Positions 1-64,000 of a stretch of DNA of 64,000 nucleotides are shown here, one piece after another. The DNA lies in assembly GCA_947595925.1 (NCBI GenBank), contig CANQEV010000001.1, forward strand, positions 62,001 to 126,000, written 5' to 3'. A program made the position numbers and the translations under genes. A model generated the notes under the pieces. It did no database searches and had not been told where the DNA came from. It saw only the letters and a list, made by a program, of their open reading frames with translations. Position 1 is the stretch's first letter. Each line of letters opens with the position of its first letter. The stretch comes from an uncultured Acetatifactor sp. (lineage in GTDB: Bacteria > Bacillota > Clostridia > Lachnospirales > Lachnospiraceae).

Positions 1-1
1 C

Positions 2-292
2 GAGTTTATGCACAAGGAGCAGAAGGTGGTGTCCGCTATCAACCGTCTGACAAAGCCGGACACCATCGATATCGAGTCGGATCTGGCCCTGATCGCGGTG
101 GTGGGACGGGGCATGAAGTCCACCCGGGGAACCGCCGGACGAATCTTTTCCGCGCTGGCCCACGCCAACGTGAACGTGAAGATGATCGACCAGGGATCTT
201 CGGAGCTTAACATTATCATCGGCGTGGAAAACGCAGATTTTGAGACGGCTATCAAGGCAATCTACGATATTTTTGTTCTCACGGCTTTATAA
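2..292 (+). CDS. Aspartate kinase, C-terminal ACT domain (partial)
   Basis: The reading frame is open from the left edge, so only the last ~96 residues of the gene are present. They match the C-terminal ACT domain of a monofunctional aspartate kinase: VVGRGM, then a glycine-rich turn (TRGTAGRIFSAL), then MIDQGSSELNIIIGV and a final amphipathic helix. Aspartate kinase phosphorylates L-aspartate as the first step towards lysine, threonine and methionine. The ACT pair binds the feedback amino acid; which amino acid cannot be told from this fragment. The ATG at base 8 in the ORF track is an internal methionine, not the start. The gene stops 33 bases before the MBOAT gene, with no clear terminator between them. 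Confidence 0.9.
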   Translation, partial: EFMHKEQKVVSAINRLTKPDTIDIESDLALIAVVGRGMKSTRGTAGRIFSALAHANVNVKMIDQGSSELNIIIGVENADFETAIKAIYDIFVLTAL

Positions 293-325
293 TGGCAGAA
301 CAGCGAGAGATAAGGGGGTACGGAT

Positions 326-1831
326 ATGCTGTTTAACTCATATGTGTTTATATTCGTGTTTCTGCCCGCTGCCCTGATAGGATATTTTTTGCTGAACCAT
401 TTCAAATGTTACCGTGGAGGCAAGTTTTTTCTTGTCGCGATGTCCTTGTGGTTCTATGCTTATTTTCATGTTTCTTACCTCTGGATCCTGTTGTGCAGCA
501 TCTGCGTCAATTATATTTGTCATCTGTTGATGCTGCAAAGACGCCATGTAAGACTGACTGCCACTCTAGGGATCTGCCTGAATATCGGGATCTTGTTTTA
601 CTTTAAATATTTCAATTTTGTAATGGAAAACCTGGATCGTATCTTTCGAGCCGGGTTTACTTTTGCGGAAGTGCTGCTTCCCTTGGGAATCAGTTTTTTT
701 ACCTTCCAGCAGATCGCATTTCTGGTGGATACGGCTAAGGGAACGGTTGAGAGGCAGAGCTTTTTGGATTATGCTTTGTTTGTGACTTTTTTCCCGCAGC
801 TGATCGCCGGACCGATAGTCAGTCACGAGGAAATGCTGCCCCAGTTTAAGGATCCTGCGAGGAAACGGCTCTCAGCGGAAAACGTTTATTGGGGACTGCG
901 TATTTTTATACTTGGACTGGCGAAAAAAGTATTGCTGGCGGATATCTTTGGACAGGCGGTCAACTGGGGATTTCAAAATTATACCGTCCTGGACGGGCTC
1001 AATACGTTTCTGACGGCGCTGTTTTACACGTTGCAGCTTTATTTTGACTTCAGCGGTTATTGCGACATGGCCAGAGGGATCGGATATCTGTTCCAGATCC
1101 AGCTTCCCGTCAATTTCCTGTCTCCTTATAAATCTGCAAATATTCTGGAATTCTGGGAGAGGTGGCATATTACCCTGACGCGTTTTTTCACCAGGTATGT
1201 ATATATTCCCCTGGGTGGGAGCAGAAAGGGGAGTCTGCGAACCTATCTCAACGTCTTCCTTGTGTTCTGTATCAGCGGAATCTGGCACGGAGCGGGCTGG
1301 ACCTTCCTGGTGTGGGGGATGCTCCACGGCGGCCTGTCCGTGCTGACCCGTATGTGGCACCGTGGAAAACAGAAATTGCTTTCGGCAGGCTCTCTCCAAA
1401 TATTTTTTGAAAAAAGAGTGGTAAAGAAACTTTTGAGAGGGATCAGCGTTATCCTTACTTTCCTCTTTTTTATCGCAAGCCTGGTTGTATTTCGGGCGGA
1501 CTCACTGACGCAGGCCGGATATATGTTGAAAAACATGTTCTCCCTGAGCGGCAGATCTGTCTATTTGGAATTTACTGGCTTTTTCCAGGTGCCTGAACTA
1601 TGGTATGCCGTGAAACTGCTGAACCTGGATCTGTTTCCTGGTGGAGCGTATTATTGCATGGCGGTGTTTTTGATCGTGTCACTGGTTCTGATCTTTTGCT
1701 GCAGAAACCTCTATGAGAGTGAAAAAAAGAGCCGTCCCGGAATTTTTGGAACCTGCTGTTTGTCGGTGCTGGCGGTATGGTGCGTGGTATCCTTGTCGGG
1801 AGTCAGCACGTTTCTGTATTTTAATTTCTGA
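326..1831 (+). CDS. MBOAT family membrane O-acyltransferase (AlgI/DltB-like)
   Basis: A 501-residue polytopic membrane protein with about ten hydrophobic segments. The central part has the MBOAT pattern: FDFSGYCDMARG, then NFLSPYKSANILEFWERWHITLTRFF, YIPLGGSRKG, and the signature SGIWHGAGWTFLVWGMLHG, whose second histidine (about residue 332) is the expected catalytic residue. The family moves acyl groups, usually acetyl, across the membrane onto extracellular polysaccharide or teichoic acid. The RBS AAGGGGG lies upstream of the ATG. The next gene, 35 bases downstream, encodes an SGNH-like secreted protein, the usual partner that finishes transfer to the polymer. The polymer acceptor is unknown; no dlt genes are visible, so D-alanylation is less likely than O-acetylation. 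Confidence 0.9.
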   Translation: MLFNSYVFIFVFLPAALIGYFLLNHFKCYRGGKFFLVAMSLWFYAYFHVSYLWILLCSICVNYICHLLMLQRRHVRLTATLGICLNIGILFYFKYFNFVMENLDRIFRAGFTFAEVLLPLGISFFTFQQIAFLVDTAKGTVERQSFLDYALFVTFFPQLIAGPIVSHEEMLPQFKDPARKRLSAENVYWGLRIFILGLAKKVLLADIFGQAVNWGFQNYTVLDGLNTFLTALFYTLQLYFDFSGYCDMARGIGYLFQIQLPVNFLSPYKSANILEFWERWHITLTRFFTRYVYIPLGGSRKGSLRTYLNVFLVFCISGIWHGAGWTFLVWGMLHGGLSVLTRMWHRGKQKLLSAGSLQIFFEKRVVKKLLRGISVILTFLFFIASLVVFRADSLTQAGYMLKNMFSLSGRSVYLEFTGFFQVPELWYAVKLLNLDLFPGGAYYCMAVFLIVSLVLIFCCRNLYESEKKSRPGIFGTCCLSVLAVWCVVSLSGVSTFLYFNF

Positions 1832-1866
1832 CGGGTAATTTCGGGCGTGAGGAGTGTGATCGCGTA

Positions 1867-2916
1867 ATGAATAAAAGATATGGAAGGCATATCGCTATTC
1901 TGTTGTTCCTGGTTCTTGGGATGCTGGTCGGAGCGGCATCTCTCGTTGCCGTGGTGGATCCGTTTTTCCTTTATCATAAACCGCTGCAAGGCTTATATTA
2001 TACCATTGACAATCAGCTCAGCCAGAATCCCGGGATTGCCAGGAACTTCGATTACGACAGCGTCATCCTGGGATCATCTATGACCGTGAACTTTGATACG
2101 GCCCTTTTTGCGGAGAAAATGGGCCTGAATACAGTGAAACTTTCTTATAATGCAGCATTTCCAAAGGATAACGACAATATCCTGAAATTGGTGAAGCAGG
2201 AAGGCGGCGAGATCAAAGAGATCTTTCTGGGGATCGATATCTACAACTACGGAATGTCCCCGGGTCTTACGGCGTATCCAATACCGGAATATTTGTACGA
2301 CGATTCCTTGATCAATGATGTGAAGTATCTGCTGAATAAGGACGTTATCTTACAATATATTTTGATGCCGCAGTTCAAGAGGGAAAGCACTCCCTTAAAT
2401 GAAATTTATTGGTTTTGGGAGAATGTACCCTGTGGGAAAGAAATCGTACTGGCATCTTATCAGCGACCTGAAAAAATAGAAGAAATGCTGCCGAGGGATT
2501 TTTACAGGGAAAATATAGAGGAGAATATGCGCTCCTACATCCTCCCCTATGTGGAATCTATGCCTGAGACGCAATTTACGGTTTTTTTCCCGCCCTATAG
2601 CATCCTGTATTGGTACGACATGTACGGGGACGGCACCCTTTCTGCGGAATTGGCCGGGGAGAAGCAGATCATAGAACAGCTTCTGTCTTATCCAAACGTG
2701 AGAATTTTCTATTTTCAAAATGATTTGGAATTTATCACGGATCTGAATAATTACAGCGATTATACCCACTACCGCCATGAGATGAACGATCAAATGACAG
2801 AATGGTTTTCAAAAGAGGACTGCCCGTATCGACTGACAGAGGAAAACTATGAACAGGTCCTGGATGAAATGGAGGAATGGCTGCTTCAGTGTGATTTTGA
2901 TCTGTTTTTGGATTAA
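1867..2916 (+). CDS. SGNH-like secreted partner of the MBOAT acyltransferase
   Basis: A 349-residue protein with one N-terminal transmembrane or uncleaved signal segment (residues 8-29) and the rest predicted outside. It resembles the SGNH-type proteins encoded beside AlgI/DltB-like acyltransferases: the early block VILGSSMTVNF (about residue 66) supplies a candidate nucleophile serine, and the late block YSDYTHYRHEMN (about residue 297) supplies Asp-x-x-His. I infer that it accepts or transfers the acyl group carried over the membrane by the upstream protein. GAGGAG precedes the ATG, and the two genes are close enough to be one operon. It is also similar in layout to AlgJ/AlgX and DltD, and I cannot separate these from sequence alone. 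Confidence 0.7.
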   Translation: MNKRYGRHIAILLFLVLGMLVGAASLVAVVDPFFLYHKPLQGLYYTIDNQLSQNPGIARNFDYDSVILGSSMTVNFDTALFAEKMGLNTVKLSYNAAFPKDNDNILKLVKQEGGEIKEIFLGIDIYNYGMSPGLTAYPIPEYLYDDSLINDVKYLLNKDVILQYILMPQFKRESTPLNEIYWFWENVPCGKEIVLASYQRPEKIEEMLPRDFYRENIEENMRSYILPYVESMPETQFTVFFPPYSILYWYDMYGDGTLSAELAGEKQIIEQLLSYPNVRIFYFQNDLEFITDLNNYSDYTHYRHEMNDQMTEWFSKEDCPYRLTEENYEQVLDEMEEWLLQCDFDLFLD

Positions 2917-3012
2917 AACGCATTGATCTATTCTGATAGTTCCAAAAATATGTAAAATTAAGTCGGGAAAATGGGAAAAATTAGAAAATTTATCTTTTTG
3001 TGAAAAAATGTG

Positions 3013-3041
3013 TTGACAAATCGTGAAACATGCGATACAAT
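3013..3041 (+). promoter_or_regulatory. Strong sigma-A promoter of an orphan transcript
   Basis: TTGACA at 3013-3018 and TACAAT at 3036-3041 are separated by exactly 17 bases. This is the best promoter in the 630-base gene-free gap and it does not lie directly before a protein gene. The terminator-like hairpin at 3233 is about 190 bases downstream of the expected start point. Confidence 0.8.
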
Positions 3042-3046
3042 AAACT

Positions 3047-3275
3047 CAACAAAAGAAAAAACAAGAGATACAAAAGCAAAGATAGTAAGATACGGAAGAT
3101 CTGAAGAGTACGAAAGATTTATTACATAACAGCGGATGAACAACAGTAGAGATACAAGGGAGAAAGGTAGGTAAAGTACGAAAGACAAAATTACTACCGG
3201 GAGGTAAGGTCCAATGGAGAGTATAGTTTGAAGGGAGCGTGTTGACGGTAAATGTCGATACGCTCCCTTTCATTT
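3047..3275 (+). ncRNA. Candidate small RNA or attenuated leader, purine-rich
   Basis: The stretch between the promoter at 3013 and the hairpin at 3233 is strongly A/G-rich and has no long ORF. It contains short direct repeats: AGAGATACAA at 3064 and 3148, and AGTACGAAAGA at 3107 and 3175. A perfect-looking RBS (GGGAGGT, 3199-3205) precedes a five-codon ORF, ATG GAG AGT ATA GTT TGA (3214-3231), which stops two bases before the terminator stem. It could be a stand-alone small RNA or a leader with a mini-peptide controlling the gene at 3550. I know of no family that it matches. Confidence 0.5.
3233..3275 (+). terminator. Long-stem intrinsic terminator
   Basis: Bases 3233-3246 pair with 3254-3267 in a 14-base-pair stem (GGGAGCGT... 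with ...ACGCTCCC, including two G-T pairs) around a 7-base loop, followed by TTTCATTTT. It ends the candidate transcript that starts near 3047. Confidence 0.75.
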
Positions 3276-3549
3276 TGGGCTGATTTTGGACAAACGCTCA
3301 TTTGGGCGGGCGCTGGCCCGGATATATGCTCCGGTTTGAAACAAGTTTCCGGCCGGCAGACGAGAGGGCGGCAGAAAAAAGGTTTTAAAAGGATAAATTT
3401 TATGTATCCAAGAGAAGGAAAGTATGATATGATTTGTTAGGAATATGTTATTATGTGCACTTCGGGATCGAAGGGGCTTAACATAATGACGGTGATGACG
3501 GAAGAGAATGTAAGCGGGGAATGCCCCTGTATATAGATGAGGACGAGAG
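3276..3549. other. Leader and intergenic region before the GH3-like gene
   Basis: No ORF is supported here. A weak promoter-like pair (TTTATG, 18 bases, TATGAT) lies near 3400-3430, and a small GGGG-AATG-CCCC hairpin lies near 3516-3527. I see no riboswitch that I can name. Confidence 0.4.
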
Positions 3550-4887
3550 ATGGCGGACGAAAAGGCAAAGCAGGAAGAACTGGAGGCAAAGAGAGAGGCC
3601 AGGAGAAGAAGACGGATCCACAGCCAGGTTCTGGCGTATCTGGCAGTGATCGTAGTTATCATTTTGGTGGCTGGAGGGGTTGTCTTTGGAGTGAATTACC
3701 TTTCAAAGATGGCTGCAGAGAGAGAAGACAACTATCAGCAACAACAGCAGAGCGCCGTAAATGACCTGCTGCAGACGGAGGAAACCCTGGAGACTCCTGT
3801 GGAAACATCGGAAGAAGAGCCGGTGGTGGAGCTGACCTATGAGCAGAAACTGGATCAGATTGTCAATGCGGCTATTGAGGTGATGCCGCTGGAGGACAAA
3901 GTTGCGGGGCTGTTTCTCGTGACCCCGGAGTCCATTACCGGAGTGACTACCGTGACCCAGGCGGGAGATGCCACCAGGGAAATCCTCACAAAATATGCTG
4001 TGGGCGGTTTGATCTATTCCTCGCCTAACATGCTGAATGCCGACGGGTTTCGCCAGATGCTGGATTCCACGGAACTCTACAGTAAGTACCCCGTGTTCCT
4101 CGCCGTTGAGGAGGAGTGTGGAAAGAGCATGCAGGCGGCAGGTGGAATGTTGGGCGTGGAGACCGAGGATGCAAAAGCGATTGCTGAGTCAGGGGATCCG
4201 TCCAGAGCGTATCAGGCGGGTGTGACGATCGGAACCTATCTGAAGGACCTTGGGGTGAATCTGGATCTGGCGCCGGCAGCGGATCTGGCTGTGGTTGAGG
4301 GCAGCGTCATGGAGAATCGCAGCTTTGGAGACAATGTGGAGACGGTTTCGGAGTTTGCCGGCAACATGTTGAAGGGACTGGAGGAGCAAGGAATTACAAG
4401 CTGTGTCAAACATTTCCCTGGACTTGGCAGCGTGACGACAGACCCTTCAGCTGGCATTGCTGTGACCGAGAGACAGGAAGAAGAGTTCCGGGCAAACGAA
4501 TTTCAGGTGTTCCAAAGCCTGATTGACGAAGGGGTTTCCATGATCATGGTCAGCAATCTTTCCGCGCCAAGTCTCACCGGGGATAATACCCCCTGCGCTT
4601 TGTCGGAGAAGGTTGTCACAGATATCCTGCGCAAAGAGTTGAATTACAAGGGGCTGATCATTACGGACGCTTTGAATGAGAAGGCGGTTTCGGATTATTA
4701 CACTGCGGATGTGGCGGCGATTACCGCGCTGAAAGCGGGATGCGATATGATATTGATGCCGGAGGATTTTGAACTGGCATATCAGGGAGTGCTGGACGCT
4801 GTGAAACAGGGCACGATCTCCGAGGAGAGAATTAACGACGCCCTGCGGAGAGTGTACCGGATCAAATTTGCAGACCGCGTAGAATAA
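3550..4887 (+). CDS. Membrane-anchored GH3 (NagZ-like) family protein, degenerate catalytic dyad
   Basis: A 445-residue protein: a charged cytoplasmic tail, one transmembrane helix (about residues 21-45), a Gln/Glu-rich linker, then a family 3 glycoside hydrolase TIM-barrel domain (about 105-445). NagZ-type enzymes remove beta-linked N-acetylglucosamine. The nucleophile region is intact (GLIITDALNEKAV), but the loop that normally reads KHFPGHG...D-S-H reads KHFPGLGSVTTDPSAG. The glycine-loop His has become Leu, and the His of the Asp-His acid/base dyad is absent. The protein may therefore be slow, may use another acid/base residue, or may bind wall sugars without cleaving them. A start at 3550 fits the tail-plus-helix layout; the RBS is weak (GAGGA about 9 bases upstream). 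Confidence 0.8.
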   Translation: MADEKAKQEELEAKREARRRRRIHSQVLAYLAVIVVIILVAGGVVFGVNYLSKMAAEREDNYQQQQQSAVNDLLQTEETLETPVETSEEEPVVELTYEQKLDQIVNAAIEVMPLEDKVAGLFLVTPESITGVTTVTQAGDATREILTKYAVGGLIYSSPNMLNADGFRQMLDSTELYSKYPVFLAVEEECGKSMQAAGGMLGVETEDAKAIAESGDPSRAYQAGVTIGTYLKDLGVNLDLAPAADLAVVEGSVMENRSFGDNVETVSEFAGNMLKGLEEQGITSCVKHFPGLGSVTTDPSAGIAVTERQEEEFRANEFQVFQSLIDEGVSMIMVSNLSAPSLTGDNTPCALSEKVVTDILRKELNYKGLIITDALNEKAVSDYYTADVAAITALKAGCDMILMPEDFELAYQGVLDAVKQGTISEERINDALRRVYRIKFADRVE

Positions 4888-5044
4888 GGGTAAAAGACAA
4901 TCGAACCTCCAAACCCCGGCGGAAAACAAAAACCAAGAGGAATCAGGGCGCGAGACGGCGCACGGTGTCCGGGGGACACCGGCCCTGCGCGGACCGGAGC
5001 GAAGCGGAGACAATCGAACCTTCGAGCCCCGGCGGGGCTCGAAT
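4888..5044. repeat. Short palindromic and duplicated segments between GH3-like gene and tRNA-Gly
   Basis: AGACAATCGAACCT occurs twice (about 4896 and 5010), each followed by a CCCCGGCGG-containing stretch. There are also compact hairpins, GTGTCCGGGGGACAC and CGAGCCCCGGCGGGGCTCG. A piece near 4949 (GGCGCGAGACGG) resembles the 3' end of the neighbouring tRNA gene, suggesting local duplication. No coding sequence is supported. Confidence 0.5.
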
Positions 5045-5083
5045 AAAACAAAGGAGACATCCTTTGGATGCCTCCTTTGTTTT
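5045..5083 (-). terminator. Bidirectional terminator beside tRNA-Gly
   Basis: AAAACAAAGGAG-A-CATCC-TTT-GGATG-C-CTCCTTTGTTTT is nearly a perfect palindrome with runs of A and T at both ends. It can end the tRNA transcript on the minus strand and the GH3-like transcript on the plus strand. Confidence 0.8.
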
Positions 5084-5088
5084 ATCAG

Positions 5089-5160
<72 letters not shown>

Positions 5161-5240
5161 ATGTCACAACTGACAAATGCTAATATACTATATCTTTTTT
5201 GAATTGTCAATATTAAATTATTAAATTTAAAATTTTTTGT

Positions 5241-5328
5241 AACAGTTCAGCCAACGCCATTCGCCGTTTCCAGGAAAAAATTTGTGCAAGCGCGATTTTT
5301 CCTAAAACTCGCGGCTGGCTGAACTGTT
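5241..5328. repeat. Inverted-repeat element AACAGTTCAGCCA...TGGCTGAACTGTT (copy 1)
   Basis: A 13-base arm at 5241-5253 is the exact reverse complement of 5316-5328, enclosing 62 bases. The element sits just upstream of the beta-CASP nuclease gene and its RBS; a TATAAT follows the right arm at 5332. A related element with the same outer ten bases occurs at 54030-54159. Confidence 0.7.
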
Positions 5329-5355
5329 GCATATAATCAACAAGGAGGATGGCAT

Positions 5356-6951
5356 ATGAGACTGGAATTTATCGGGGCGGACCACGAGGTGACGGGAAGC
5401 TGTCACTATCTGGAGGCCGCCGGGAAGCACATGCTGGTGGATTATGGAATGGAGCAGGGTGTAAATGTGTTTGAAAACGCGGAGCTTCCGGTCCAGGAGG
5501 CGATGATCGACTATGTCTTTCTGACCCACGCTCATGTGGACCATTCCGGGCTTCTGCCCCTTCTCTACGCAAAGGGTTTCCGGGGGCAGGTCTATACGAC
5601 GGACGCCACCGCGGATCTGTGCAGCATCATGCTCCGCGATTGTGCGCACATCCAGATGATGGAGGCGGAGTGGAAAAACCGGAAGGCAAAGCGGAGTTCC
5701 AGCGTAGCGGCCGTGGAGCCCCTTTACACCATGGAGGATGCGGAAGGGGTGATCAATCGCATTGTGCCCTGCCATTACGATCAGGAGATCCAGGTCTGCG
5801 AGGGCGTGAAGATCCGCTTTACCGACGTGGGGCATCTTCTGGGTTCCGCCAGCATTGAAGTCTGGCTCACGGAGGATGGAAGGACAAAGAAGATTGTGTT
5901 CTCCGGGGATATCGGCAATAAGAACCAGCCCCTCTTAAGGGATCCCTCCTACACAAAAGAGGCGGATTACGTGGTCATGGAGTCCACTTACGGCGACCGG
6001 CTGCACTCCCAGGAGCGCCCGGATTATGTGAGAGAGCTGGCGCAGATCCTTCAGGAGACCTTTGACCGGGGCGGGAACGTGGTGATTCCCTCCTTTGCCG
6101 TGGGCCGTACCCAGGAGATGCTGTACTTCCTGCGCAAGATAAAGGTGGATAAATTAGTACAGGGCCACGACGGGTTCCAGGTCTTTGTGGATTCCCCCCT
6201 TGCGGTGGAGGCCACGGGAATCTTTCAGGAGAACCGCTGGGAGTGTTTTGACGAAGAAGCCCTGGAACTGGTGAGGGCGAAGATCAATCCCATCTCCTTT
6301 GCGGGGCTGAAGCTCTCCATTACCAGCGAGGAGTCCAAGGCCATCAATTTCGACGAGAAGCCGAAGGTCATTCTCTCGGCCTCCGGCATGTGCGACGCAG
6401 GCCGGATACGCCACCACTTAAAGCACAATCTCTGGAGGCCCGAGTGCACGATCCTTTTCGTCGGGTACCAGTCTGTCGGCACGCTGGGACGGAGCCTGAT
6501 AGAGGGCGCCCAGGAGGTAAAGCTCTTTGGGGAACCCATTCAGGTGAAGGCGAAGATCCGCCAGCTCTCCGGGATCAGCGGACACGCGGACAAAAACGGC
6601 CTGATCGAGTGGATCAGCGCCTTTGAGGAAAAGCCGAAGAAAGTGTTCATAGTGCACGGCGAGGACCGGGTGTGCATGACCTTTGCGGAATGCCTGAAGA
6701 TGGAGTACGGTCAGAGGGCCTATGCCCCTTACAGCGGCACTGTGTTTAACCTGCTCAGCAATGAGTTTGAGTATGAGGGCCAGCCCATTCCCGTCAAGAA
6801 GAAGGCGAAACCTGCCAGCGGCGTATTTGCAAGGCTCCTGGCTGCAGGACAGCGCCTGATGGCCCTGATCGGCCGCAGCGACGGGCTGGCAAACAAGGAT
6901 ATGGCGAAGTTTGCGGATCAGATCAACTCCCTCTGCGACAAGTGGGAGTAA
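5356..6951 (+). CDS. Metallo-beta-lactamase fold, beta-CASP RNA nuclease (CPSF73-like)
   Basis: A 531-residue protein with the MBL metal-binding motif HAHVDHSG (about residues 57-64), the later MBL motif FSGDIG, a beta-CASP core with STYGDR and SFAVGRTQEML, and a C-terminal RMMBL region (GISGHADKNGL). Proteins of this architecture are Zn-dependent RNA endo- or exonucleases related to CPSF73. It lies in the 'YsiA/RNA-specific exonuclease' type branch rather than RNase J, which begins differently. The last ~60 residues form an extra tail. CAAGGAGG precedes the ATG. The next gene, folA, starts 25 bases downstream and is probably co-transcribed. Confidence 0.85.
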   Translation: MRLEFIGADHEVTGSCHYLEAAGKHMLVDYGMEQGVNVFENAELPVQEAMIDYVFLTHAHVDHSGLLPLLYAKGFRGQVYTTDATADLCSIMLRDCAHIQMMEAEWKNRKAKRSSSVAAVEPLYTMEDAEGVINRIVPCHYDQEIQVCEGVKIRFTDVGHLLGSASIEVWLTEDGRTKKIVFSGDIGNKNQPLLRDPSYTKEADYVVMESTYGDRLHSQERPDYVRELAQILQETFDRGGNVVIPSFAVGRTQEMLYFLRKIKVDKLVQGHDGFQVFVDSPLAVEATGIFQENRWECFDEEALELVRAKINPISFAGLKLSITSEESKAINFDEKPKVILSASGMCDAGRIRHHLKHNLWRPECTILFVGYQSVGTLGRSLIEGAQEVKLFGEPIQVKAKIRQLSGISGHADKNGLIEWISAFEEKPKKVFIVHGEDRVCMTFAECLKMEYGQRAYAPYSGTVFNLLSNEFEYEGQPIPVKKKAKPASGVFARLLAAGQRLMALIGRSDGLANKDMAKFADQINSLCDKWE

Positions 6952-6976
6952 AGCGTGAAAGAAGGAAAGCAGAAGC

Positions 6977-7468
6977 ATGAATTTTATTGTGGCGGCGGAC
7001 AACAACTGGGCTATCGGCAGTCATAACAGGCTGCTTGTGAAGATCCCGAACGATATGAAGCGTTTCCGGGAGGAGACGGTGGGAAAAGTGGTGGTGTTGG
7101 GGCGGAAGACTCTGGAGACCTTTCCCCAGGGCCAGCCCCTGCAGGACCGGACGAATATCGTCCTCTCCGCGAATCCCCGATGCAGCGTGAAGGGCGCAAA
7201 GGTGGTTCACTCCCTGGAGGAGCTTCTGGAGGAGTTAAAGCAGTATAGGGATGAAGACATCTACATCATAGGAGGCGAAAGCCTCTACCGCCAGATGCTT
7301 CCCTATTGCAATGTGGCTCATGTCACGAAGATCGACCGGGAGTACGAGGCGGACGCCTATTTTCCGAATCTGGACGAGGACCCGGAGTGGGAGATCACGG
7401 CCTGCAGCGAGGAACAGACTTATTTTGACATCGCCTATGAGTTTTTAAAATATGAGAGAAAGTCCTGA
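6977..7468 (+). CDS. folA: Dihydrofolate reductase
   Basis: A 163-residue protein of the usual DHFR length. The N-terminus MNFIVAADNNWAIGSHNRLLVKIPNDMKRF carries the Met-20-type loop and the active-site acidic residue (here Asp in PNDMKRF). VVVLGRKTLETFP is the NADPH-binding segment, followed by IYIIGGESLYRQMLP and the C-terminal FLKYERK strand. It reduces dihydrofolate to tetrahydrofolate with NADPH. No thyA is adjacent. A terminator follows 80 bases downstream. Confidence 0.95.
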   Translation: MNFIVAADNNWAIGSHNRLLVKIPNDMKRFREETVGKVVVLGRKTLETFPQGQPLQDRTNIVLSANPRCSVKGAKVVHSLEELLEELKQYRDEDIYIIGGESLYRQMLPYCNVAHVTKIDREYEADAYFPNLDEDPEWEITACSEEQTYFDIAYEFLKYERKS

Positions 7469-7548
7469 AATGGTTTTTTATGCGGTTCTGGATACGGGCG
7501 CATAAAAAACATGCCAGGAAAACTGGGTGGAGATACGAAATCATGAGA

Positions 7549-7587
7549 AACGCCGGCTGAAGTGAAAGCATCAGTCGGCGTTTTTTT
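7549..7587 (+). terminator. Intrinsic terminator after folA
   Basis: CGCCGGCTGA (7551-7560) pairs with TCAGTCGGCG (7571-7580) across a 10-base loop, followed by seven T. A second A/T-rich inverted repeat (TTTTTTATGCG / CGCATAAAAAA, 7474-7509) lies between it and the stop codon. Confidence 0.85.
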
Positions 7588-7676
7588 GACCTTCGCTTAT
7601 AGTTCTTTGGGGCGGGGAACGGCGGCAGATCAGACTGTGGATAGTCTTTTTTGGATATTCTGATAATAGATGTCAA

Positions 7677-7745
7677 AAATCGGTTCAAAATCGGTTCATA
7701 ATTGACTCGATACGGGTTGACACGATTGAACTGATTCGATATAAT
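7677..7745 (+). promoter_or_regulatory. Promoter with repeated operator half-sites
   Basis: TTGACA (7717-7722) and TATAAT (7740-7745) are 17 bases apart. Upstream, AAATCGGTTCA is repeated in tandem with an 11-base period (7677-7698). An inverted near-copy, TGAACTGATT (7727-7736), lies inside the promoter spacer. Repressor binding across these sites would block the promoter; the regulator encoded next, with a C-terminal winged helix, is the obvious candidate. Confidence 0.7.
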
Positions 7746-7781
7746 GAGTATATCAATGAAAGAGGAAGGAGCGGTGTCTGG

Positions 7782-9131
7782 ATGCTTTTTCGGGAGAGCG
7801 AGACTGTTGAACTGAAGGAAATCGTTGTAGACGAGATCAAAAAGGAAATCGTAGCGTTTGCGAACTGTGACGGCGGTAAACTGTATATAGGCGTGCGGGA
7901 CGACGGTACAGTGGCCGGGGTTGACGACGCCGACGGCGTATCTCTGCGGATCAGCAATATGGTCAGGGATGCGATCCGGCCGGATATAACGATGTTTCTG
8001 CATTACAGGACCATCGAGGAAGAGGGGAAGGAAATCGTCGAAGTGGAGATCCAGCGCGGAACGGACCGTCCGTATTATCTTGCAAAACAGGGGATGCGCC
8101 CGGAGGGCGTATATGTCCGGCAGGGGTATTCCACCGTCCCTGCCACGGACACGGCGATCCGCCGTATGATCAAGGAGACGGACGGAGACCGCTTTGAGGC
8201 CATGCGCTGCTTAAATCAGGATTTGACGTTCGAAGCTGTGGAAAAGGAATTTGCGATTCGAAAGATAGAATTTGGCCCTCAGCAGATGCGGACCCTGAAA
8301 CTGATCGACCGGGATAACCTTTACACGAATCTGGGGCAGCTTCTTTCCGACCAGTGCGTCCATACGATCAAGGCTGCCGTCTTTCAGGGGACGGATCAGA
8401 CGGTTTTCAAGGACCGTCGGGAGTTTACCGGATCGCTGATGCGGCAGATGAATGAAGCGTATGACTTTATCGATTTTCACAATCAAACCCGCGCGACTAT
8501 AGAAAAGCTGCTGCGGATAGACGTCCGGGACTACCCGGAGATCGCAGTCAGGGAGGCGCTTTTGAACCTGTTGGTCCACCGGGATTATTCTTTCAGCTCC
8601 AGCGCGCTTGTCAGTATCTATTCGGACCGGATCGAATTTGTGTCCATCGGTGGATTGGTGCCGGGGATCGACCGGGAAGATATTCTGGTAGGGATTTCCG
8701 TGTGCAGAAATCAGGAGCTTGCGAATGTATTTTACAGGCTGCACTTAATAGAAGCTTACGGCACCGGGATCAGCAAGATCATGAAGGCCTATGAAGGATC
8801 AGTGAAAAAGCCTGTGATCGAAACTACGAAAAACGCCTTTAAGATCATACTGCCGAACAGCAACGCAGAACAGGAGAGGAAACAGGAGCCGTATTTCCTG
8901 GCGGAACAGCCGGTAAATTATAAGGCAGGGCCCGGAAAGCCTTTTGGCAGGGAGGAAGAAAAGGTACTGGAGTATGTCCACGCTCACGGGGCTGTCACAA
9001 GAAGCGATGTGGTCGGACTGCTGGATGTGAGTATCTCCACCGCCGCCAGGGTGCTCAAAAGATTGGTGCAGAGCGGCCTGTTAGAGCAAAACGGAAGGGC
9101 AAGGAACACCTATTATACGATCAGATTTTAA
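7782..9131 (+). CDS. AlbA_2/Schlafen-type ATP-binding transcriptional regulator
   Basis: A 449-residue protein with three parts. Residues 5-125 form an AlbA_2 (divergent AAA-4/Schlafen-like) domain with the typical ESETVELKE start and GGKLYIGVRDDGTV. Residues ~245-350 form a GHKL-like ATPase lobe (ALLNLLVHRDYS, then IEFVSIGGL and EAYGTGISKI). Residues ~390-449 form a winged helix (VTRSDVVGLLDVSISTAARVLKRL). Proteins of this build are usually annotated as ATP-dependent helicase-like or transcriptional regulators; the real ligand is unknown. The gene has its own consensus promoter with repeated half-sites and stands alone, which suggests autoregulation. An ATP-binding role follows from the fold, not from experiment. 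Confidence 0.8.
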   Translation: MLFRESETVELKEIVVDEIKKEIVAFANCDGGKLYIGVRDDGTVAGVDDADGVSLRISNMVRDAIRPDITMFLHYRTIEEEGKEIVEVEIQRGTDRPYYLAKQGMRPEGVYVRQGYSTVPATDTAIRRMIKETDGDRFEAMRCLNQDLTFEAVEKEFAIRKIEFGPQQMRTLKLIDRDNLYTNLGQLLSDQCVHTIKAAVFQGTDQTVFKDRREFTGSLMRQMNEAYDFIDFHNQTRATIEKLLRIDVRDYPEIAVREALLNLLVHRDYSFSSSALVSIYSDRIEFVSIGGLVPGIDREDILVGISVCRNQELANVFYRLHLIEAYGTGISKIMKAYEGSVKKPVIETTKNAFKIILPNSNAEQERKQEPYFLAEQPVNYKAGPGKPFGREEEKVLEYVHAHGAVTRSDVVGLLDVSISTAARVLKRLVQSGLLEQNGRARNTYYTIRF

Positions 9132-9206
9132 AAATCCCCCTGCGTAAGGGCTTGCTCGTTACGCTGCGTAATGAAGTACTGTGAGGAGTGAAAGGAGGCG
9201 AAAGCT

Positions 9207-9938
9207 ATGCCGAAGTACACGACTGGAGAAATTGCGAAGCTCTGCGGCGTATCCGTCCGGACAGTGCAGTATTACGATACCCGCGGTATCCTGATGCCCA
9301 GTGAACTGACCGAAGGCGGCAGGCGGCTTTATTCGGAAGACGATCTCAGACGAATGAAGATCATCTGCTTTCTTCGCGACGCCGGTATCTCCATCAACAG
9401 CATAGGAGAGCTTTTGGCCGGTGAGAATCCCGGAAGCATCATCTCTGTCCTTTTGGACCAACAGGAACAGACGCTCGTCGGGGAGATCAGGGAGCGGCAG
9501 ACAAAGCTCGATCTGCTGGGCGGGATCAGGCGGGAACTGAAAAGCGTGGAAAATTTCTCCGTCGAATCCATCGGTGACATAGCATATGCAATGGAGAATA
9601 AAAAGGAAATGAGACGCCTGCATGGTATTTTGCTGCTCACGGGAATTCCCATCAATATTTTTCAATGGGTATCGATCATCCTCTGGATTGTTGCGGGGAT
9701 CTGGCAGCCCTTTGTCCTCTATGTCCTGCTGGCCATTCCCTATGGGGTCTGGGTAACAAGGTACTACTATGCAAGGACCGTCTACATCTGTCCACAGTGT
9801 CATGGGGTATTTAAGCCCAATTTCAAAGAGTTCTTTTGGTCAAGGCATACCCCGACCTTAAGGAAGCTTACCTGTACCTGCTGCGGCCAGAAGGGCTTTT
9901 GCGTGGAGACATATGGAATGGAGGCCCAAAATGGATAA
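9207..9938 (+). CDS. Membrane-anchored MerR-family regulator with C-terminal zinc ribbon
   Basis: Residues 1-72 are a MerR DNA-binding domain (TTGEIAKLCGVSVRTVQYYDTRGIL, GGRRLYSEDDLRRM). A coiled coil (about 85-115) follows, where dimerisation is expected. Unusually, two hydrophobic helices (about 136-175) come next, then a Cys-rich tail with CPQC and CTCC plus a later Cys, which could form a zinc ribbon. MerR proteins twist long-spacer promoters when they sense a ligand. Here the sensor part would be in or at the membrane. AAAGGAGG precedes the ATG. The stop overlaps the next small gene by 8 bases, and an ABC transporter follows, so I infer that it controls this operon in response to a membrane-active compound. 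Confidence 0.8.
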   Translation: MPKYTTGEIAKLCGVSVRTVQYYDTRGILMPSELTEGGRRLYSEDDLRRMKIICFLRDAGISINSIGELLAGENPGSIISVLLDQQEQTLVGEIRERQTKLDLLGGIRRELKSVENFSVESIGDIAYAMENKKEMRRLHGILLLTGIPINIFQWVSIILWIVAGIWQPFVLYVLLAIPYGVWVTRYYYARTVYICPQCHGVFKPNFKEFFWSRHTPTLRKLTCTCCGQKGFCVETYGMEAQNG

Positions 9939-10134
9939 GATCAGAGAACTGCTTCCCTTTATCATACCGCTGGCAATCGCTGAATTTGCCCTTCTGGGCT
10001 ATACGCTGCACCACATTCTGACTCACAAGAATTATAAGAGGGGGAATCGCACTTTATGGCTCGTTGTGGTGATCGTCGGCATGGAGTTTATCGGGCCGGT
10101 TTTATACTTCCTGCTTGGAAAAGAGGATGTCTGA
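9931..10134 (+). CDS. Small PLDc_N-type membrane protein
   Basis: 67 residues with two transmembrane helices (about 5-27 and 38-60) separated by a short basic loop. The pattern (LLPFIIPLAIAEFALLGYTLHHIL, then TLWLVVVIVGMEFIGPVLYFLLGKED) matches the phospholipase D N-terminal-like (PLDc_N) small membrane proteins often found beside ABC transporters in Firmicutes. The ATG at 9931 is preferred over the track start at 9913 because TGGAGG sits six bases upstream and it gives a clean hydrophobic start. It overlaps the MerR gene and ends one base before the ATPase gene start. Its role is unknown; a transporter accessory function is an inference from position. Confidence 0.65.
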   Translation: MDKIRELLPFIIPLAIAEFALLGYTLHHILTHKNYKRGNRTLWLVVVIVGMEFIGPVLYFLLGKEDV

Positions 10135-10135
10135 C

Positions 10136-11032
10136 ATGGAAGTGCTGAAGATACATAATCTGGAAAAGCGCTTTGGCGGGAAAGAAGTGCTCTGCGGACT
10201 GGACCTGTCCGTGCCGGAGCACAGCATATTTGGCTTTATCGGCAGGAACGGCGCAGGGAAAACCACCACAATGAAGGCGGTTCTTGGACTGCTGAAACCG
10301 GATGGCGGGCAGATCTATGTCATGAACGAAAAGGTGCGCTTCGGTCAGACCCCCACAAACCGGTATATCGGTTATCTGCCCGATGTGCCGGAATTTTATT
10401 CCTATATGACGCCGTTGGAATACCTGCATTTCTGCGGGAAGATAAGCGGGATGGATCGATCCGATACTGCGCTTAGAAGCAAAGAGCTGCTGGAGCTGGT
10501 CGGTCTTGGGCAGGAGAGCTGCCGCATAAAGGGCTTTTCCCGGGGCATGAAACAACGCCTGGGAATAGCACAGGCGCTGCTGAACCGTCCGAAGCTTTTG
10601 ATCTGTGACGAGCCAACGTCGGCGCTTGATCCTGCCGGCCGCAAGGAAATCCTGGATATACTCCTCGCGGCAAAGGAACAGATTACGATACTTTTTTCCA
10701 CGCATATTCTTTCCGACGTGGAGCGCATCTGTACGGAAGCGGCGTTTCTGAAAGAGGGGAGGGTCGCCGTGCAGGGGACCATCGCAGAGCTGAAAAATAT
10801 GCGGCGGTCTGACGAATTTGTCATTGAAACGGCAAAAAAAGAAGCTGCCGACGGACTTGTAAAAATGTTTGGCGATCTCAGGGCCGACGAGTGCAATCCT
10901 CTTACTTTGCATGGCAGTGAAGAGCACTTCTTTGCCGTCATGAGATATGCCGCGGAAAACAGAATCCCGGTGCAGCGGATCGAGCGGATAGAGCCGACGC
11001 TGGAATCGCTTTTCCTGGAGGTGACAAAATGA
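10136..11032 (+). CDS. ABC transporter ATP-binding protein (BcrA-like)
   Basis: 298 residues: Walker A GRNGAGKTTT (about residue 37), Q-loop region YLPDVPEFYSYMTP, signature FSRGMKQRLGIAQALL (with SRGMK in place of the textbook LSGGQ, as is usual in this subfamily), Walker B LLICDEPTSALDP, and the switch-loop His in FSTHIL. The C-terminal ~80 residues are the extension typical of bacitracin/lantibiotic-type exporter ATPases. The start at 10136 is chosen because it lies one base past the previous stop with AGAGGA nine bases upstream. The permease overlaps it by four bases. Its substrate is not evident; the operon context suggests export of, or resistance to, a membrane-active compound. Confidence 0.9.
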   Translation: MEVLKIHNLEKRFGGKEVLCGLDLSVPEHSIFGFIGRNGAGKTTTMKAVLGLLKPDGGQIYVMNEKVRFGQTPTNRYIGYLPDVPEFYSYMTPLEYLHFCGKISGMDRSDTALRSKELLELVGLGQESCRIKGFSRGMKQRLGIAQALLNRPKLLICDEPTSALDPAGRKEILDILLAAKEQITILFSTHILSDVERICTEAAFLKEGRVAVQGTIAELKNMRRSDEFVIETAKKEAADGLVKMFGDLRADECNPLTLHGSEEHFFAVMRYAAENRIPVQRIERIEPTLESLFLEVTK

Positions 11033-11799
11033 AGGCGCTGTTTGCTTTTTTGCAAAAGGAATGTCTGGAGATCGCCCGGACAGGTAAACTCATTATTCTC
11101 ATACTGCTGTTTGTGCTGTTCGGCATCATGAATCCTGCGGTGGCAAAACTGACACCGTGGATGCTGGAAATGCTCTCGGAACAACTGGCGGAAAGCGGAT
11201 TCGCCGTCCTGGATGTTACGGTGGATGCCATGACTTCTTGGACACAATTTTATAAGAACATCCCCCTGGCCCTGATCGCTTATGTGCTGATCTTCAGCGA
11301 CAGTTTTACCGGGGAATACCGATCCGGGACTTTACTGCTTGCGCTGACAAAGGGGCTGCCCGGATACAAAGTCGTACTGGCAAAGACGATGATGCTTTTA
11401 TCCCTCTGGACACTGGGCTACGGACTCTGCTTTGCCATTACCTGGGGATACAACGCTTACTTCTGGGACAACGGCATCGCGGCGCATCTGCTGCAGTCGG
11501 CAGTCCTGTGGTGGCTGTTCGGCGTGTGGGTGATATGCCTGCTGGTACTTTTTTCGGCGCTGATGCAAAATAACACGGGCGTTGTCCTGAGTACCGGCGG
11601 GGCCGTGCTGCTCCTGTATGGATTGAGCGCCATACCAAAGGTCAAAGCCTATCTGCCGGTGCTGCTGATGAACAGCGGTTCCCTGCTGTCCGGCACCGCA
11701 GAACCGGACGCATATGGAAAGGCGGTCCTGGCCGCCGTGGCTTCCGTCGTGGGATCCGTGACTGCCGGCATTTTGATCATGAATAAAAAACAGATGTAG
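11029..11799 (+). CDS. ABC-2 type transporter permease
   Basis: 256 residues with about six transmembrane helices and a large first extracellular loop (residues ~45-80). The motif region FSDSFTGEYRSGTLLLALTKGL is the usual ABC-2 cytoplasmic coupling segment. It starts inside the ATPase gene (ATGA overlap), so the two are translationally coupled and should form a homodimeric or heterotetrameric exporter. It ends just before a GC-rich terminator, which closes the four-gene operon. Confidence 0.9.
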   Translation: MKALFAFLQKECLEIARTGKLIILILLFVLFGIMNPAVAKLTPWMLEMLSEQLAESGFAVLDVTVDAMTSWTQFYKNIPLALIAYVLIFSDSFTGEYRSGTLLLALTKGLPGYKVVLAKTMMLLSLWTLGYGLCFAITWGYNAYFWDNGIAAHLLQSAVLWWLFGVWVICLLVLFSALMQNNTGVVLSTGGAVLLLYGLSAIPKVKAYLPVLLMNSGSLLSGTAEPDAYGKAVLAAVASVVGSVTAGILIMNKKQM

Positions 11800-11809
11800 C
11801 TGAGATGGA

Positions 11810-11836
11810 CGCGCCCCCGGCAGGGGGGCGTTTTTT
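11810..11836 (+). terminator. Intrinsic terminator of the MerR-ABC operon
   Basis: CGCCCCC pairs with GGGGGCG around a short loop, followed by TTTTTT. Confidence 0.85.
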
Positions 11837-11895
11837 GTTGGCTTTTCATAGAAAGAGGGACATATTAACATTTTGAACTCGCTGAACGGAACTAT

Positions 11896-11924
11896 TGACT
11901 TTTCGCGGAAAAAGTATGATAATG
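11896..11924 (+). promoter_or_regulatory. Promoter of ilvE
   Basis: TTGACT (11896-11901) and GATAAT (11919-11924) are 17 bases apart. The transcript would have a ~55-base leader with no T-box or visible attenuator. Confidence 0.65.
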
Positions 11925-11986
11925 AATAACAAAAATGAGCGTGTATCGCCCGATATTTTCAGAAAAAGCGAAAAGAGGTAGATCAC

Positions 11987-13012
11987 ATGGAGAAGAAAAA
12001 TATCGATTGGGGCAACCTGGGGTTTGGATACATTCAGACGGATTACCGCTATGTGTCCAATTACAAGGACGGCGCGTGGGACGACGGAGCGATCGTCACC
12101 GACGCCAACATCGTGCTGAACGAGTGCGCGGGCGTTCTGCAGTACGCGCAGACCGTATTCGAGGGCCTGAAGGCTTACAGCACGGACGGCGGACATATCG
12201 TGACCTTCCGCCCGGATCTGAACGCGGCGCGGCTGGAGGCTTCCGCGAAGAGGCTGGAGATGCCCGTGTTCCCTCAGGATCGTTTTATCGACGCGGTGGA
12301 GAAGGTCGTTGCGGCAAATGAGGCCTTCGTTCCCCCTTACGGCAGCGGGGCGACCCTGTATATCCGCCCTTATATGTTCGGCAGCAATTCTGTGATCGGC
12401 GTAAAGCCTGCGGATGAATATCAGTTCCGCATCTTCTGTACGCCGGTGGGTCCTTACTTCAAGGGCGGCGTGAAGCCCCTTACCATCCGCGTCAGCGATT
12501 TCGACCGGGCGGCTCCTCACGGCACCGGCCATATCAAGGCGGGGCTGAACTATGCCATGAGCCTTCATGCCATCGTGAGCGCCCATGAAGAGGGCTATGA
12601 CGAAAATATGTATCTGGATCCCGCGACCCGCACGAAAGTGGAGGAGACCGGCGGCGCGAACTTCCTGTTTGTGACGAAGGACGGCAAGATCGTGACGCCG
12701 AAGTCCGACAGCATCCTGCCCTCCATCACCCGCCGTTCGCTGGTACATGTGGCGAAAGAATACCTGGGTCTTGAGGTGGAGGAGAGAGAGGTCTTCCTCT
12801 CCGAGGTTCCGGATATGGCGGAGTGCGGTCTTTGCGGCACTGCGGCGGTCATCTCCCCCGTTGGAAAGATCGTGGATCACGGCAAGGAGATCTGCCTGCC
12901 CAGCGGCATGACCGAGATGGGGCCTGTCACCAAGAAGCTTTACGACACCCTGACCGGTATCCAGATGGGCCGGATCGATGCTCCCGAGGGCTGGATCCAT
13001 GTGATCAAATAA
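11987..13012 (+). CDS. ilvE: Branched-chain amino acid aminotransferase
   Basis: A 341-residue fold-type IV PLP aminotransferase of the longer BCAT class. Landmarks are QTVFEGLKAY near residue 60, the phosphate-binding and substrate region IRPYMFG, the PLP lysine in GHIKAGLNYA (about residue 185), EETGGANFLFV, and the C-terminal CGTAAVISPV loop. It interconverts leucine, isoleucine and valine with their 2-oxo acids using 2-oxoglutarate/glutamate. AGAGGT precedes the ATG. It stands alone with its own promoter, and there are no ilv neighbours in the window. Confidence 0.93.
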   Translation: MEKKNIDWGNLGFGYIQTDYRYVSNYKDGAWDDGAIVTDANIVLNECAGVLQYAQTVFEGLKAYSTDGGHIVTFRPDLNAARLEASAKRLEMPVFPQDRFIDAVEKVVAANEAFVPPYGSGATLYIRPYMFGSNSVIGVKPADEYQFRIFCTPVGPYFKGGVKPLTIRVSDFDRAAPHGTGHIKAGLNYAMSLHAIVSAHEEGYDENMYLDPATRTKVEETGGANFLFVTKDGKIVTPKSDSILPSITRRSLVHVAKEYLGLEVEEREVFLSEVPDMAECGLCGTAAVISPVGKIVDHGKEICLPSGMTEMGPVTKKLYDTLTGIQMGRIDAPEGWIHVIK

Positions 13013-13090
13013 AGAATTGTCTGAGTAATATTACAAGAAAAAGAACTGTGAAGCGGCGTGGGACCTGGCGCGCCGCTTTCCAGGCAGAGG

Positions 13091-13127
13091 GCGCGGGCTG
13101 AGCGGTTGCATTTCAGCTCGCGCTTTT
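13091..13127 (+). terminator. Terminator between ilvE and the GH43 gene
   Basis: GCGCGGGCTGA pairs with TCAGCTCGCGC (one G-T pair) around an 11-base loop and is followed by TTTTC. A second GC-rich hairpin without a T-run (AGCGGCG / CGCCGCT, 13052-13077) precedes it. Confidence 0.75.
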
Positions 13128-13136
13128 CTAAAATGT

Positions 13137-13165
13137 TTGCCTTTCCGCGCTTTTTGCGATACAAT
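13137..13165 (+). promoter_or_regulatory. Promoter of the GH43 gene
   Basis: TTGCCT (13137-13142) and TACAAT (13160-13165) are 17 bases apart. The leader to the ATG at 13304 is about 130 bases. Confidence 0.6.
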
Positions 13166-13303
13166 AAGACCGTGAACAGGCAGCAGGCCGTTTAGCCCCG
13201 GAAAGACGGTTTTTTGACCGGAAAAAGGCAGGCGGCGGAACAAACGTCCGGCGGACAGCATGTCTTTTTCAGGCAGCGCGCCGGAATGGAAGGGAGAAAA
13301 AAT

Positions 13304-14638
13304 ATGGCGAATCCGATCTTACCGCTTTGGGAGTGCATACCGGACGGGGAACCCCGTCAGTTCGGGGACAGAGTGTACCTTTACGGTTCCCATGACAGAT
13401 ACGGCTATCACGATTTTTGCGACTATAAATTGAAAGTGTGGAGCGCCTCCGTGGACGATCTGGAGCACTGGACCTGCCACGGGCACTGTTTTCACACGGC
13501 GCCGGATACGGATCATCCTTCCAGCGTGCCCCACACGGACCATCCGCTCTATGCGCCGGATGTCGTGGAGAAAGACGGGAAATACTATCTCTACACTTAT
13601 ATTGTGGGGGCAAAGGGCTGTGTCAGCGTGAGCGATAAGCCGGAGGGACCCTTTACGTTTCTCTCCACTTACGACTATGCCCCTGAGGATGCCGGGGACG
13701 ACGGCATTTACAATGATCCCGGCGTATTGGTGGACGACGACGGACGGGTCTATGTCTATTACGGTTTCACATATTCCCACATGAATGAGCTGGATCCGAA
13801 GACCATGTACGGTGTGATCCCGGGGAGCCTGAAGAGCCATGTGATCGACGACCGGGAAGAAATTCCGGAGGAGAGGCGGTTTTTTGAGGCCAGCTCTCCG
13901 AGGAAGATTGGGGACACTTATTACCTGATCTATTCCCCCAGGAAGGGCAGCCGCCTGGCGTACGCCACGTCGGATTCTCCCACGGGCCCTTTCACTTACC
14001 GGGGCTATATCATCGACAACGGCGTGGACTACCCTGCGGGGAACGATCACGGTTCCCTTTGCAAGATAAAGGACCAGTGGTATATCTTTTATCACCGGAT
14101 GACCAATAATTCCATTACCTCCCGCCGGGCCTGCGTGGAGAAAGTACAGATCCTGCCGGACGGCAGCATCCCGCCTGTGGAGATGACCTCCCTGGGATTT
14201 TCAGAGTATCTGTCGCCCTATGAACCCGTGAAGGCGGAGCTGGCATGTGTACTAAAGGGCGGCTGCTTTGTCACGGAGAAGGATCTGTTCACCAGGGTCG
14301 TGACCCGGATCACGGACGGCTGCGTCCTGGGCTACAAGTATTTTGAGTTCGGCGAGGACGACGCTACGAAGACCATGGAGCTGGCGGTGAAGGTCCGCGG
14401 CATGGGCTGCACCGGACGGCTGCACGTCCTTTTGGACGACCCGGAGAAGGGACGGGAGATCGGGACGGTGGAGATCGGCCTGGGAGACGGCGTCTGCCGG
14501 GGGAGAGTGTCCAATGTCACGGGAAGACACGCCCTGTATTTCCGGGCGGAGCTGGGCGTGGAGCCGGATAACTGGATGCGCGGCTTTTTTGAGGGCAGGG
14601 TGATCTGCGAGATGGAGGAGTTTGTGTTCCTGAAGTGA
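13304..14638 (+). CDS. Glycoside hydrolase family 43 (arabinosidase/xylosidase-type)
   Basis: 444 residues. The N-terminal ~310 residues are a five-bladed beta-propeller of GH43 type: LYGSHD near the start, KVWSASVDDLEHWT, YAPDVVEKDGKYYLY, NDPGVLVDDDGRVYVYYG, FFEASSPRKIGDTYYLIYS (candidate general-acid Glu) and GNDHGSLCKIKDQWYIFYHR. The remaining ~130 residues look like a beta-sandwich, possibly carbohydrate-binding. The family cleaves alpha-L-arabinofuranosyl or beta-xylosyl links in plant polysaccharide. There is no signal peptide, so the substrate is probably an imported oligosaccharide. The start at 13304 is used because AAGGGAG lies eight bases upstream and the family normally begins just before NPILP; the track start at 13214 adds 30 unrelated residues. 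Confidence 0.88.
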   Translation: MANPILPLWECIPDGEPRQFGDRVYLYGSHDRYGYHDFCDYKLKVWSASVDDLEHWTCHGHCFHTAPDTDHPSSVPHTDHPLYAPDVVEKDGKYYLYTYIVGAKGCVSVSDKPEGPFTFLSTYDYAPEDAGDDGIYNDPGVLVDDDGRVYVYYGFTYSHMNELDPKTMYGVIPGSLKSHVIDDREEIPEERRFFEASSPRKIGDTYYLIYSPRKGSRLAYATSDSPTGPFTYRGYIIDNGVDYPAGNDHGSLCKIKDQWYIFYHRMTNNSITSRRACVEKVQILPDGSIPPVEMTSLGFSEYLSPYEPVKAELACVLKGGCFVTEKDLFTRVVTRITDGCVLGYKYFEFGEDDATKTMELAVKVRGMGCTGRLHVLLDDPEKGREIGTVEIGLGDGVCRGRVSNVTGRHALYFRAELGVEPDNWMRGFFEGRVICEMEEFVFLK

Positions 14639-14711
14639 GAAAACGCCGCGCTTATGCGCTTTGCGGCACTTTGAAGGAAAAGGAATTAAGGAAAAGGGAT
14701 TGAGGAAGATA

Positions 14712-15839
14712 ATGACCGGCTGGATCGGGTCCGCGGGAAGCGGGTGGAGGAAAAACAAAAAAAACAGAGGGACAACAGGCCTCCTGGACAGGTTCCTGAC
14801 ATGGTTTCTGGCGGTTTCTTGTGCGCTGAGCCTCTCCGTGCTCTGCGGCTGCGGGGACGGGGAGGGTTCCAGGGTGGTGTTTACCGCCGGCCTGGAAAAA
14901 GACGAGGTGTTTCGAATCGGAGACGAGATCTGCCGGACGCCGGAGATGATGGTTTATCTCACAACCACACAGGAACAGTACGAGAGCGTGTACGGCGAAA
15001 AAATCTGGAACACCGCTCTGGACGGCGTGACCCTGGAGGAGAGCGTGAAGGAGATCGTGCTGGAAAAGGTGGCCCAGATCAAAACCATGAATCTTCTCGG
15101 CAGGGAGCGGGGCCTGGAGCTGGACGATACGGATAAGGTCCGGGCGAAAGCGGCGGCGAAGGAATATATGGCGGGACTCACCGAAGCGCAGGCGGAAAGC
15201 CTGGGCATCACGGAGGAGATGACAGCGGAGCTGTATGAGGAATACGCCATGGCCAATCAGGTGTATCAGGACGTCATACAGGACTTGAATCCGGAGATCA
15301 GCGACGACGAGGCCAGGATCATCACCGTGCAGCACATTCTGATCCGCACTTACAGCAGGGATCCGGATGGAAACCGCGTGGAATTTCTGACTGCGGAGAA
15401 GCAGGCGGCTTACGAGGAGGCCAGCGACGTCCGCGACCAGGCGGTGGCGGGGGAAAAGACTTTTGAGGAACTGGCGTCCCGTTACAGCCAGGACAGCACG
15501 TTGACCTATTCCTTTGGAAAGGGAGAGATGGATCCCGCCTTTGAGGAGGCGGCGTTCCGGCTTGAGACGGACGAGATCAGCCCGGTGGTGGAGAGCGACA
15601 GCGGCTACCACATCATCAAGTGTATCAGTTCCCAGAACCCGGAGGAGACCGCCGCGAATAAGATTAAGCTTCTGGAGGAAAGAAAGAACGAGGTTTTCGG
15701 GGAAGAGTATGAAGCCTTTTTAAAAAGCCAGGCTAGAAAGCTGAACCAAGAGGCCTGGGACGGGATCGGACTGGTTTTGGACGGCACGGCGCCGGATGTG
15801 GATTTTTTTGAAATTTACGAAAAACATTTTGGACAGTGA
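14712..15839 (+). CDS. PrsA-like foldase lipoprotein (parvulin-type PPIase)
   Basis: 375 residues. The N-terminus has a basic stretch, a hydrophobic helix and a lipobox-like LCGC (about residue 51), so a lipid-anchored extracytoplasmic protein is expected. A SurA/PrsA-type helical N-domain follows (residues ~75-195), then a parvulin domain (about 205-320) with VQHILI, TFEELASRYSQD, FGKGEMDPAFEEAAF and SGYHIIKCI. Such proteins fold secreted proteins at the membrane-wall interface. The start at 14712 has GAGGA five bases upstream; the track start at 14661 has no RBS. It has 75 bases of spacing after the GH43 gene and no terminator, so it may be in the same transcript. Confidence 0.85.
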   Translation: MTGWIGSAGSGWRKNKKNRGTTGLLDRFLTWFLAVSCALSLSVLCGCGDGEGSRVVFTAGLEKDEVFRIGDEICRTPEMMVYLTTTQEQYESVYGEKIWNTALDGVTLEESVKEIVLEKVAQIKTMNLLGRERGLELDDTDKVRAKAAAKEYMAGLTEAQAESLGITEEMTAELYEEYAMANQVYQDVIQDLNPEISDDEARIITVQHILIRTYSRDPDGNRVEFLTAEKQAAYEEASDVRDQAVAGEKTFEELASRYSQDSTLTYSFGKGEMDPAFEEAAFRLETDEISPVVESDSGYHIIKCISSQNPEETAANKIKLLEERKNEVFGEEYEAFLKSQARKLNQEAWDGIGLVLDGTAPDVDFFEIYEKHFGQ

Positions 15840-15907
15840 CAAAGAAACGATTGCAGGAATCCCATACGGCGATTTTATAATTTTTTTAGAAATACTTTAT
15901 AGAATTA

Positions 15908-15934
15908 TTAGCGCTCACTTTGAATGAGTGCTAA
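15908..15934 (+). promoter_or_regulatory. CIRCE operator (HrcA box)
   Basis: TTAGCGCTC - nine bases - GAGTGCTAA matches the CIRCE consensus (TTAGCACTC-N9-GAGTGCTAA) at 17 of 18 positions with the exact spacing. HrcA binding here would place the downstream htpG in the heat-shock regulon. Confidence 0.93.
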
Positions 15935-15941
15935 TTTTCTC

Positions 15942-15970
15942 TTGACTTTTTTTCTTATTGGGACTAAACT
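15942..15970 (+). promoter_or_regulatory. Candidate htpG promoter
   Basis: TTGACT (15942-15947) and TAAACT (15965-15970) are 17 bases apart, directly downstream of CIRCE. An alternative promoter (TTGCAG, 19 bases, TATAAT at 15876) lies upstream of CIRCE. Either would be controlled by HrcA. Confidence 0.55.
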
Positions 15971-16050
15971 CTGAATATGAGGTTTTCAGAGGGGCGGTCC
16001 GATCCGTGACAGACGCGCCCGATAGAAGAAAGAAAAGAGGTTATGTAAAA

Positions 16051-18195
16051 ATGGCAGCGAAAAGCGGTAGTTTATCTATCAACAGCGAAAACATTTTTCC
16101 GATCATCAAGAAATGGCTTTATTCCGACCACGATATCTTTTACAGGGAGCTGATCTCCAACGGATGCGATGCGGTGACGAAGCTCAAGAAACTGGATATG
16201 ATGGGCGAGTACAGTCTGCCCGAGGGCTTTAAGCCGAGGATCGACGTGATCGTGGATCCGGAGAAGAAGACTCTGACCTTTCAGGACAACGGCCTCGGCA
16301 TGACGGCGGACGAGGTGGAGGAGTACATCAACCAGATCGCTTTTTCCGGCGCGACGGACTTTATCGAGAAGTATAAGGACAAGAGCAGTTCCGATCAGAT
16401 CATTGGTCATTTTGGATTGGGCTTTTATTCCGCGTTCATGGTGGCGGATGAGGTGCACATCGATACCCTCTCCTATAAGCAGGACGCAAAGCCCGTGCAC
16501 TGGGAATGCGACGGCGGAACGGAATTCCACATGGAGGAGGGAACCCGTTCGGAGGTCGGAACGACGATCACGCTGTTCCTGAACGAGGACTGCCTGGAGT
16601 TCTGCAATGAATATAAGGCCCGGGAAGTGGTAAAGAAGTACTGTTCCTTCATGCCTACGGAGATCTATCTCTCCAAGGCGGACACGAAGGAAACCCAGAT
16701 TGTGAAGGAGAGCGAGCTGCTTCCTGACGATCAGGTGATCGAGGAGATCCAGCCGGAGAAAAAGGAAGAGGAAAAGAAAGAGGACAAGGAAGAAGAGGCA
16801 AAGGAGCCGGAGGAAAAGAAGTTCAAGATCCGGAAGCGCCCCGAGCTGATGAACGAGACCCAGCCCCTCTGGACGAAGCATCCTAACGACTGCACGAAGG
16901 AGCAGTATCAGGAGTTTTACCGCAAGGTGTTCCAGGACTACAAGGAGCCCCTGTTCTGGATTCACCTGAACATGGATTATCCCTTTAACTTAAAGGGTAT
17001 CCTCTACTTCCCGAAGATCAATATGGAGTATGAGTCCATCGAGGGGACCATCAAGCTCTACAACAACCAGGTGTTCATCGCGGACAACATCAAGGAAGTG
17101 ATCCCGGAGTTTCTGCTTCTGTTAAAGGGCGTCATCGACTGCCCGGACCTGCCTTTGAACGTGTCCAGGAGCGCGCTGCAGAACGATGGGTTTGTAAAGA
17201 AGATCGCAGAGTATATCACAAAGAAGGTGGCGGACAAGCTGGCCGGCATGTGCAAGACCGAGAAGGAGGAGTACGACAAGTACTGGGACGATATCAGCCC
17301 CTTCATCAAGTTTGGCTGCCTGAAGGACGATAAGTTCTGCGAGAAGATGAACGACTATATTCTCTTTAAGAACCTGGACGGAAAATATCTCACCCTGCCG
17401 GAGTGCCTTGAAGTGAAGCCCACGGATTCGGATGAGAAAGAGGATGCGGACGGTGCAGAGGCAAAGGAAGCGGGGAGCGCCACCGACGAGAACGGCGAGA
17501 AGGTGGAGGCCGAGATCGTGGAGGAGCCCGCGGAGAATGACGCGGACGCGGAGGAAGAGACGGACCAGGAGCCCGAGAAGAAGGAAAAGATCGTATATTA
17601 CGTCACCGACGAACAGCAGCAGAGCCAGTACATCAACATGTTCAAGGCCGCTAAGATGGACGCCGTGTTCCTGACCCACAATATCGACCAGCCCTTTATC
17701 TCTCAGCTGGAGAGCAAGAACGAGGGCGTGAAGTTCCTGCGCATCGACGCGGACGTCACCGACGCCATGAAGGCAAAGACCTCCAAGAAGGCGGAGAAGG
17801 AACTGGAGGAGCAGAGCGAGGCCCTTGGAAAGCTGATCAAGAAAGTTCTGAAGAAGGATAAGCTTGCCGTCAAGGTGGAGAAGCTGAAGAACAAGAAGAT
17901 CTCATCTGTGCTCACCCTTTCTGAAGAGAGCCGCCGGATGCAGGATATGATGAAGATGTATTCCATGCCGGGCATGAGTATGCCGGGCTTCGGGGAGGAA
18001 GGGGAGACCCTGATCCTCAACGCCAACCACCCTCTGGTGCAGTATGTGACTGAGAACCAGGAGGGCGAGAATGCGAAGATGATCTGCGAGCAGCTCTACG
18101 ATCTGGCAAAGCTGCAGCAGTCGCCCCTCTCCGCAGAGGAAATGACGAAGTTTATCGCAAGGAGCAACGATATCATGATGCTGCTGGCAAAGTAA
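16051..18195 (+). CDS. htpG: Molecular chaperone HtpG (Hsp90) with two acidic insertions
   Basis: 714 residues. The N-terminal GHKL ATPase domain has ELISNGCDAVTKLK, QDNGLGMT, IIGHFGLGFYSAFM and GTTITL. The middle domain starts near residue 262 (RPELMNETQPLWT) and carries the conserved LNVSRSALQ. The C-terminal dimerisation domain ends the protein. Two stretches of Glu/Lys and Glu/Asp interrupt the usual bacterial layout: residues ~230-260, at the position of the eukaryotic charged linker, and residues ~458-513. HtpG folds client proteins using ATP. The start at 16051 has AGAGG ten bases upstream and begins where the family normally begins; the track start is an upstream TTG. The CIRCE element gives clear heat-shock control. 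Confidence 0.93.
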   Translation: MAAKSGSLSINSENIFPIIKKWLYSDHDIFYRELISNGCDAVTKLKKLDMMGEYSLPEGFKPRIDVIVDPEKKTLTFQDNGLGMTADEVEEYINQIAFSGATDFIEKYKDKSSSDQIIGHFGLGFYSAFMVADEVHIDTLSYKQDAKPVHWECDGGTEFHMEEGTRSEVGTTITLFLNEDCLEFCNEYKAREVVKKYCSFMPTEIYLSKADTKETQIVKESELLPDDQVIEEIQPEKKEEEKKEDKEEEAKEPEEKKFKIRKRPELMNETQPLWTKHPNDCTKEQYQEFYRKVFQDYKEPLFWIHLNMDYPFNLKGILYFPKINMEYESIEGTIKLYNNQVFIADNIKEVIPEFLLLLKGVIDCPDLPLNVSRSALQNDGFVKKIAEYITKKVADKLAGMCKTEKEEYDKYWDDISPFIKFGCLKDDKFCEKMNDYILFKNLDGKYLTLPECLEVKPTDSDEKEDADGAEAKEAGSATDENGEKVEAEIVEEPAENDADAEEETDQEPEKKEKIVYYVTDEQQQSQYINMFKAAKMDAVFLTHNIDQPFISQLESKNEGVKFLRIDADVTDAMKAKTSKKAEKELEEQSEALGKLIKKVLKKDKLAVKVEKLKNKKISSVLTLSEESRRMQDMMKMYSMPGMSMPGFGEEGETLILNANHPLVQYVTENQEGENAKMICEQLYDLAKLQQSPLSAEEMTKFIARSNDIMMLLAK

Positions 18196-18220
18196 AAATG
18201 TCAAAAGTAAAAAATAACAT

Positions 18221-18260
18221 AAAAAACCCTGCGCGGAGCGAAATCGCGCAGGGTTTTTTT
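18221..18260. terminator. Bidirectional terminator between htpG and the ABC exporter
   Basis: AAAAAACCCTGCGCG pairs with CGCGCAGGGTTTTTT around a 9-base loop. It serves both convergent transcripts; the stop codon of the minus-strand ABC gene overlaps its edge. Confidence 0.9.
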
Positions 18261-19995
18261 AGTTTGTGACAAGCTGCAGATCATAGAGTTTTTTATACAG
18301 ACCGTCTTTGGTAAGCAGTTCCTGGTGCGTACCGCTCTCCGCGATGCGGCCGCCCTGCATGACAAGGATCTGGTCGGCGTGCTGTATGGTGGAGAGCCGA
18401 TGAGCTACCATGATGGTAGTGCGTCCCTCCATCAGTTTTTCCAGGGCTTTTGTGATCAGACTCTCGGTCTCCGTGTCGATGTTGGCGGTGGCCTCGTCCA
18501 GGACCAGGATAGCGGGCTTGTATGCCAGGGTCCGGGCGAAGGAGATGAGCTGCCGCTGGCCGGCGCTCAGGGTGCTGCCCCGCTCGGTCACCGGCGTATC
18601 GTAGCCCTGGGGCAGTTTTTCGATAAAGGTGTCCGCGCAGACGGTCTTTGCGGCGGCGATCACATCCTCCCGGGAAATCGTTTCATTTCCCAGATCGATA
18701 TTGGACCGGATATCCCCCGTGAACAGGAAGACGTCCTGCTGGACCTGTCCGATGGCGGAGCGCAGGGCGCTCTTATCCAGCTGTCGGATGTCCACGCCGT
18801 CGATGAGGATCTCTCCCTTCTGAATGTCGAAATACCGTCCGATGAGATTCAGGATGGAGGATTTCCCGGCCCCGGTGGCGCCCACGAATGCGGTCTTCTG
18901 GCCGGGCTCTATGACGAAGCTGACGTCTTTCAGGATATAGTCCTCTTTCTCATAGGCAAACCAGACATGGCGGAATTCGATGCGGCCGCGGATTTCCGGC
19001 TGGACGGGGACGGGAGGATTCTGGATGCCGGGCTTCACGTCCAGGATGCTGAAGATCTTGTCCGCGCTGGCCAGGGAGGACTGAAGGGTCCCGAATTGTT
19101 CGGCCAGATCCTGGATGGGATCGAAGAAGGACGTGATGTACGTGATAAAGACAAAGAGGGTGCCCAGGGAGAGCGTGCCGTCCAGGACGCCCCGGGAGCC
19201 CACGCCGATGACCAGCGCCATCGCCAGGATGGAGATAAAATAGATGGAAGGGCGGAAGACGGCGAAGGTCATGACCTCCCGCCAGTTCGCCTGATACAGT
19301 TTCCGGGATTTTTCTTCAAATTCCCCGTATTTTTTTTCTTCCCTGGAGAAAGCCTGGATCACGCTCATGCCGGAGAGGTGCTCGGAGAGAAAGGTGTTGA
19401 TGTCCGTGATCCGGTTCCGGGTAAGCTCGTAGGCCCTCCTGGAATAAAAGCGGAAGATGAAGGTCAGCACGGTCACCAGGGGCAGCAGCGCGAAGGAGAC
19501 GAGCGCCATCTTCGGGCTGAAATACAGCATGATCAACGCGTACCCCAGGATCTTGACGGTATTCTTAAAGAGCTTCACCAGGACGGAGGTGAAGAGCTCG
19601 TTGACCGCCTCGGTGTCGTTCACCACACGGGTGACCAGCTTTCCCACGGGGGTCTCGTTAAAAAAGCCCAGGGAGAGACTGTGGATATGGGTGAATACCT
19701 CTTCCCGCAGGGTGTAGATGATCTTCTGGCCCATCTTCTGAAGCAGCCAGGTATGGGCGGCGTTCAGGACAAAGCCGGACAGGAGCAGGCAGAGATACAA
19801 CGCGGCCGCCTGGAGGATCCCGCGGAAGGCCGCCTCAACGCTGCCGATGGCTTCATAGCCTTCGATATAATTGTCGATGGCGTCCCCGATGACGATGGGC
19901 CGCCAGAGCTCCACCCCGATCAGGAGCAGCACCAGGACGGTGGCCGCCGCCAGCGTCAGGATATGGGGTTTTAGATATCTGAGGATTCGTTTCAT
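18259..19995 (-). CDS. ABC exporter half-transporter, consensus ATPase site
   Basis: 578 residues: six transmembrane helices (residues ~15-310) then a nucleotide-binding domain with GATGAGKSSILN (Walker A), QQDVFLFTGDIRSNI (Q-loop), STLSAGQRQLISFARTLA (signature), ILVLDEATANIDTETE (Walker B with catalytic Glu) and MVAHRLST (H-switch). It overlaps the upstream gene by four bases. The partner has Asp in place of the Walker B Glu, so the pair fits a TM287/288-like heterodimeric exporter with one active and one degenerate ATP site. Substrate unknown; multidrug or lipid export is typical. Confidence 0.92.
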   Translation of the reverse strand: MKRILRYLKPHILTLAAATVLVLLLIGVELWRPIVIGDAIDNYIEGYEAIGSVEAAFRGILQAAALYLCLLLSGFVLNAAHTWLLQKMGQKIIYTLREEVFTHIHSLSLGFFNETPVGKLVTRVVNDTEAVNELFTSVLVKLFKNTVKILGYALIMLYFSPKMALVSFALLPLVTVLTFIFRFYSRRAYELTRNRITDINTFLSEHLSGMSVIQAFSREEKKYGEFEEKSRKLYQANWREVMTFAVFRPSIYFISILAMALVIGVGSRGVLDGTLSLGTLFVFITYITSFFDPIQDLAEQFGTLQSSLASADKIFSILDVKPGIQNPPVPVQPEIRGRIEFRHVWFAYEKEDYILKDVSFVIEPGQKTAFVGATGAGKSSILNLIGRYFDIQKGEILIDGVDIRQLDKSALRSAIGQVQQDVFLFTGDIRSNIDLGNETISREDVIAAAKTVCADTFIEKLPQGYDTPVTERGSTLSAGQRQLISFARTLAYKPAILVLDEATANIDTETESLITKALEKLMEGRTTIMVAHRLSTIQHADQILVMQGGRIAESGTHQELLTKDGLYKKLYDLQLVTN

Positions 19996-21806
19996 GCGTT
20001 CATACCTCCCATCTCGCCGATGGCGGCTTCCAGCTGCTGTTTTTCAAACATATCCCGGTAGATGCCGCCCAGGGCCAGAAGCTCCTCGTGGTTCCCGTAC
20101 TCGGCGGACTGCCCGTTCTCCAGCACAAGGATCTTGTCGGCGTGCTGGATGGTGGAGATCCGGTGGGCGATGATGATGGTGGTCTTTCCCGCCCGGTTCC
20201 TCCGGAGATTCTGCAGAAGCTGCCTCTCCGTGTCCGTGTCCACGGCGGAGAGGGAATCGTCCAGGATCAGGATCGGCGCGTTCTTCATCAGGGCCCTGGC
20301 GATGGAACTCCGCTGCTTCTGACCGCCGGAAAGGGTCACGCCCCGCTCGCCCACCACAGTCTCATATTTCTCCGGGAAGGAGAGGATGTTGTCGTGGATA
20401 CAGGCGGTTTTCGCGGCTTCCTCGATGGCGGCCTGGTCTCCCTGATCCGCGCCAAAGGCAATGTTGTTTGCCAGGGTGTCCGAGAAGAGGAAATTTTCCT
20501 GGGGGACATAGGCGATGCTGCCCCGCAGGGCTTTCAGCGGAATATCGTTGATGTCCCGCCGGTCAAAAAAGAGCATGCCCTCCGGGATCTGATACATGTG
20601 CAAAAGCAGGGATGCCAGGGTGGACTTGCCGCTGCCGGTGCGTCCGATGACGGCGAGAGTCGTCCCGGCGGGGATCTCTAAAGAGATATTCTGAAGGGCA
20701 GGAAAGGCCTGCCCGGGGTAGGTAAAGGTGAGCCCTCTGACCGAGATCGAGGTGAGAGGACGGAAGGAAGGGAAGGCTGACGCGCCGGAAAGCAGATCCC
20801 CACCGGACATCAGCGCCTCCGCAGTCCCCTCGGCAAGATCCCGGATCTCCGGCTCCGTCTCCAAAGTCTCCCGGACTCTGGCGGCGCTGGCCGCGCCCTG
20901 GGAGAAGAGGTTGATGGCTTCGCCGCAGGCCATCATAGGCCAGATCAGCATGTTGATGTACTGGTTAAAGGCCACGAAGCGTCCCAGGGAGATCCCGCCG
21001 GTCAGGGTGAGATAGCCGCCGTAGACCAGGGTGATCAGGGAGCCGAAGCCGATGACCACGTCCAGAAGGGGCATGAAGATAGTCTGCAGGAGAATGACCC
21101 GGAGGCTCTTTTGCATGGTGTTGCCGTTGGAACGCAGGAAAGCGCGGACTTGGGAGCGCTCCCGGACGAAAGCCTTGATCACCCTGACGCCGGAAAAACT
21201 CTCCTGAACATAATCCGTCAGGTCGGAGAGGGCCTCCTGCCGGGCCAGGTAGCGGGGCTTGATCAGTTTCCCGTAATAGATTTCGCCCAGAGCGATGACC
21301 GCCATGGGAATCAGGACCAGCAGCGTCAGCTTCAGGTCTACATAGAACACCATCTGAAAGAGCACCATGGCGGACATCACCACCGCGTCAAACAGGGAGA
21401 TCACCGCCATGCCGATGGCCATGCGGATGGCGTTCAAGTCGCTGGTAAAGCGGGTCATCAGATCCCCGATCTTGTGCGTGTGAAAGAAATTCACGCTCAG
21501 GGTCTCCAGATGCCCAAAGAGATCGTCCCGCATCTCCTTTTCGATCTTTCTGGCGGTTCCAAACAGAAAGAAACGCCAGAAAAAGCGTCCCAGCGCAATG
21601 GTGGCGCTGACCAGCAGAATCAGGAGGAGATAGTGGAGCACTTCCGGCATGCCGAAGGTTTGATCCGTGAGGCCGTCGGTGATAAAACCGGTAAACTTCG
21701 GAATGTAGATGTTTGCAAAGTCCACGATGAACAGCGTGAGGATACCGGCGGAATAGGCAAGCCAGTGTTTTTTCAGGTAGCGGAGAACAAATTTCAGATT
21801 TTTCAT
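19992..21806 (-). CDS. ABC exporter half-transporter, degenerate ATPase site
   Basis: 604 residues: six transmembrane helices (about 15-310), then an ATPase domain with GRTGSGKSTLAS, YVPQENFLFSDTLANNI, VTLSGGQKQRSSIARALM, ILILDDSLSAVDTDTE and IIAHRISTI. The residue after the Walker B Asp is Asp instead of Glu, as in the degenerate subunit of heterodimeric exporters. A ~25-residue Gly/Ser-rich stretch sits between the membrane and ATPase domains. It is the first gene of a two-gene minus-strand operon driven by the promoter at 21956-21984. Confidence 0.92.
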   Translation of the reverse strand: MKNLKFVLRYLKKHWLAYSAGILTLFIVDFANIYIPKFTGFITDGLTDQTFGMPEVLHYLLLILLVSATIALGRFFWRFFLFGTARKIEKEMRDDLFGHLETLSVNFFHTHKIGDLMTRFTSDLNAIRMAIGMAVISLFDAVVMSAMVLFQMVFYVDLKLTLLVLIPMAVIALGEIYYGKLIKPRYLARQEALSDLTDYVQESFSGVRVIKAFVRERSQVRAFLRSNGNTMQKSLRVILLQTIFMPLLDVVIGFGSLITLVYGGYLTLTGGISLGRFVAFNQYINMLIWPMMACGEAINLFSQGAASAARVRETLETEPEIRDLAEGTAEALMSGGDLLSGASAFPSFRPLTSISVRGLTFTYPGQAFPALQNISLEIPAGTTLAVIGRTGSGKSTLASLLLHMYQIPEGMLFFDRRDINDIPLKALRGSIAYVPQENFLFSDTLANNIAFGADQGDQAAIEEAAKTACIHDNILSFPEKYETVVGERGVTLSGGQKQRSSIARALMKNAPILILDDSLSAVDTDTERQLLQNLRRNRAGKTTIIIAHRISTIQHADKILVLENGQSAEYGNHEELLALGGIYRDMFEKQQLEAAIGEMGGMNA

Positions 21807-21955
21807 GACGTCTGTCCTAATCTATTTGATACGGCTAATGGAAAGTCAAGGGTCCGATCCGGATTCGCGAAGGGGCCGGGTTGAGCAGTTACCTCTGACA
21901 AAAGGGGATTTCCCGGGATTGGGCCCGGAGGTTTCTCACTTCTGACAGTGATACT

Positions 21956-21984
21956 ATCATAGTCTCTCCGGAGGATTCTGTCAA
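21956..21984 (-). promoter_or_regulatory. Promoter of the ABC exporter operon
   Basis: On the minus strand, TTGACA and TATGAT are 17 bases apart. The leader to the ATG at 21806 is about 140 bases, contains a CCTCCGGGCCC...CCCGGG palindromic stretch, and has no ORF. Confidence 0.8.
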
Positions 21985-22030
21985 CTGACCACCTGGAATA
22001 GTTTGAGGAAAATAATTGATATATTGTCAC

Positions 22031-22121
22031 TTTTCACGGGGAATGAACGGCATCCTGCCAGAGCGATACGGCAGAAACCACACCGCCGGATATGCAGCCA
22101 TACAATTTTGGCTGAAAAAAC
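22031..22121 (+). repeat. Left ~91-base inverted repeat flanking the duplicated genes
   Basis: The sequence from TTTTCACGGGGAATGAACG to TTTTGGCTGAAAAAAC recurs as the reverse complement at 24391-24481 with fewer than about ten differences. The block GCGATACGGCAGAAACCACA is fully conserved. No gene explains it. The two copies point towards each other and enclose the duplicated gene pair. Confidence 0.8.
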
Positions 22122-22152
22122 GCAGGGGACAGTAACGCTATTAAGAAGGCGG

Positions 22153-22181
22153 TTTACACGCTTAAGTTTGTGTGATACGAT
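22153..22181 (+). promoter_or_regulatory. Promoter of duplicated gene copy A
   Basis: TTTACA and TACGAT are 17 bases apart, inside the duplicated unit. A small hairpin (CATCAG-TAT-CTGATG) follows in the leader. Confidence 0.55.
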
Positions 22182-22290
22182 AGTAACATGTTTGGGGCAT
22201 CCTTGCATCAGTATCTGATGAATTCCTTCGTTTAGTTATTGATGTGCAGGTGTCTCCTTCTATAAAGGCAGAAATACGGAAAGGCGCGGG

Positions 22291-23040
22291 ATGATTATGG
22301 TGGAATTGAAGAAAGTTTCCATTAAAAAAGTCTTTGAATCGGTATTTGGCATTCCTCTTTCCGAAAGAGGGTTTGTCCTGTGTAAGAAAAATGGAATTTA
22401 TATGCGCCTTGTGGACGATGAGGTTCTTAAATTTGTCCTGCTTACCAATGATCGGGCTGACACAAGGGATAAAAAGGCGTTTTATATTCAGGCAGGAATG
22501 ATTTCTCTGTATAACGATCGCTTGGATAAAGTCAGATTTCTGCAGCATGGACAAAGAGCGTATAGTATAGCCCAAAAGATAGGGTATCCATATCGTTATC
22601 GTTATGAATACGATCCTTATGATAGAAACGATGCGGAGAAACGAATGAAAGATGCCCTGAAAGAAGCCAGCGACTTATTCTTTCCTGTCATGGATTCAGT
22701 ACAGGGACTGAGTGATTATGTGGATTTTTGTAAAATATATGACGAAGGTCGGCTGTACTTTGCGACTAGGTTTTTATACGATTCTTTGGCGCTTATTATT
22801 CTTGATGATCATGATGATTTTACGGGAATTTTGCAAAGGATAAAAAAAGAGTATGAGCAAGACGGAAGAATGGATAAATATGATGAAGAACGATTGAAGG
22901 AGTGCTTATTTGGCATGGGCACGGGAGAGAGGGATAAGGTGTATGCTGATTCTGAGCTTTACAAAGCTGCTCTTGAAGAAGCGAAACGACGCAGGGAGGC
23001 ATATCTTCAGCAACTAAAAGAGTGGAAAGTAATTGACTGA
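22291..23040 (+). CDS. Unknown protein, tandem copy A
   Basis: 249 residues, soluble, charged, with no signal or membrane segment. I do not recognise the family. Residues ~1-80 (VELKKVSIKKVFESVFGIPL...) and the last ~38 residues (GTGERDKVYADSELYKA...) are nearly identical to copy B at both protein and DNA level, whereas residues ~90-210 differ more, in DNA as well as in protein. The tail is a Lys/Arg/Glu-rich helix. Small soluble proteins in tandem variant copies are often immunity proteins of toxin or contact-inhibition systems, but no toxin gene is visible here, so this is only a possibility. It has its own promoter and lies between the long inverted repeats. Confidence 0.75.
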   Translation: MIMVELKKVSIKKVFESVFGIPLSERGFVLCKKNGIYMRLVDDEVLKFVLLTNDRADTRDKKAFYIQAGMISLYNDRLDKVRFLQHGQRAYSIAQKIGYPYRYRYEYDPYDRNDAEKRMKDALKEASDLFFPVMDSVQGLSDYVDFCKIYDEGRLYFATRFLYDSLALIILDDHDDFTGILQRIKKEYEQDGRMDKYDEERLKECLFGMGTGERDKVYADSELYKAALEEAKRRREAYLQQLKEWKVID

Positions 23041-23175
23041 TGAGCCTTGGGAAAAGCACAATTTGTGATGCTGCATTTTCTTTCTTCCGACACTTTTTAA
23101 TGTGAAAGGGACACCGAAACTGGCCTGAATAGTGAGACATTTAAAAAGGTGGAGATCCAGCTATGAAGAAGACGG

Positions 23176-23204
23176 TTTACACGCTTAAGTTTGTTTGATA
23201 CAAT
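23176..23204 (+). promoter_or_regulatory. Promoter of duplicated gene copy B
   Basis: TTTACA and TACAAT are 17 bases apart. The promoter is the duplicate of the one at 22153 and its -10 is one base closer to consensus. Confidence 0.6.
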
Positions 23205-23314
23205 AGTAACATGTTTGAGGCATCCTTGCATCAGTATCTGATGAATTCCTTCAGCTTTGTTATTGATGTGCAGGTGTCTCCTTCTATAAAGGCAGAAATA
23301 CGGAAAGGCGCGGG

Positions 23315-24064
23315 ATGATTATGGTGGAATTGAAGAAAGTTTCCATTAAAAAAGTCTTTGAATCGGTATTTGGCATTCCTCTTTCCGAAAGAGGGTTTGT
23401 CCTGTGTAAGAAAAATGGAATTTATATGCGCCTTGTGGACGATGAGGTTCTTAAATTTGTCCTGCTTACCAATGATCGGGCTGACACAAGGGATAAAAAG
23501 GCGTTTTATATTCAGGCAGGAATGATTTCTTTGTATAATGATCGGTTGGATAAAGTCAAATTTTTACAGTATGGACTAAGAGCGGGTACATTAGCTAAAC
23601 AGCTGGGGTATCCATATCGACATCGTTATGAATACGATCCTTATGATAGAAACGATGCAGAAAAACAAATGAAAGCCGCATTAGAAGAATCCTGCAGCAT
23701 ATTTTTCCCTATAATGGATTCGGTACAGGGTTTGAGTGACTATGTGGATTATTGTAAAATGTATAGAATACATCACCTTTACTTTGCAACCAGGTTTGCA
23801 AATGATTCTCTGGCACTCGTACTTCTTGATGATCATGATGATTTTACAGGCATTTTGCAACGAGAAAAAAAGGGATATGAGCAAAATGGGAGAATGGATC
23901 AATTTGATGAAGAACGGTTAAAGGAATGTCTATTTGAATTTGGTACGGGAGAGAGGGATAAGGTGTATGCTGATTCAGAGCTTTACAAAGCTGCTCTTGA
24001 AGAAGCGAAACGACGCAGGGAGGCATATCTTCAGCAACTAAAAGAGTGGAAAGTAATTGACTGA
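23315..24064 (+). CDS. Unknown protein, tandem copy B
   Basis: 249 residues, paralogue of the gene at 22291, at an offset of exactly 1024 bases. The duplicated unit starts before the promoter (about 23165) and continues past the stop codon to about 24120, so promoter, leader, gene and 3' flank were copied together. DNA is almost unchanged up to about codon 80 and again over the last ~40 codons, while the middle has drifted with many synonymous and non-synonymous changes. The centre reads GLRAGTLAKQLGYPYRHRYEYDPYDRND against GQRAYSIAQKIGYPYRYRYEYDPYDRND in copy A. Function unknown. A terminator hairpin follows about 60 bases downstream. Confidence 0.75.
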   Translation: MIMVELKKVSIKKVFESVFGIPLSERGFVLCKKNGIYMRLVDDEVLKFVLLTNDRADTRDKKAFYIQAGMISLYNDRLDKVKFLQYGLRAGTLAKQLGYPYRHRYEYDPYDRNDAEKQMKAALEESCSIFFPIMDSVQGLSDYVDYCKMYRIHHLYFATRFANDSLALVLLDDHDDFTGILQREKKGYEQNGRMDQFDEERLKECLFEFGTGERDKVYADSELYKAALEEAKRRREAYLQQLKEWKVID

Positions 24065-24122
24065 TGAGCCTGGGGAAAAGCACAATTTGTGATGCTGCAT
24101 TTTCTTTCTTCCGACACTTTTT

Positions 24123-24156
24123 GGAGCAAGCCTTGTAAGCTTGCTCCACTTTTTCA
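24123..24156 (+). terminator. Terminator after the duplicated genes
   Basis: GGAGCAAGC (24123-24131) pairs with GCTTGCTCC (24139-24147) around a 7-base loop, followed by ACTTTTTC. Confidence 0.8.
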
Positions 24157-24587
24157 AAACTCCTTCTGGGTGGGAATCTCCGGGCAGTCTAAGAGCAAAA
24201 TGAGTGCAGTTACAACGCCTGAATCGATGTCAGTTAGTTAAGCTAGTGGGTTAGATCCCTTCAAACGATTACAGACCGCCCACTTCAGAAGACCGAAACA
24301 CTGTGCCTACAGGGCAGCGCAACCACCGGACAGCTGTTAACAGCATACCGCCGTTTTGCAGCGGGTGCAATCCCCGTTTGTTTGCCATATGTTTTTTTAG
24401 CCAAAAGTGCATGGCTGCATATCCGGCGGTGTGGTTTCTGCCGTATCGCACGGGCAGGGTGTCGTTCATTCCCCGTGAAAAATGGGTTTACGCCTTTTGG
24501 ACGATAGGTCAACTTCCTTAACTAATTGACATTGACGAGTGAACTGTAAAAAATTTTCCGAAACCGTTTTTTCAGCCGCCAATCTCG
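24157..24587. other. Non-coding stretch holding the right inverted repeat
   Basis: No supported gene. It contains the right copy of the long inverted repeat (24391-24481). The ORFs in the track here are read-through of that repeat. The remainder shows no feature I can name. Confidence 0.5.
24391..24481 (-). repeat. Right ~91-base inverted repeat flanking the duplicated genes
   Basis: Reverse complement of 22031-22121, with the same internal 20-base core and only scattered differences. The left and right outer ends define a segment of about 2.45 kb. Confidence 0.8.
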
Positions 24588-24617
24588 TTGACAAGTTCTG
24601 TCGAAATAATGTAACAT
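24588..24617 (+). promoter_or_regulatory. Promoter of LytTR system 1
   Basis: TTGACA (24588-24593) and TAACAT (24612-24617) are 18 bases apart, about 100 bases upstream of the response regulator start. Confidence 0.55.
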
Positions 24618-24718
24618 AAAGTTAGAATCTCGGAAAAATGATTGCTCGAGGGGAAAAGAATCGCTGTGAGCCAAAGAAAACAAGCGGGATATGTGAATCG
24701 GGACAAGGAATCAAAAAG

Positions 24719-25444
24719 ATGATATTGATCGGCATCTGTGATGATGAAAAATTGCATCGCCAAACCATCACGCAGCTTTGTGAACAATTTTTTGAGGAAT
24801 TTGAACAGGAGCATACATACATTGAATTTGCTTCGGGAGAGGAAGTCCTTGCGTATCAGGGCGATCAGCTTCATTTGCTTTTTTTGGATATTGAAATGGG
24901 CGATGTCAGCGGCTTGGACGTGCTTGACAGTCTGAGGGAGAGCGATAAAATCTGGAGGATCGCCTTCGCTTCCAGCCACGGTGAACAGCGTCTTGACACC
25001 ATAGACATGAAGACGCTTGCCTTTTTAGATAAACCATTAAGTTATGAGGGCGTAAAAAAATGCCTGGAGATCGCCATTGCGGAAAATGCGCGAAACATAA
25101 GCGCCACATTCACCTTATTGGATGGAAAGAAAGATTTTAAACTGAGCGAGATCGTATATATTCGGGCAGAAAAGCACTATATGAGCGTATGTGCCAAACA
25201 ATGTGACTTTATGGGATATGACAGCATGAAGCAGGTTGAAGAACAGCTTCAAGGAACTACCATGATACGCATTCATAAGTCATACCTGGCAAATATGCAG
25301 TACATAAAGAAACTGACAGCGGAGGAAGTGCTGATGTCAAATGGGAAGAGGCTGCCGATTGGCCGAAAGTATAAATCTGTTGTGAAAGAAGCTTTTTATC
25401 AATTTGTAAGATCGGTCACAATTGGAAGGAATGGTGCAAAGTGA
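24719..25444 (+). CDS. LytTR-type response regulator, system 1
   Basis: 241 residues: a receiver domain (residues 1-120) with the acidic pair ICDDEKL, phosphoacceptor Asp in LLFLDIEMGDVSG, and Lys in FLDKPLSYEGV. A LytTR DNA-binding domain (about 135-232) follows, with IVYIRAEKHYMSV, IRIHKSYLANMQYIKKL and LPIGRKYKSVVKEAF. Regulators of this class bind paired direct repeats upstream of target promoters. The start at 24719 is preferred because the receiver fold begins there and AAGGA lies ten bases upstream; the track start adds 27 residues. The histidine kinase gene starts with a GTG overlapping the stop, so the two are translationally coupled. Confidence 0.88.
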   Translation: MILIGICDDEKLHRQTITQLCEQFFEEFEQEHTYIEFASGEEVLAYQGDQLHLLFLDIEMGDVSGLDVLDSLRESDKIWRIAFASSHGEQRLDTIDMKTLAFLDKPLSYEGVKKCLEIAIAENARNISATFTLLDGKKDFKLSEIVYIRAEKHYMSVCAKQCDFMGYDSMKQVEEQLQGTTMIRIHKSYLANMQYIKKLTAEEVLMSNGKRLPIGRKYKSVVKEAFYQFVRSVTIGRNGAK

Positions 25445-26724
25445 TCTTTTTCGGGATAATGCAAGTCATTGATCTCCTGAATTACTGTTTCATTTATCGT
25501 GTGATCTTCCGCGCAAGGTTTATCAAGAGCACTGTGTGGAAGATTGTTGTATTGGTGGGAAGCCTTGCAATGACAGAGTTGCTGTTGTTCTTCAAGGTAT
25601 TTCATTTTGGAGAGAGGGCGGTGGCGTTGGCTTGCCTGATTGCTGTCGCCGTATTATTGCGTGAAGATCGCATTCGGGCATTGCTCCTTTTTCCGGTCGC
25701 GTTCATGCTTTCCGGATCGGTAAATGTGCTTTTTACATATATTTTCTCTTTTTTGCTTGAAATTCCATACGCGGAATTCCTGGATTCCCCTTTCCTGCAG
25801 ATTGTCTCGGAAATTCCCTTATTGCTTTTCCTTTCAGGGATGTATTTTTTCGTAAAGCCCCAAAAGTTAAACGGGCTGATCCGATTGAGTATCCCCAAGT
25901 ATTTGATCTTATTATTGGGAATTGGCTGCCTGTTCGTTCTGGTAGGCATTTCACAGGGGTTTATGCTTGGCAGGGTGGAAGCGGCTACGCTGATGCGTCC
26001 TATGGCGATCTGCTTTGTCATCGCGGTAAGTCTTTTTGTCCTGCTGATCCTATGGCAGGCTGTCATCGAAGGAAAGGCGCGCCAGTATCAAGTGGAGAAA
26101 GAACTTTACCGAAATTATCTGGATAAGCAGGAGACGCACATCCGGGATCTCATTGAGTCTGATGAGAAGCTGAGAAGCTTTCGGCATGATATACGTGCAC
26201 ATATTACTGCATTGGAGGCGGGAATTGAAGAAGGGGATCTCGACTTCCTAAAATCTTACGTGGCACGCATCAAAGAGGAGAACGAGAAAATTGCAGTTAT
26301 AAAATATACAGGGATTGCGGCGGTGGATGCTGTGATTGCAGAATGGCATCAAAAGGCGTTGGATGCCGGCGTAGAGTGGATTTGGGAAGGCGGTCTGTTG
26401 CCGTATGATCAGTTTGAAACATTTGATTTATGCGTGATCTTCTCCAATTTGCTCAGCAATGCTGTTGAGGCGGTAGAAAAGGTGGAAGGCGGACGGAAAA
26501 AAAGCATTACTGTCTACTGTGGAGCCTTTCAGGGAAACACCATCCTTCGGATAACAAATACATATCCCGGAGACGGCAACCTGAAGGAACTTAAGACCAC
26601 CAAAGCTGACAGATTAAATCATGGTTACGGATTGAAAAATGTAGAAGAAGTGGTAAAAAGGCCACAAGGCTCTTTTCAGATCACCGTGGAAGACGGAGAG
26701 TTTCAAGCGGAAATCATTCTGTGA
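25441..26724 (+). CDS. GHKL sensor histidine kinase (AgrC-like), system 1
   Basis: 427 residues: about six transmembrane helices (residues 1-205), then a cytoplasmic kinase with the H-box FRHDIRAHITALE (about residue 245), N-box NLLSNAVEAVEKV and G-box GYGLKNVEEVV. This is the peptide-sensing AgrC/ComD-type architecture. It begins with GTG inside the stop codon of its response regulator. No propeptide gene of AgrD type and no AgrB-type protease is visible next to it, so the signal is unknown. Confidence 0.88.
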   Translation: MIFFGIMQVIDLLNYCFIYRVIFRARFIKSTVWKIVVLVGSLAMTELLLFFKVFHFGERAVALACLIAVAVLLREDRIRALLLFPVAFMLSGSVNVLFTYIFSFLLEIPYAEFLDSPFLQIVSEIPLLLFLSGMYFFVKPQKLNGLIRLSIPKYLILLLGIGCLFVLVGISQGFMLGRVEAATLMRPMAICFVIAVSLFVLLILWQAVIEGKARQYQVEKELYRNYLDKQETHIRDLIESDEKLRSFRHDIRAHITALEAGIEEGDLDFLKSYVARIKEENEKIAVIKYTGIAAVDAVIAEWHQKALDAGVEWIWEGGLLPYDQFETFDLCVIFSNLLSNAVEAVEKVEGGRKKSITVYCGAFQGNTILRITNTYPGDGNLKELKTTKADRLNHGYGLKNVEEVVKRPQGSFQITVEDGEFQAEIIL

Positions 26725-26748
26725 CACCTTTATATGTTGTTTATATCA

Positions 26749-26817
26749 GCAAATGCCCTGCAAATTATGCAGTTTGTGCAAAAAACACGTAGTTCGTGCA
26801 AGGGCATTTGCCTTTTT
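26749..26817 (+). terminator. Wide-loop terminator-like hairpin enclosing LytTR sites
   Basis: GCAAATGCCCT (26749-26759) pairs with AGGGCATTTGC (26801-26811), followed by CTTTTT. The loop is about 40 bases and contains both candidate LytTR repeats, so the end of the kinase transcript and the operator of the next operon overlap. Confidence 0.55.
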
Positions 26818-26836
26818 ATGGACTAAAACGCATAAT
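26769..26836 (+). promoter_or_regulatory. Candidate LytTR operator and promoter of lipoprotein pair
   Basis: AGTTTGTGCA (26771) and AGTTCGTGCA (26791) are direct repeats 20 bases apart. With their 5' flank (GCAGTTTGT, GTAGTTCGT) they match the published LytTR consensus [TA][AC][CA]GTTN[AG][TG] at eight and seven of nine positions. A -10-like CATAAT follows at 26831, with no recognisable -35, as expected for an activator-dependent promoter. The LytTR regulator encoded 1.3 kb upstream is the likely binder. Confidence 0.6.
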
Positions 26837-26897
26837 GTAAGAAAAGCGAGGGAGGACAGAAAGATGTTTGGGGCAACTGGCATGAGGGGGTAAAGTG

Positions 26898-27425
26898 ATG
26901 CTGAAGACGAATCTTATCTTTGTATTATTTTTATGGATGGTGTTAAGCTGTCTCAGATTTTCCGGCTCCGGCGAGAAATTCGTGCCACCGAAGGAGATTG
27001 CACAGCAGAAAAGCGACAGTATTATGACAGCATTCATGAACCATGATAAGGAGGCATTCAAAGAACTTCTATGTCCCGGACTGCAGGAAGAACATCCGGA
27101 TCTGGATCGTGAGATGGAAGAACTGTTTGCCTTTGTCGAGGGAGATATTATATCCTATGATTTGGATTATCCTACAGCCCGCGGTGGTTCTACTACAGAG
27201 TTAGGCTGGGTAAAACAGTTTATAACCACAAAAATTATTGATATTCAAACCAGCAGCGGTAAGTCATATAACATTCATTACACGTTCAATACAATATATA
27301 AAGGGCATCCTGAGCAATTAGGCATTACATATATTTGTATCTATAAAAGTGATGCTCCACACGATCCTGTAACCGGGTACCCTCCGGGAGAGAGTTATCT
27401 CATTGAATTTAAGGGTCGCTTGTAA
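26898..27425 (+). CDS. Small DUF5104-like lipoprotein, tandem copy A
   Basis: About 175 residues: a short signal peptide ending MVLSC, so lipid attachment at that Cys is likely. A helical region with KSDSIMTAFMNHDKEAFKELLCPGL follows, then a beta-rich half ending ITYICIY...GYPPGESYLIEFKGRL. The layout resembles DUF5104 lipoproteins of Firmicutes; its function is unknown. The ATG at 26898 has GAGGGGG seven bases upstream and is preferred over the GTG at 26895. It is the first gene after the candidate LytTR operator and is followed after 68 bases by a close paralogue. Confidence 0.7.
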   Translation: MLKTNLIFVLFLWMVLSCLRFSGSGEKFVPPKEIAQQKSDSIMTAFMNHDKEAFKELLCPGLQEEHPDLDREMEELFAFVEGDIISYDLDYPTARGGSTTELGWVKQFITTKIIDIQTSSGKSYNIHYTFNTIYKGHPEQLGITYICIYKSDAPHDPVTGYPPGESYLIEFKGRL

Positions 27426-27493
27426 AAGGTGCTGCGGGCTGAGGCAAAAGAAAAATATACGGTTTGGGTTAACTGGCATAAAGGGGCAAAGTG

Positions 27494-28024
27494 ATGCTGA
27501 AGACGAATCTTATCTTTGTATTATTTTTATGGATGGTGTTAAGCTGTCTCAGATTCTCCGGCTCCGGCGAGAAATTCGTGCCACCGGAGGAGATTGCCCG
27601 GCAGAAAAGTGACGATATCATGGCAGCCTTCATGAACCATGACAAAGAGGCATTCAAAGAATTTCTATGTCCTGGCCTGAAGGAAGAACATCCGGATCTG
27701 GATCGTGAGATGGAAGAACTGTTTGCCTTTGTCGGTGGGGATATTATTTCTTACGATGAAAGTTATATTGTAAGCAGCGGTGGTACAACGAAGGGGATGC
27801 TGGGCTGGGTAGAAAAATATACCTCTTCAAGAATTGAAAACATTCAAACCAGCAACGGTAAGTCATATGGCATATACTACATGCTTTATACCATATATGA
27901 CGAGCATCCTGAGCAATTAGGAATTACACATATTTGTATTTACACAAGTGATGCTCCGTATGATCCGGTTACCGGGTACCCTCCGGGAGAGAGCTATCTC
28001 ATTGAATTTAAGGGCCGCTTGTAA
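27494..28024 (+). CDS. Small DUF5104-like lipoprotein, tandem copy B
   Basis: About 176 residues, paralogue of the preceding gene at an offset of 596 bases. The first ~80 residues and the last ~35 are almost identical between copies, with near-identical DNA. Residues ~85-135 (SYDESYIVSSGGTTKGMLGW... against SYDLDYPTARGGSTTELGW...) have diverged. The lipobox-like LSC is retained. No separate promoter is visible between the copies, so they probably share the upstream one. The function is not known. Confidence 0.7.
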   Translation: MLKTNLIFVLFLWMVLSCLRFSGSGEKFVPPEEIARQKSDDIMAAFMNHDKEAFKEFLCPGLKEEHPDLDREMEELFAFVGGDIISYDESYIVSSGGTTKGMLGWVEKYTSSRIENIQTSNGKSYGIYYMLYTIYDEHPEQLGITHICIYTSDAPYDPVTGYPPGESYLIEFKGRL

Positions 28025-28069
28025 AAGGTGCTGCGGGTTGAGTGATCCGGGAAAGAGAAAAGGTTTCAG

Positions 28070-28106
28070 AATAAGCCTGCCCTGTATATCTTGGGGTGGG
28101 CTTATT
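28070..28106 (+). terminator. Weak terminator after lipoprotein pair
   Basis: AATAAGCC pairs with GGCTTATT, with inner GCCC/GGG pairs. The downstream run is AAATTTG rather than a clean T-tract. Confidence 0.45.
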
Positions 28107-28127
28107 AAATTTGAGCAGTGTTTCCTC

Positions 28128-28156
28128 TTGCCTGTCAGGGAAAAAAATGATAGAAT
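28128..28156 (+). promoter_or_regulatory. Promoter of trpS
   Basis: TTGCCT (28128-28133) and TAGAAT (28151-28156) are 17 bases apart. I see no T-box specifier stem or conserved T-box sequence in the ~70-base leader. Confidence 0.6.
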
Positions 28157-28233
28157 ACCCTATAAGGGTCGGATGCGGCTCGTGTTTTCGTGTGTTTTTT
28201 TGGAAAAATGTTTATTGATAGAATGGAGCGGAA

Positions 28234-29325
28234 ATGGATAAGATAATTTTGACAGGCGACAGACCCACCGGAAAACTGCATATCGGGCATTATGTGGGCT
28301 CCCTGCGCAGGCGCGTGGAGCTGCAGAATTCCGGGGAGTATAAAAAGACCTATATCATGATCGCGGACGCCCAGGCGCTGACGGACAATATCGAGAACCC
28401 GGAGAAGGTGCGGGAGAATATCATCGAGGTGGCGCTGGATTATCTGTCCTGCGGGCTGGACCCGGCGAAGGCCACGCTGTTCATCCAGTCCCAGATCCCG
28501 GAGCTCTGCGAGTTGACTTTCTATTACATGGATCTGGTGACCGTGGCCAGGCTCCAGAGGAACCCTACGGTAAAGAGCGAGATCCAGATGAGGAATTTCG
28601 AGGCCAGCATCCCGGTGGGATTTTTCACATATCCCATCAGCCAGGCTTCGGATATCACGGCATTTAAGGCCACCACGGTCCCCGTGGGAGAGGACCAGCT
28701 CCCCATGATCGAGCAGACCCGGGAGATCGTCCACAAGTTTAACACGGTTTACGCGCCGGTGCTGGTGGAGCCTGCGGCGCTGATCCCGGAGAACGAGGCC
28801 TGCCAGAGACTTCCCGGCACTGACGGGAAGGCGAAGATGAGCAAGTCCCTGGGGAACTGCATTTATCTCTCCGACAGCGCGGACGAGGTGCATACAAAGA
28901 TCATGAGCATGTATACGGATCCCCTGCATCTGCAGGTCAGCGATCCGGGGCACCTGGAGGGCAACACGGTTTTCACTTATCTGGACGCATTCTGCAGGCC
29001 GGAGCATTTTGAGCGCTATCTGCCGGAATATCCCAGCCTGGACGAACTGAAGGCCCATTATCAGAGGGGCGGCCTGGGAGACGTAAAGGTAAAGAAATTT
29101 TTGGAAAAGATCATGCAGGAGACGCTGGAGCCCATCCGCGCCCGCCGGAAGGAGCTGGAGAAGGATATCCCCGCCGTGTACGAGATCCTGAAAAAGGGCA
29201 GCGAGACGGCAAGGGAGACTGCGGCGCAGACCCTTTCGGAGGTGAAGAGCGCCATGCGGATCAATTATTTTGAGGATCAGGAACTGATTCAAAGACAGAG
29301 CGAGAAATACAATTCCGGCAATTAG
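28234..29325 (+). CDS. trpS: Tryptophanyl-tRNA synthetase
   Basis: 363 residues, class I synthetase: the HIGH motif appears as [11 protein letters not shown] near the N-terminus, [11 protein letters not shown] forms part of the ATP and tryptophan pocket, [16 protein letters not shown] is typical of TrpRS, and the KMSKS loop reads [11 protein letters not shown]. It charges tRNA-Trp with tryptophan. The gene stands alone between the lipoprotein pair and an SH3 protein, with its own promoter; GGAGCGG precedes the ATG. Confidence 0.95.
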
Positions 29326-29372
29326 GCGGCGCGTGGGAGAACGGTGCGGCACGACCCGCGGGAGGAGATAGT

Positions 29373-30164
29373 ATGGCTGGTGGTTATCGGGAAAACAAGG
29401 ACAGCTATTCGGATATGGAGGAGGAACAGGGAGGGATCCTGTCCATGCTGCTCACATTGGCGGCATTGATCGTGATGGCCGTCATAGTCTGTACGGTGGT
29501 GTGGATGGTGAGCCACAGAGAACCAAGGCAGGACGTGGGGGATCTGCAGATTCCGAACGATCCGCTGATCGTGGGAACCCTTGGAGAGACTTTGGGGTCC
29601 GAAGAGTCTTCGGTGCCGGAGGAAACGGAAGAGGATGTAGAACCGATCAACGGTGACGTCGATATGCCGTTTGACATCGTGGACGAGGAAGTTACGGCGA
29701 AGGACGTGACTACGCTCCGCTCTGTCCCCAGTACGGACGGCATCAACACGGTTGTGGGACAGTTGGTGAACGGGCAGACTTTGAAACGCGTCGGCATCAA
29801 CAAACAGACCGGGTGGTCAAAGCTGGTCTATCGGGATCAGGAAGTATATGCGGTGACTTATACGGTGACGAAGGATCTGGACTATAAGCCGGAGAGCTCG
29901 GACAGCGCGGAGAACAGGGTTTCCACGGAGGACGGCAGAGTGATCATCTTTATAGACTGCGATGATACGGTCACTGCAAAGGAAGTCGTAAATCTCAGGA
30001 CCGAACCCAGCACTACCCAGGGAACCGCTACGGTGAGAAGTCAGCTCAGCAGCGGCGAAGAGGCCCACAGGACTGGCATCAGCCCGGATTCCGGCTGGTC
30101 GAGGGTGGAGTACAACGGGATGACGCTCTATGTAGTGAGCAGCTATATACAGGCAGTGGATTGA
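29373..30164 (+). CDS. Membrane-anchored protein with two bacterial SH3 domains
   Basis: 263 residues. A short cytoplasmic tail is followed by one transmembrane helix (about residues 22-45) and an acidic linker. Two SH3b domains (about 108-170 and 195-262) come next, each with the pattern VTAK-(D/E)-V-(T/V)-x-L-R-(S/T), then a Gly-x-S-like turn and WS(K/R)V-Y. SH3b domains bind cell-wall peptides. No catalytic domain is present, so a wall-tethering or scaffold role is most likely. GGAGGAG precedes the ATG. It lies 47 bases after trpS. Confidence 0.8.
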   Translation: MAGGYRENKDSYSDMEEEQGGILSMLLTLAALIVMAVIVCTVVWMVSHREPRQDVGDLQIPNDPLIVGTLGETLGSEESSVPEETEEDVEPINGDVDMPFDIVDEEVTAKDVTTLRSVPSTDGINTVVGQLVNGQTLKRVGINKQTGWSKLVYRDQEVYAVTYTVTKDLDYKPESSDSAENRVSTEDGRVIIFIDCDDTVTAKEVVNLRTEPSTTQGTATVRSQLSSGEEAHRTGISPDSGWSRVEYNGMTLYVVSSYIQAVD

Positions 30165-30208
30165 TCCCGGCAGGCTGCATATCCTGTAAACATATTTCTG
30201 AAGCAGAC

Positions 30209-30246
30209 AGGGCATACTACCATAAATGGCAGTATGCCCTATTTTT
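30209..30246 (+). terminator. Terminator after the SH3 gene
   Basis: AGGGCATACT (30209-30218) pairs with AGTATGCCCT (30231-30240), with inner CCAT/ATGG pairs, followed by ATTTTTG. The stem also contains CATACTA, a sigma-G-like -10; see findings. Confidence 0.9.
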
Positions 30247-30342
30247 GTGCAGGGATATAACGGATGCAATGTTTTCGTGCCTGCAGAAGCCGGGAAAGCT
30301 TAAGGGAAGTTTCCGGTCATGATTGAAATGAGGAGGATGAAT

Positions 30343-31359
30343 ATGAGTCAGAGTTTGGGAAAGTGCAGTATAAAGCTGGAAAGGCCGGTCTATATTGTCT
30401 CCAGCGGGAGCATCGTGGGAACAAAAGAGGGTGAGGGGCCGCTGGGACTGCTCTTCGACAGGGTCGGCGAGGACGATATGTTCGGGGCAAAGACCTGGGA
30501 GGAGGCGGAGAGCAATCTTCAGAAGGAGGCCCTGTACCTGGCAATGAGCAAGAAAGGTTTTAAGCCGGAGGACATCCGTTATCTGTTCGCGGGGGATCTC
30601 CTGGGGCAGTCCATCGCCAGTTCCTTCGGACTTAGCGTGTATCAGATCCCGCTCTTTGGCGTGTACGGCGCCTGCTCTACCTGCGGCGAGTCCCTGACAT
30701 TGGGAGCTATGACCGTGGCGGGCGGATATGCGGACCTGGTGGCCTGCGTCACTTCCAGCCACTTTGCCAGTGCGGAAAAGGAATTCCGGTTCCCGCTGGA
30801 ATACGGGAACCAGAGGCCCCTTTCCGCAAGCTGGACCGTCACGGGCAGCGGCGCGTTCCTCCTTGGCGGCAGCGGGGAGGGAGCGAGGGCGCAGATCTGC
30901 GGCATGACGGTGGGAAAGGTCGTGGACTACGGCCTGAAGGACTCCATGAACATGGGGGCCTGCATGGCTCCGGCAGCGGCGGACACCATCTGCCGTCATT
31001 TCGAGGACTGGAACCGGGGACCGGACGATTACGACAAGATCATCACGGGGGATCTTGGAAGCGTGGGGCAGATGGCTCTTCTGGACATCCTTCGGGAGAG
31101 AGGGTGCGATATCTCGACCCAGCACATGGACTGTGGGATGGAGATCTTTGACCCGGAAAGTCAGGACACCCATGCGGGCGGAAGCGGCTGCGGCTGCTGC
31201 GCGGTGACCCTCTCCGCCTATGTCCTGAAACAGCTGGAGGCTGGAAACTGGAAGAGAGTCCTCTTTCTGCCAACCGGCGCTCTCCTGTCAAAGACCAGCT
31301 TTAACGAAGGCCGCACGGTCCCGGGAATCTGCCACGGGGTAGTGATAGAGGCGGTGTAA
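30343..31359 (+). CDS. spoVAD: Stage V sporulation protein AD (dipicolinate channel component)
   Basis: 338 residues, thiolase-like fold: PVYIVSSGSIVGTKEGEGPLG, a Cys in GVYGACSTCGESLTLGA at the thiolase active-site position, then TGSGAFLL and KIITGDLGSVGQMALLD and the C-terminal GSGCGCCAVTLSAYVL. SpoVAD binds dipicolinic acid and is part of the SpoVA channel that loads it into the forespore and releases it during germination. AGGAGG lies six bases before the ATG at 30343, which is preferred over the track start. SpoVAC is absent from the window and SpoVAE lies 5 kb further on, so the usual spoVAC-AD-AE order is broken. Confidence 0.93.
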   Translation: MSQSLGKCSIKLERPVYIVSSGSIVGTKEGEGPLGLLFDRVGEDDMFGAKTWEEAESNLQKEALYLAMSKKGFKPEDIRYLFAGDLLGQSIASSFGLSVYQIPLFGVYGACSTCGESLTLGAMTVAGGYADLVACVTSSHFASAEKEFRFPLEYGNQRPLSASWTVTGSGAFLLGGSGEGARAQICGMTVGKVVDYGLKDSMNMGACMAPAAADTICRHFEDWNRGPDDYDKIITGDLGSVGQMALLDILRERGCDISTQHMDCGMEIFDPESQDTHAGGSGCGCCAVTLSAYVLKQLEAGNWKRVLFLPTGALLSKTSFNEGRTVPGICHGVVIEAV

Positions 31360-31470
31360 GAAGCGAATGTGTGGACGTTTATCACAGTAAAAAAGTGCTT
31401 CGTTTCATGTGATTAGAGCCGATGGATGGAAAGCGGCAGAATAAATGAAACTGTGGATGTAAAATAAGGC

Positions 31471-31506
31471 AAAAACAGCGCCCTGGAAACAGGGCGCTGA
31501 TTTTTC
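31471..31506. terminator. Bidirectional terminator after spoVAD
   Basis: CAGCGCCCTG-GAAA-CAGGGCGCTG is a perfect 10-base-pair stem with a GNRA tetraloop, with A-runs before and T-runs after it. It serves spoVAD and the convergent small gene. Confidence 0.93.
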
Positions 31507-31547
31507 TTGGAAAAAATGGGTGATTTATTCTTTAAGCGAACCATGCC

Positions 31548-31889
31548 TCACTGCAAAATACGCCGGACATCAGGTTTCCAGTTCTCTTTTATTTGATCAA
31601 AACCGGCTTCCAGAATTGATAAAGTTGTGCAGGAGTAATCCCTGATAAGCTGTAAACAATCTGAGATTACGTCATCATCCTGACTGGTTATGATAAGCTC
31701 CTGTAATAAATCATATATTTCATTTTCGTAGGGAAGCGTGTTCTGGTAATAGGGATCCAAATAAAAATCAAGGCAGAGCAATAGGGATTTTATTTCGGCG
31801 GTATCATTTCCAAACAATACGTTTTTAATGGCAGAAATGCCGCTTTCCACAATTTTTTGATGGGAATCATCATAATAAACGGTTGCCAT
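31548..31889 (-). CDS. Small unknown protein
   Basis: 113 residues, acidic and mainly helical (GISAIKNVLFGNDTAEIKSLLLCLDFYLDPYY...). I do not recognise it. There is no signal peptide and no membrane segment. A clear RBS (GGAGAG) precedes the ATG, and a consensus promoter (TTGACA, 17 bases, TATAAA) lies at 31951-31979 on the same strand, so the gene is probably real and expressed on its own. It is more AT-rich than its neighbours and borders an AT-rich non-coding region, consistent with acquisition. Its size and acidity are like those of immunity proteins, but no toxin partner is visible. Confidence 0.6.
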   Translation of the reverse strand: MATVYYDDSHQKIVESGISAIKNVLFGNDTAEIKSLLLCLDFYLDPYYQNTLPYENEIYDLLQELIITSQDDDVISDCLQLIRDYSCTTLSILEAGFDQIKENWKPDVRRILQ

Positions 31890-32561
31890 ATTTTCTCTCC
31901 ATTAAAGCACGACTCATGGGTGCAGAATAATATTTGTTCTGTATAAATTATTTATAGCAGGCTCTATTGAAAATGTCAATTGTTTACAAGCACTCTGCTA
32001 ATGCTAACTTGAAATTCGAAATTCCAGTGAAGAAGTAAATTCCACCAAGGGATTTGAGAGTGGAATTTAAAATTTCAATTTTGAATCATTTATTATTGTC
32101 CTCAATTGATTATTTTACATTTGAGCCGCATATTAGCAATCCAAATTCCAAGTATGGATATAAAAAAGAGAATATATATTATTTTTCAAATGGAAAGTTA
32201 GTTGAATTATAAGTTTAGACGGAATAACTGTAAAATCCAATTTGTCCAACCAATCTACCATATTCATAACTAAGTGGAAACTAATAAATATTCTTTAAGT
32301 TGATGACATTGCCTTTATGGTTGTTCTCGATTGTCAAACTGACAAAAAAGATATGCATAATAAGCGTATATACAGTTAATGCGGCAATTCCACATTCTTT
32401 CAAACAGCCTGTGTCGGAATGCCATCTCTAAAAAGTACGGATCAAGGCAGCCAAGCCTATGCCACGTACTTTTTTGTTGCCCTAATCCGGTCTGAAAGAT
32501 GCTGTAATTCGATTTTGGTTTCAGAATTTACTTATGGACATCCTGTAAAAAGAGGGCGCTT
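31890..32561. other. AT-rich non-coding region
   Basis: No supported ORF. It contains the minus-strand promoter at 31951-31979 and a nested inverted repeat: TAAATTCCAC (32036-32045) with GTGGAATTTA (32060-32069), inside a longer imperfect pair, TTGAAATTCGAAATTCCA and TGGAATTTAAAATTTCAA. Base composition differs sharply from the surrounding housekeeping genes. Confidence 0.5.
31951..31979 (-). promoter_or_regulatory. Promoter of the small unknown gene
   Basis: On the minus strand, TTGACA and TATAAA are 17 bases apart; the ATG of the 113-residue gene is about 60 bases downstream. Confidence 0.75.
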
Positions 32562-32627
32562 TTTACAACAAAAGAGTGCCCGTTTACAACAACCTATATC
32601 AGCCCCGCCCTATTTTTCCGATATAAT
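32562..32627 (+). promoter_or_regulatory. Direct-repeat operator and promoter of LytTR system 2
   Basis: TTTACAACAA occurs at 32562-32571 and 32583-32592, exactly 21 bases (two helical turns) apart. TATAAT follows at 32622-32627 with no -35 match. The layout, repeats then about 30 bases to the -10, mirrors the site at 26771. The repeat sequence itself is not a good match to the published LytTR consensus. Confidence 0.55.
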
Positions 32628-32782
32628 GAAGGGGTCTGTTCTGCTGTTTTGCTATTTGGCCCAGATGTCGAAATGGAAGGGTAAAAAAAGACAAAATTAA
32701 AAAGGAAAACTCAAAGGCAAACTAAAAAGGTAAAACTAAAAAACAGGAATGGTGAAAGGATGTGAAGCAGTTGAAGGATTTC

Positions 32783-33544
32783 ATGGACGGGGCGGATGAT
32801 TCCCTGCTATTAGCGGGGGAACTCTTGCGCGTGGCGATCTGCGACGATAAAAAGCCCGTGCGGGATTTGTTGGAAGAAAAAATAAAGGAAATGTTCCCCT
32901 GCGCCGTGACGGAACAGTTTTCTTCCGGGAAAGAGCTGCTAGAGAGCGGAACCGGGGCGGACATTCTGCTCCTGGACATCCAGATGCCGGAGATGGACGG
33001 GATGGAGGCTGCGAGACTTTTCCGCGGAAAACGGGAGGATGCGCTGATCCTGTTTGTCACGGCGGCACCGGAATATGTTTTTGATGCTTTTGACGTGGGG
33101 GCGTTCCATTATCTGGTCAAGCCCCTGTCGGATGATCGTTTCCGGGAGGTGTTTGGAAAAGCGGTGCAGGAAGCGGAGAGCCGGAAGATCAAGGGCAGGA
33201 GAACGGATGAAAGATATATGATGATACAGGCGGGAGGCGTCCATACTAAAATCCTGTTCCGGGATATCGTCTATGCGGAGGTGTTCAACCGCAAGGTCGT
33301 CATCCATACTGTCAACGGCGACATGGAATACTATGGAAAACTGTCCGATCTGGAGAAAAAGGCGGGGGAGGATTTTTTTAGGCCGCACAGGTCCTATCTG
33401 ATCCACTTTCCGTATATACAGAAGTATGACGCGGAATCCATCGTCATGAAAAACGGGACGGCGCCGATCGCGAAGAAGAATTATCCCGAATTCGTAAAAC
33501 AATATCTGAAATACAATCAGAGGAAAGGCAGGGAGATCCGGTGA
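32783..33544 (+). CDS. LytTR-type response regulator, system 2
   Basis: About 250 residues: a receiver domain beginning RVAICDDKKPVRDLL, phosphoacceptor Asp in ILLLDIQMPEMDG, Lys in YLVKPLSDDRF; then a LytTR domain with IVYAEVFNRKVVIHT, FFRPHRSYLIHFPYIQKY and APIAKKNYPEFVKQYL. The start is uncertain: GTG 32762 has its RBS too close, ATG 32783 has GAAGGA five bases upstream, and TTG 32825 would begin right at the receiver fold. The kinase gene starts with a GTG overlapping its stop, exactly as in system 1. Confidence 0.85.
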   Translation: MDGADDSLLLAGELLRVAICDDKKPVRDLLEEKIKEMFPCAVTEQFSSGKELLESGTGADILLLDIQMPEMDGMEAARLFRGKREDALILFVTAAPEYVFDAFDVGAFHYLVKPLSDDRFREVFGKAVQEAESRKIKGRRTDERYMMIQAGGVHTKILFRDIVYAEVFNRKVVIHTVNGDMEYYGKLSDLEKKAGEDFFRPHRSYLIHFPYIQKYDAESIVMKNGTAPIAKKNYPEFVKQYLKYNQRKGREIR

Positions 33545-34884
33545 GTCAGTTGGAAATGTGCTGGACGGTCACGTCTTATGTGTCGGTTATTCTGCAGCTC
33601 GTCGCTGCGGGCGTCTGTCTCGGGATCCTGGCAGCGCCTTATCTGCCGGTCAAAGGCGCGGCGGTCAGAACGGGCTTTATGTACGGGGCGGTAATGACGG
33701 TCTTGTATGTCATGCCGCCCCAGATCGATAATATCCTCGCCTATGCTATCGGCACCCTGGCGGCGTTCGCGGTGATGTGCGCGGAGGACAGGAGGAACGT
33801 CAGTCAGAAGACTTTTTTGTCAGTCACATTCTTTTCCCTGCGCTGGCTGTCCGCTTCCATGGCGAGGATCTTTGAACATTTTTCCGATAGGATCCTCATC
33901 TGCCCGGAAATAGTGGCGAGGCCATGGCTCCAGTATGGCCTGTATGCGGCGGCGAGGCTCCTGGACATATTGTTTAGCACAGGGATCCTGCTTTTGGCTG
34001 TCCTGGTGATCAACAGAGCCTACGAGAGCAAAAGGGAAAACATGGGGAGCAGGGAGCTTTTGATGCTGGTAGTGCCCTCGCTCTCAGGGGTGGCCGGGTA
34101 TGTGGCCTATCATTTTTACCAGTTCAGGGACGAGCTGGCGGAAATTTATGACCTGATGTGCTTTTTCTATTATCTGATCTCCGTACTGGCGATCCTCGTC
34201 ATTATCGTGATCTTTCAGCGCTGGAAGACTTCCCGGGAGGAACAGGCGGGACAGGAACTGCTGGAAAGCCAGATCGACAACATCAAAACCCACATAGAAG
34301 GGGTGGAGAAACTGTACGGGGACATCCGGTCCCTGCGACACGACATGGGGGATCATATCCAGACGATCGAGCGCCTGGTGGCGGCGGGAAACAGCGCCGA
34401 GGCCTCCGCGTATCTGGCAAGGCTGAAAGACGAATGGCGGGAGATCGCGCCGGAGATCCGGACGGGAAACCCGGTCACGGACATGATCCTGCTGGAGAAG
34501 AAAAAGGAGGCCGGGACGCGGGGGATCCGGTTTGAATGTGATTTTCGGTATCCGGACGGCGTCGGACTGGACGCTTTTGACGTCAGCGTGCTGCTTTACA
34601 ATGCGCTGAATAATTGCCTGGAGTCGGTAAACGGGAAGGATCCCTATATCAGGATCCAGGCATTTCGCAAGAACAGCGTTTTTATGCTGATCATCAGCAA
34701 CAGTTTTACGGGAAAGCTGCGCGTCGATCCGGGGGACGGCTTTCCCCGCACCGTCAAGCAGGGCGCTGAGCACGGGATCGGGCTGAAAAACATGCGCAGG
34801 GTGGCGAGAAAGTACATGGGCGACCTGTCCTTTGAACAAAAGGGAGACGAGGTGACGGTAGGGATCATGCTTCAGATCGGGTAA
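33541..34884 (+). CDS. GHKL sensor histidine kinase, system 2
   Basis: 447 residues: about six transmembrane helices (residues 1-225), a coiled-coil stretch, the H-box LRHDMGDHIQTIERL (about residue 265), an N-box-like LYNALNNCLESV and the G-box HGIGLKNMRRVARKY. This is the same AgrC-like architecture as the kinase at 25441 but only distantly related in sequence. It starts with GTG overlapping the response regulator stop. No peptide-precursor gene could be identified beside it. Confidence 0.87.
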   Translation: MSQLEMCWTVTSYVSVILQLVAAGVCLGILAAPYLPVKGAAVRTGFMYGAVMTVLYVMPPQIDNILAYAIGTLAAFAVMCAEDRRNVSQKTFLSVTFFSLRWLSASMARIFEHFSDRILICPEIVARPWLQYGLYAAARLLDILFSTGILLLAVLVINRAYESKRENMGSRELLMLVVPSLSGVAGYVAYHFYQFRDELAEIYDLMCFFYYLISVLAILVIIVIFQRWKTSREEQAGQELLESQIDNIKTHIEGVEKLYGDIRSLRHDMGDHIQTIERLVAAGNSAEASAYLARLKDEWREIAPEIRTGNPVTDMILLEKKKEAGTRGIRFECDFRYPDGVGLDAFDVSVLLYNALNNCLESVNGKDPYIRIQAFRKNSVFMLIISNSFTGKLRVDPGDGFPRTVKQGAEHGIGLKNMRRVARKYMGDLSFEQKGDEVTVGIMLQIG

Positions 34885-34918
34885 ATTGTAAAAATGCCGT
34901 ACACACACTTTTTTTCTC

Positions 34919-34947
34919 TTGTATTTCAGCGGAGAGACTGGTAAAAT
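34919..34947 (+). promoter_or_regulatory. Promoter of the small conserved gene
   Basis: TTGTAT (34919-34924) and TAAAAT (34942-34947) are 17 bases apart, 27 bases before the next start codon. Confidence 0.5.
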
Positions 34948-34973
34948 AACAAAAGGACAGGGAGGTGTTTTAG

Positions 34974-35216
34974 ATGCGCCGGATGGAGTTTAAGATGGAG
35001 CGCCCGGGGCTGCTCCAGGAGGGTCAGAAGATTACGGTGACGGAAGGTGTGCTTCCGAGCAATTATTACTATACCATCGATCCGTCCCTGGCCATGTCCG
35101 CGAACGTTCCTTTTCGAAATCGACTGAAATCGAAAGAGGGCGTGGTCATTGCAATCGTGGAAAATCCCCGGGGGTTCTATGTCACGGTGGAATTTGACGA
35201 GCCGGAGGTGGAATAA
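34974..35216 (+). CDS. Small unknown beta-rich protein
   Basis: 80 residues, no signal peptide or membrane segment. It has alternating hydrophobic stretches (VVIAIVENPRGFYVTVEFDEPE) that suggest a small beta-barrel or strand-swapped fold. I do not recognise the family. An excellent RBS (GGGAGGTG) and a promoter directly upstream support translation, and codon use is like that of the neighbouring housekeeping genes. It is followed 98 bases later by ridA. Confidence 0.6.
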   Translation: MRRMEFKMERPGLLQEGQKITVTEGVLPSNYYYTIDPSLAMSANVPFRNRLKSKEGVVIAIVENPRGFYVTVEFDEPEVE

Positions 35217-35314
35217 CCGGTTTCAGGGATCGGCGGACGCTGCCATATGGTGAAACGGACGGAAGCTGGCATCAAAGAATCAGGCTGAAAATAGAAGACA
35301 GGGAGGAAAAGATT

Positions 35315-35686
35315 ATGAGAAAAATTGCAACGGAAAAGGCACCGGCGGCTATCGGCCCCTATTCTCAGGGGATCATCAGCGGAAATCTGCTGTTTGCATC
35401 GGGACAGATCGCCATCAATCCCGAGAACGGGCAGATCGACGGTACGGATATCGTGACGCAGACGGAGCGTGTGATGAAGAACATCGGCGCTCTGCTGGCC
35501 GAGGCGGGAACCGATTATACAAGGGTTGTGAAGACCACCTGTTTCCTGGCAGATATGAACGATTTCGGAACCTTTAACGAGATTTACGGAAAGTATTTTA
35601 CGGAGAAACCCGCCCGCAGCTGCGTTGCGGTGAAGGCGTTGCCGAAGAATGTTCTCTGTGAGGTGGAAGTGATCGCCGAGGTCTGA
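35315..35686 (+). CDS. ridA: RidA family enamine/imine deaminase
   Basis: 123 residues, the full family length. The N-terminal KAPAAIGPYSQGI, LLFASGQIAINPENGQI, VVKTTCFLADMNDF, and the C-terminal PARSCVAVKALPKNVLCEVEVIAEV with the conserved Arg all match RidA. The trimer hydrolyses reactive 2-aminoacrylate-type enamines made by PLP enzymes. GGGAGG precedes the ATG. Its nearest functional link in the window is to PLP-dependent amino acid enzymes such as ilvE, but they are not adjacent. Confidence 0.93.
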   Translation: MRKIATEKAPAAIGPYSQGIISGNLLFASGQIAINPENGQIDGTDIVTQTERVMKNIGALLAEAGTDYTRVVKTTCFLADMNDFGTFNEIYGKYFTEKPARSCVAVKALPKNVLCEVEVIAEV

Positions 35687-35751
35687 GATGGGGACAGCGG
35701 GATCCCGGGAGGATCTTCTGCCTGAGAGCAGCGAAAGGAATGGATGAGGGC

Positions 35752-36249
35752 ATGGGAAACATCGCGCTGATCGGCATGCCGGGAGCCGGAAAGAGCACCG
35801 TCGGCGTAGTGCTGGCAAAGCGCCTGGGTTACCGGTTCCTGGACAGCGACCTGGTGATTCAGGAAACTTACGGAAAGCTTTTACATGAGCTGATCGAGGA
35901 ACACGGCGTAGACGGTTTTTTAGAGATCGAGGAGTGGATCAACAGCGGCCTGAACTGCGACCGCTGTGTGATCGCCACCGGCGGCAGCGCCGTCTATGGA
36001 GAGAAGGCTATGCGGCACCTGGGCGAGATCGCGTCGGTGGTGTATCTGAAGCTGCCATATGCGGAGATCGAAGAACGGCTGGGCGATCTGAACGCCAGGG
36101 GCGTCACGGTGAGGCCGGGACAGACTCTGCGGGATCTCTACGACGAGAGAGCGCCGCTCTATGAAAAGTATGCCGATGTGACGGTGGAGTGCGGCGGTCT
36201 GCCGATCCGGGAGATCGTCGAACGGATTGAAAGAGCCTGCGGAAGATGA
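35752..36249 (+). CDS. aroK: Shikimate kinase
   Basis: About 165 residues: Walker A GMPGAGKSTVG at the N-terminus, the shikimate-binding FLDSDLVIQE, then IATGGSAVYGEKAM, the LID-type stretch ERLGDLNARGV and the Arg-containing RAPLYEKYADVTV. It phosphorylates shikimate in the chorismate pathway. Some normally strong residues differ: the substrate site reads DSDLVI instead of DTD, and the ARGV loop is longer, so a shikimate kinase-like protein is possible. The start at 35752 (RBS GAGGG) fits better than 35740, where the RBS touches the ATG. Confidence 0.75.
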   Translation: MGNIALIGMPGAGKSTVGVVLAKRLGYRFLDSDLVIQETYGKLLHELIEEHGVDGFLEIEEWINSGLNCDRCVIATGGSAVYGEKAMRHLGEIASVVYLKLPYAEIEERLGDLNARGVTVRPGQTLRDLYDERAPLYEKYADVTVECGGLPIREIVERIERACGR

Positions 36250-36350
36250 TCTTTATGACAATAGGCCGAATTCTTCGCGGCCGCATGATTTAATACATAT
36301 TTTTGGAAATCAGGCAGATACTAAGAAAAATATTTTCAGGGGGTATCTGC

Positions 36351-36707
36351 ATGGATTATATCAACGCATTCTGGGTGGGCGGGCTGATCTGCGCCCTGGT
36401 TCAGATCCTGATGGAAAAGACGAAGCTGATGCCGGGGCGGATCATGGTGCTTCTGGTAGTTACGGGGGCTGTGATCAGCGCGTTCGGCCTGTACGATCCG
36501 TTTCTGGAATTTGCGGGGGCGGGCGCCAGCGTGCCGCTTCTGGGCTTCGGGCATATCCTGATGAAAGGCGTGAAAGAGGCGGTGGACCAGCAGGGGATCC
36601 TGGGGCTCTTCGCCGGAGGGTTTAAGGCGGGAGCAGTGGGGACTTCGGCCGCGCTAATTTTCGGCTACCTTGCCAGTCTGGTCTTTCGCTCCAAGATGAA
36701 GAAATGA
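36351..36707 (+). CDS. spoVAE: Stage V sporulation protein AE
   Basis: 118 residues with three to four transmembrane helices. MDYINAFWVGGLICALVQILMEKTKLMPGRIMV, EFAGAGASVPLLGFGHILMKG and the C-terminal GTSAALIFGYLASLVF match SpoVAE (the SpoVAEb form). It is an integral membrane part of the dipicolinate channel. The ATG at 36351 has AGGGGG seven bases upstream, and the track start adds 16 residues. It lies behind shikimate kinase and far from spoVAD, so it is apparently transcribed separately. Confidence 0.92.
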   Translation: MDYINAFWVGGLICALVQILMEKTKLMPGRIMVLLVVTGAVISAFGLYDPFLEFAGAGASVPLLGFGHILMKGVKEAVDQQGILGLFAGGFKAGAVGTSAALIFGYLASLVFRSKMKK

Positions 36708-36773
36708 CGCGCTGAAGGCTGCTCTTCAGGAGCCCGGCTGCAGGCGTGGAAAAGTACAGAGGAAGAAAACACG

Positions 36774-39029
36774 ATGCTGCTGTTGTGGGGAAGTCTTGCG
36801 GGACTTTTGTTCTATCTGGAAGTTGTGTATCATATCAGCGGATTCGGCTTTACACTGGGGAATCCGCTGTTTGTGTTTTTGGTGGTTCTCTCCTGGGCTT
36901 CCCTGGAGACCATGGTCGTCGGATGCCTGCGGGGAAAGGCAAAAAAGATTGTCTATCTGGTCTTTGTCTGGTTTTCCATTGTGTGGACGGGAGCCCAGAC
37001 AGTCTATCTTCACATTTTTAAGCAGCCCCTGCTCTGGGAGGCTGCCATTCAGGGAGGACAGGACGCGGTCACGAATTATTGGCGAGAGGCGCTGACAGGG
37101 ATCCTGGAGGTATCCCCTGTCCTTCTTCTGCTCCTGCTTCCGGGAGTTGTCCTCTGTATCCTGTTATATAAGAAAAAATGGACGCTTCCCCAGTTTGGAA
37201 CGCTCCAGGTCATGAGGGCCGCTGTGGCCATTACGGCTTCTCTGGCTGCCCTGGTGGTGGATCTGGAGGCGGGACGCCTTTTGAAAGCGAACTATTACGA
37301 AGATTACACGGAATTTTTTGATGGGCTGACGGTGGCGGAAAACCTGGGGGTTCACGCATGCCTGCAGAGGGATACGGCACTGCAGATCGGGGAACTGATG
37401 GCGGATGCAGGCAGCTGGATCAGGGCCGCAGTTGGATCCGGGAAGGATGCCATGCAGGCGGCTGGCCCGGCGGAGCCGGGAGGAAAATTGCCGGAAAGCG
37501 CCGGCGGGACCTTTGGGGACGGCGCGGCACAGGGGAAGGCGGAAGGCTCCGGGGACGGCAAAGGCCCGGAGGATATCGGCGGAGCAAACGGTGGAAACGC
37601 GGGAGATGGCCGCGGCGGGGAGGGTTCCGGCTCCGGAAACAATGCGGGCTTAGAGGAAGAAAACGGCGGTACCTCGGGCACCGATTCCGATCAGCAGGAA
37701 CCGGAGATCTTTGTGCCCGTCCCCCACGCTTTTGCCCTCGATTACGAGAGCCTGGAGGCAGCGGCGGAGAACAAGAAACAGCAGTGGCTTGCGGCTTATA
37801 TCCGGGATCAGGAGCCGACCATGACGAATGAATACACAGGGATCTTTGAGGGGTATAATCTGATCTTTCTGACGGCGGAGGGGTTTTCGCCTTACGCGGT
37901 GAGGGAGGATCTGACGCCGACCCTGTATCACCTGATCCACACAGGTTTTGTGTTTGACAATTATTATGTGCCCCTGTGGCAGACCAGCACCAGCGACGGA
38001 GAGTATATCAACTGTACGGGACTGATCCCGGACGGTCAGTTCAGCATGAAAAAGAGCGCAAGTAACCTTATGCCCTATACCCTGGCCGGATACTTTAACC
38101 GGGAGGGACTGCAGAGCCGGGCCTATCACAATAACAATCTGTCCTATTATTCCAGGCATCTCACGCACCCAAATCTGGGCTACCTCTTTAAGGCGTGCAA
38201 TCTGGGGGGACTGCCCGAGGCGGAGTACGGGCAGTATGTGTTCCAGATGGAGGGCGCGGACCAGTGGCCCGCCTCCGACTATGAGATGATGGTGAGCACC
38301 CTTCCGGAGTACCTGCAGGACGAGCGGTTCCACGCGTATTACATGACGGTGTCCGGACATATGAACTATAATTTCCTGGGAAATTCCATGGCTCGGAAAA
38401 ATCAGGACGCGGTGAGCGGGCTGGAGATGTCGGAGAATGCTCAGGCGTACATCGCCTGCAATATCGAGCTGGACAAAGCGCTGGAATATCTCCTGGAACA
38501 GCTTCGGGAGGCCGGAAAACTGGAGAATACGGTGATCGCCCTCAGCGCGGACCACTATCCCTATGCCATGAGCGAGGAACAGTATGAGGAACTTGCGGGA
38601 AGGGATCTGGATTACGGCAAGGACCGGTTCCGCAACAACCTGATCCTGTGGAACGCCGCTTATGAGGAGGAGCCGGTTTTGGTCCACAAGGCCTGCGGTT
38701 CCATGGATCTTCTCCCCACGCTCTTAAATCTGTTTGGGTTTGACTATGATTCCCGGATGTTTGCGGGAAGGGATATCTTCTCGGAAGAGGAGGGAATGGT
38801 CATCTTTAACGACAGGAGTTTTGTGACGGACGGGCTGATCTATGACAGAGGCAAAAAAGAGACGATCTGGCTTACGGATCCGGAGGGAAAGGAACTGGTT
38901 CCGGAGGAAGAGCGGGAGGCCTATCTGGAAGAAAAACAGCAGGAGGTAAAGGACCGCTATCAGTTCAGCGCCTATGTGCTGCAGGAGAATTACTATCAGG
39001 ACATTGAGGATGCCAGGATCCGGGACTAG
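36774..39029 (+). CDS. LTA synthase-like sulfatase-domain membrane protein
   Basis: 751 residues: four to five N-terminal transmembrane helices (residues 1-165), a helical linker, a Gly/Ala/Glu-rich low-complexity segment (about 222-312), then an alkaline-phosphatase/sulfatase fold (about 350-700). The nucleophile Thr is expected in PLWQTSTSDGEYI (about residue 403); SADHYPYAM near residue 600 matches the metal-binding SGDH block of LtaS. The family polymerises or transfers glycerol-phosphate onto lipid or glycan. The long Gly-rich insert between membrane and catalytic domain is unusual and looks like a flexible spacer. GAGGAAG precedes the ATG. The stop overlaps the convergent DUF5721 gene by four bases. 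Confidence 0.85.
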   Translation: MLLLWGSLAGLLFYLEVVYHISGFGFTLGNPLFVFLVVLSWASLETMVVGCLRGKAKKIVYLVFVWFSIVWTGAQTVYLHIFKQPLLWEAAIQGGQDAVTNYWREALTGILEVSPVLLLLLLPGVVLCILLYKKKWTLPQFGTLQVMRAAVAITASLAALVVDLEAGRLLKANYYEDYTEFFDGLTVAENLGVHACLQRDTALQIGELMADAGSWIRAAVGSGKDAMQAAGPAEPGGKLPESAGGTFGDGAAQGKAEGSGDGKGPEDIGGANGGNAGDGRGGEGSGSGNNAGLEEENGGTSGTDSDQQEPEIFVPVPHAFALDYESLEAAAENKKQQWLAAYIRDQEPTMTNEYTGIFEGYNLIFLTAEGFSPYAVREDLTPTLYHLIHTGFVFDNYYVPLWQTSTSDGEYINCTGLIPDGQFSMKKSASNLMPYTLAGYFNREGLQSRAYHNNNLSYYSRHLTHPNLGYLFKACNLGGLPEAEYGQYVFQMEGADQWPASDYEMMVSTLPEYLQDERFHAYYMTVSGHMNYNFLGNSMARKNQDAVSGLEMSENAQAYIACNIELDKALEYLLEQLREAGKLENTVIALSADHYPYAMSEEQYEELAGRDLDYGKDRFRNNLILWNAAYEEEPVLVHKACGSMDLLPTLLNLFGFDYDSRMFAGRDIFSEEEGMVIFNDRSFVTDGLIYDRGKKETIWLTDPEGKELVPEEEREAYLEEKQQEVKDRYQFSAYVLQENYYQDIEDARIRD

Positions 39030-39538
39030 AGGATCTCGTAACCCACGCCCTTTCCGGAGAGATATCTGCAGAGCTGTTTTTCCCAAAGCTCGTCGGCAGT
39101 CTTGTCCATGACAAAGGTGTTGTAGGAGGAGCCGGTGAGGAGGACCACATTTTCGCCGTCGTACTTCACGGTGAGGATCAGGCTTTTTAACTGTTCTCCC
39201 GCGGGGATCTCCGTTCCGGCGGACGCCGCCTTTTCCAGCATGGCGCGCATCTTTTCCGGCTTCAGCTGCATGACGAATTTGAAATTCAGGGGTGTGTTCC
39301 GGCCTTTGATCAGGTCGTAGCACAGCCCTTTTATTTCGCTCCAGGGCTGAAATTCGTAGGGGATCGATTCCGGCGTGCGCTCCTGCGGGGGGAAGAACTC
39401 CCTGTTGATGCGGCCGTTTATCTGAAAGGAGACGGCGGTGGCAAGGGACGCTTCTTCCAGGAGGAAGATGTCGAAGGCGTCTCCGGTCAGGAGCTGGGTC
39501 ATGAAATTTTTTAAGGATGTGATCTGTAATGCCAGCAT
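39026..39538 (-). CDS. DUF5721 family protein
   Basis: 170 residues, soluble, starting MLALQITSLKNFMTQLLTGDAFDIFLLEEA and ending in an amphipathic helix. The family is common in Lachnospiraceae and has no known function to my knowledge. The start at 39538 has AAAGGAG upstream on the minus strand; the longer ORF in the track reads back through the argG terminator. It lies 72 bases downstream of argG on the same strand and may receive read-through transcription. Confidence 0.75.
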   Translation of the reverse strand: MLALQITSLKNFMTQLLTGDAFDIFLLEEASLATAVSFQINGRINREFFPPQERTPESIPYEFQPWSEIKGLCYDLIKGRNTPLNFKFVMQLKPEKMRAMLEKAASAGTEIPAGEQLKSLILTVKYDGENVVLLTGSSYNTFVMDKTADELWEKQLCRYLSGKGVGYEIL

Positions 39539-39566
39539 GGACGGCTCCTTTATAAAAAATGTGAGA

Positions 39567-39595
39567 CCCCGGGGCGCTTTGATCTGGCCCCGGGG
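39567..39595 (-). terminator. GC-rich hairpin after argG
   Basis: CCCCGGGGC pairs with GCCCCGGGG around a loop of about 11 bases. On the minus strand the T-run (ATTTTTTA) is about ten bases after the stem, so termination may be only partial. Confidence 0.55.
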
Positions 39596-39609
39596 TTTCG
39601 GATACAAGC

Positions 39610-40833
39610 TTACAGAAGATCTACGCCCTGCTCCTGCATCTTCATGGCTCTCACTTTGCAGGAGAGGCCGAACAGATTGATGAAGCCCTCCGCGTCGTGA
39701 TGGTCGTAGAGATCGCCGGTGGTGAAGGAGGCGATGCTCTCATTATACAGGGAGTAAGGAGAAGTGGTGCCGGCCTTGATGATGTTGCCCTTGTAAAGCT
39801 TGAACTTCACTTCGCCGGTGACATACTTCTGAGTCTCCTCGATGAAAGCCTGTTCCGCCTGGCGGAGAGGAGTGAACCACTTTCCTTCATAGACAAGGCT
39901 GGCAAAACGGCTGCCCATCTCTTTCTTCATGGCGTAGGTGTCGCGGTCCAGGATGAGCTCTTCCAACTGCTGATGGGCCTCCATGAGGATCGTGCCGCCG
40001 GGTGTCTCGTACACGCCCCGGGACTTCATGCCCACAACGCGGTTCTCCACGATGTCGATGATGCCGATGCCGTGCTTTCCGCCCAGCTCGTTCAGAGTGT
40101 GGATGATCTCCGAGACCTTCATCTTTTTCCCGTTTACGGAGGTGGGAACGCCCTTTTCAAAGGTCATGGTGACGTACTCCGCCTGATCGGGAGCTTTCTC
40201 CGGCGTGGTCCCCAGAACCAGCAGATGATCGTAGTTGGGCTCGTTTGCGGGATCCTCCAGCTCCAGCCCCTCATGGCTGATGTGCCAGATGTTGCGGTCC
40301 CGGCTGTAAGAGGAGTCCGCGGAGAAGGGCAGATTGATGCCGTGGGCCTTGCAGTACGCGATCTCGGATTCCCGGGAGTCCATGGTCCACTTGTCGTTTC
40401 TCCAGGCGGCGATGATCCGGATGTCCGGAGCCAGGGCCTTGATGCCCAGCTCAAAGCGGATCTGGTCGTTGCCCTTTCCGGTAGCGCCGTGGCAGATAGC
40501 GGAAGCGCCCTCCTTGCGGGCGATCTCCACCAGCTTCTTCGCGATCAGGGGACGGGCCATGGAAGTGCCCAGCAGGTACTTGTTCTCGTATATGGCGTTC
40601 GCCTGTACGCAGGGAACGATGTACTCGTCGCAGAACTCGTCGATCACGTTTTCAATATAGAGCTTGCAAGCGCCGCAGGACTTCGCCCTTTCCTCCAGCC
40701 CGTCCAGTTCCTCGGCCTGTCCGCAGTCCACGCAGACACAGATCACTTCGTAGTCGAAGTTTTCCTTCAGCCAGGGGATGATCGCCGTGGTGTCGAGGCC
40801 GCCGGAATATGCGAGTATTACTTTTTCCTTCAT
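39610..40833 (-). CDS. argG: Argininosuccinate synthase
   Basis: 407 residues. The N-terminal PP-loop AYSGGLDTTAIIPWL binds ATP; CVDCGQAEELDGLEERA, GATGKGNDQIRFE, SFSADSSYSRDRN-like substrate contacts (here LPFSADSSYSRDRNIW) and YETPGGTILMEAHQQLE follow in family order. It joins citrulline and aspartate. It is divergent from argC, with the shared ~290-base control region between them. Confidence 0.96.
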   Translation of the reverse strand: MKEKVILAYSGGLDTTAIIPWLKENFDYEVICVCVDCGQAEELDGLEERAKSCGACKLYIENVIDEFCDEYIVPCVQANAIYENKYLLGTSMARPLIAKKLVEIARKEGASAICHGATGKGNDQIRFELGIKALAPDIRIIAAWRNDKWTMDSRESEIAYCKAHGINLPFSADSSYSRDRNIWHISHEGLELEDPANEPNYDHLLVLGTTPEKAPDQAEYVTMTFEKGVPTSVNGKKMKVSEIIHTLNELGGKHGIGIIDIVENRVVGMKSRGVYETPGGTILMEAHQQLEELILDRDTYAMKKEMGSRFASLVYEGKWFTPLRQAEQAFIEETQKYVTGEVKFKLYKGNIIKAGTTSPYSLYNESIASFTTGDLYDHHDAEGFINLFGLSCKVRAMKMQEQGVDLL

Positions 40834-40880
40834 GATGATTCCCTCCTGTTTGAATGATGTTGGAAGTAAGACTTGTGCTT

Positions 40881-40909
40881 ACTATACAACAGTTTTTTTG
40901 GAAAAGCAA
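40881..40909 (-). promoter_or_regulatory. Promoter of argG
   Basis: On the minus strand, TTGCTT and TATAGT are 17 bases apart, about 50 bases upstream of the argG start. Confidence 0.7.
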
Positions 40910-40997
40910 TAGTGTTTCGGATAAAATATGACTATTTATACAGAAATATGCCAAATATGCAGAATTTAACGCATAAATATACAAATTAAAGAGAATA

Positions 40998-41049
40998 TTT
41001 TGCATAAAACAAAAAAAGAACTGGACTTTTATGCAAAAAGTGGTATGAT
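40998..41049 (+). promoter_or_regulatory. Candidate ArgR-type operator and argC promoter
   Basis: TTTTGCATAAAA (40998-41009) is the exact reverse complement of TTTTATGCAAAA (41027-41038). The second arm lies in the spacer of a promoter reading TGGACT, 16 bases, TATGAT (41044-41049). More TATGC/GCATA pieces lie towards argG (about 40950-40980). AT-rich inverted half-sites of this sort fit an ArgR/AhrC-like arginine repressor; this is inference from context. Confidence 0.55.
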
Positions 41050-41122
41050 ACATTTTGGGTGTTAATGCGATGCCTTTCTTTTTCGTACAAAAACGGCGCG
41101 GAAGCCGCAGCGAGGTAGGAAT

Positions 41123-42181
<1,059 letters not shown>

Positions 42182-42242
42182 GAAAGCGAGGGGCTGGAGC
42201 GGGATCCTTTGTTCTCGGATTCCCTAAAATTTAGGAGAAAAT

Positions 42243-42704
42243 ATGAAAAAAACATATACCATACATACTATGACCATAGAGCATTATCCGGGTCTGTACG
42301 ATCTCTGGATGACCATTCATGGCTTCGGCATCCGCAGCATTGACGACTCCCGGGAAGGCGTGGAGCGGTTTCTGTTGAGAAATCCCTCCACCAGCGTGGT
42401 GGCGGAGGCGGAGGACGGCTCCATCGTGGGGGGGATCCTCTGCGGCCATGACGGAAGGCGGGGCTGTCTGTATCACGTCTGCGTCAGGGAGGATTACAGG
42501 AGGCTCGGCATCGGCAAGGCCATGGTGGTGTACTGTATGAACGCTCTGAAAGCGGAGGGGATCAATAAAGTCAGCCTGATCGCGTTCACGAAGAACGACA
42601 TCGGAAACGCTTTCTGGAACTGCATCGGCTGGACGAAGAGGCTGGACCTGAACTATTACGATTTCACGCTGAACGAGGCCAATATCACGGCCTTTAACCA
42701 ATAG
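42243..42704 (+). CDS. GNAT family N-acetyltransferase
   Basis: 153 residues: GNAT fold with the acetyl-CoA pyrophosphate loop VREDYRRLGIGKAMV and a helix-strand C-terminus with NDIGNAFWNCIGWTKR. The substrate is not evident. Its position between argC and argJ invites a role in N-acetylglutamate supply, but it is short, lacks features specific to ArgA, and ArgJ can recycle the acetyl group by itself. A housekeeping or antibiotic-type acetyltransferase is equally possible. The start is clear (TAGGAG upstream). Confidence 0.8.
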   Translation: MKKTYTIHTMTIEHYPGLYDLWMTIHGFGIRSIDDSREGVERFLLRNPSTSVVAEAEDGSIVGGILCGHDGRRGCLYHVCVREDYRRLGIGKAMVVYCMNALKAEGINKVSLIAFTKNDIGNAFWNCIGWTKRLDLNYYDFTLNEANITAFNQ

Positions 42705-42732
42705 ACCGCCGGATCGTTTGGAAGGAGATACT

Positions 42733-43929
42733 ATGAACTTTTCCAAAAAATTGATCGAAGCCTTCCGGGAAGACGTCAACAAGACGATGGCGGCGGTGTG
42801 CAGGATCGGAGCGCTTTTGATGCTTCTGGCGATCGCCTTGAATCTGGCAGGAATCTTCAACCTGGATGTCAGGGCCTATCCTGTCCTGGCTGCCGCAGTG
42901 CTCGTCATGCTCATCCCCACGCTGTATTATGACATTATGCACCATGACAGTCTGGCGATGCGGTATGTGTTCCTGACCATGGTGACGTTGATGTGCGGGA
43001 TCCTCTACATGCTGCTTTCCTATCATGTGTCCATCCTGCTGGTGTTTCCCGTGGTGGTTTCCTGTCTGTTCTGCAACAAGAGGGACGTCCTCTATACGGA
43101 GATCCTTTCGGTGCCCGTGATCATCATGGCGCACCTGGCCGCATATTGGATGAGGTTTGTGCCGAACGATCCGCTGGACAGCCTTCGGGACGTCATCCTA
43201 TACGGCATGCTGCCCCGGCTGATCGAATTTTTCAGCATTTCCATCGTCTGTTACTGCATCACGGACCGGATCCAGAAACTGGTGGACCAGCTGGTGTGCA
43301 AGAACGACGAACTGGTGAACAATGAGCAGATGCTGATCGAATCCCTGACAAAGGTCATCGAGCTCCAGTCCCAGGAGACAGGGGGACATGTCAGGAGGGT
43401 TTCGGAATACACCAGGATCCTCTGCGAGGCCTGGGGCATGGAGCCGGATCTGGTCTGGAAGGTCTCCACGGCGGCGATGATGCACGACGTGGGAAAGCTC
43501 TACGTCCCCATGGAGGTCCAGGAAAAGCCGGATAAGCTCACGGACGCCGAGTACGAGGAGATGAAAAAGCACGTGCTGTACGGGGAAAAGCTCTTTGAAA
43601 ATTCCTCCGGTGAGATGATGGAGATCGCGAAGGCCATCGCCCTGCAGCATCACGAGAGATATGACGGCAAGGGATATCTGGGCATCAAGGGGGAGCAGAT
43701 CGATTTCTACGCCCGCTGCGTAGCCATTGCGGACGTGTTCGACGCGCTGGTCTCCCGCAGGGCCTACAAGAAGGCGTGGAAACCGGAGGAGGCAAAGAGG
43801 CAGATCTTATCCCAGAAGGGCAGACAGTTCGACCCGGAGCTGGTGGATCTCTTTGCGGCGCATTTCGATGAATTTTTAGAGGTGTTCCGGAAGTACCCTG
43901 ACGCGCAGGAACCGGAGAACCCATCATAG
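42733..43929 (+). CDS. Membrane HD-GYP-like phosphohydrolase
   Basis: 398 residues: six transmembrane helices (residues ~18-185), a short coiled coil, then an HD domain of HD-GYP type (about 205-375): ETGGHVRRVSEY, MMHDVGKLYVP, HHERYDGKGYLG, and CVAIADVFDALVSRRAYKKAW. Full HD-GYP proteins hydrolyse cyclic di-GMP. Here the GYP triad reads GYL, while the metal-binding HD and HHE residues are kept, so activity is possible but its specificity is open. The start at 42733 follows GAAGGAG. The gene sits between argC and argJ without an obvious biosynthetic role. Confidence 0.82.
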   Translation: MNFSKKLIEAFREDVNKTMAAVCRIGALLMLLAIALNLAGIFNLDVRAYPVLAAAVLVMLIPTLYYDIMHHDSLAMRYVFLTMVTLMCGILYMLLSYHVSILLVFPVVVSCLFCNKRDVLYTEILSVPVIIMAHLAAYWMRFVPNDPLDSLRDVILYGMLPRLIEFFSISIVCYCITDRIQKLVDQLVCKNDELVNNEQMLIESLTKVIELQSQETGGHVRRVSEYTRILCEAWGMEPDLVWKVSTAAMMHDVGKLYVPMEVQEKPDKLTDAEYEEMKKHVLYGEKLFENSSGEMMEIAKAIALQHHERYDGKGYLGIKGEQIDFYARCVAIADVFDALVSRRAYKKAWKPEEAKRQILSQKGRQFDPELVDLFAAHFDEFLEVFRKYPDAQEPENPS

Positions 43930-43951
43930 ACGGAAAGGCGGATGATTTGAT

Positions 43952-45175
43952 ATGAGACAGATCGAAGGCGGTATTACCGCGGCAAAAGGCTTTGAGGCGG
44001 CCGGCGTGGAGGCCGGCGTAAAATATCAGAACCGGAAGGACATGGCGCTGATCTATTCCGAAGCGCCCTGCAGGGCGGCGGGCACGTTTACCTCAAACGT
44101 CGTGAAGGCCGCGCCGGTCCTCTGGGACAAAAAAATTGTAGAAGAATCCCCCTTCGTCCAGGCGGTGGTGGTCAATTCCGGCATTGCCAACGCCTGCACG
44201 GGAAAGCAGGGCATGGACGCCTGCGCGGCGGAGGCCGACTGCGCGGCGAAGCTCCTGCAGATCCCCAGGGAGGCGGTGCTCATCGGCTCTACCGGCGTCA
44301 TCGGCATGCAGATGCCTGTGGACAGGCTTTGCGCGGGCATTGAAAAGCTGGCGGCGGAGAAAGCGGGCACGCCGGAGGCAGGGCTTTCGGCCGCCCAGGC
44401 CATCATGACCACCGATACCGTTCACAAGCAGGTGGCGGTGGAGTTTACGGCCGGGGGAAAGAGGGCCGTCATAGGCGCCATGTGCAAGGGCTCCGGCATG
44501 ATCCACCCCAATATGTGTACCATGCTGGGGTATGTCACTACGGACGTAAATATCTCAAAAGAATTGTTGCAGAAGGCGCTCCGCGCCGTGGTGGAGGATT
44601 CCTTTAACATGATCAGCGTGGACGGGGATACCTCAACCAATGATACGCTGCTGGTTCTGGCAAACGGGCTGGCGGGCAACGAGGAGATCCGGGAGGAAGG
44701 CGAGGATTACGCGGCCTTTTATGAGGCCCTGGAGTATGTGGCAAAATTCCTGGCCAGGAAGATGGCCGGGGACGGCGAAGGGGCCACCTGCCTCTTTGAG
44801 ACGAAGGTGGTGAACGCCGCTACAAAACAGGATGCCAGGACGCTGGCAAAGTCCGTGATCTGTTCCTCCCTGTGCAAGGCGGCGATCTACGGGCATGACT
44901 GTAATTTCGGGCGCTTCCTCTGCGCCCTGGGCTACAGCGGCGTGACCTTCGATCCGGACCGCGTGGATCTGTTCTTTGAGGGGAACGGCAGCCGCATCCA
45001 GGTGTACGGGGACGGCGCGCCTAAGGAATACAGCGAGGAAGAGGCGACAAAGCTTCTCTCCGCGCCGGAGGTCACGGTCTATGTGGATATGCACAGCGGA
45101 AGCGAGACGGCCACGGCCTGGGGGTGCGACCTGAGCTATGATTATGTGAAGATCAACGCGGACTACCGCAGCTGA
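43952..45175 (+). CDS. argJ: Glutamate N-acetyltransferase (ornithine acetyltransferase)
   Basis: 407 residues: GGITAAKGFEAAGVEAG at the N-terminus, TGVIGMQMPVDR, AIMTTDTVHK, and the autocleavage region KGSGMIHPNMCTMLGYVTTD. ArgJ cleaves itself before the nucleophile Thr; here the preceding residue is Cys instead of the more usual Ala. FNMISVDGDTSTNDT and the C-terminal SYDYVKINADYRS complete the match. It transfers acetyl from N-acetylornithine to glutamate, making the pathway cyclic. It is 22 bases after the HD-GYP-like gene. Confidence 0.95.
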   Translation: MRQIEGGITAAKGFEAAGVEAGVKYQNRKDMALIYSEAPCRAAGTFTSNVVKAAPVLWDKKIVEESPFVQAVVVNSGIANACTGKQGMDACAAEADCAAKLLQIPREAVLIGSTGVIGMQMPVDRLCAGIEKLAAEKAGTPEAGLSAAQAIMTTDTVHKQVAVEFTAGGKRAVIGAMCKGSGMIHPNMCTMLGYVTTDVNISKELLQKALRAVVEDSFNMISVDGDTSTNDTLLVLANGLAGNEEIREEGEDYAAFYEALEYVAKFLARKMAGDGEGATCLFETKVVNAATKQDARTLAKSVICSSLCKAAIYGHDCNFGRFLCALGYSGVTFDPDRVDLFFEGNGSRIQVYGDGAPKEYSEEEATKLLSAPEVTVYVDMHSGSETATAWGCDLSYDYVKINADYRS

Positions 45176-45253
45176 TCTAAGCAGGATTTTATGAGGAAGG
45201 GTGGAGGGATGCTGCCGCCTGGGCCGCTTTTGGGCGGCGGAATGGAGAGCGAT

Positions 45254-46150
45254 ATGGAAAAGGATATGCAGGAAGTTTTACAGAAGGCGGAGGTCCTGAT
45301 CGAGGCCCTTCCCTATATTCAGAAATTTAACCGAAAGATCATCGTTGTAAAGTATGGCGGCAGCGCCATGAGCAACGAAGAACTTCAAAAAAACGTCATT
45401 AAGGACGTGACCCTCTTAAAGCTGGTGGGATTTAAGCCCATCATCGTCCACGGCGGCGGCAAGGACATCAGCAGATGGGTGGAGAAGGTCGGCAAGGAAG
45501 CGAAGTTCGTGAACGGTCTGCGCGTCACCGACGAGGAGACCATGGAGATCGCGGAGATGGTGCTGGGAAAGGTGAACAAGCGCCTGGTGACCATGGTGCA
45601 GGAGCTGGGCGTCAAGGCCATCGGCATCAGCGGCAAGGACGGAGGACTGCTCCATGTGGAGAAGAAGTATTCCGGCGGAAAGGACATCGGATTTGTGGGA
45701 GAGATCACCAGGGTGGATCCCAAGGTGCTCTACGATATGCTGGAGAAGGATTTTCTCCCCATCGTCTCCCCCATCGGACTGGACGATCAGTTCCAGACTT
45801 ACAATATCAACGCAGACGACGCGGCCTGCGCCATCGCCAAGGCGGTGGGCGCGGACAAGCTGGTCTTCCTCACGGACATCGAGGGGCTTTACCGGGATAT
45901 CGACGACAAGAGCTCCTTTATCAACAGGCTGACCGCGGCGGAGGCGGAGGAACTGATCAACGGCGGCTATATCGGCGGCGGCATGCTGCCGAAGCTGGCG
46001 AACTGCACCTCGGCCATCCGCAGCGGCGTGAGACGCGTGCACATCCTGGACGGACGGATCCCCCACTGCCTCCTTCTGGAGATCTTTACCAGAAAGGGTA
46101 TCGGAACGGCCATCGTGGACGAAGGGGAAGTCAAGGAGATGGAGAGCTGA
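45254..46150 (+). CDS. argB: Acetylglutamate kinase
   Basis: 298 residues from the preferred start: [66 protein letters not shown] and [10 protein letters not shown]. It phosphorylates N-acetylglutamate, the feedback-controlled step of arginine synthesis. Starts at 45191, 45242 and 45254 are in frame. I prefer 45254 because it gives the usual N-terminal length and has GGAGAG a few bases upstream. The leader also has a short inverted repeat (CCGCC...GGCGG) that may hide part of the upstream start region. Confidence 0.92.
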
Positions 46151-46291
46151 GAGAGCGCTGCTTTCTAAGTGGAAAACGCGAGGCGGCAAAAAGTGAGATG
46201 GTGAAGTCTCGGTTTTGAGGGAGCCGGAACCGATTCCACTTGAACTCCTTTAGAAAAGACAAGAAAGACCGCGCAGGCGGCGGAAAGAGTG

Positions 46292-47488
46292 ATGAAGATG
46301 GATATGAAGACCTATATCGAGGAGGCGGAAAGCGTCCTCCTGCACACCTACAACCGTTACCAGATCGTCCTGGACAAGGGAGAGGGCGTTCATCTCTATG
46401 ACCAGAACGGCAGGGAGTATCTGGATTTTGTGGCGGGTATAGCGGTGTTTGCCCTGGGATATCATCATAAGGAGTACAACGACGCGCTGAAGGCGCAGAT
46501 CGACAAGCTGATCCACACTTCCAACTACTATTACAACGCGCCCGCCATCGAGGCGGCGAAGAAGTTAAAGAAGGTCTCCGGCATGGACCGGGTCTTCTTT
46601 ACCAATTCGGGGGCTGAGGCCATGGAGGGCGCCATCAAGGCGGCCCGGAAGTACGCCTGGCTGAAAGACGGGGCCCACGATCACGAGATCATCGCCATGG
46701 AGCATTCTTTCCACGGGAGGACCATGGGCGCTCTGGCCGTGACCGGCAATCCCAAATACCGGGAGCCCTTTGAGCCTCTGATCGGCAATGTGAAGTTCGC
46801 GAAGCTGAACGATATCGACAGCGTTCTGTCCCAGATCACCGAAAAGACCTGTGCCATTATCCTGGAGCCCGTCCAGGGGGAGGGCGGCCTTACCCCCGCG
46901 ACGGAAGAATTTTTGAAAGCGCTCCGCAAGGTCTGCGATGAGAAAGATATTCTTCTGATCTTTGACGAGGTGCAGTGCGGCATGGGCCGCACGGGATACA
47001 TGTTTGCCTGGCAGCGCTTCGGCGTAAAGCCGGATATCATGACCTGTGCAAAGGCCCTGGGCTGCGGCGTTCCCATCGGCGCTTTCCTGCTGACGGAAAA
47101 GACTGCCCAGCACTCCCTGACCAGCGGCGACCACGGCACGACCTACGGCGGAAATCCCCTGGCCTGCGCCGCGGCGGACAAAGTGCTGGAGCTCTTTGAA
47201 AAGGAGCATGTGATCGACAATGTGCGGAGAGTGGCCCCCTATCTGGAGAAGAGGCTGAAGGAGCTCATGAGCCGCCATGCCTGCATCCTGGAGCACCGGG
47301 GCGTCGGCCTTATGCAGGGACTTGTCTTCCGGCAGCCGGTGGGACCTATCATCAATCGGGCGGTGGAGAAGGGATTGCTTTTGATCAATGCGGGCCCCGA
47401 CATCATCCGCTTTGTACCGCCCCTGGTGATCCGGGAGGAAGACGTGGATCGGATGATCGGTATTTTAGAAGAGTGTATTGAGGAATAG
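46292..47488 (+). CDS. argD: Acetylornithine aminotransferase
   Basis: 398 residues, class III PLP aminotransferase: YLDFVAGIAVFALGYHH, FTNSGAEAMEGAIKAAR, HSFHGRTMGALAVTG, EPVQGEGG, LIFDEVQCGMGRTG and the PLP lysine in IMTCAKALGCGVPIGAF. It converts N-acetylglutamate semialdehyde and glutamate to N-acetylornithine. It follows argB after about 140 bases. The ATG at 46292 is used; a GTG overlaps just before it. argF and carAB are not in the window. Confidence 0.95.
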   Translation: MKMDMKTYIEEAESVLLHTYNRYQIVLDKGEGVHLYDQNGREYLDFVAGIAVFALGYHHKEYNDALKAQIDKLIHTSNYYYNAPAIEAAKKLKKVSGMDRVFFTNSGAEAMEGAIKAARKYAWLKDGAHDHEIIAMEHSFHGRTMGALAVTGNPKYREPFEPLIGNVKFAKLNDIDSVLSQITEKTCAIILEPVQGEGGLTPATEEFLKALRKVCDEKDILLIFDEVQCGMGRTGYMFAWQRFGVKPDIMTCAKALGCGVPIGAFLLTEKTAQHSLTSGDHGTTYGGNPLACAAADKVLELFEKEHVIDNVRRVAPYLEKRLKELMSRHACILEHRGVGLMQGLVFRQPVGPIINRAVEKGLLLINAGPDIIRFVPPLVIREEDVDRMIGILEECIEE

Positions 47489-47490
47489 TC

Positions 47491-48912
47491 ATGCATATTG
47501 AAAAGAAATTGTTTTCCGTTCTTCTGGTGTTTTTGCTTTTGGCGGGAGCGATCCTGGGGAGCCGTTTGGAGATCCGCCAGCCGGCGGAGGAAGGGCAGGG
47601 GGAATCCTGGTCCAGCATCAAGGAGACAATTTATGTCTGGTATTCGGACGAGGCGCTTTCCGGCTATATCGGCACGGCGGCCGTGAACTTCAGCGAGGCG
47701 GAGGGCGTCAGGGTGATCCCCGTGCTGCAGTCCGCCGACCGCTTTCTGGAGGAAATCAACGAGGCAACCCTGGATCCGGAGGAACAGATGCCGGATGCTT
47801 ATGTGATCAACAACGACGAACTGGAAAAGGCTTATCTCGCGGGACTTGCCACGCCCATCCAGGATCCGGAGGGGATTGTTTCGGAGAGAGAGCTTCCGGG
47901 AACGGCCCTGTCTGCGGTCTCTTATAATGGAAACACGGCGGCATACCCCTTTTTCTTTGACACCAGCGTCCTGGTGTATAATAAGGATTATCTGCAGATG
48001 TGGTTAGAACAGCAGGCGCAGAGGGCGGCCCAGGGAGAAGAAGATCTGCCCGAGGGAGAGGAGCCTGCTCCGGAGGACGGCGGCACCGGTGTCTCTGAGG
48101 ATGGCAGCATCGTGTCGGAGGATGTCCCGCTGGAGAGCATTATCCAGCCGGACGGACTGCCCCTTACGGTAGATGGCATCCTGCATTTTGCGGATACTTT
48201 TGATGCGCCGGAGAATGTGGACGGCGTCATGAAGTGGGATGTGTCCGACATCTTTTACAATTACTGGATCGTAGGGGATTATCTGACTGTAGGCGGCGAC
48301 AGCGGGGATGATTACACCAACATCGACATTTACAATGACGAAGTCATTTCCTGCCTGAAGGTTTATCAGGCGCTGAATCAGTTCTTTTATATTGAGGCGG
48401 ATAAGGTAAACTATGAGTCCGCAGTGCAGGACTTTGTGGATGGAAAGATCGTGTTCACCATCGGATCCGCAGATATCCTTCAGAGATTGAACGCAGCGAA
48501 GGAGGACGGCAGCTTTGCCTATGAGTATGGGATCGTGACGCTTCCCCAGGTCAGCACGCAGCTGGGCAGCAGGCCCCTTTCCGTGACGAACGCCGTGGCA
48601 GTCAACGGCTACTCCCAGCACAAGGAGCTTGCCAATCGTTTTGCGGAATACCTGACCCGGGATTTCGCGGGGGATCTCTACAGCCGCGCCGGAAAGATCT
48701 CCGTCTATGACTCCGCATATCCGGAGGACGAGCTGCTGCAGATGTTCCACAAACAATACGAAGAGAGCGTTTCCCTGCCGAAGATGATGGAGATCGGAAA
48801 CCTCTGGCTCAGCCTGGAAGCGCTGTTTGCAAAAGTGTGGAACGGCGAGGAGGTCATGCCCCTGGTACAGGAGCTGGAAAACCAGATATCCACCCAGATT
48901 ATCATAGAGTGA
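47491..48912 (+). CDS. Orphan extracellular solute-binding protein
   Basis: 473 residues: an N-terminal hydrophobic segment (residues ~7-23) followed by a periplasmic-binding-type domain of the sugar-ABC family: IYVWYSDEALSGYIGTAAVNFSEAEGVRV, YPFFFDTSVLVYNKDYL, and SVTNAVAVNGYSQHKELANRFAEYL near the C-terminus. No lipobox Cys is present, so it would be anchored by the uncleaved helix or released. An acidic low-complexity insert (about residues 178-205) is unusual. It starts two bases after argD, and no ABC permease or ATPase lies nearby. Co-transcription with argD is likely; a functional link to arginine is not shown. Confidence 0.8.
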   Translation: MHIEKKLFSVLLVFLLLAGAILGSRLEIRQPAEEGQGESWSSIKETIYVWYSDEALSGYIGTAAVNFSEAEGVRVIPVLQSADRFLEEINEATLDPEEQMPDAYVINNDELEKAYLAGLATPIQDPEGIVSERELPGTALSAVSYNGNTAAYPFFFDTSVLVYNKDYLQMWLEQQAQRAAQGEEDLPEGEEPAPEDGGTGVSEDGSIVSEDVPLESIIQPDGLPLTVDGILHFADTFDAPENVDGVMKWDVSDIFYNYWIVGDYLTVGGDSGDDYTNIDIYNDEVISCLKVYQALNQFFYIEADKVNYESAVQDFVDGKIVFTIGSADILQRLNAAKEDGSFAYEYGIVTLPQVSTQLGSRPLSVTNAVAVNGYSQHKELANRFAEYLTRDFAGDLYSRAGKISVYDSAYPEDELLQMFHKQYEESVSLPKMMEIGNLWLSLEALFAKVWNGEEVMPLVQELENQISTQIIIE

Positions 48913-48968
48913 AGAATCTACGGCATGAAATTGTTAGTTTTTGTTAATTGAATTATCGTCGTATAAAG

Positions 48969-49030
48969 AAAACCGGCCATGACATACTATCCAAAAAGAA
49001 AGGGAGGTATTCGTCATGGTCGGTTTTTTT
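48969..49030 (+). promoter_or_regulatory. Terminator-like hairpin containing the start codon of the ydcZ-type gene
   Basis: AAAACCGGCCATGAC (48969-48983) pairs with GTCATGGTCGGTTTT (49013-49027), 15 pairs with one G-T, followed by more T (seven in a row). The loop holds the RBS GGGAGGT (49002-49008) and the ATG (49016-49018) is in the stem. This can act as a terminator for transcripts from upstream and at the same time hide the start site. Confidence 0.7.
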
Positions 49031-49447
49031 ATCGCGCTCCTCTCCGGGGCGCTTATGAGCATACAGGGTGTGTTTAATTCACAGGTGACAAAGGCGTCCG
49101 GGATCTGGTCCGCCAGCTCCTTTGTGCAGCTTTCCGCGTTTATCGTATGTATCGGGGCCTGGCTTGCCACAGACCGGAGCAATCTTTTGAAGGTCTTCAG
49201 CGTACAGCCCAAGTATATGCTGCTGGGAGGCGTCATCGGCGCGTTCATCACCTACACGGTGATCAAGAGCATGGATCTCCTCGGCCCCGCCAGGGCCGTA
49301 ATGCTGATCGTCACCGCGCAGTTGATCGTCGCCTACGGCATTGAACTGTTCGGCCTGTTCCAGGTGGAAAAGCAGCCCTGGGAGTGGAGAAAGGCCATCG
49401 GCATGGCGGTGGTGATCGGCGGGATCATTCTGTTTAAGTGGAAGTGA
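49016..49447 (+). CDS. YdcZ/DUF606-type small DMT transporter
   Basis: 143 residues with five transmembrane helices: MVGFFIALLSGALMSIQGVFNSQVTKASG, then WSASSFVQLSAFIVCIGAW, and KAIGMAVVIGGIILFKWK at the end. It matches the DUF606 (YdcZ) family, half-size members of the drug/metabolite transporter superfamily that dimerise. Substrate unknown. Its start codon lies in the stem of a terminator-like hairpin, with the RBS in the loop; a TATAAA sits just upstream of the hairpin at 48962. Confidence 0.85.
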   Translation: MVGFFIALLSGALMSIQGVFNSQVTKASGIWSASSFVQLSAFIVCIGAWLATDRSNLLKVFSVQPKYMLLGGVIGAFITYTVIKSMDLLGPARAVMLIVTAQLIVAYGIELFGLFQVEKQPWEWRKAIGMAVVIGGIILFKWK

Positions 49448-49863
49448 TCGGCTCTACAAGTGAAGCTAAATAGTAGGAGAAAAGAGGATATACTTGACAA
49501 AACTGTCTATGAAATAGTATATTAAATATGTTGAATTAGGGAAAGTATAGTCTGTATAAGGAGAGGAAATGATCAACAGATAACTTGATTTAAGTGAAGC
49601 ACATAGTTGGAAAGGATCTGTACGGACAGGCTCCTTGTTGTGATGTTTCCCCGGAATTTCCGGGGAGGCAGACAGATTGTGTACGCTTAAATTAGAAGAT
49701 CGCGTGGATGGTTTCCTTTTTTCTTTGGCTAAAAAGGTTTCTTTTTGCGGGTCTGCTCTGCGTATGCAAGGCAGGCCTGTTTTGATGCGCGGACCTGCGC
49801 AAAGAAATTGGCTGCGCGTGGGGAAGGGAGAGGATCTTTTCGGTTCGAGGAAGGGAGGAAATG
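49448..49863. other. Long leader of the ABC-F gene
   Basis: A ~340-base transcribed leader is predicted from the promoter at 49494. It contains a strong RBS with a four-codon ORF (AAGGAGAGG, then ATG ATC AAC AGA TAA, 49569-49583) and a tight GC hairpin (CCCCGGAATTTCCGGGG, about 49650). The 3' half of that hairpin carries a second RBS-like GGGGAGG before GTG TAC GCT TAA. T-rich stretches follow. ABC-F resistance genes are often controlled by leader-peptide attenuation, and this leader has the parts for it. The 112-residue ORF in the track here is not supported. Confidence 0.5.
49494..49523 (+). promoter_or_regulatory. Promoter of the ABC-F gene
   Basis: TTGACA (49494-49499) and TATATT (49518-49523) are 18 bases apart. 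Confidence 0.7.
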
Positions 49864-51420
49864 ATGTTACAGATAAACGGACTTACCATCACCCACAGAA
49901 AAGATCTGCGCGTGATACTGGAAGATTTCAATCTGGTGTTGAACGACGGGGACAAGGCGGTGATCATAGGGGAGGAGGGAAACGGCAAATCGACCCTGAT
50001 GAAGTGGCTTTATGACCCGGCGCTGACGGAAGGATACGCCGAGGCAAGAGGAACCCGCGTACTGGGAAACGAAAAGCTGGGCTATCTGCCTCAGGAGCTG
50101 CCGGAGCAGGACAGGGAAAAAACATTGTACGAATTCTTCACGGAGGAAGAAGGTTTCTGGAACCGGACGCCGAAAGAGCTGGCGGAGCTGGCCGGGAAGT
50201 TTGGCGTCGCTTCGGAATTTTTTTACCGGGAGCAGAGGATGGACAGCCTTTCCGGCGGGGAAAAGGTAAAGGCCCAGCTGATGAAGCTGTTGATACAGGA
50301 GCCCACGGTGCTGCTTCTGGACGAACCGTCTAATGATATTGACCTCGCTTCTATAAAACTGCTGGAGACGGTGATCAACGACTGGAAAAAGATCGTGCTG
50401 TTTATTTCCCATGATGAGACGCTGATTGAAAATACCGCCAATATGGTGGTGCATCTCGAGCAGATCAGACGGAAAACAAAGTGCAGATATACGGTTGCGA
50501 AAATGCCGTACCGTGAGTATGTGCAAAAGCGGCTTCACAGCTTCGAAAGACAGGAACAGCAGGCGCTGAATGAACGCAGGGAAAAGAAACTGCGGGACGA
50601 GAAATTTCGGAAAATATACCAGAGCGTAGACCATGCTCAGGCGGTGGTCTCAAGGCAGAACCCGGGCGAGGCCAAGAATCTGAAGGACAAGATGCATACT
50701 GTCAAGGCGATGGGCAGACGGTTTGCGCGGCAGGACGAAGAGATGACCGAATTGCCGGAGCAGGAGGAAGCCATCTTTTTTAAGCTGGGCGGGCAGGAGT
50801 CGAACATGCCTTCCGGCAAGACGGTCCTTGAGTATTCCCTGGATGAGCTGTGGACGCCGGGCGATGCGCAGAGCGCAAGGCTTTTGGCGAGAAATATCTT
50901 ACTTAGGATCCGGGGACCGGAGAAGGTCTGCATTGTCGGGCCAAACGGCGCCGGGAAGACCACCCTGCTGAAAAAGATAGCCGATGAACTCATGGAGAGG
51001 AAGGATGTCCGGGTGGAATACATGCCGCAAAACTACGAGGAACTTTTAGATCCGGCCATGACGCCGGTGGACTTCCTTGACAGATCCGGCAGAAAGGAAG
51101 AGCGCACGAGGATCAGAACCTACCTCGGCTCGCTGAAATTCACTGTGGAGGAAATGGAGCATCCCATCCGCGAGCTGTCCGGCGGTCAGAAAGCGAAAGT
51201 GTTCCTGTTGAAAATGAGCATGTTCGGTGCGAATGTCCTGATCCTGGACGAGCCCACAAGAAATTTTTCGCCGCTGTCCGGGCCGGTGATCCGAAAGATG
51301 GTGCGGGAATTTCCCGGAGCGGTGATCAGCATATCCCACGACAGAAAATACATTGAGGAGGTCTGCAGCGTGGTATACCGGCTCACGCCGGAGGGACTTG
51401 TGCGTGAGACTGAAAGATGA
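49864..51420 (+). CDS. ABC-F family ATPase (possible ribosome-protection protein)
   Basis: 518 residues with two ATPase domains and no membrane segment. NBD1: GEEGNGKSTLM, DSLSGGEKVKAQLM, VLLLDEPSNDID, FISHDE. Linker (about 190-275): a highly charged helical pair, FERQEQQALNERREKKLRDEKF. NBD2: GPNGAGKTTLL, RELSGGQKAKVFLL, VLILDEPTRNFSP, SISHDRKY. ABC-F proteins bind the ribosomal E site; some rescue ribosomes from antibiotics. The second Walker B-D-loop reads RNFSP instead of the usual NHLD, and the linker is long, both seen in resistance-type members. The long upstream leader supports inducible control. The ATG at 49864 is preferred because the RBS is too close to 49861. Confidence 0.85.
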   Translation: MLQINGLTITHRKDLRVILEDFNLVLNDGDKAVIIGEEGNGKSTLMKWLYDPALTEGYAEARGTRVLGNEKLGYLPQELPEQDREKTLYEFFTEEEGFWNRTPKELAELAGKFGVASEFFYREQRMDSLSGGEKVKAQLMKLLIQEPTVLLLDEPSNDIDLASIKLLETVINDWKKIVLFISHDETLIENTANMVVHLEQIRRKTKCRYTVAKMPYREYVQKRLHSFERQEQQALNERREKKLRDEKFRKIYQSVDHAQAVVSRQNPGEAKNLKDKMHTVKAMGRRFARQDEEMTELPEQEEAIFFKLGGQESNMPSGKTVLEYSLDELWTPGDAQSARLLARNILLRIRGPEKVCIVGPNGAGKTTLLKKIADELMERKDVRVEYMPQNYEELLDPAMTPVDFLDRSGRKEERTRIRTYLGSLKFTVEEMEHPIRELSGGQKAKVFLLKMSMFGANVLILDEPTRNFSPLSGPVIRKMVREFPGAVISISHDRKYIEEVCSVVYRLTPEGLVRETER

Positions 51421-51473
51421 CGGATCGGAACCGATTATGGCAAAGAACACAGTGGGCGGGTAACGGACCCAAC

Positions 51474-51530
51474 GCCCGTTTCCGGAGGCTGGAATGTATC
51501 AGCTATATCGGAGACGGGCATTTGATTTTG
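51474..51530 (+). terminator. Terminator after the ABC-F gene
   Basis: GCCCGTTTCCG (51474-51484) pairs with CGGAGACGGGC (51509-51519) with one G-T pair, followed by ATTTGATTTTG. Confidence 0.65.
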
Positions 51531-51587
51531 ACTGGCTATGCGGGACGGAATCAACCGGCAGTTGAATAGTAAACAACTAATTGATAA

Positions 51588-51616
51588 TTGAACGCTTCAA
51601 AAGTGCCCTGTATAAT
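51588..51616 (+). promoter_or_regulatory. Promoter of the XRE-TPR regulator
   Basis: TTGAAC (51588-51593) and TATAAT (51611-51616) are 17 bases apart. Short TTGA-containing repeats (TTGAATAG, TTGATAATTGAAC) just upstream could be autoregulatory sites. Confidence 0.75.
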
Positions 51617-51657
51617 GAAATTACACCGGTGAAAAAGAAAGAATGTGAGGTATAGAC

Positions 51658-52821
51658 ATGAAAATAACAATAGGTGAAAAAATCAGGGAACTGCGGCTGC
51701 GTGATGCGAGGAGACAAGATGATCTGGCCGCTGCGGTAGGGGTCACCGCTCAGGCTGTTTCGCGTTGGGAGGCCAACGGCAGTTATCCGGATTTGGAACT
51801 CATTCCAAGCATTGCCAATTATTTTGGAGTGTCCATTGATGAGCTGTTTGGCTACCAAAACGACCGTGAGAAAAAGATCGATGCTATTATTCAGAAAATC
51901 GAAGCGTTTCACATAAAGGGACGCGGCGATGACGAATGGGTGGACGAATGTCTGTCTGTTTTAAGGGATGGTCTTGCTGAATTTCCGCAAAACGAGAGGC
52001 TTATGATCACACTTGCCGATACGCTTTCCGAAGCCGGATGGAGAAGGCATCATGAATGGCTGTATTATGATGACGAGGGCTATATCCGGCATGACTATGA
52101 TGCTCACAGGCAAAACCCATACTGGGACGAAGCAGTCAAACTCTGTGAGACATTGGCGGATTCGGCACATGATTTTGATATTGTCACGGAAGCGGTCTCC
52201 CTATTGGTGCTTCTCTATCGAAATATCGGAGAAAATGAAAAAGCGGCCGCTTGTGCTGTTCGGATGCCGGAACTCAGCAAGAGTCGGGAAGTTTTGCTTG
52301 CGGGAGCGGAGGACGGAAAAGAGGAGGCGAAATATATCGGCGAGTTACTGCTTAAAATGGCGGATATCTTTTCTGAGCAGGTGGTATATGGACTGATTGC
52401 CAACAAAAATCATTATACGAGTGATCTGCCAGTTCAAAAAGTGAAGGGCGTCATCGCGCTTTGGGGACTCCTCTGTGAGGATGGAAATTTTGGCGCTTAT
52501 CATGGCAGTCTCATCAAGCTCTATCTGTATTTATCACGGCTGGAATGGGAACGCGGGATGCATGATGAAGCTTTCGTCTCTCTGGATGAGGCGCTCCGTC
52601 ATGCAAGGGCGCTCGAATCGCTCGGCGACGGAAAGGAACACGCTTACACCGCGCCTCTCGTGTCACGCGTGACCTATAAAACAGAGTTATGCAGCGGGAT
52701 CGCGAGGACGCTGCCGGATGATTGGCCGTTCTGGTGCAAACCGGATTATGATCAGGTCGAAAAAGAAATAAAGGAAGATCCCCGTTGGGAAAGATGGGTG
52801 AAGCAATGTCGGGCTGAATGA
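51658..52821 (+). CDS. XRE-family regulator with helical repeat C-domain
   Basis: 387 residues: a Cro/C1-type HTH (residues 1-65) with IGEKIRELRLRDARRQDDLAAAVGVTAQAVSRWEANGSYPDLELIPSIANYFGVSIDELFG, and a long helical domain (about 90-380) that looks like degenerate tetratricopeptide-type repeats (LSVLRDGLAEFPQNERLMITLADTLSEAG, and so on). This architecture is common in Firmicutes regulators that respond to peptides or cell state. No target gene is obvious; the ABC-F gene lies upstream with its own terminator. Confidence 0.85.
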   Translation: MKITIGEKIRELRLRDARRQDDLAAAVGVTAQAVSRWEANGSYPDLELIPSIANYFGVSIDELFGYQNDREKKIDAIIQKIEAFHIKGRGDDEWVDECLSVLRDGLAEFPQNERLMITLADTLSEAGWRRHHEWLYYDDEGYIRHDYDAHRQNPYWDEAVKLCETLADSAHDFDIVTEAVSLLVLLYRNIGENEKAAACAVRMPELSKSREVLLAGAEDGKEEAKYIGELLLKMADIFSEQVVYGLIANKNHYTSDLPVQKVKGVIALWGLLCEDGNFGAYHGSLIKLYLYLSRLEWERGMHDEAFVSLDEALRHARALESLGDGKEHAYTAPLVSRVTYKTELCSGIARTLPDDWPFWCKPDYDQVEKEIKEDPRWERWVKQCRAE

Positions 52822-52882
52822 ATAGTGAAGCCAGCGGTCTTTCATGAGAAGCAAAACCCAAAAAGGTGTAGGAGTTTTCCGA

Positions 52883-52970
52883 AAAAAGCAGGTGGGTACA
52901 CACCGGATCTGCCTGCTGTCCCTCCGGGGGCAGCGGGCAAAAATCCGAGGTGTGGGCACACCTGCTTTTT
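52883..52970 (+). terminator. Large hairpin after the XRE gene
   Basis: AAAAAGCAGGTG at the left pairs with CACCTGCTTTTT-type sequence at the right (52961-52970 and bases before it). The pairing continues inward through ACACC, GGAT and GCCTGCTG/CAGCGGGC to a CTCCGG loop. The whole palindrome is about 88 bases and ends in TTTTT. Confidence 0.65.
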
Positions 52971-53153
52971 CTGCTGTTTCCAAAACTCTGTGAAGGAATG
53001 GCAGGCAGCTTTCTCCGCATGTATATATCGGATCTGCTTGCCGTTCAGCGGAAGGACAACTTGCTGACATGGTTAAAGACATATGCTTTTTCTTGAAGGA
53101 AAACGGATTGTCCTGCCTTAAGAAATTTTTAAGATTTTTTCTCACATTTTTCC
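52971..53153. other. Non-coding stretch with a second related palindromic piece
   Basis: CGGATCTGCTTGCCGTTCAGCGG (about 53029) resembles CGGATCTGCCTGCTGTCC inside the hairpin just upstream. ORFs here are palindrome read-through. The rest is T-rich and leads into the comEA promoter. Confidence 0.45.
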
Positions 53154-53182
53154 TTGTCAATGAAGTTTTTACTGCTTACAAT
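53154..53182 (+). promoter_or_regulatory. Promoter of comEA
   Basis: TTGTCA (53154-53159) and TACAAT (53177-53182) are 17 bases apart, about 85 bases upstream of the chosen start codon. Confidence 0.7.
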
Positions 53183-53266
53183 AGAACTATCAGCGTGATC
53201 CGGGCCCATGAAACAAAAGACCGTTTCATCCATTTGCGGAGTGCAGAGCAGATAAAGGACGGTTGC

Positions 53267-54025
53267 ATGGGAAAGGGAAAAATAAGTGGGTTTTTCAGAC
53301 GGTGTGGGACAGGTTCTGCCGGGAGGGGGATCCTGACTGTACTGTTTGTGTGCGTAATTTCCGGCTTCTGTCTGGCCGGCTGCGGGCCCCAGTGGGAGGC
53401 GGATTTCTTCCTGGAGCAGGAGGAAGGGGAAGGCGGCTCTGGCACGCTTCCGGGGAATGGAACGGCAGCAGTGGGGTCGCAGTCGGACGCTCCCGGGGAG
53501 AGGGATACTGTCGCGTCAGCGGGGCGGGATACCGGCCGGGGTCCGGATATAGGAATGGGAGTCGGTTCAGGCGCTGAAGCAGACTCTTTCAGGGAGGAAC
53601 CGGAGAACGTCATCTATGTGCATGTCTGCGGAGCGGTGAACAGTCCGGGACTGAAAAAACTGCCGGAGGGAAGCCGCGCTTTTGACGCGCTGGAGATGGC
53701 AGAGGGTTTTACGGAGGATGCGGATGCGGACGCGGTAAACCTGGCGGCCCTGCTGACGGACGGCCAGCAGCTCTATTTTCCGGCAGAGGGAGAAAGCGCT
53801 GACCCGGGATCGGGAATGGGCGGGAGCACCGGGAAGGTGAATCTGAACACGGCGAATGTGAAGGAGCTCTGCACCCTGAAGGGGATCGGTGAGAGCCGGG
53901 CAGAGGCCATCTTGAAATACCGTGAGGAAAAAGGCGGATTTTCGAATGTCGAGGAGCTGATGCAGGTGCCCGGGATCAAGGAGAGCATTTTTCAAAAGAT
54001 CTGTGACCAGGTCACAGTAAAATAA
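53267..54025 (+). CDS. comEA: ComEA-like DNA-binding lipoprotein
   Basis: 252 residues: signal peptide with lipobox LAGC (about residue 40), a Gly/Ser-rich linker, a SLBB domain (about 113-170: VIYVHVCGAVNSPGLKKLPEGSRAFDALEMAEGF), then a helix-hairpin-helix domain (about 190-252: KVNLNTANVKELCTLKGIGESRAEAILKYREEKGGF). ComEA binds incoming double-stranded DNA outside the membrane during transformation. The start at 53267 has AAAGGA seven bases upstream and gives a correct signal peptide; the track start adds 66 unlikely residues. comEC lies 3.5 kb downstream on the same strand. Confidence 0.88.
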   Translation: MGKGKISGFFRRCGTGSAGRGILTVLFVCVISGFCLAGCGPQWEADFFLEQEEGEGGSGTLPGNGTAAVGSQSDAPGERDTVASAGRDTGRGPDIGMGVGSGAEADSFREEPENVIYVHVCGAVNSPGLKKLPEGSRAFDALEMAEGFTEDADADAVNLAALLTDGQQLYFPAEGESADPGSGMGGSTGKVNLNTANVKELCTLKGIGESRAEAILKYREEKGGFSNVEELMQVPGIKESIFQKICDQVTVK

Positions 54026-54029
54026 GAGA

Positions 54030-54159
54030 AACAGTTCAGCCTGCCGTCAGGTTTCGAAAAGCGGCATCGGCACAGCTCCCTCCGGAACGGAGAGAGCACA
54101 TGACAGCGTAAGAGCGTGAAGGCGCGGCTGCGCAGATGAAAGGCATGATCTGAACTGTT
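54030..54159. repeat. Inverted-repeat element AACAGTTCAG...CTGAACTGTT (copy 2)
   Basis: Arms of ten bases (54030-54039 and 54150-54159) enclose 110 bases rich in smaller hairpins (GGCGCGGCTGCGC, CTCCGGAACGGAG). It lies directly between comEA and the response regulator gene. The outer bases are the same as in the element at 5241-5328, but the interiors differ. Confidence 0.65.
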
Positions 54160-54189
54160 ATGAATAAAGAGGGAGAGAGGATAAAGAGA

Positions 54190-54879
54190 ATGGCGAGAAG
54201 AGTTTTGGTGGTGGATGATGAGAAGCTGATCGTGAAGGGGATCCGGTTCAGTCTGGAACAGGATGGGATGGAAGTGGACTGCGCTTATGACGGCGAGGAA
54301 GCGCTGGAGTATGCGAAAAATCAGTCATACGACATTATTCTATTGGACGTGATGCTGCCAAAGCTCGGAGGGTTTGAAGTATGTCAACAGATTCGGGAGT
54401 TTTCCAATGTGCCGGTGGTGATGCTGACGGCCCGGGGGGAGGATATGGACAAGATCCTGGGGCTGGAGTACGGCGCGGACGACTATATCACGAAACCCTT
54501 TAACATTCTTGAGGTAAAGGCCAGGATCAAGGCGATCATGCGCCGGGTGGAGAGCCGCAAGGCGGAGGAGAGCCACAGCCGGATCATCGAGAGCGGCGAC
54601 ATGCGCCTGGACTGCGAGGGAAGAAGGGCGTATATCGCGGACAAAGAGGTAGGGCTGACCGCCAAGGAGTTTGAAGTGCTGGAGCTTTTGATGACTAACC
54701 CCAATAAGGTCTACAGCCGGGAGAGCCTTCTGAAACTGGTGTGGGGGACGGATTATCCCGGAGACGCCCGCACGGTGGATGTACATATCCGGAGACTTCG
54801 GGAGAAGATCGAGTCCAATCCCAGCGAGCCCCGCTATGTGCACACCAAGTGGGGCGTGGGGTATTATTTCTTAAACTGA
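54190..54879 (+). CDS. OmpR/PhoB-family response regulator
   Basis: 229 residues: receiver domain with VLVVDDEKLIVKGI, phosphoacceptor Asp in IILLDVMLPKLGG and Lys in YITKPFNILEVKARI; then a winged-helix DNA-binding domain (about 130-229) with LTAKEFEVLELLMTNPNKVYSRESLLKLVWG and RTVDVHIRRLREKIE. It resembles WalR/YycF. The ATG at 54190 has AGAGAGG nine bases upstream and gives the usual MARRVLVVDDE start; the track ORF begins at 54160, directly after the inverted-repeat element. It is followed by its kinase and a GerMN lipoprotein. Confidence 0.92.
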   Translation: MARRVLVVDDEKLIVKGIRFSLEQDGMEVDCAYDGEEALEYAKNQSYDIILLDVMLPKLGGFEVCQQIREFSNVPVVMLTARGEDMDKILGLEYGADDYITKPFNILEVKARIKAIMRRVESRKAEESHSRIIESGDMRLDCEGRRAYIADKEVGLTAKEFEVLELLMTNPNKVYSRESLLKLVWGTDYPGDARTVDVHIRRLREKIESNPSEPRYVHTKWGVGYYFLN

Positions 54880-55031
54880 CGGCGCTGCCGCGGCGCCTGG
54901 AGAGGATGTTATGATGCAGGGCGCAGCAGTTGTGGTGCCAGGGATATTGCGGATGTGTGGCAGTCCGAATACAAATGGAATCAACAGATTCATAGAACTT
55001 GAACCTGAAAGGGAGGAGGGGCGTCGAAGCG

Positions 55032-56528
55032 GTGTCTATAAAACTGCCGGAGAATGTGCGAAAGAGAATAAAACAGATCGTTTATGTGCGCAGTTTCCGG
55101 GCCAGGATCTGCCTCTTGATCCTCCTGGTGGGCATCGTTCCCAGCGTGCTTCTGCGCTACGGTATCCTGCAGGCTTATGAGAACCGCGCGGTGGAACAGA
55201 GGTCGGCCACGGTGCAGAACCAGCTGTTAGTCGTGGCAAAGCAGCTTCTCAGCAACAATTATTTCGCGACTTACCACTCCGACGATGTGAGCCTGTCGGC
55301 GTCCAGGCAGGTGATCAATGCGGAGCTGGAGACCATCTCCAATCTGTATGAGGGTCGGGTCATGATCATAGGTCAGGGCTGCAAGGTCCTGAAAGATACT
55401 TACGGCATCAGCGAGGGGAAGACCATGATCTCCGAGGAAGTGATCAAGTGTTTTCTCGGGGAGAATACCTCTCACTACGATGCGGAGAACGGTTACATAG
55501 AGATGACCACCCCGGTGGTGGCCACGGCGGCGGACGGCAGTTCCGCGGTTGTGGGCGTCATGCTGACCAGCGTGTCCAACGCCAGCATCGTGGGAATCCT
55601 GGATGTGCTGAATCAGAAGGCCATCAATCTGGAAGCCATTATGATTATGGTGATCGTGGCGATGGCGCTGTTCCTCTCCGGGGTGCTGACAAAGCCCTTT
55701 AAGAAAGTGACGGAGGAGATTCAGAAGGTAAAGGACGAGACCAGCGAGAAGGCGCTCTCCGTGCCGGATTATGTGGAGACGGCGCATATCGTGGACGCCT
55801 TTAACGAGATCCTGGGGCGGATGAACACGCTGAATGATTCCCGGCAGGAATTTGTGGCGAATGTGTCCCACGAGCTGAAGACCCCCATGACCTCCGTGAA
55901 GGTCCTGGCGGATTCCCTGCTGGCACAGGAAAACGCCCCGGCGGAGCTGTACCGGGAATTTATGGAGGACATGGTCTCGGAGATCGACAGGGAGAATCGG
56001 ATCATCACGGACCTGCTGGCTCTGGTGAGGATGGAGAACAAGACCCAGGAGCTGAATATCGTCTCGCTGAATATCAACGATCTTGCGGAACTCACGCTGA
56101 AGCGTCTGCGCCCCATCGCCCGGAAAAAGGATGTGGAAGTGGTCCTGGAGAGCATGCGGCCCGTGACAGCGGAAGTGGACGAGGTGAAGATGACCCTGAT
56201 CATGGCCAATCTGGTGGAGAATGCCATAAAATACAACCGGGAACACGGCTGGGTGAAGGTGATCCTGGATGCGGACCATCAGTTTTTTACTTTTCAGGTG
56301 GACGACAGCGGCATTGGGATCCCGGAGGAATCCCTGCCCCATATTTTTGAGAGGTTTTATCGGGCGGACAAGTCCCACTCCCGGGAGATGGGGGGGACCG
56401 GCCTGGGCCTGGCGATCACGAAGCGGGCGGTGCTGATGCACAAGGGCTCTATCACGGTGACCAGCACCGAGGGCGAGGGCAGCAGTTTTACGGTGAAAAT
56501 ACCGCTGAATTACATTGCGGATACCTGA
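55032..56528 (+). CDS. Membrane sensor histidine kinase (WalK/PhoR-like)
   Basis: About 498 residues: TM1 (about 22-42), an extracellular sensor domain (~160 residues), TM2 (about 202-222), HAMP, HisKA with the phosphorylated His in VSHELKTPMTS (about residue 282), and HATPase_c with NLVENAIKYN, DSGIGIPEE and GTGLGLAI. The start is taken as GTG 55032 with the GGGAGGAGGGG RBS about ten bases upstream; the TTG at 54999 in the track lacks one. It pairs with the regulator before it, and the downstream lipoprotein may tune it. Confidence 0.9.
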   Translation: MSIKLPENVRKRIKQIVYVRSFRARICLLILLVGIVPSVLLRYGILQAYENRAVEQRSATVQNQLLVVAKQLLSNNYFATYHSDDVSLSASRQVINAELETISNLYEGRVMIIGQGCKVLKDTYGISEGKTMISEEVIKCFLGENTSHYDAENGYIEMTTPVVATAADGSSAVVGVMLTSVSNASIVGILDVLNQKAINLEAIMIMVIVAMALFLSGVLTKPFKKVTEEIQKVKDETSEKALSVPDYVETAHIVDAFNEILGRMNTLNDSRQEFVANVSHELKTPMTSVKVLADSLLAQENAPAELYREFMEDMVSEIDRENRIITDLLALVRMENKTQELNIVSLNINDLAELTLKRLRPIARKKDVEVVLESMRPVTAEVDEVKMTLIMANLVENAIKYNREHGWVKVILDADHQFFTFQVDDSGIGIPEESLPHIFERFYRADKSHSREMGGTGLGLAITKRAVLMHKGSITVTSTEGEGSSFTVKIPLNYIADT

Positions 56529-56542
56529 CGGGGTGAGGAAGG

Positions 56543-57493
56543 ATGAAGGAACGCTCTTTACGAAAAAACAGAATAGCGGCGGTCTGGATTTCCCTGCTTT
56601 TGTGTCTGGCGTTTCTGATGGGGCTCTCCGCCTGCGGGGAGGAAGAGCCGCCGAAGGAGAACATGGTCCAGGTGTATTATCTCTCAAATGCGGAGACCAA
56701 GATAGAAGGCCACGAGATGGAGAGGCCCACGGGTCCTGCGGAGGAGCAGATCAGAAAGCTTCTGGCGTATCTTTCCGCAAATCCGGAAAAACTCACTTAT
56801 AAAGCGCCGTTGACCATGGGATTTTCCGTGCAGAACATGGAGTATTTTGAGGGGCAGCTTTTGCTGAATATGAGCGAGACCTATCGGGATCTGAAACCCA
56901 CTACCGAGGTGCTGGTGAGGGCGGCGCTGGTCCGCACCCTGACCCAGATCAGCGGAGTGGACCGGGTCCAGATCACCGTGGAGGGAAAGCAGCTCTTTGA
57001 CAGCGCCGGAGAGGCGGTGGGCTGGATGAACGCGGATCAGTTCATCCAGAACGACGGCAGTGAGATCAATACCTATGAGCAGGTCCGCGTAAAGCTTTAC
57101 TTTGCGAATGAGACGGGGGATAAGCTGATCGCGGCCTACCGGGAAAAGTTTTATTCCACAAATACGCCGCTGGAGCGCTTTGTGGTGGAGGAACTGATCA
57201 AGGGACCCAGCGGAAAGGTGGAAGGAATCTATCCGTCCGTCAACCCGAGCACGAAGATTCTCAGCGTCATGACAAAGGACGGGATCTGCTATGTCAATCT
57301 GGATTCCAGTTTCCTCACCGTCGTAAACAATGTATCCAGCGAGCTGTCGATCTATGCCATTGTCAACTCTCTGGCAGAGCTGAGCAATATCAACAAAGTG
57401 CAGATCCTGGTGGACGGCGAGGCCCCGGCAAATTTCGGGGACGCGGTCTTTGAGAGAAACATGGATTGTGTGACTGTGCTGGAGGGAACTTAA
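56543..57493 (+). CDS. GerMN-domain lipoprotein, probable kinase accessory
   Basis: 316 residues: signal peptide with lipobox LSAC (about residue 31) and two GerMN-type domains. The first is about residues 42-175 (VQVYYLSNAETKIEGHEM..., LLLNMSETYRDL), the second about 183-310 (VRVKLYFANETGDKL..., CYVNLDSSFLT, VNSLAELSNINKVQILVDGE). GerMN proteins occur with sporulation and with MtrAB/LpqB-type sensor systems. The position right behind a kinase suggests that it modulates the sensor. It starts 15 bases after the kinase stop. Confidence 0.85.
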   Translation: MKERSLRKNRIAAVWISLLLCLAFLMGLSACGEEEPPKENMVQVYYLSNAETKIEGHEMERPTGPAEEQIRKLLAYLSANPEKLTYKAPLTMGFSVQNMEYFEGQLLLNMSETYRDLKPTTEVLVRAALVRTLTQISGVDRVQITVEGKQLFDSAGEAVGWMNADQFIQNDGSEINTYEQVRVKLYFANETGDKLIAAYREKFYSTNTPLERFVVEELIKGPSGKVEGIYPSVNPSTKILSVMTKDGICYVNLDSSFLTVVNNVSSELSIYAIVNSLAELSNINKVQILVDGEAPANFGDAVFERNMDCVTVLEGT

Positions 57494-57522
57494 TCATATT
57501 TTTATGACAGAGGAGGAAAGGC

Positions 57523-60267
57523 ATGAGGAGACCCCTGTTTTGGGCCTGTCTGTTCCTGGTTATAACGGCGGCCATCCGCTTTCTGCTGACCGGCGGCTTC
57601 GCTCCCGGAGGGGGCGCGGAGGGGCCGCCGGAATGGGGGCAGGAGGTCGTTTTAGCCGGAAAGGTCTGCGGCCGGGAGACCGGGAACCAAAAGAATGTTT
57701 TTATACTTGAGATCGATATTCTAAAATCAAATCAGTTTGCTGCAGCGTCGCAGCAGATCACCAACTATCTGGAAAATATAGAAGCGACAAAACTCCGGTG
57801 TGAAATGGCGGGGGCTGGCGGAGCTATGCCTGAGATAGGCAGCCGTGTATCTGTCAGAGGAAAATTCTCAGCTTATGAGGGAGCGTCCAATCCGGGAGAA
57901 TTTGACTTTGCGGAATACTATCGCGCCAACGGCGTGGGCGGTCGGCTGAGAGATACTGTCATTCTGGAAAAAAGCGCCGGATACAGCAGGCTGGGAGAAG
58001 GACTTTTCCGCCTGCGGGAATTCCTCGGGAAGAGGCTGGACCGGGCGTTCCCGGAGAAAGAGGCGGGGGTGATGAAGACCATGCTTCTTGGGGATCGGTC
58101 CGGCCTGGATCCGGAGCTGAAGGAATTGTATCAGGAGGGCGGGATCATACATATCTTGAGCATCTCGGGGCTGCACATTACCCTGCTGGGGATGGGCGTC
58201 TATCGTCTGCTCAGAAAGCTGGGGGCTCCGAACGGTGCTTCCGCCCTGACCGGCGGCCTGTTTCTGCTCTTTTACGGCGTGATGACCGGGATGAGCGTCT
58301 CCGCCTGCCGTGCCATCGGCATGTTCCTGCTGCGGATGCTGAGCCTGTCCCTGGGGAGGACTTATGATATGTTGACGGCCCTTGGGGTGATGGGGGCGGG
58401 GATGCTCTGCCTGTGCCCGGCCTATCTGCTGCACTCTGGATTCTGGCTTTCCTTCGGTTCGCTGTTCGGGGCGGGCTGCGTGCTGCCCGTTTTGGAGGAA
58501 CTGGCGGCGGGGGCTCCGGCGGAGTCTGAAAGCCGGGGCCTTCTGTCGCTGATACAAAAAGCGGAGAAAGGCCTGCAGCTGCAAAGCGGGGGCCGGAGGA
58601 AAGGAAGGGCCAAACTTTTGAGGAAGGTAGGGCTGGCTTTTTTACAAAAGATAGGTGGTTTCATAGGGGGATTGGCGGGCGGTCTCCGGGGCGGGGCGGC
58701 GATTCTGCTGGCGACGCTTCCCCTGCAGCTGCGCTTTTATTTCGAAGTCCCCGTGTTTTCCATGGCGGTCAATCTGCTGGTGCTGCCCTGTATGGGGGCG
58801 GTGGTGGGATGCGGTTTTTTGGCAATGCTGCTGCCGGGCTTTACGGTTTTTGGCGCTGTGGATGTCCTGGCGCTGAGAGGGTTTGAGGGGCTCTGCGCCC
58901 TGACGGGGGGACTGCCCTTCCACACCTGGAATCCCGGCTGCCCGGCGCTCTGGCAGATGGGGCTCTATTACCTATGCCTTGCCGGGGCTTTGCTTTTGCT
59001 GCAGGACAGAAAGCGGCGGGCGGAAATCACGGAGCGGGGGATCCCGGCAGGATATCGGTTGGCGGGGACAAAGAGTACGGCGGTATTTGTTGTAGGGAGA
59101 CATACAGCAAACCGACGCCTACCTCTAAAAGATAAGTTGTCGGGGCACCGTGGAGTGATGAAAAGACTGTCGGGAACAACAATGGGGTGCGGAGATATCT
59201 CTGAAGAAATATCGGGAAAAGCGCCGACGGGCCGTGAAAATCAAGGATGGCTGCGGGGAGAGGGGCAGGAAAGCAGCGGATTTCAGGGAGGGCTGCGGGG
59301 AGAGAGTCCGGGATGCAGCAGGACACAGGGAGGACTGCGGGAAGAAAAACCGGAGTTTTGTGAGATAAGATGGTGGGAGAAATGCGCTGCGTTTGCGGTC
59401 AAGTGGCTGGTGGTCTTTCTCCCTGTCGCGCTGTTTGCGCTGCCCGTTCACCGGACGGCGGGGATCCTGTTTCTTGACGTGGGCCAGGGGGACGGCATCT
59501 GCCTGCGCGCGGAGAGCGGGGAGACCTGGCTTTACGACTGCGGCAGCTCCAGCAAGAAGCTGGTGGGGGAAAATATCCTGATCCCTTACTTAAAACACGA
59601 GGGGATCCGGCGGATCAGCGGGGTGATCCTCTCCCACGGCGACAAGGATCATGTCAGCGGTCTTCTGGAACTGTTCGCCCTGTCGGAAAAGGAGGGGATC
59701 CGGATCGACAGGGTGATCCTGCCCGCGCTGGCGGAGAACGGGGAAGAAGCGTTTTCCGAGATCCTGGACTATGAGAGCGAGAGGCTGTTTGATGTGATCC
59801 GGGTGAAGGCCGGGGACCGTTTCGGGGGGAAAGCGCTGTCCTTCGCCGTCCTGAACCCGGAGGGCGGGGAGAGGGAGAGCGACAACGCTTCCTCCCTCTG
59901 TCTCCTGGCACGGTTCCGGGAGCGGAAAACAAGCGCTGACATCCTGCTCACCGGGGATGTGGAAGGGCCGGGGGAGGAGGTTTTATTGGCGGAACTGGAA
60001 AAACTGGGCACAGGGAACGTGGATGTGTTAAAATGCGCCCATCACGGCTCAAAGAACGCCACTTCCCAGGCGTTTCTGGAGGCGGTGGACGCCCGGATCG
60101 CCGTGATCTCCTGCGGGAAAGACAACAGCTACGGGCATCCCCATCCGGAACTCCTGGAAAGGCTGGAGGGGGACGGCGCTGCGCTCTTCCGGACGGATCT
60201 AAGCGGAGCGGTGAGCATTGAGTTCTTAAATAACGGGTGCAGGGTGCGGACATTCCGGGGGAACTGA
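57523..60267 (+). CDS. comEC: ComEC/Rec2 DNA uptake channel
   Basis: 914 residues: N-terminal OB-like region, the competence membrane domain (about 180-500: LLGDRSGLDPELKELYQEGGIIHILSISGLHITLLGMGVYRLL and many helices), and a C-terminal metallo-beta-lactamase domain (about 645-914) with ILFLDVGQGDG, SHGDKDHVSGLLELF and KCAHHGSKNATSQAFL. It forms the channel that takes one DNA strand across the membrane, and the MBL domain is thought to degrade the other strand. A ~125-residue Gly/Arg/Glu-rich insert (about 500-625) with repeated short motifs lies just before the last membrane helix. It is probably co-transcribed with the GerMN gene 30 bases upstream. Confidence 0.9.
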   Translation: MRRPLFWACLFLVITAAIRFLLTGGFAPGGGAEGPPEWGQEVVLAGKVCGRETGNQKNVFILEIDILKSNQFAAASQQITNYLENIEATKLRCEMAGAGGAMPEIGSRVSVRGKFSAYEGASNPGEFDFAEYYRANGVGGRLRDTVILEKSAGYSRLGEGLFRLREFLGKRLDRAFPEKEAGVMKTMLLGDRSGLDPELKELYQEGGIIHILSISGLHITLLGMGVYRLLRKLGAPNGASALTGGLFLLFYGVMTGMSVSACRAIGMFLLRMLSLSLGRTYDMLTALGVMGAGMLCLCPAYLLHSGFWLSFGSLFGAGCVLPVLEELAAGAPAESESRGLLSLIQKAEKGLQLQSGGRRKGRAKLLRKVGLAFLQKIGGFIGGLAGGLRGGAAILLATLPLQLRFYFEVPVFSMAVNLLVLPCMGAVVGCGFLAMLLPGFTVFGAVDVLALRGFEGLCALTGGLPFHTWNPGCPALWQMGLYYLCLAGALLLLQDRKRRAEITERGIPAGYRLAGTKSTAVFVVGRHTANRRLPLKDKLSGHRGVMKRLSGTTMGCGDISEEISGKAPTGRENQGWLRGEGQESSGFQGGLRGESPGCSRTQGGLREEKPEFCEIRWWEKCAAFAVKWLVVFLPVALFALPVHRTAGILFLDVGQGDGICLRAESGETWLYDCGSSSKKLVGENILIPYLKHEGIRRISGVILSHGDKDHVSGLLELFALSEKEGIRIDRVILPALAENGEEAFSEILDYESERLFDVIRVKAGDRFGGKALSFAVLNPEGGERESDNASSLCLLARFRERKTSADILLTGDVEGPGEEVLLAELEKLGTGNVDVLKCAHHGSKNATSQAFLEAVDARIAVISCGKDNSYGHPHPELLERLEGDGAALFRTDLSGAVSIEFLNNGCRVRTFRGN

Positions 60268-60291
60268 ATGAAATGGAAAGCTAGAATAATG

Positions 60292-60366
60292 TGATAAACA
60301 AACACGCCTGATTAGTGATAGATTTCTTCACATCTGGGTGGTATAATGTTAAATGTCGAGTGGGCG
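60292..60366 (+). repeat. Promoter cassette repeat, copy 1
   Basis: A 75-base segment from TGATAAACAAACACGCC to GTCGAGTGGGCG, including TATAAT (60342-60347). A close copy with a 4-base deletion lies at 62145-62215. Each copy ends shortly before a different gene's RBS. The -35 region is poor (TAGATT at 17 bases). Confidence 0.75.
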
Positions 60367-60400
60367 TTCGACAAATCGACGTTTGTAAGGAGGGATTCCT

Positions 60401-61108
60401 GTGAAAATATTCTGTGTATGGGAGCACAACGGCGGTGACAGCCTTTTATTTGCAGATGCCTTTGTCGGAGCCTTTACACGCGGTGTCTCCAGGGACTCGG
60501 TTCTTGAGAAAATGCCGGCTGAAATAAGGTCTTATGTAAGCTGGAAAGGCGGCCTGATGCCCGATGCCTTTGAATGCGAGATCATCCAGGAAAAGCAATC
60601 TGATCTGACTGTTTCCGATGCCGATTCGGATGTCATCTTTGATTCGGAGAGGAAAGGACTAAGCCTGACCGAATATGCGGAATTGAAGGCGCTCGCCTTA
60701 AAATCAGCGCAGGATTTTTTGACACTGTATCAGGCCATTCCCGATAAAAGTAAAAGCTGTCTGCCGGGCCGAAAAACTTTTTACGGGCAGGTTCCGCGGA
60801 CAGCGCGGGAAATGTATGAGCACACAAAAAACGTCAACGCGTATTATTTTGGAGAAATTGGCGTTCCTGCGGATAATGAAGGTACGATTCTGGAATGCAG
60901 AGAACGCGGATTTGCGGCTCTTGAAAACCAGGCGGATTTTTTGAAATGTGCGGTTTGCCTTGGCAGCTATGACGAAGAATGGTCGTTGCGAAAGGTACTG
61001 AGACGTTTTGTCTGGCATGACAGGATCCATGCAAAGGCTATGTACCGAATGGCTGTAAAGACTTTTGGCGACAAATCTGTGCCAAACGTGTTTCGGTTTA
61101 CTATATAA
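60401..61108 (+). CDS. DinB-like four-helix protein with N-terminal extension
   Basis: 235 residues. Residues ~135-235 look like a DinB/YfiT-type helical domain with the spaced His pattern EMYEHTKNVNAYYFGEIG ... RRFVWHDRIHAKAMYRMA, where three His could bind a metal. Residues 1-80 are a separate small alpha/beta region (MKIFCVWEHNGGDSLLFADAF) not known to me. DinB-like proteins are metal-dependent thiol transferases or of unknown function. GTG start with AAGGAGG upstream. The gene is preceded by the repeated promoter cassette, so it may be part of an acquired segment. Confidence 0.65.
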   Translation: MKIFCVWEHNGGDSLLFADAFVGAFTRGVSRDSVLEKMPAEIRSYVSWKGGLMPDAFECEIIQEKQSDLTVSDADSDVIFDSERKGLSLTEYAELKALALKSAQDFLTLYQAIPDKSKSCLPGRKTFYGQVPRTAREMYEHTKNVNAYYFGEIGVPADNEGTILECRERGFAALENQADFLKCAVCLGSYDEEWSLRKVLRRFVWHDRIHAKAMYRMAVKTFGDKSVPNVFRFTI

Positions 61109-61164
61109 TTAGACTCATGGGTTGAAATTATAGCTTCAAATTCTAATTTGAAAGGGAGTTTATT

Positions 61165-61821
61165 ATGAATGATAAAAAAGTAACAGGATTTGATTATTTA
61201 TGGTTATCAATGTATGCAGTGGCAGGATTTTGTTTTGAATTATTATTAGCATTTATCGAACAAGTAATTGGAATAGATATAAATAATAGTACATCTTTGC
61301 AAATGATTATTCATTGGGTTATAACAATTGTTGCCTGGGTATTAATAGGCGTAATGATTACTAAATTAGGAAAGAAAACTACTGACTTTGATATTTGGGA
61401 AAATCCAAATAATAAAGTAAAATTATGGCAGATAGTTGTAATTATTTTATGTTTTATTATAAATATTGCAGTAAAGTATATTGATTGGAATGGATTTAAA
61501 GTGATACAAGAATTTCAATCAAGAGGAACATTGCTTTTTATATTTCAATATATGTACTATATTGCCGAAGGTTTTTTAATTTCATTGGTTATAGTATATG
61601 GGCAAAAAGCGTGCGAAATATGGTTTAAAAAAGACAATATACCTTATGGCGGTATTATTTTAGGACTAACTTGGGGGCTGGGGCATATTTTATCTAAAGG
61701 AAGTATCACAGTTGGACTATTATCCGCTATTGCAGGCGTTTTATTCGGGGCTGTATATTTACTTGTTAATAGGGATTATAAAAAAGCATTTCCAATTATT
61801 ACACTATTGTTTATGCTATAA
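61165..61821 (+). CDS. AT-rich membrane protein, possible degenerate CPBP (CAAX-like) family
   Basis: 218 residues with seven to eight transmembrane helices. The region AEGFLISLVIVYGQKACEIWF followed by LGLTWGLGHILSKG resembles the two motifs of CPBP intramembrane proteases, but the usual EExxxR is reduced to a single Glu, so activity is doubtful. Base composition is much lower in GC than in comEC or trpS, with A/T-ending codons throughout, a sign of recent acquisition. GGGAGTTT precedes the ATG. CPBP members are often bacteriocin self-immunity proteins; no bacteriocin gene is visible here. Confidence 0.65.
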   Translation: MNDKKVTGFDYLWLSMYAVAGFCFELLLAFIEQVIGIDINNSTSLQMIIHWVITIVAWVLIGVMITKLGKKTTDFDIWENPNNKVKLWQIVVIILCFIINIAVKYIDWNGFKVIQEFQSRGTLLFIFQYMYYIAEGFLISLVIVYGQKACEIWFKKDNIPYGGIILGLTWGLGHILSKGSITVGLLSAIAGVLFGAVYLLVNRDYKKAFPIITLLFML

Positions 61822-61863
61822 GCTAAAACTATAAACTTAACAATAGCGTTCAGTGAAATAAGA

Positions 61864-61971
61864 CTTGCCATATATTTCAAAGTGTTCACAGACTATTTAT
61901 TGGGCTTGGAAAGGAATGATACTCTATCACAGTTGCAACTAAGTAGAAACACAGCGCCAGGGCGGTTATGA
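61864..61971 (+). pseudogene. Remnant of an XRE regulator gene
   Basis: Frame 61864-61971 reads LAIYFKVFTDYLLGLERND before running into unrelated sequence and a stop. It matches LAVYFRVTTDYLLGLERSD in the intact XRE gene at 63140. The HTH itself is missing, so only the end of the domain survives. Confidence 0.7.
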
Positions 61972-61997
61972 ACGTGAAGTTTGTAGCCGCCTTTTTT
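61960..61997 (+). terminator. Terminator-like hairpin in the accessory region
   Basis: GGCGG pairs with CCGCC around an inner TA-containing loop, followed by TTTTTT. Confidence 0.6.
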
Positions 61998-62016
61998 GTT
62001 TGGAAAGGAGCAGAGA

Positions 62017-62058
62017 ATGAAGAAAGCAGACAGCACCAAGAGGGCGCAGGAAAAATAG
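62017..62058 (+). other. Short leftover ORF with a strong RBS
   Basis: GGAAAGGAG precedes ATG and thirteen codons (MKKADSTKRAQEK) before TAG. It looks like the truncated start of a gene lost by deletion. Downstream, GCGCCTGAAAATGCTGAATTTTCGGGCG is an imperfect hairpin. Confidence 0.35.
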
Positions 62059-62144
62059 CTGAATATGCGTATCGTGGGAGCGCCTGAAAATGCTGAATTT
62101 TCGGGCGTTTTCTATTCGATATACCCAGAGATTTAAAAAAATTT

Positions 62145-62215
62145 TGATAAACGCGCCTAATGAGTGATAGATTTCTTTACATTTGGGTGGTACAATGTTA
62201 AATGTCGAGTGGGCG
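62145..62215 (+). repeat. Promoter cassette repeat, copy 2
   Basis: 71 bases closely matching 60292-60366, with TACAAT in place of TATAAT. Similarity continues weakly to the RBS (AATCG...GTTTAACGAGG against AATCGACGTTTGTAAGGAGG). Confidence 0.75.
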
Positions 62216-62246
62216 ACGGTTCAATCGGAGTTTAACGAGGTATGAT

Positions 62247-62774
62247 ATGAAACTATTTGTTTCTTTCTCAGCAAGAAAAACTGGTAATTGCGCTCAGATT
62301 ATTGATTTTATAAAGACACCGCAAGATAAAGTGATATATTATAAGGATTTGAACACACACGGGTGTAGTAATTGCAGTTATGAGTGTTTCAAAACACAAT
62401 GCCGATATCGAGACGATGATGTTTATCGCCTATATAGCAGTTTTGAGAGCTACGAAAAAGTTATTCTGCTTGTTCCGATGTATTGCGGAAATCCTTCTTC
62501 CTTATATTTTTGCTTTAATGAAAGAAGCCAAGACTTTTTCATGCACCATGAAAATGAATATATATCTTTTGTGGAGAGACTTTTTATCATCGGCGTCTAT
62601 GGGAGCAAAAAAGAATCCCCAGATTTCATAAGGTGTTTTGAAAAATGGTTTGAGGGTACTCCTTATTCACATCATGTTCTGGGAATCGAACGCCACTTGT
62701 ACCAGCAAACAATGAAGGATAGCGTAATGGATATTGAGCCGGTTAAAATGGTACTACATGGGTTTATTCGATAA
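62247..62774 (+). CDS. Flavodoxin-fold NAD(P)H oxidoreductase-like protein
   Basis: 175 residues: an N-terminal beta strand and phosphate-loop-like LFVSFSARKTGNCAQIIDFI, then a Cys cluster, HGCSNCSYECFKTQCRYRDDD, as in iron-sulfur flavoproteins and WrbA-like oxidoreductases. The following VILLVPMYCGNPSSLYFCFNERS matches the flavin-contact loop of the family. I expect FMN binding. The third helix region is shortened relative to typical members. The start at 62247 has AACGAGG upstream; the longer track ORF reads back into the promoter repeat. It is AT-rich like the other accessory genes. Confidence 0.65.
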   Translation: MKLFVSFSARKTGNCAQIIDFIKTPQDKVIYYKDLNTHGCSNCSYECFKTQCRYRDDDVYRLYSSFESYEKVILLVPMYCGNPSSLYFCFNERSQDFFMHHENEYISFVERLFIIGVYGSKKESPDFIRCFEKWFEGTPYSHHVLGIERHLYQQTMKDSVMDIEPVKMVLHGFIR

Positions 62775-63139
62775 ATTCCCGTGTTGCAAACTCCTTTAGG
62801 AACTAAAGAGCGCACTTCTGTACATAGTCTCTCGACCATGTATCGTGTGCTCTGCAAGGCTTCCTCTCTGACAGCAGAAAGCTGCCGTTCGAGAGGTTTC
62901 GTCGCTTCGCGACCTCAAGGGGGCTACACCCCCCCTTGCGCCGCTAAAGCGGCTATTCTCTGTGTACTTGACGTCCGCGAACGGTTTTAGCAACCCGTTT
63001 GCCGCCAGCAAGTTTGAAAACTGCAAGCCAATCACTGTTTACCGCCTTAACAACAGTGTTGAGTTAAATACCGTTTTGCGTGTTGGTTTTTGAAATAATG
63101 CTGTGCTATCATAATGATACAAAGCTCAGGAGGTCATAT
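62775..63139. other. GC-rich palindromic region next to mobilization genes (oriT-like)
   Basis: No supported gene. It contains stacked palindromes: GGTTTCGTCGCTTCGCGACC-type, AAGGGGGCTACACCCCCCCTT, GCCGCTAAAGCGGC and CCGCGAACGGTTTTAGCAACCCGTTTGCCG. This kind of dense palindrome before mobilization genes is typical of origins of transfer in Firmicutes elements. The nic site cannot be placed by eye. Confidence 0.45.
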
Positions 63140-63541
63140 ATGGATATAGGAAAAGTTATAAAGGAGTTAAGGCAGAAACGAGGAATTACACAGGAAGAAT
63201 TCTCGGAAGCGCTACGAGTATCCGTCCAAACGATTTCTCGTTGGGAAAACGGAGTAAACGCCCCTGATCTGTCTATGCTTCCCCAACTGGCAGTATATTT
63301 CAGAGTGACCACAGACTATTTACTGGGCTTGGAAAGGAGTGATAATATGGCCAAGTTGATTAAAACCACAGAAACGTTTGAACTGGCGTCAGAACAGGAA
63401 GCCAAGGAAATGGTGCTGAAATTCAAAGGTGAGAAATTTCCTGTGCTTAAAGACCACAAGATTGCCACAGTTGGAGACAAGGTGATACTTGAGGTTACAA
63501 AGGAATTCAACAGTGAATTGGATAACATGAAGTTTAACTAA
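63140..63541 (+). CDS. XRE-family regulator of a mobile element, possibly fused
   Basis: 133 residues: HTH (1-66) with IGKVIKELRQKRGITQEEFSEALRVSVQTISRWENGVNAPDLSMLPQLAVYFRVTTDYLLGLERSD, then MAKLIKTTETFELASEQEAKEMVLKFKGEKFPVLKDHKI and a short beta-like tail. AAAGGAG lies seven bases before an internal in-frame ATG (63348), so the second half could also be made alone, or two genes were fused by loss of a stop. The main start at 63140 follows AGGAGGTC. A terminator follows. The neighbouring mobilization gene suggests that it controls element functions. Confidence 0.75.
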   Translation: MDIGKVIKELRQKRGITQEEFSEALRVSVQTISRWENGVNAPDLSMLPQLAVYFRVTTDYLLGLERSDNMAKLIKTTETFELASEQEAKEMVLKFKGEKFPVLKDHKIATVGDKVILEVTKEFNSELDNMKFN

Positions 63542-63568
63542 TTCATAACAACTAAATACCGAAAGATT

Positions 63569-63617
63569 GACCGTTGACACACCGGCTCCCCGGTGAAAAA
63601 GCCAGCGGTCTTTTTTT
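63569..63617 (+). terminator. Terminator after the XRE gene
   Basis: GACCG (63569-63573) pairs with CGGTC (63606-63610) around an inner CACCGG...CCGGTG hairpin, followed by seven T. Confidence 0.75.
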
Positions 63618-63647
63618 ATCCAAAATTCAAAAAGGAGGTCATGCAAA

Positions 63648-64000
63648 ATGGCAAAAACAATCGACCAGCTCCAAGCGGAAATTGAGAAAAAAGAAACCCA
63701 GCTTTCGCAGGAGCGCCACAAGGAACAGCGGCTCAAAAACCGCTTGAAGTATTACGAAAAGGGTGAGCGCGGCGGGAGCGGTCAGCTTGCATACAGCTTT
63801 GACATTGCCTTGCAGAACGAGTTTTCCCTTGAGGAAAATATCGCCCTTGAAAGACAGTTTTTATTCAGAGCGGTTTGTCAGCCGGAGCATGAGCAGTTCA
63901 ACGTAATTTACCAGACCGCCGAGGACGGACTGGGCGACACGGTGAAGCTCCGGCTGTCCGGTGCGGGCGGGAACACTGCCACCAAGATCGAGCAAGCCGA
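63648..64000 (+). CDS. Mosaic mobilization-type ORF (partial, runs off the window)
   Basis: An open frame from ATG 63648 (RBS AAGGAGG nine bases upstream) to the right edge, at least 117 codons, missed by the track because no stop is in the window. Residues 1-43 (MAKTIDQLQAEIEKKETQLS..., EQRLKNRLKYYEKGER) look like a DUF3847-type small mobilization protein. Residues ~46-70 (QLAYSFDIALQNEFSLEENIALERQFL) look like the N-terminal part of a MobA/MobL relaxase. Residues ~80-105 (FNVIYQTAEDGLGDTVKLRL) look like the Walker-region flank of a RepA/AAA_25-type ATPase. In-frame joins of three gene pieces suggest deletion scars. The assignments are from memory of these families. Confidence 0.5.
   Translation, partial: MAKTIDQLQAEIEKKETQLSQERHKEQRLKNRLKYYEKGERGGSGQLAYSFDIALQNEFSLEENIALERQFLFRAVCQPEHEQFNVIYQTAEDGLGDTVKLRLSGAGGNTATKIEQA

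Follow-up and report, generated by a model that had tools for sequence, protein, structure and literature searches.

Inverted-repeat hairpins block read-through expression of the IS10 and IS50 transposases, and the hairpins of phage T4 late genes behave alike. As predicted for the ydcZ locus analysed here, transcripts entering from outside have both arms and a hidden start, and those begun at the inner promoter are one arm short. In those systems, however, the repeat is the end of the element or a phage leader, whereas at ydcZ it would be a terminator of the chromosome that encloses a sporulation promoter.

A counterpart in a spore former is the sigG (spoIIIG) gene of Bacillus subtilis, where Masuda et al. 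(1988; cited in PMC5942855, Fig 1D) proposed that a 20+ pair hairpin keeps read-through RNA from being translated. This hairpin has been described for one gene and as translational, and cannot form in RNA made from the gene's own sigma-F/G promoter. The ydcZ locus resembles sigG, as portrayed there, in that a forespore gene (ydcZ being presumed to be one) lies behind a co-directional operon and a hairpin predicted to block read-through. It differs in its selected U-tract, in a start codon that can lie inside the hairpin and in a -10-like element placed in the left arm; moreover, the ydcZ-type design recurs, both at ydcZ in numerous genera and in front of further spore genes. By analogy, the ydcZ element is predicted to work like the B. 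subtilis sigG hairpin, with termination and a promoter in the arm added.

The promoter-like element at ydcZ resembles the clostridial sigma-F/sigma-G promoters known from C. difficile (PMC3789822; PMC7438776) in a -35/-10 layout as at sigG and in a G upstream of the -10; in C. difficile, a G directly before the -10 is typical of promoters read by sigma-F (PMC3789822), and it is present at most ydcZ promoters of the genus. Unlike in C. difficile, the -10 at ydcZ doubles as stem sequence. With intrinsic (Rho-independent) terminators the element shares a G+C-containing stem and a U-tract, but the U-tract falls in codons 4-5 of the next gene or just before its ATG, and the left arm would be promoter DNA. 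In the literature searched, the coverage of which is incomplete, we found hairpin/promoter nesting nowhere described as a design that recurs, and no report that links YdcZ (DUF606) to sporulation; the C. difficile forespore gene table consulted names no YdcZ-family gene.

The window (the whole stretch of 64,000 nucleotides analysed) comes from an Acetatifactor-like Lachnospiraceae MAG, the nearest ydcZ locus to which is 99% identical in protein. The features of the locus, with the evidence for each, are as follows.

47491..48912, + strand: gene for an extracellular solute-binding protein (SBP), the putative source of read-through (Pfam SBP_bac_8/SBP_bac_1)
48961..48965, + strand: -35-like element GTATA (G-N-A-T invariant in a 44-row left-arm-anchored alignment; in register with the -10-like element)
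48966..48988 (core 48969-48983), + strand: left arm of the hairpin, overlapping the putative promoter (folding, covariation)
48983..48989, + strand: -10-like element CATACTA, 17 nt after GTATA (sigG-trained matrix, window score 17.2)
48995..48997, + strand: loop position at which transcription from the own promoter is predicted to begin (from the -10 distance, about six bases after the -10)
49002..49007, + strand: Shine-Dalgarno sequence GGGAGG, in the loop/upper stem (sequence, folding)
49006..49030, + strand: right arm of the hairpin, with the start codon and first ydcZ codons (folding, covariation)
49016..49447, + strand: ydcZ-type DMT transporter gene, 143 aa (PF04657, E 1.9e-31; start codon and frame kept in genus relatives)
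49024..49030, + strand: U-tract, coding for Phe codons 4-5 of ydcZ (codon bias)

The ydcZ product matches the DMT_YdcZ profile (PF04657) with 109.6 bits, against a curated cut-off of 24. Its gene follows an argJ-argB-argD-SBP run, the last member of which ends at 48912. Between the two lies the left side of a hairpin with a gapless stem of 15 pairs, one of them G-U, formed by AAAACCGGCCATGAC (48969-48983) and GTCATGGTCGGTTTT (49013-49027); folding lengthens it to 48966-48983 / 49013-49030, followed after a 2-nt bulge by 48984-48988 / 49006-49010. The minimum free energy of 48950-49060 is -46.2 kcal/mol, compared with a mean of -24.8 for shuffled sequences (z -6.2; 0 of 200 shuffles). The right arm, the loop and the run of seven T into which the stem leads are located where the sequence-only reading had placed them, with the ATG (49016-49018) inside the arm and the Shine-Dalgarno sequence in the apical part. 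A stable stem immediately followed by a U-tract is what characterizes an intrinsic terminator, and folding and codon bias both point to it here; because the loop is longer than it permits, a simple terminator scan of the window did not pick the hairpin up. The outer A-U pairs consume part of the T run, leaving few unpaired T beyond the stem. Termination at the U-tract is a prediction, as is a translational block of ydcZ.

The hairpin is maintained by selection on pairing. Of 138 genomes of the genus, 130 have ydcZ, as a rule in a single copy, and most of the 80 loci compared have the same hairpin arrangement; a few members (L011, L034, L046 and L059) lack the hairpin. Covariation was assessed for 11 stem pairs in an alignment of 44 genus relatives. 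Standard pairs make up 95.2% of the cells as against 85.3 +/- 0.9% after shuffling, and pairing falls to 46.6% or less once the two arms are offset by one to three bases. Cells changed on both sides number 48, compared with 15.1 in shuffles (reached in 0 of 500), and changes on both sides occur in seven of the 11 pairs. Pair 19-90, for example, is AU in 28 sequences, GC in 15 and GU in one, and pair 16-93 is AU in 33, UA in seven and GU in four, with none broken in either; even the silent third positions of ydcZ codons 2 and 3 track the left arm with zero broken pairs. Conservation and covariation of the arms, the lack of which the sequence-only reading had named as its refutation, are therefore borne out. 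The stem contains 54 G.U cells but only three A.C cells, so the selected molecule is the sense-strand RNA of ydcZ. Folding and covariation together indicate that the ribosome-binding site and start region are paired in RNA arriving from upstream.

The U-tract is under selection as well, exerted via codon choice. At codons 4-5 of ydcZ in the genus loci, 119 of 121 Phe codons are TTT, as against 391 of 613 in the rest of the gene, and 34 of 38 Leu codons are TTA or TTG, as against 253 of 1252, a bias with p about 1e-18.

The left arm contains a second conserved feature. At ydcZ loci a G-N-A-T stands at a near-fixed distance from a second block, GGNNANNCT, inside the left arm, and the loop varies; the resulting two-part element, GNATA-N17/18-[C/T]ANNCT, reads GTATA-N17-CATACTA in the window. 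Most sigG upstream regions examined in the same genus carry GNATA-N17/18-CATACTA, and that of the window's own genome carries GTATA-N18-CATACTA. A weight matrix trained on 14 sigG promoters only, with no ydcZ sequence included, gives the window element its score of 17.2 (99% of random windows are below 10.3) and, in most genus relatives, places the element at the left arm too. Scores at ydcZ average 10.0 within the genus, compared with 1.8 for shuffles and -0.6 for random windows, and the median over 106 genera is 11.3 (shuffles 2.5). The -10 is looser at ydcZ than at sigG, with variants such as TACACT, TATCCT and CAAGCT. A GNATA -35 and a CATACTA-like -10 spaced by 17-18 nt, the combination expected of a sigma-F/sigma-G promoter, are thus both present in the window.

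The same comparison bears on how the GTATA stretch is to be understood. The sequence-only reading had proposed that TATAAA at 48962 serves as the promoter of a transcript escaping the hairpin. As a sigma-A -10, however, it would place the start near 48974, low in the left arm, and most of that arm would be retained, and no TTGACA-like -35 is conserved upstream of TATAAA/GNATAA in the genus alignment. GTATA makes a more convincing -35, belonging to a sporulation promoter of the sigma-F/G type, than a -10. The idea of a switch between read-through and own-promoter expression therefore stands in outline, with covarying arms and a selected U-run, but with a different promoter. As the predicted start lies in the loop, the own transcript would lack the left arm and escape the hairpin. 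Two other forespore-type markers gave a different picture: the gpr upstream regions have no ydcZ-like promoter near the start, and the SASP upstream regions have an inverted repeat yet no clear GNATA-CATACTA pair. The SASP repeat, AGATAAGTG...CACTTATCTT followed by GAANATAGA, is found in much of the genus (L111-L140), and many genus members (L146-L175) have a conserved block, AAACATACTATTGTAGTTTAG...TTTGTCAATACATA, ahead of gpr.

Folding of the two alternative transcripts agrees with the claim that the start is closed in read-through RNA, and predicts it to be open in RNA from the own promoter. In the window the Shine-Dalgarno sequence and AUG are predicted unpaired at 0.20 in the former and 0.61 in the latter, and the start region is largely unstructured when 48995-49060 is folded. 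The genus medians are 0.25 and 0.45 (43% with the promoter region shuffled); the shift in Shine-Dalgarno accessibility is moderate in many species, exceeding 0.2 in 36 of 74. At sigG of the genus itself, a search for a read-through hairpin gave only a weak tendency (median 0.53 versus 0.69, n=13).

Upstream sequence could be read for 106 genera, and with hairpin and promoter scan thresholds that we set ourselves, a nested promoter/hairpin was recognized in 47 of them. The right arm covers the ATG in 31 genera; in the other 16 it covers the Shine-Dalgarno sequence, with the U-run just before the ATG. Dinucleotide shuffles yield about 2% for the ATG type and none for the SD type. In all 47 genera the left arm terminates before the predicted start, and from the promoter position the own transcript is predicted to lack it, as in the window. 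Between distant genera the arms have little sequence in common and keep their complementarity, so it is the design that is kept, not a sequence. By the scan criteria 49 of the 106 genera have no terminator-like hairpin, and some of these may carry bulged versions (e.g. L213, L211).

The presence of the hairpin depends on what lies upstream. An adjacent same-strand gene precedes ydcZ in 87 of the 106 genera. The nested hairpin occurs in 33 of the 55 genera in which that gene encodes ArgD or SBP, in 12 of the 32 with another same-strand gene, and in two of the 19 without an adjacent same-strand gene; the first and last classes differ with a Fisher p of 1.7e-4, genera being counted raw and kinship ignored. 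No genus in which the nearest gene is on the opposite strand has it, and the promoter-like element is retained in several of the 19. A hairpin that blocks read-through is expected to be missing where nothing reads through, and the action on incoming transcripts surmised in the sequence-only reading is in line with this distribution.

The gene itself is distributed like a sporulation gene. In a wider survey of 250 Lachnospiraceae genomes from 249 genera, 143 of the 167 that have sigG also have a ydcZ orthologue, whereas not one of the 83 without sigG does (p 9e-45, kinship ignored). ArgJ, often encoded near ydcZ, occurs in 225 of the 250, so the pattern is not one of general gene loss. This makes ydcZ a candidate for an unrecognised sporulation gene; as to its role in spores, our guess is that it carries a substrate out of or into the forespore across its membrane. 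The window's own genome carries sigF/sigG-type sigma genes, SASP and gpr. A Pfam search for SpoIIR (PF09551) returned no match in any of the 41 genus genomes, and this protein may be divergent, lost or replaced in the genus. We used sigG, SASP and gpr as markers in its place, and infer sporulation in the genus from genes other than SpoIIR.

The same architecture appears at other genes. A covariance model of the element finds one site per genome, at ydcZ, in 35 of 41 genomes, and an extra match in one relative (L308:1260-1365), where an enolase gene follows and the promoter and hairpin are nested in the same way. A search pattern for the SD-type design, written from sequence alone (CCTCC, ATACT within the left arm, GGAGGTTTT), has 43 matches in 397 genomes, compared with eight for a reversed control, and an open frame begins at once in 25 of 30 loci examined. 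The genes that follow include yabP (eight), spoIVA (three), enolase (two), spoVAA, ydcZ and lactate dehydrogenase (one each) and others, among them three for small proteins weakly like the coat protein CotF; part of the open reading frames were scanned, and other copies of yabP and spoIVA were recognized from their similarity in sequence. The nested design is found at spoIVA in L419, L438 and L447, at spoVAA in L423, and at yabP in L421, L433, L434, L437, L439, L440, L442 and L444. The hairpins of these spore genes have a promoter-like sequence in the left arm and the Shine-Dalgarno sequence and U-run in the right arm. An earlier pattern also matched rubrerythrin and a SipL/SPOCS-domain gene (L403), the latter likewise beginning right behind a hairpin of this make-up. 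YabP and SpoIVA are encoded by mother-cell (sigma-E) genes in B. subtilis; the design would therefore not be limited to one sigma factor.

Enolase genes of three genomes (L308, L424, L443) sit behind a nested promoter/hairpin, and the sequences suggest a sporulation-specific enolase in some Lachnospiraceae. At the L-lactate dehydrogenase gene of L422, GTATA-N17-GATACTA is nested in a hairpin that takes in the Shine-Dalgarno sequence. A broader pattern, ACCTCC-N20-50-GGAGGTTTTT, was set aside; many of its matches resemble insertion-sequence ends or ordinary terminators, and it is useful only with an ATG directly after. Three genomes (G160, G315, G365) each contain many near-identical copies of ACCTCC...GCGGTTGGCGAACC...GGAGGTTTTT, which are probably insertion-sequence ends or another repeat family.

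Could the hairpin be a plain terminator of the argD/SBP operon, packed against ydcZ for space, with the hidden start and the promoter overlap as by-products? The selected U-tract fits this, 77 of 78 genus loci have an SBP homologue before ydcZ in the same orientation, and no other terminator-like sequence is present between the SBP stop codon and ydcZ. Some genera (e.g. L197, L202), however, have a separate ordinary terminator, so that packing is not needed; in two geometries, the right arm repeatedly coincides with the Shine-Dalgarno sequence or ATG, just as the left arm does with the promoter; and the design returns at yabP, spoIVA, spoVAA and enolase. We regard this explanation as unlikely. 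Far less probable is a leader attenuator or riboswitch, in which a housekeeping promoter with TATAAA as its -10 would transcribe the whole hairpin, to be opened by a ligand, a protein or the ribosome. TATAAA at 48962 and GNATAA in relatives do resemble a -10, and the hairpin spans both Shine-Dalgarno sequence and AUG; yet upstream of GNATAA no -35 is conserved, that place is occupied by an element shared with sigG at near-fixed spacing, the loop is highly variable in sequence and length, and the hairpin is mostly absent without a same-strand gene before ydcZ. No relevant Rfam match was obtained, a relaxed threshold giving only chance matches below gathering. That the inverted repeat acts as DNA, as an operator for a regulator, is scarcely credible: it is conserved and adjoins the promoter, and the covariance model weakly matches the opposite strand too, but between genera the arm sequences change completely while complementarity stays, arm spacing varies, the U-tract is one-sided, and G.U cells far outnumber A.C mismatches.

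We thus favour the reading that the 70-bp element at ydcZ is a read-through insulator with a nested sporulation promoter, which we hold to be probable, with the caveat that selection on the promoter and selection on pairing overlap in the same bases. Polymerase coming from the upstream argD/SBP operon would produce RNA with both arms, in which the hairpin and U-tract would act as the terminator of that operon; in RNA passing the terminator, the Shine-Dalgarno sequence and AUG of ydcZ would be sequestered. During sporulation, sigma-F (or sigma-G) polymerase would use GTATA-N17-CATACTA, with the -10 in left-arm DNA, and would start in the loop. The resulting RNA, devoid of the left arm, would be neither terminated nor closed at its start, and ydcZ would be made, presumably in the forespore only.

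We also lean, with less assurance, towards a wider proposal: that Lachnospiraceae share one design for sporulation genes situated amid growth-phase operons, in which the left arm of a terminator hairpin is a sigma-F/G or sigma-E promoter and the right arm holds the Shine-Dalgarno sequence or start, each gene being insulated from read-through and fully open from its own promoter. Here ydcZ would be one member, and its own part in sporulation would have gone unrecognised. Uniting promoter, terminator and start-codon lock, the element may offer a compact part for use in laboratory strains, and its sequence signature may mark developmental genes and their promoters in uncultured gut bacteria. The YdcZ transporter, absent from 83 of 83 sigG-less genomes sampled, would be marked as linked to sporulation. 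If the proposal is true, spore genes lying behind housekeeping genes would be kept strictly off during growth by one 70-bp element and no repressor.
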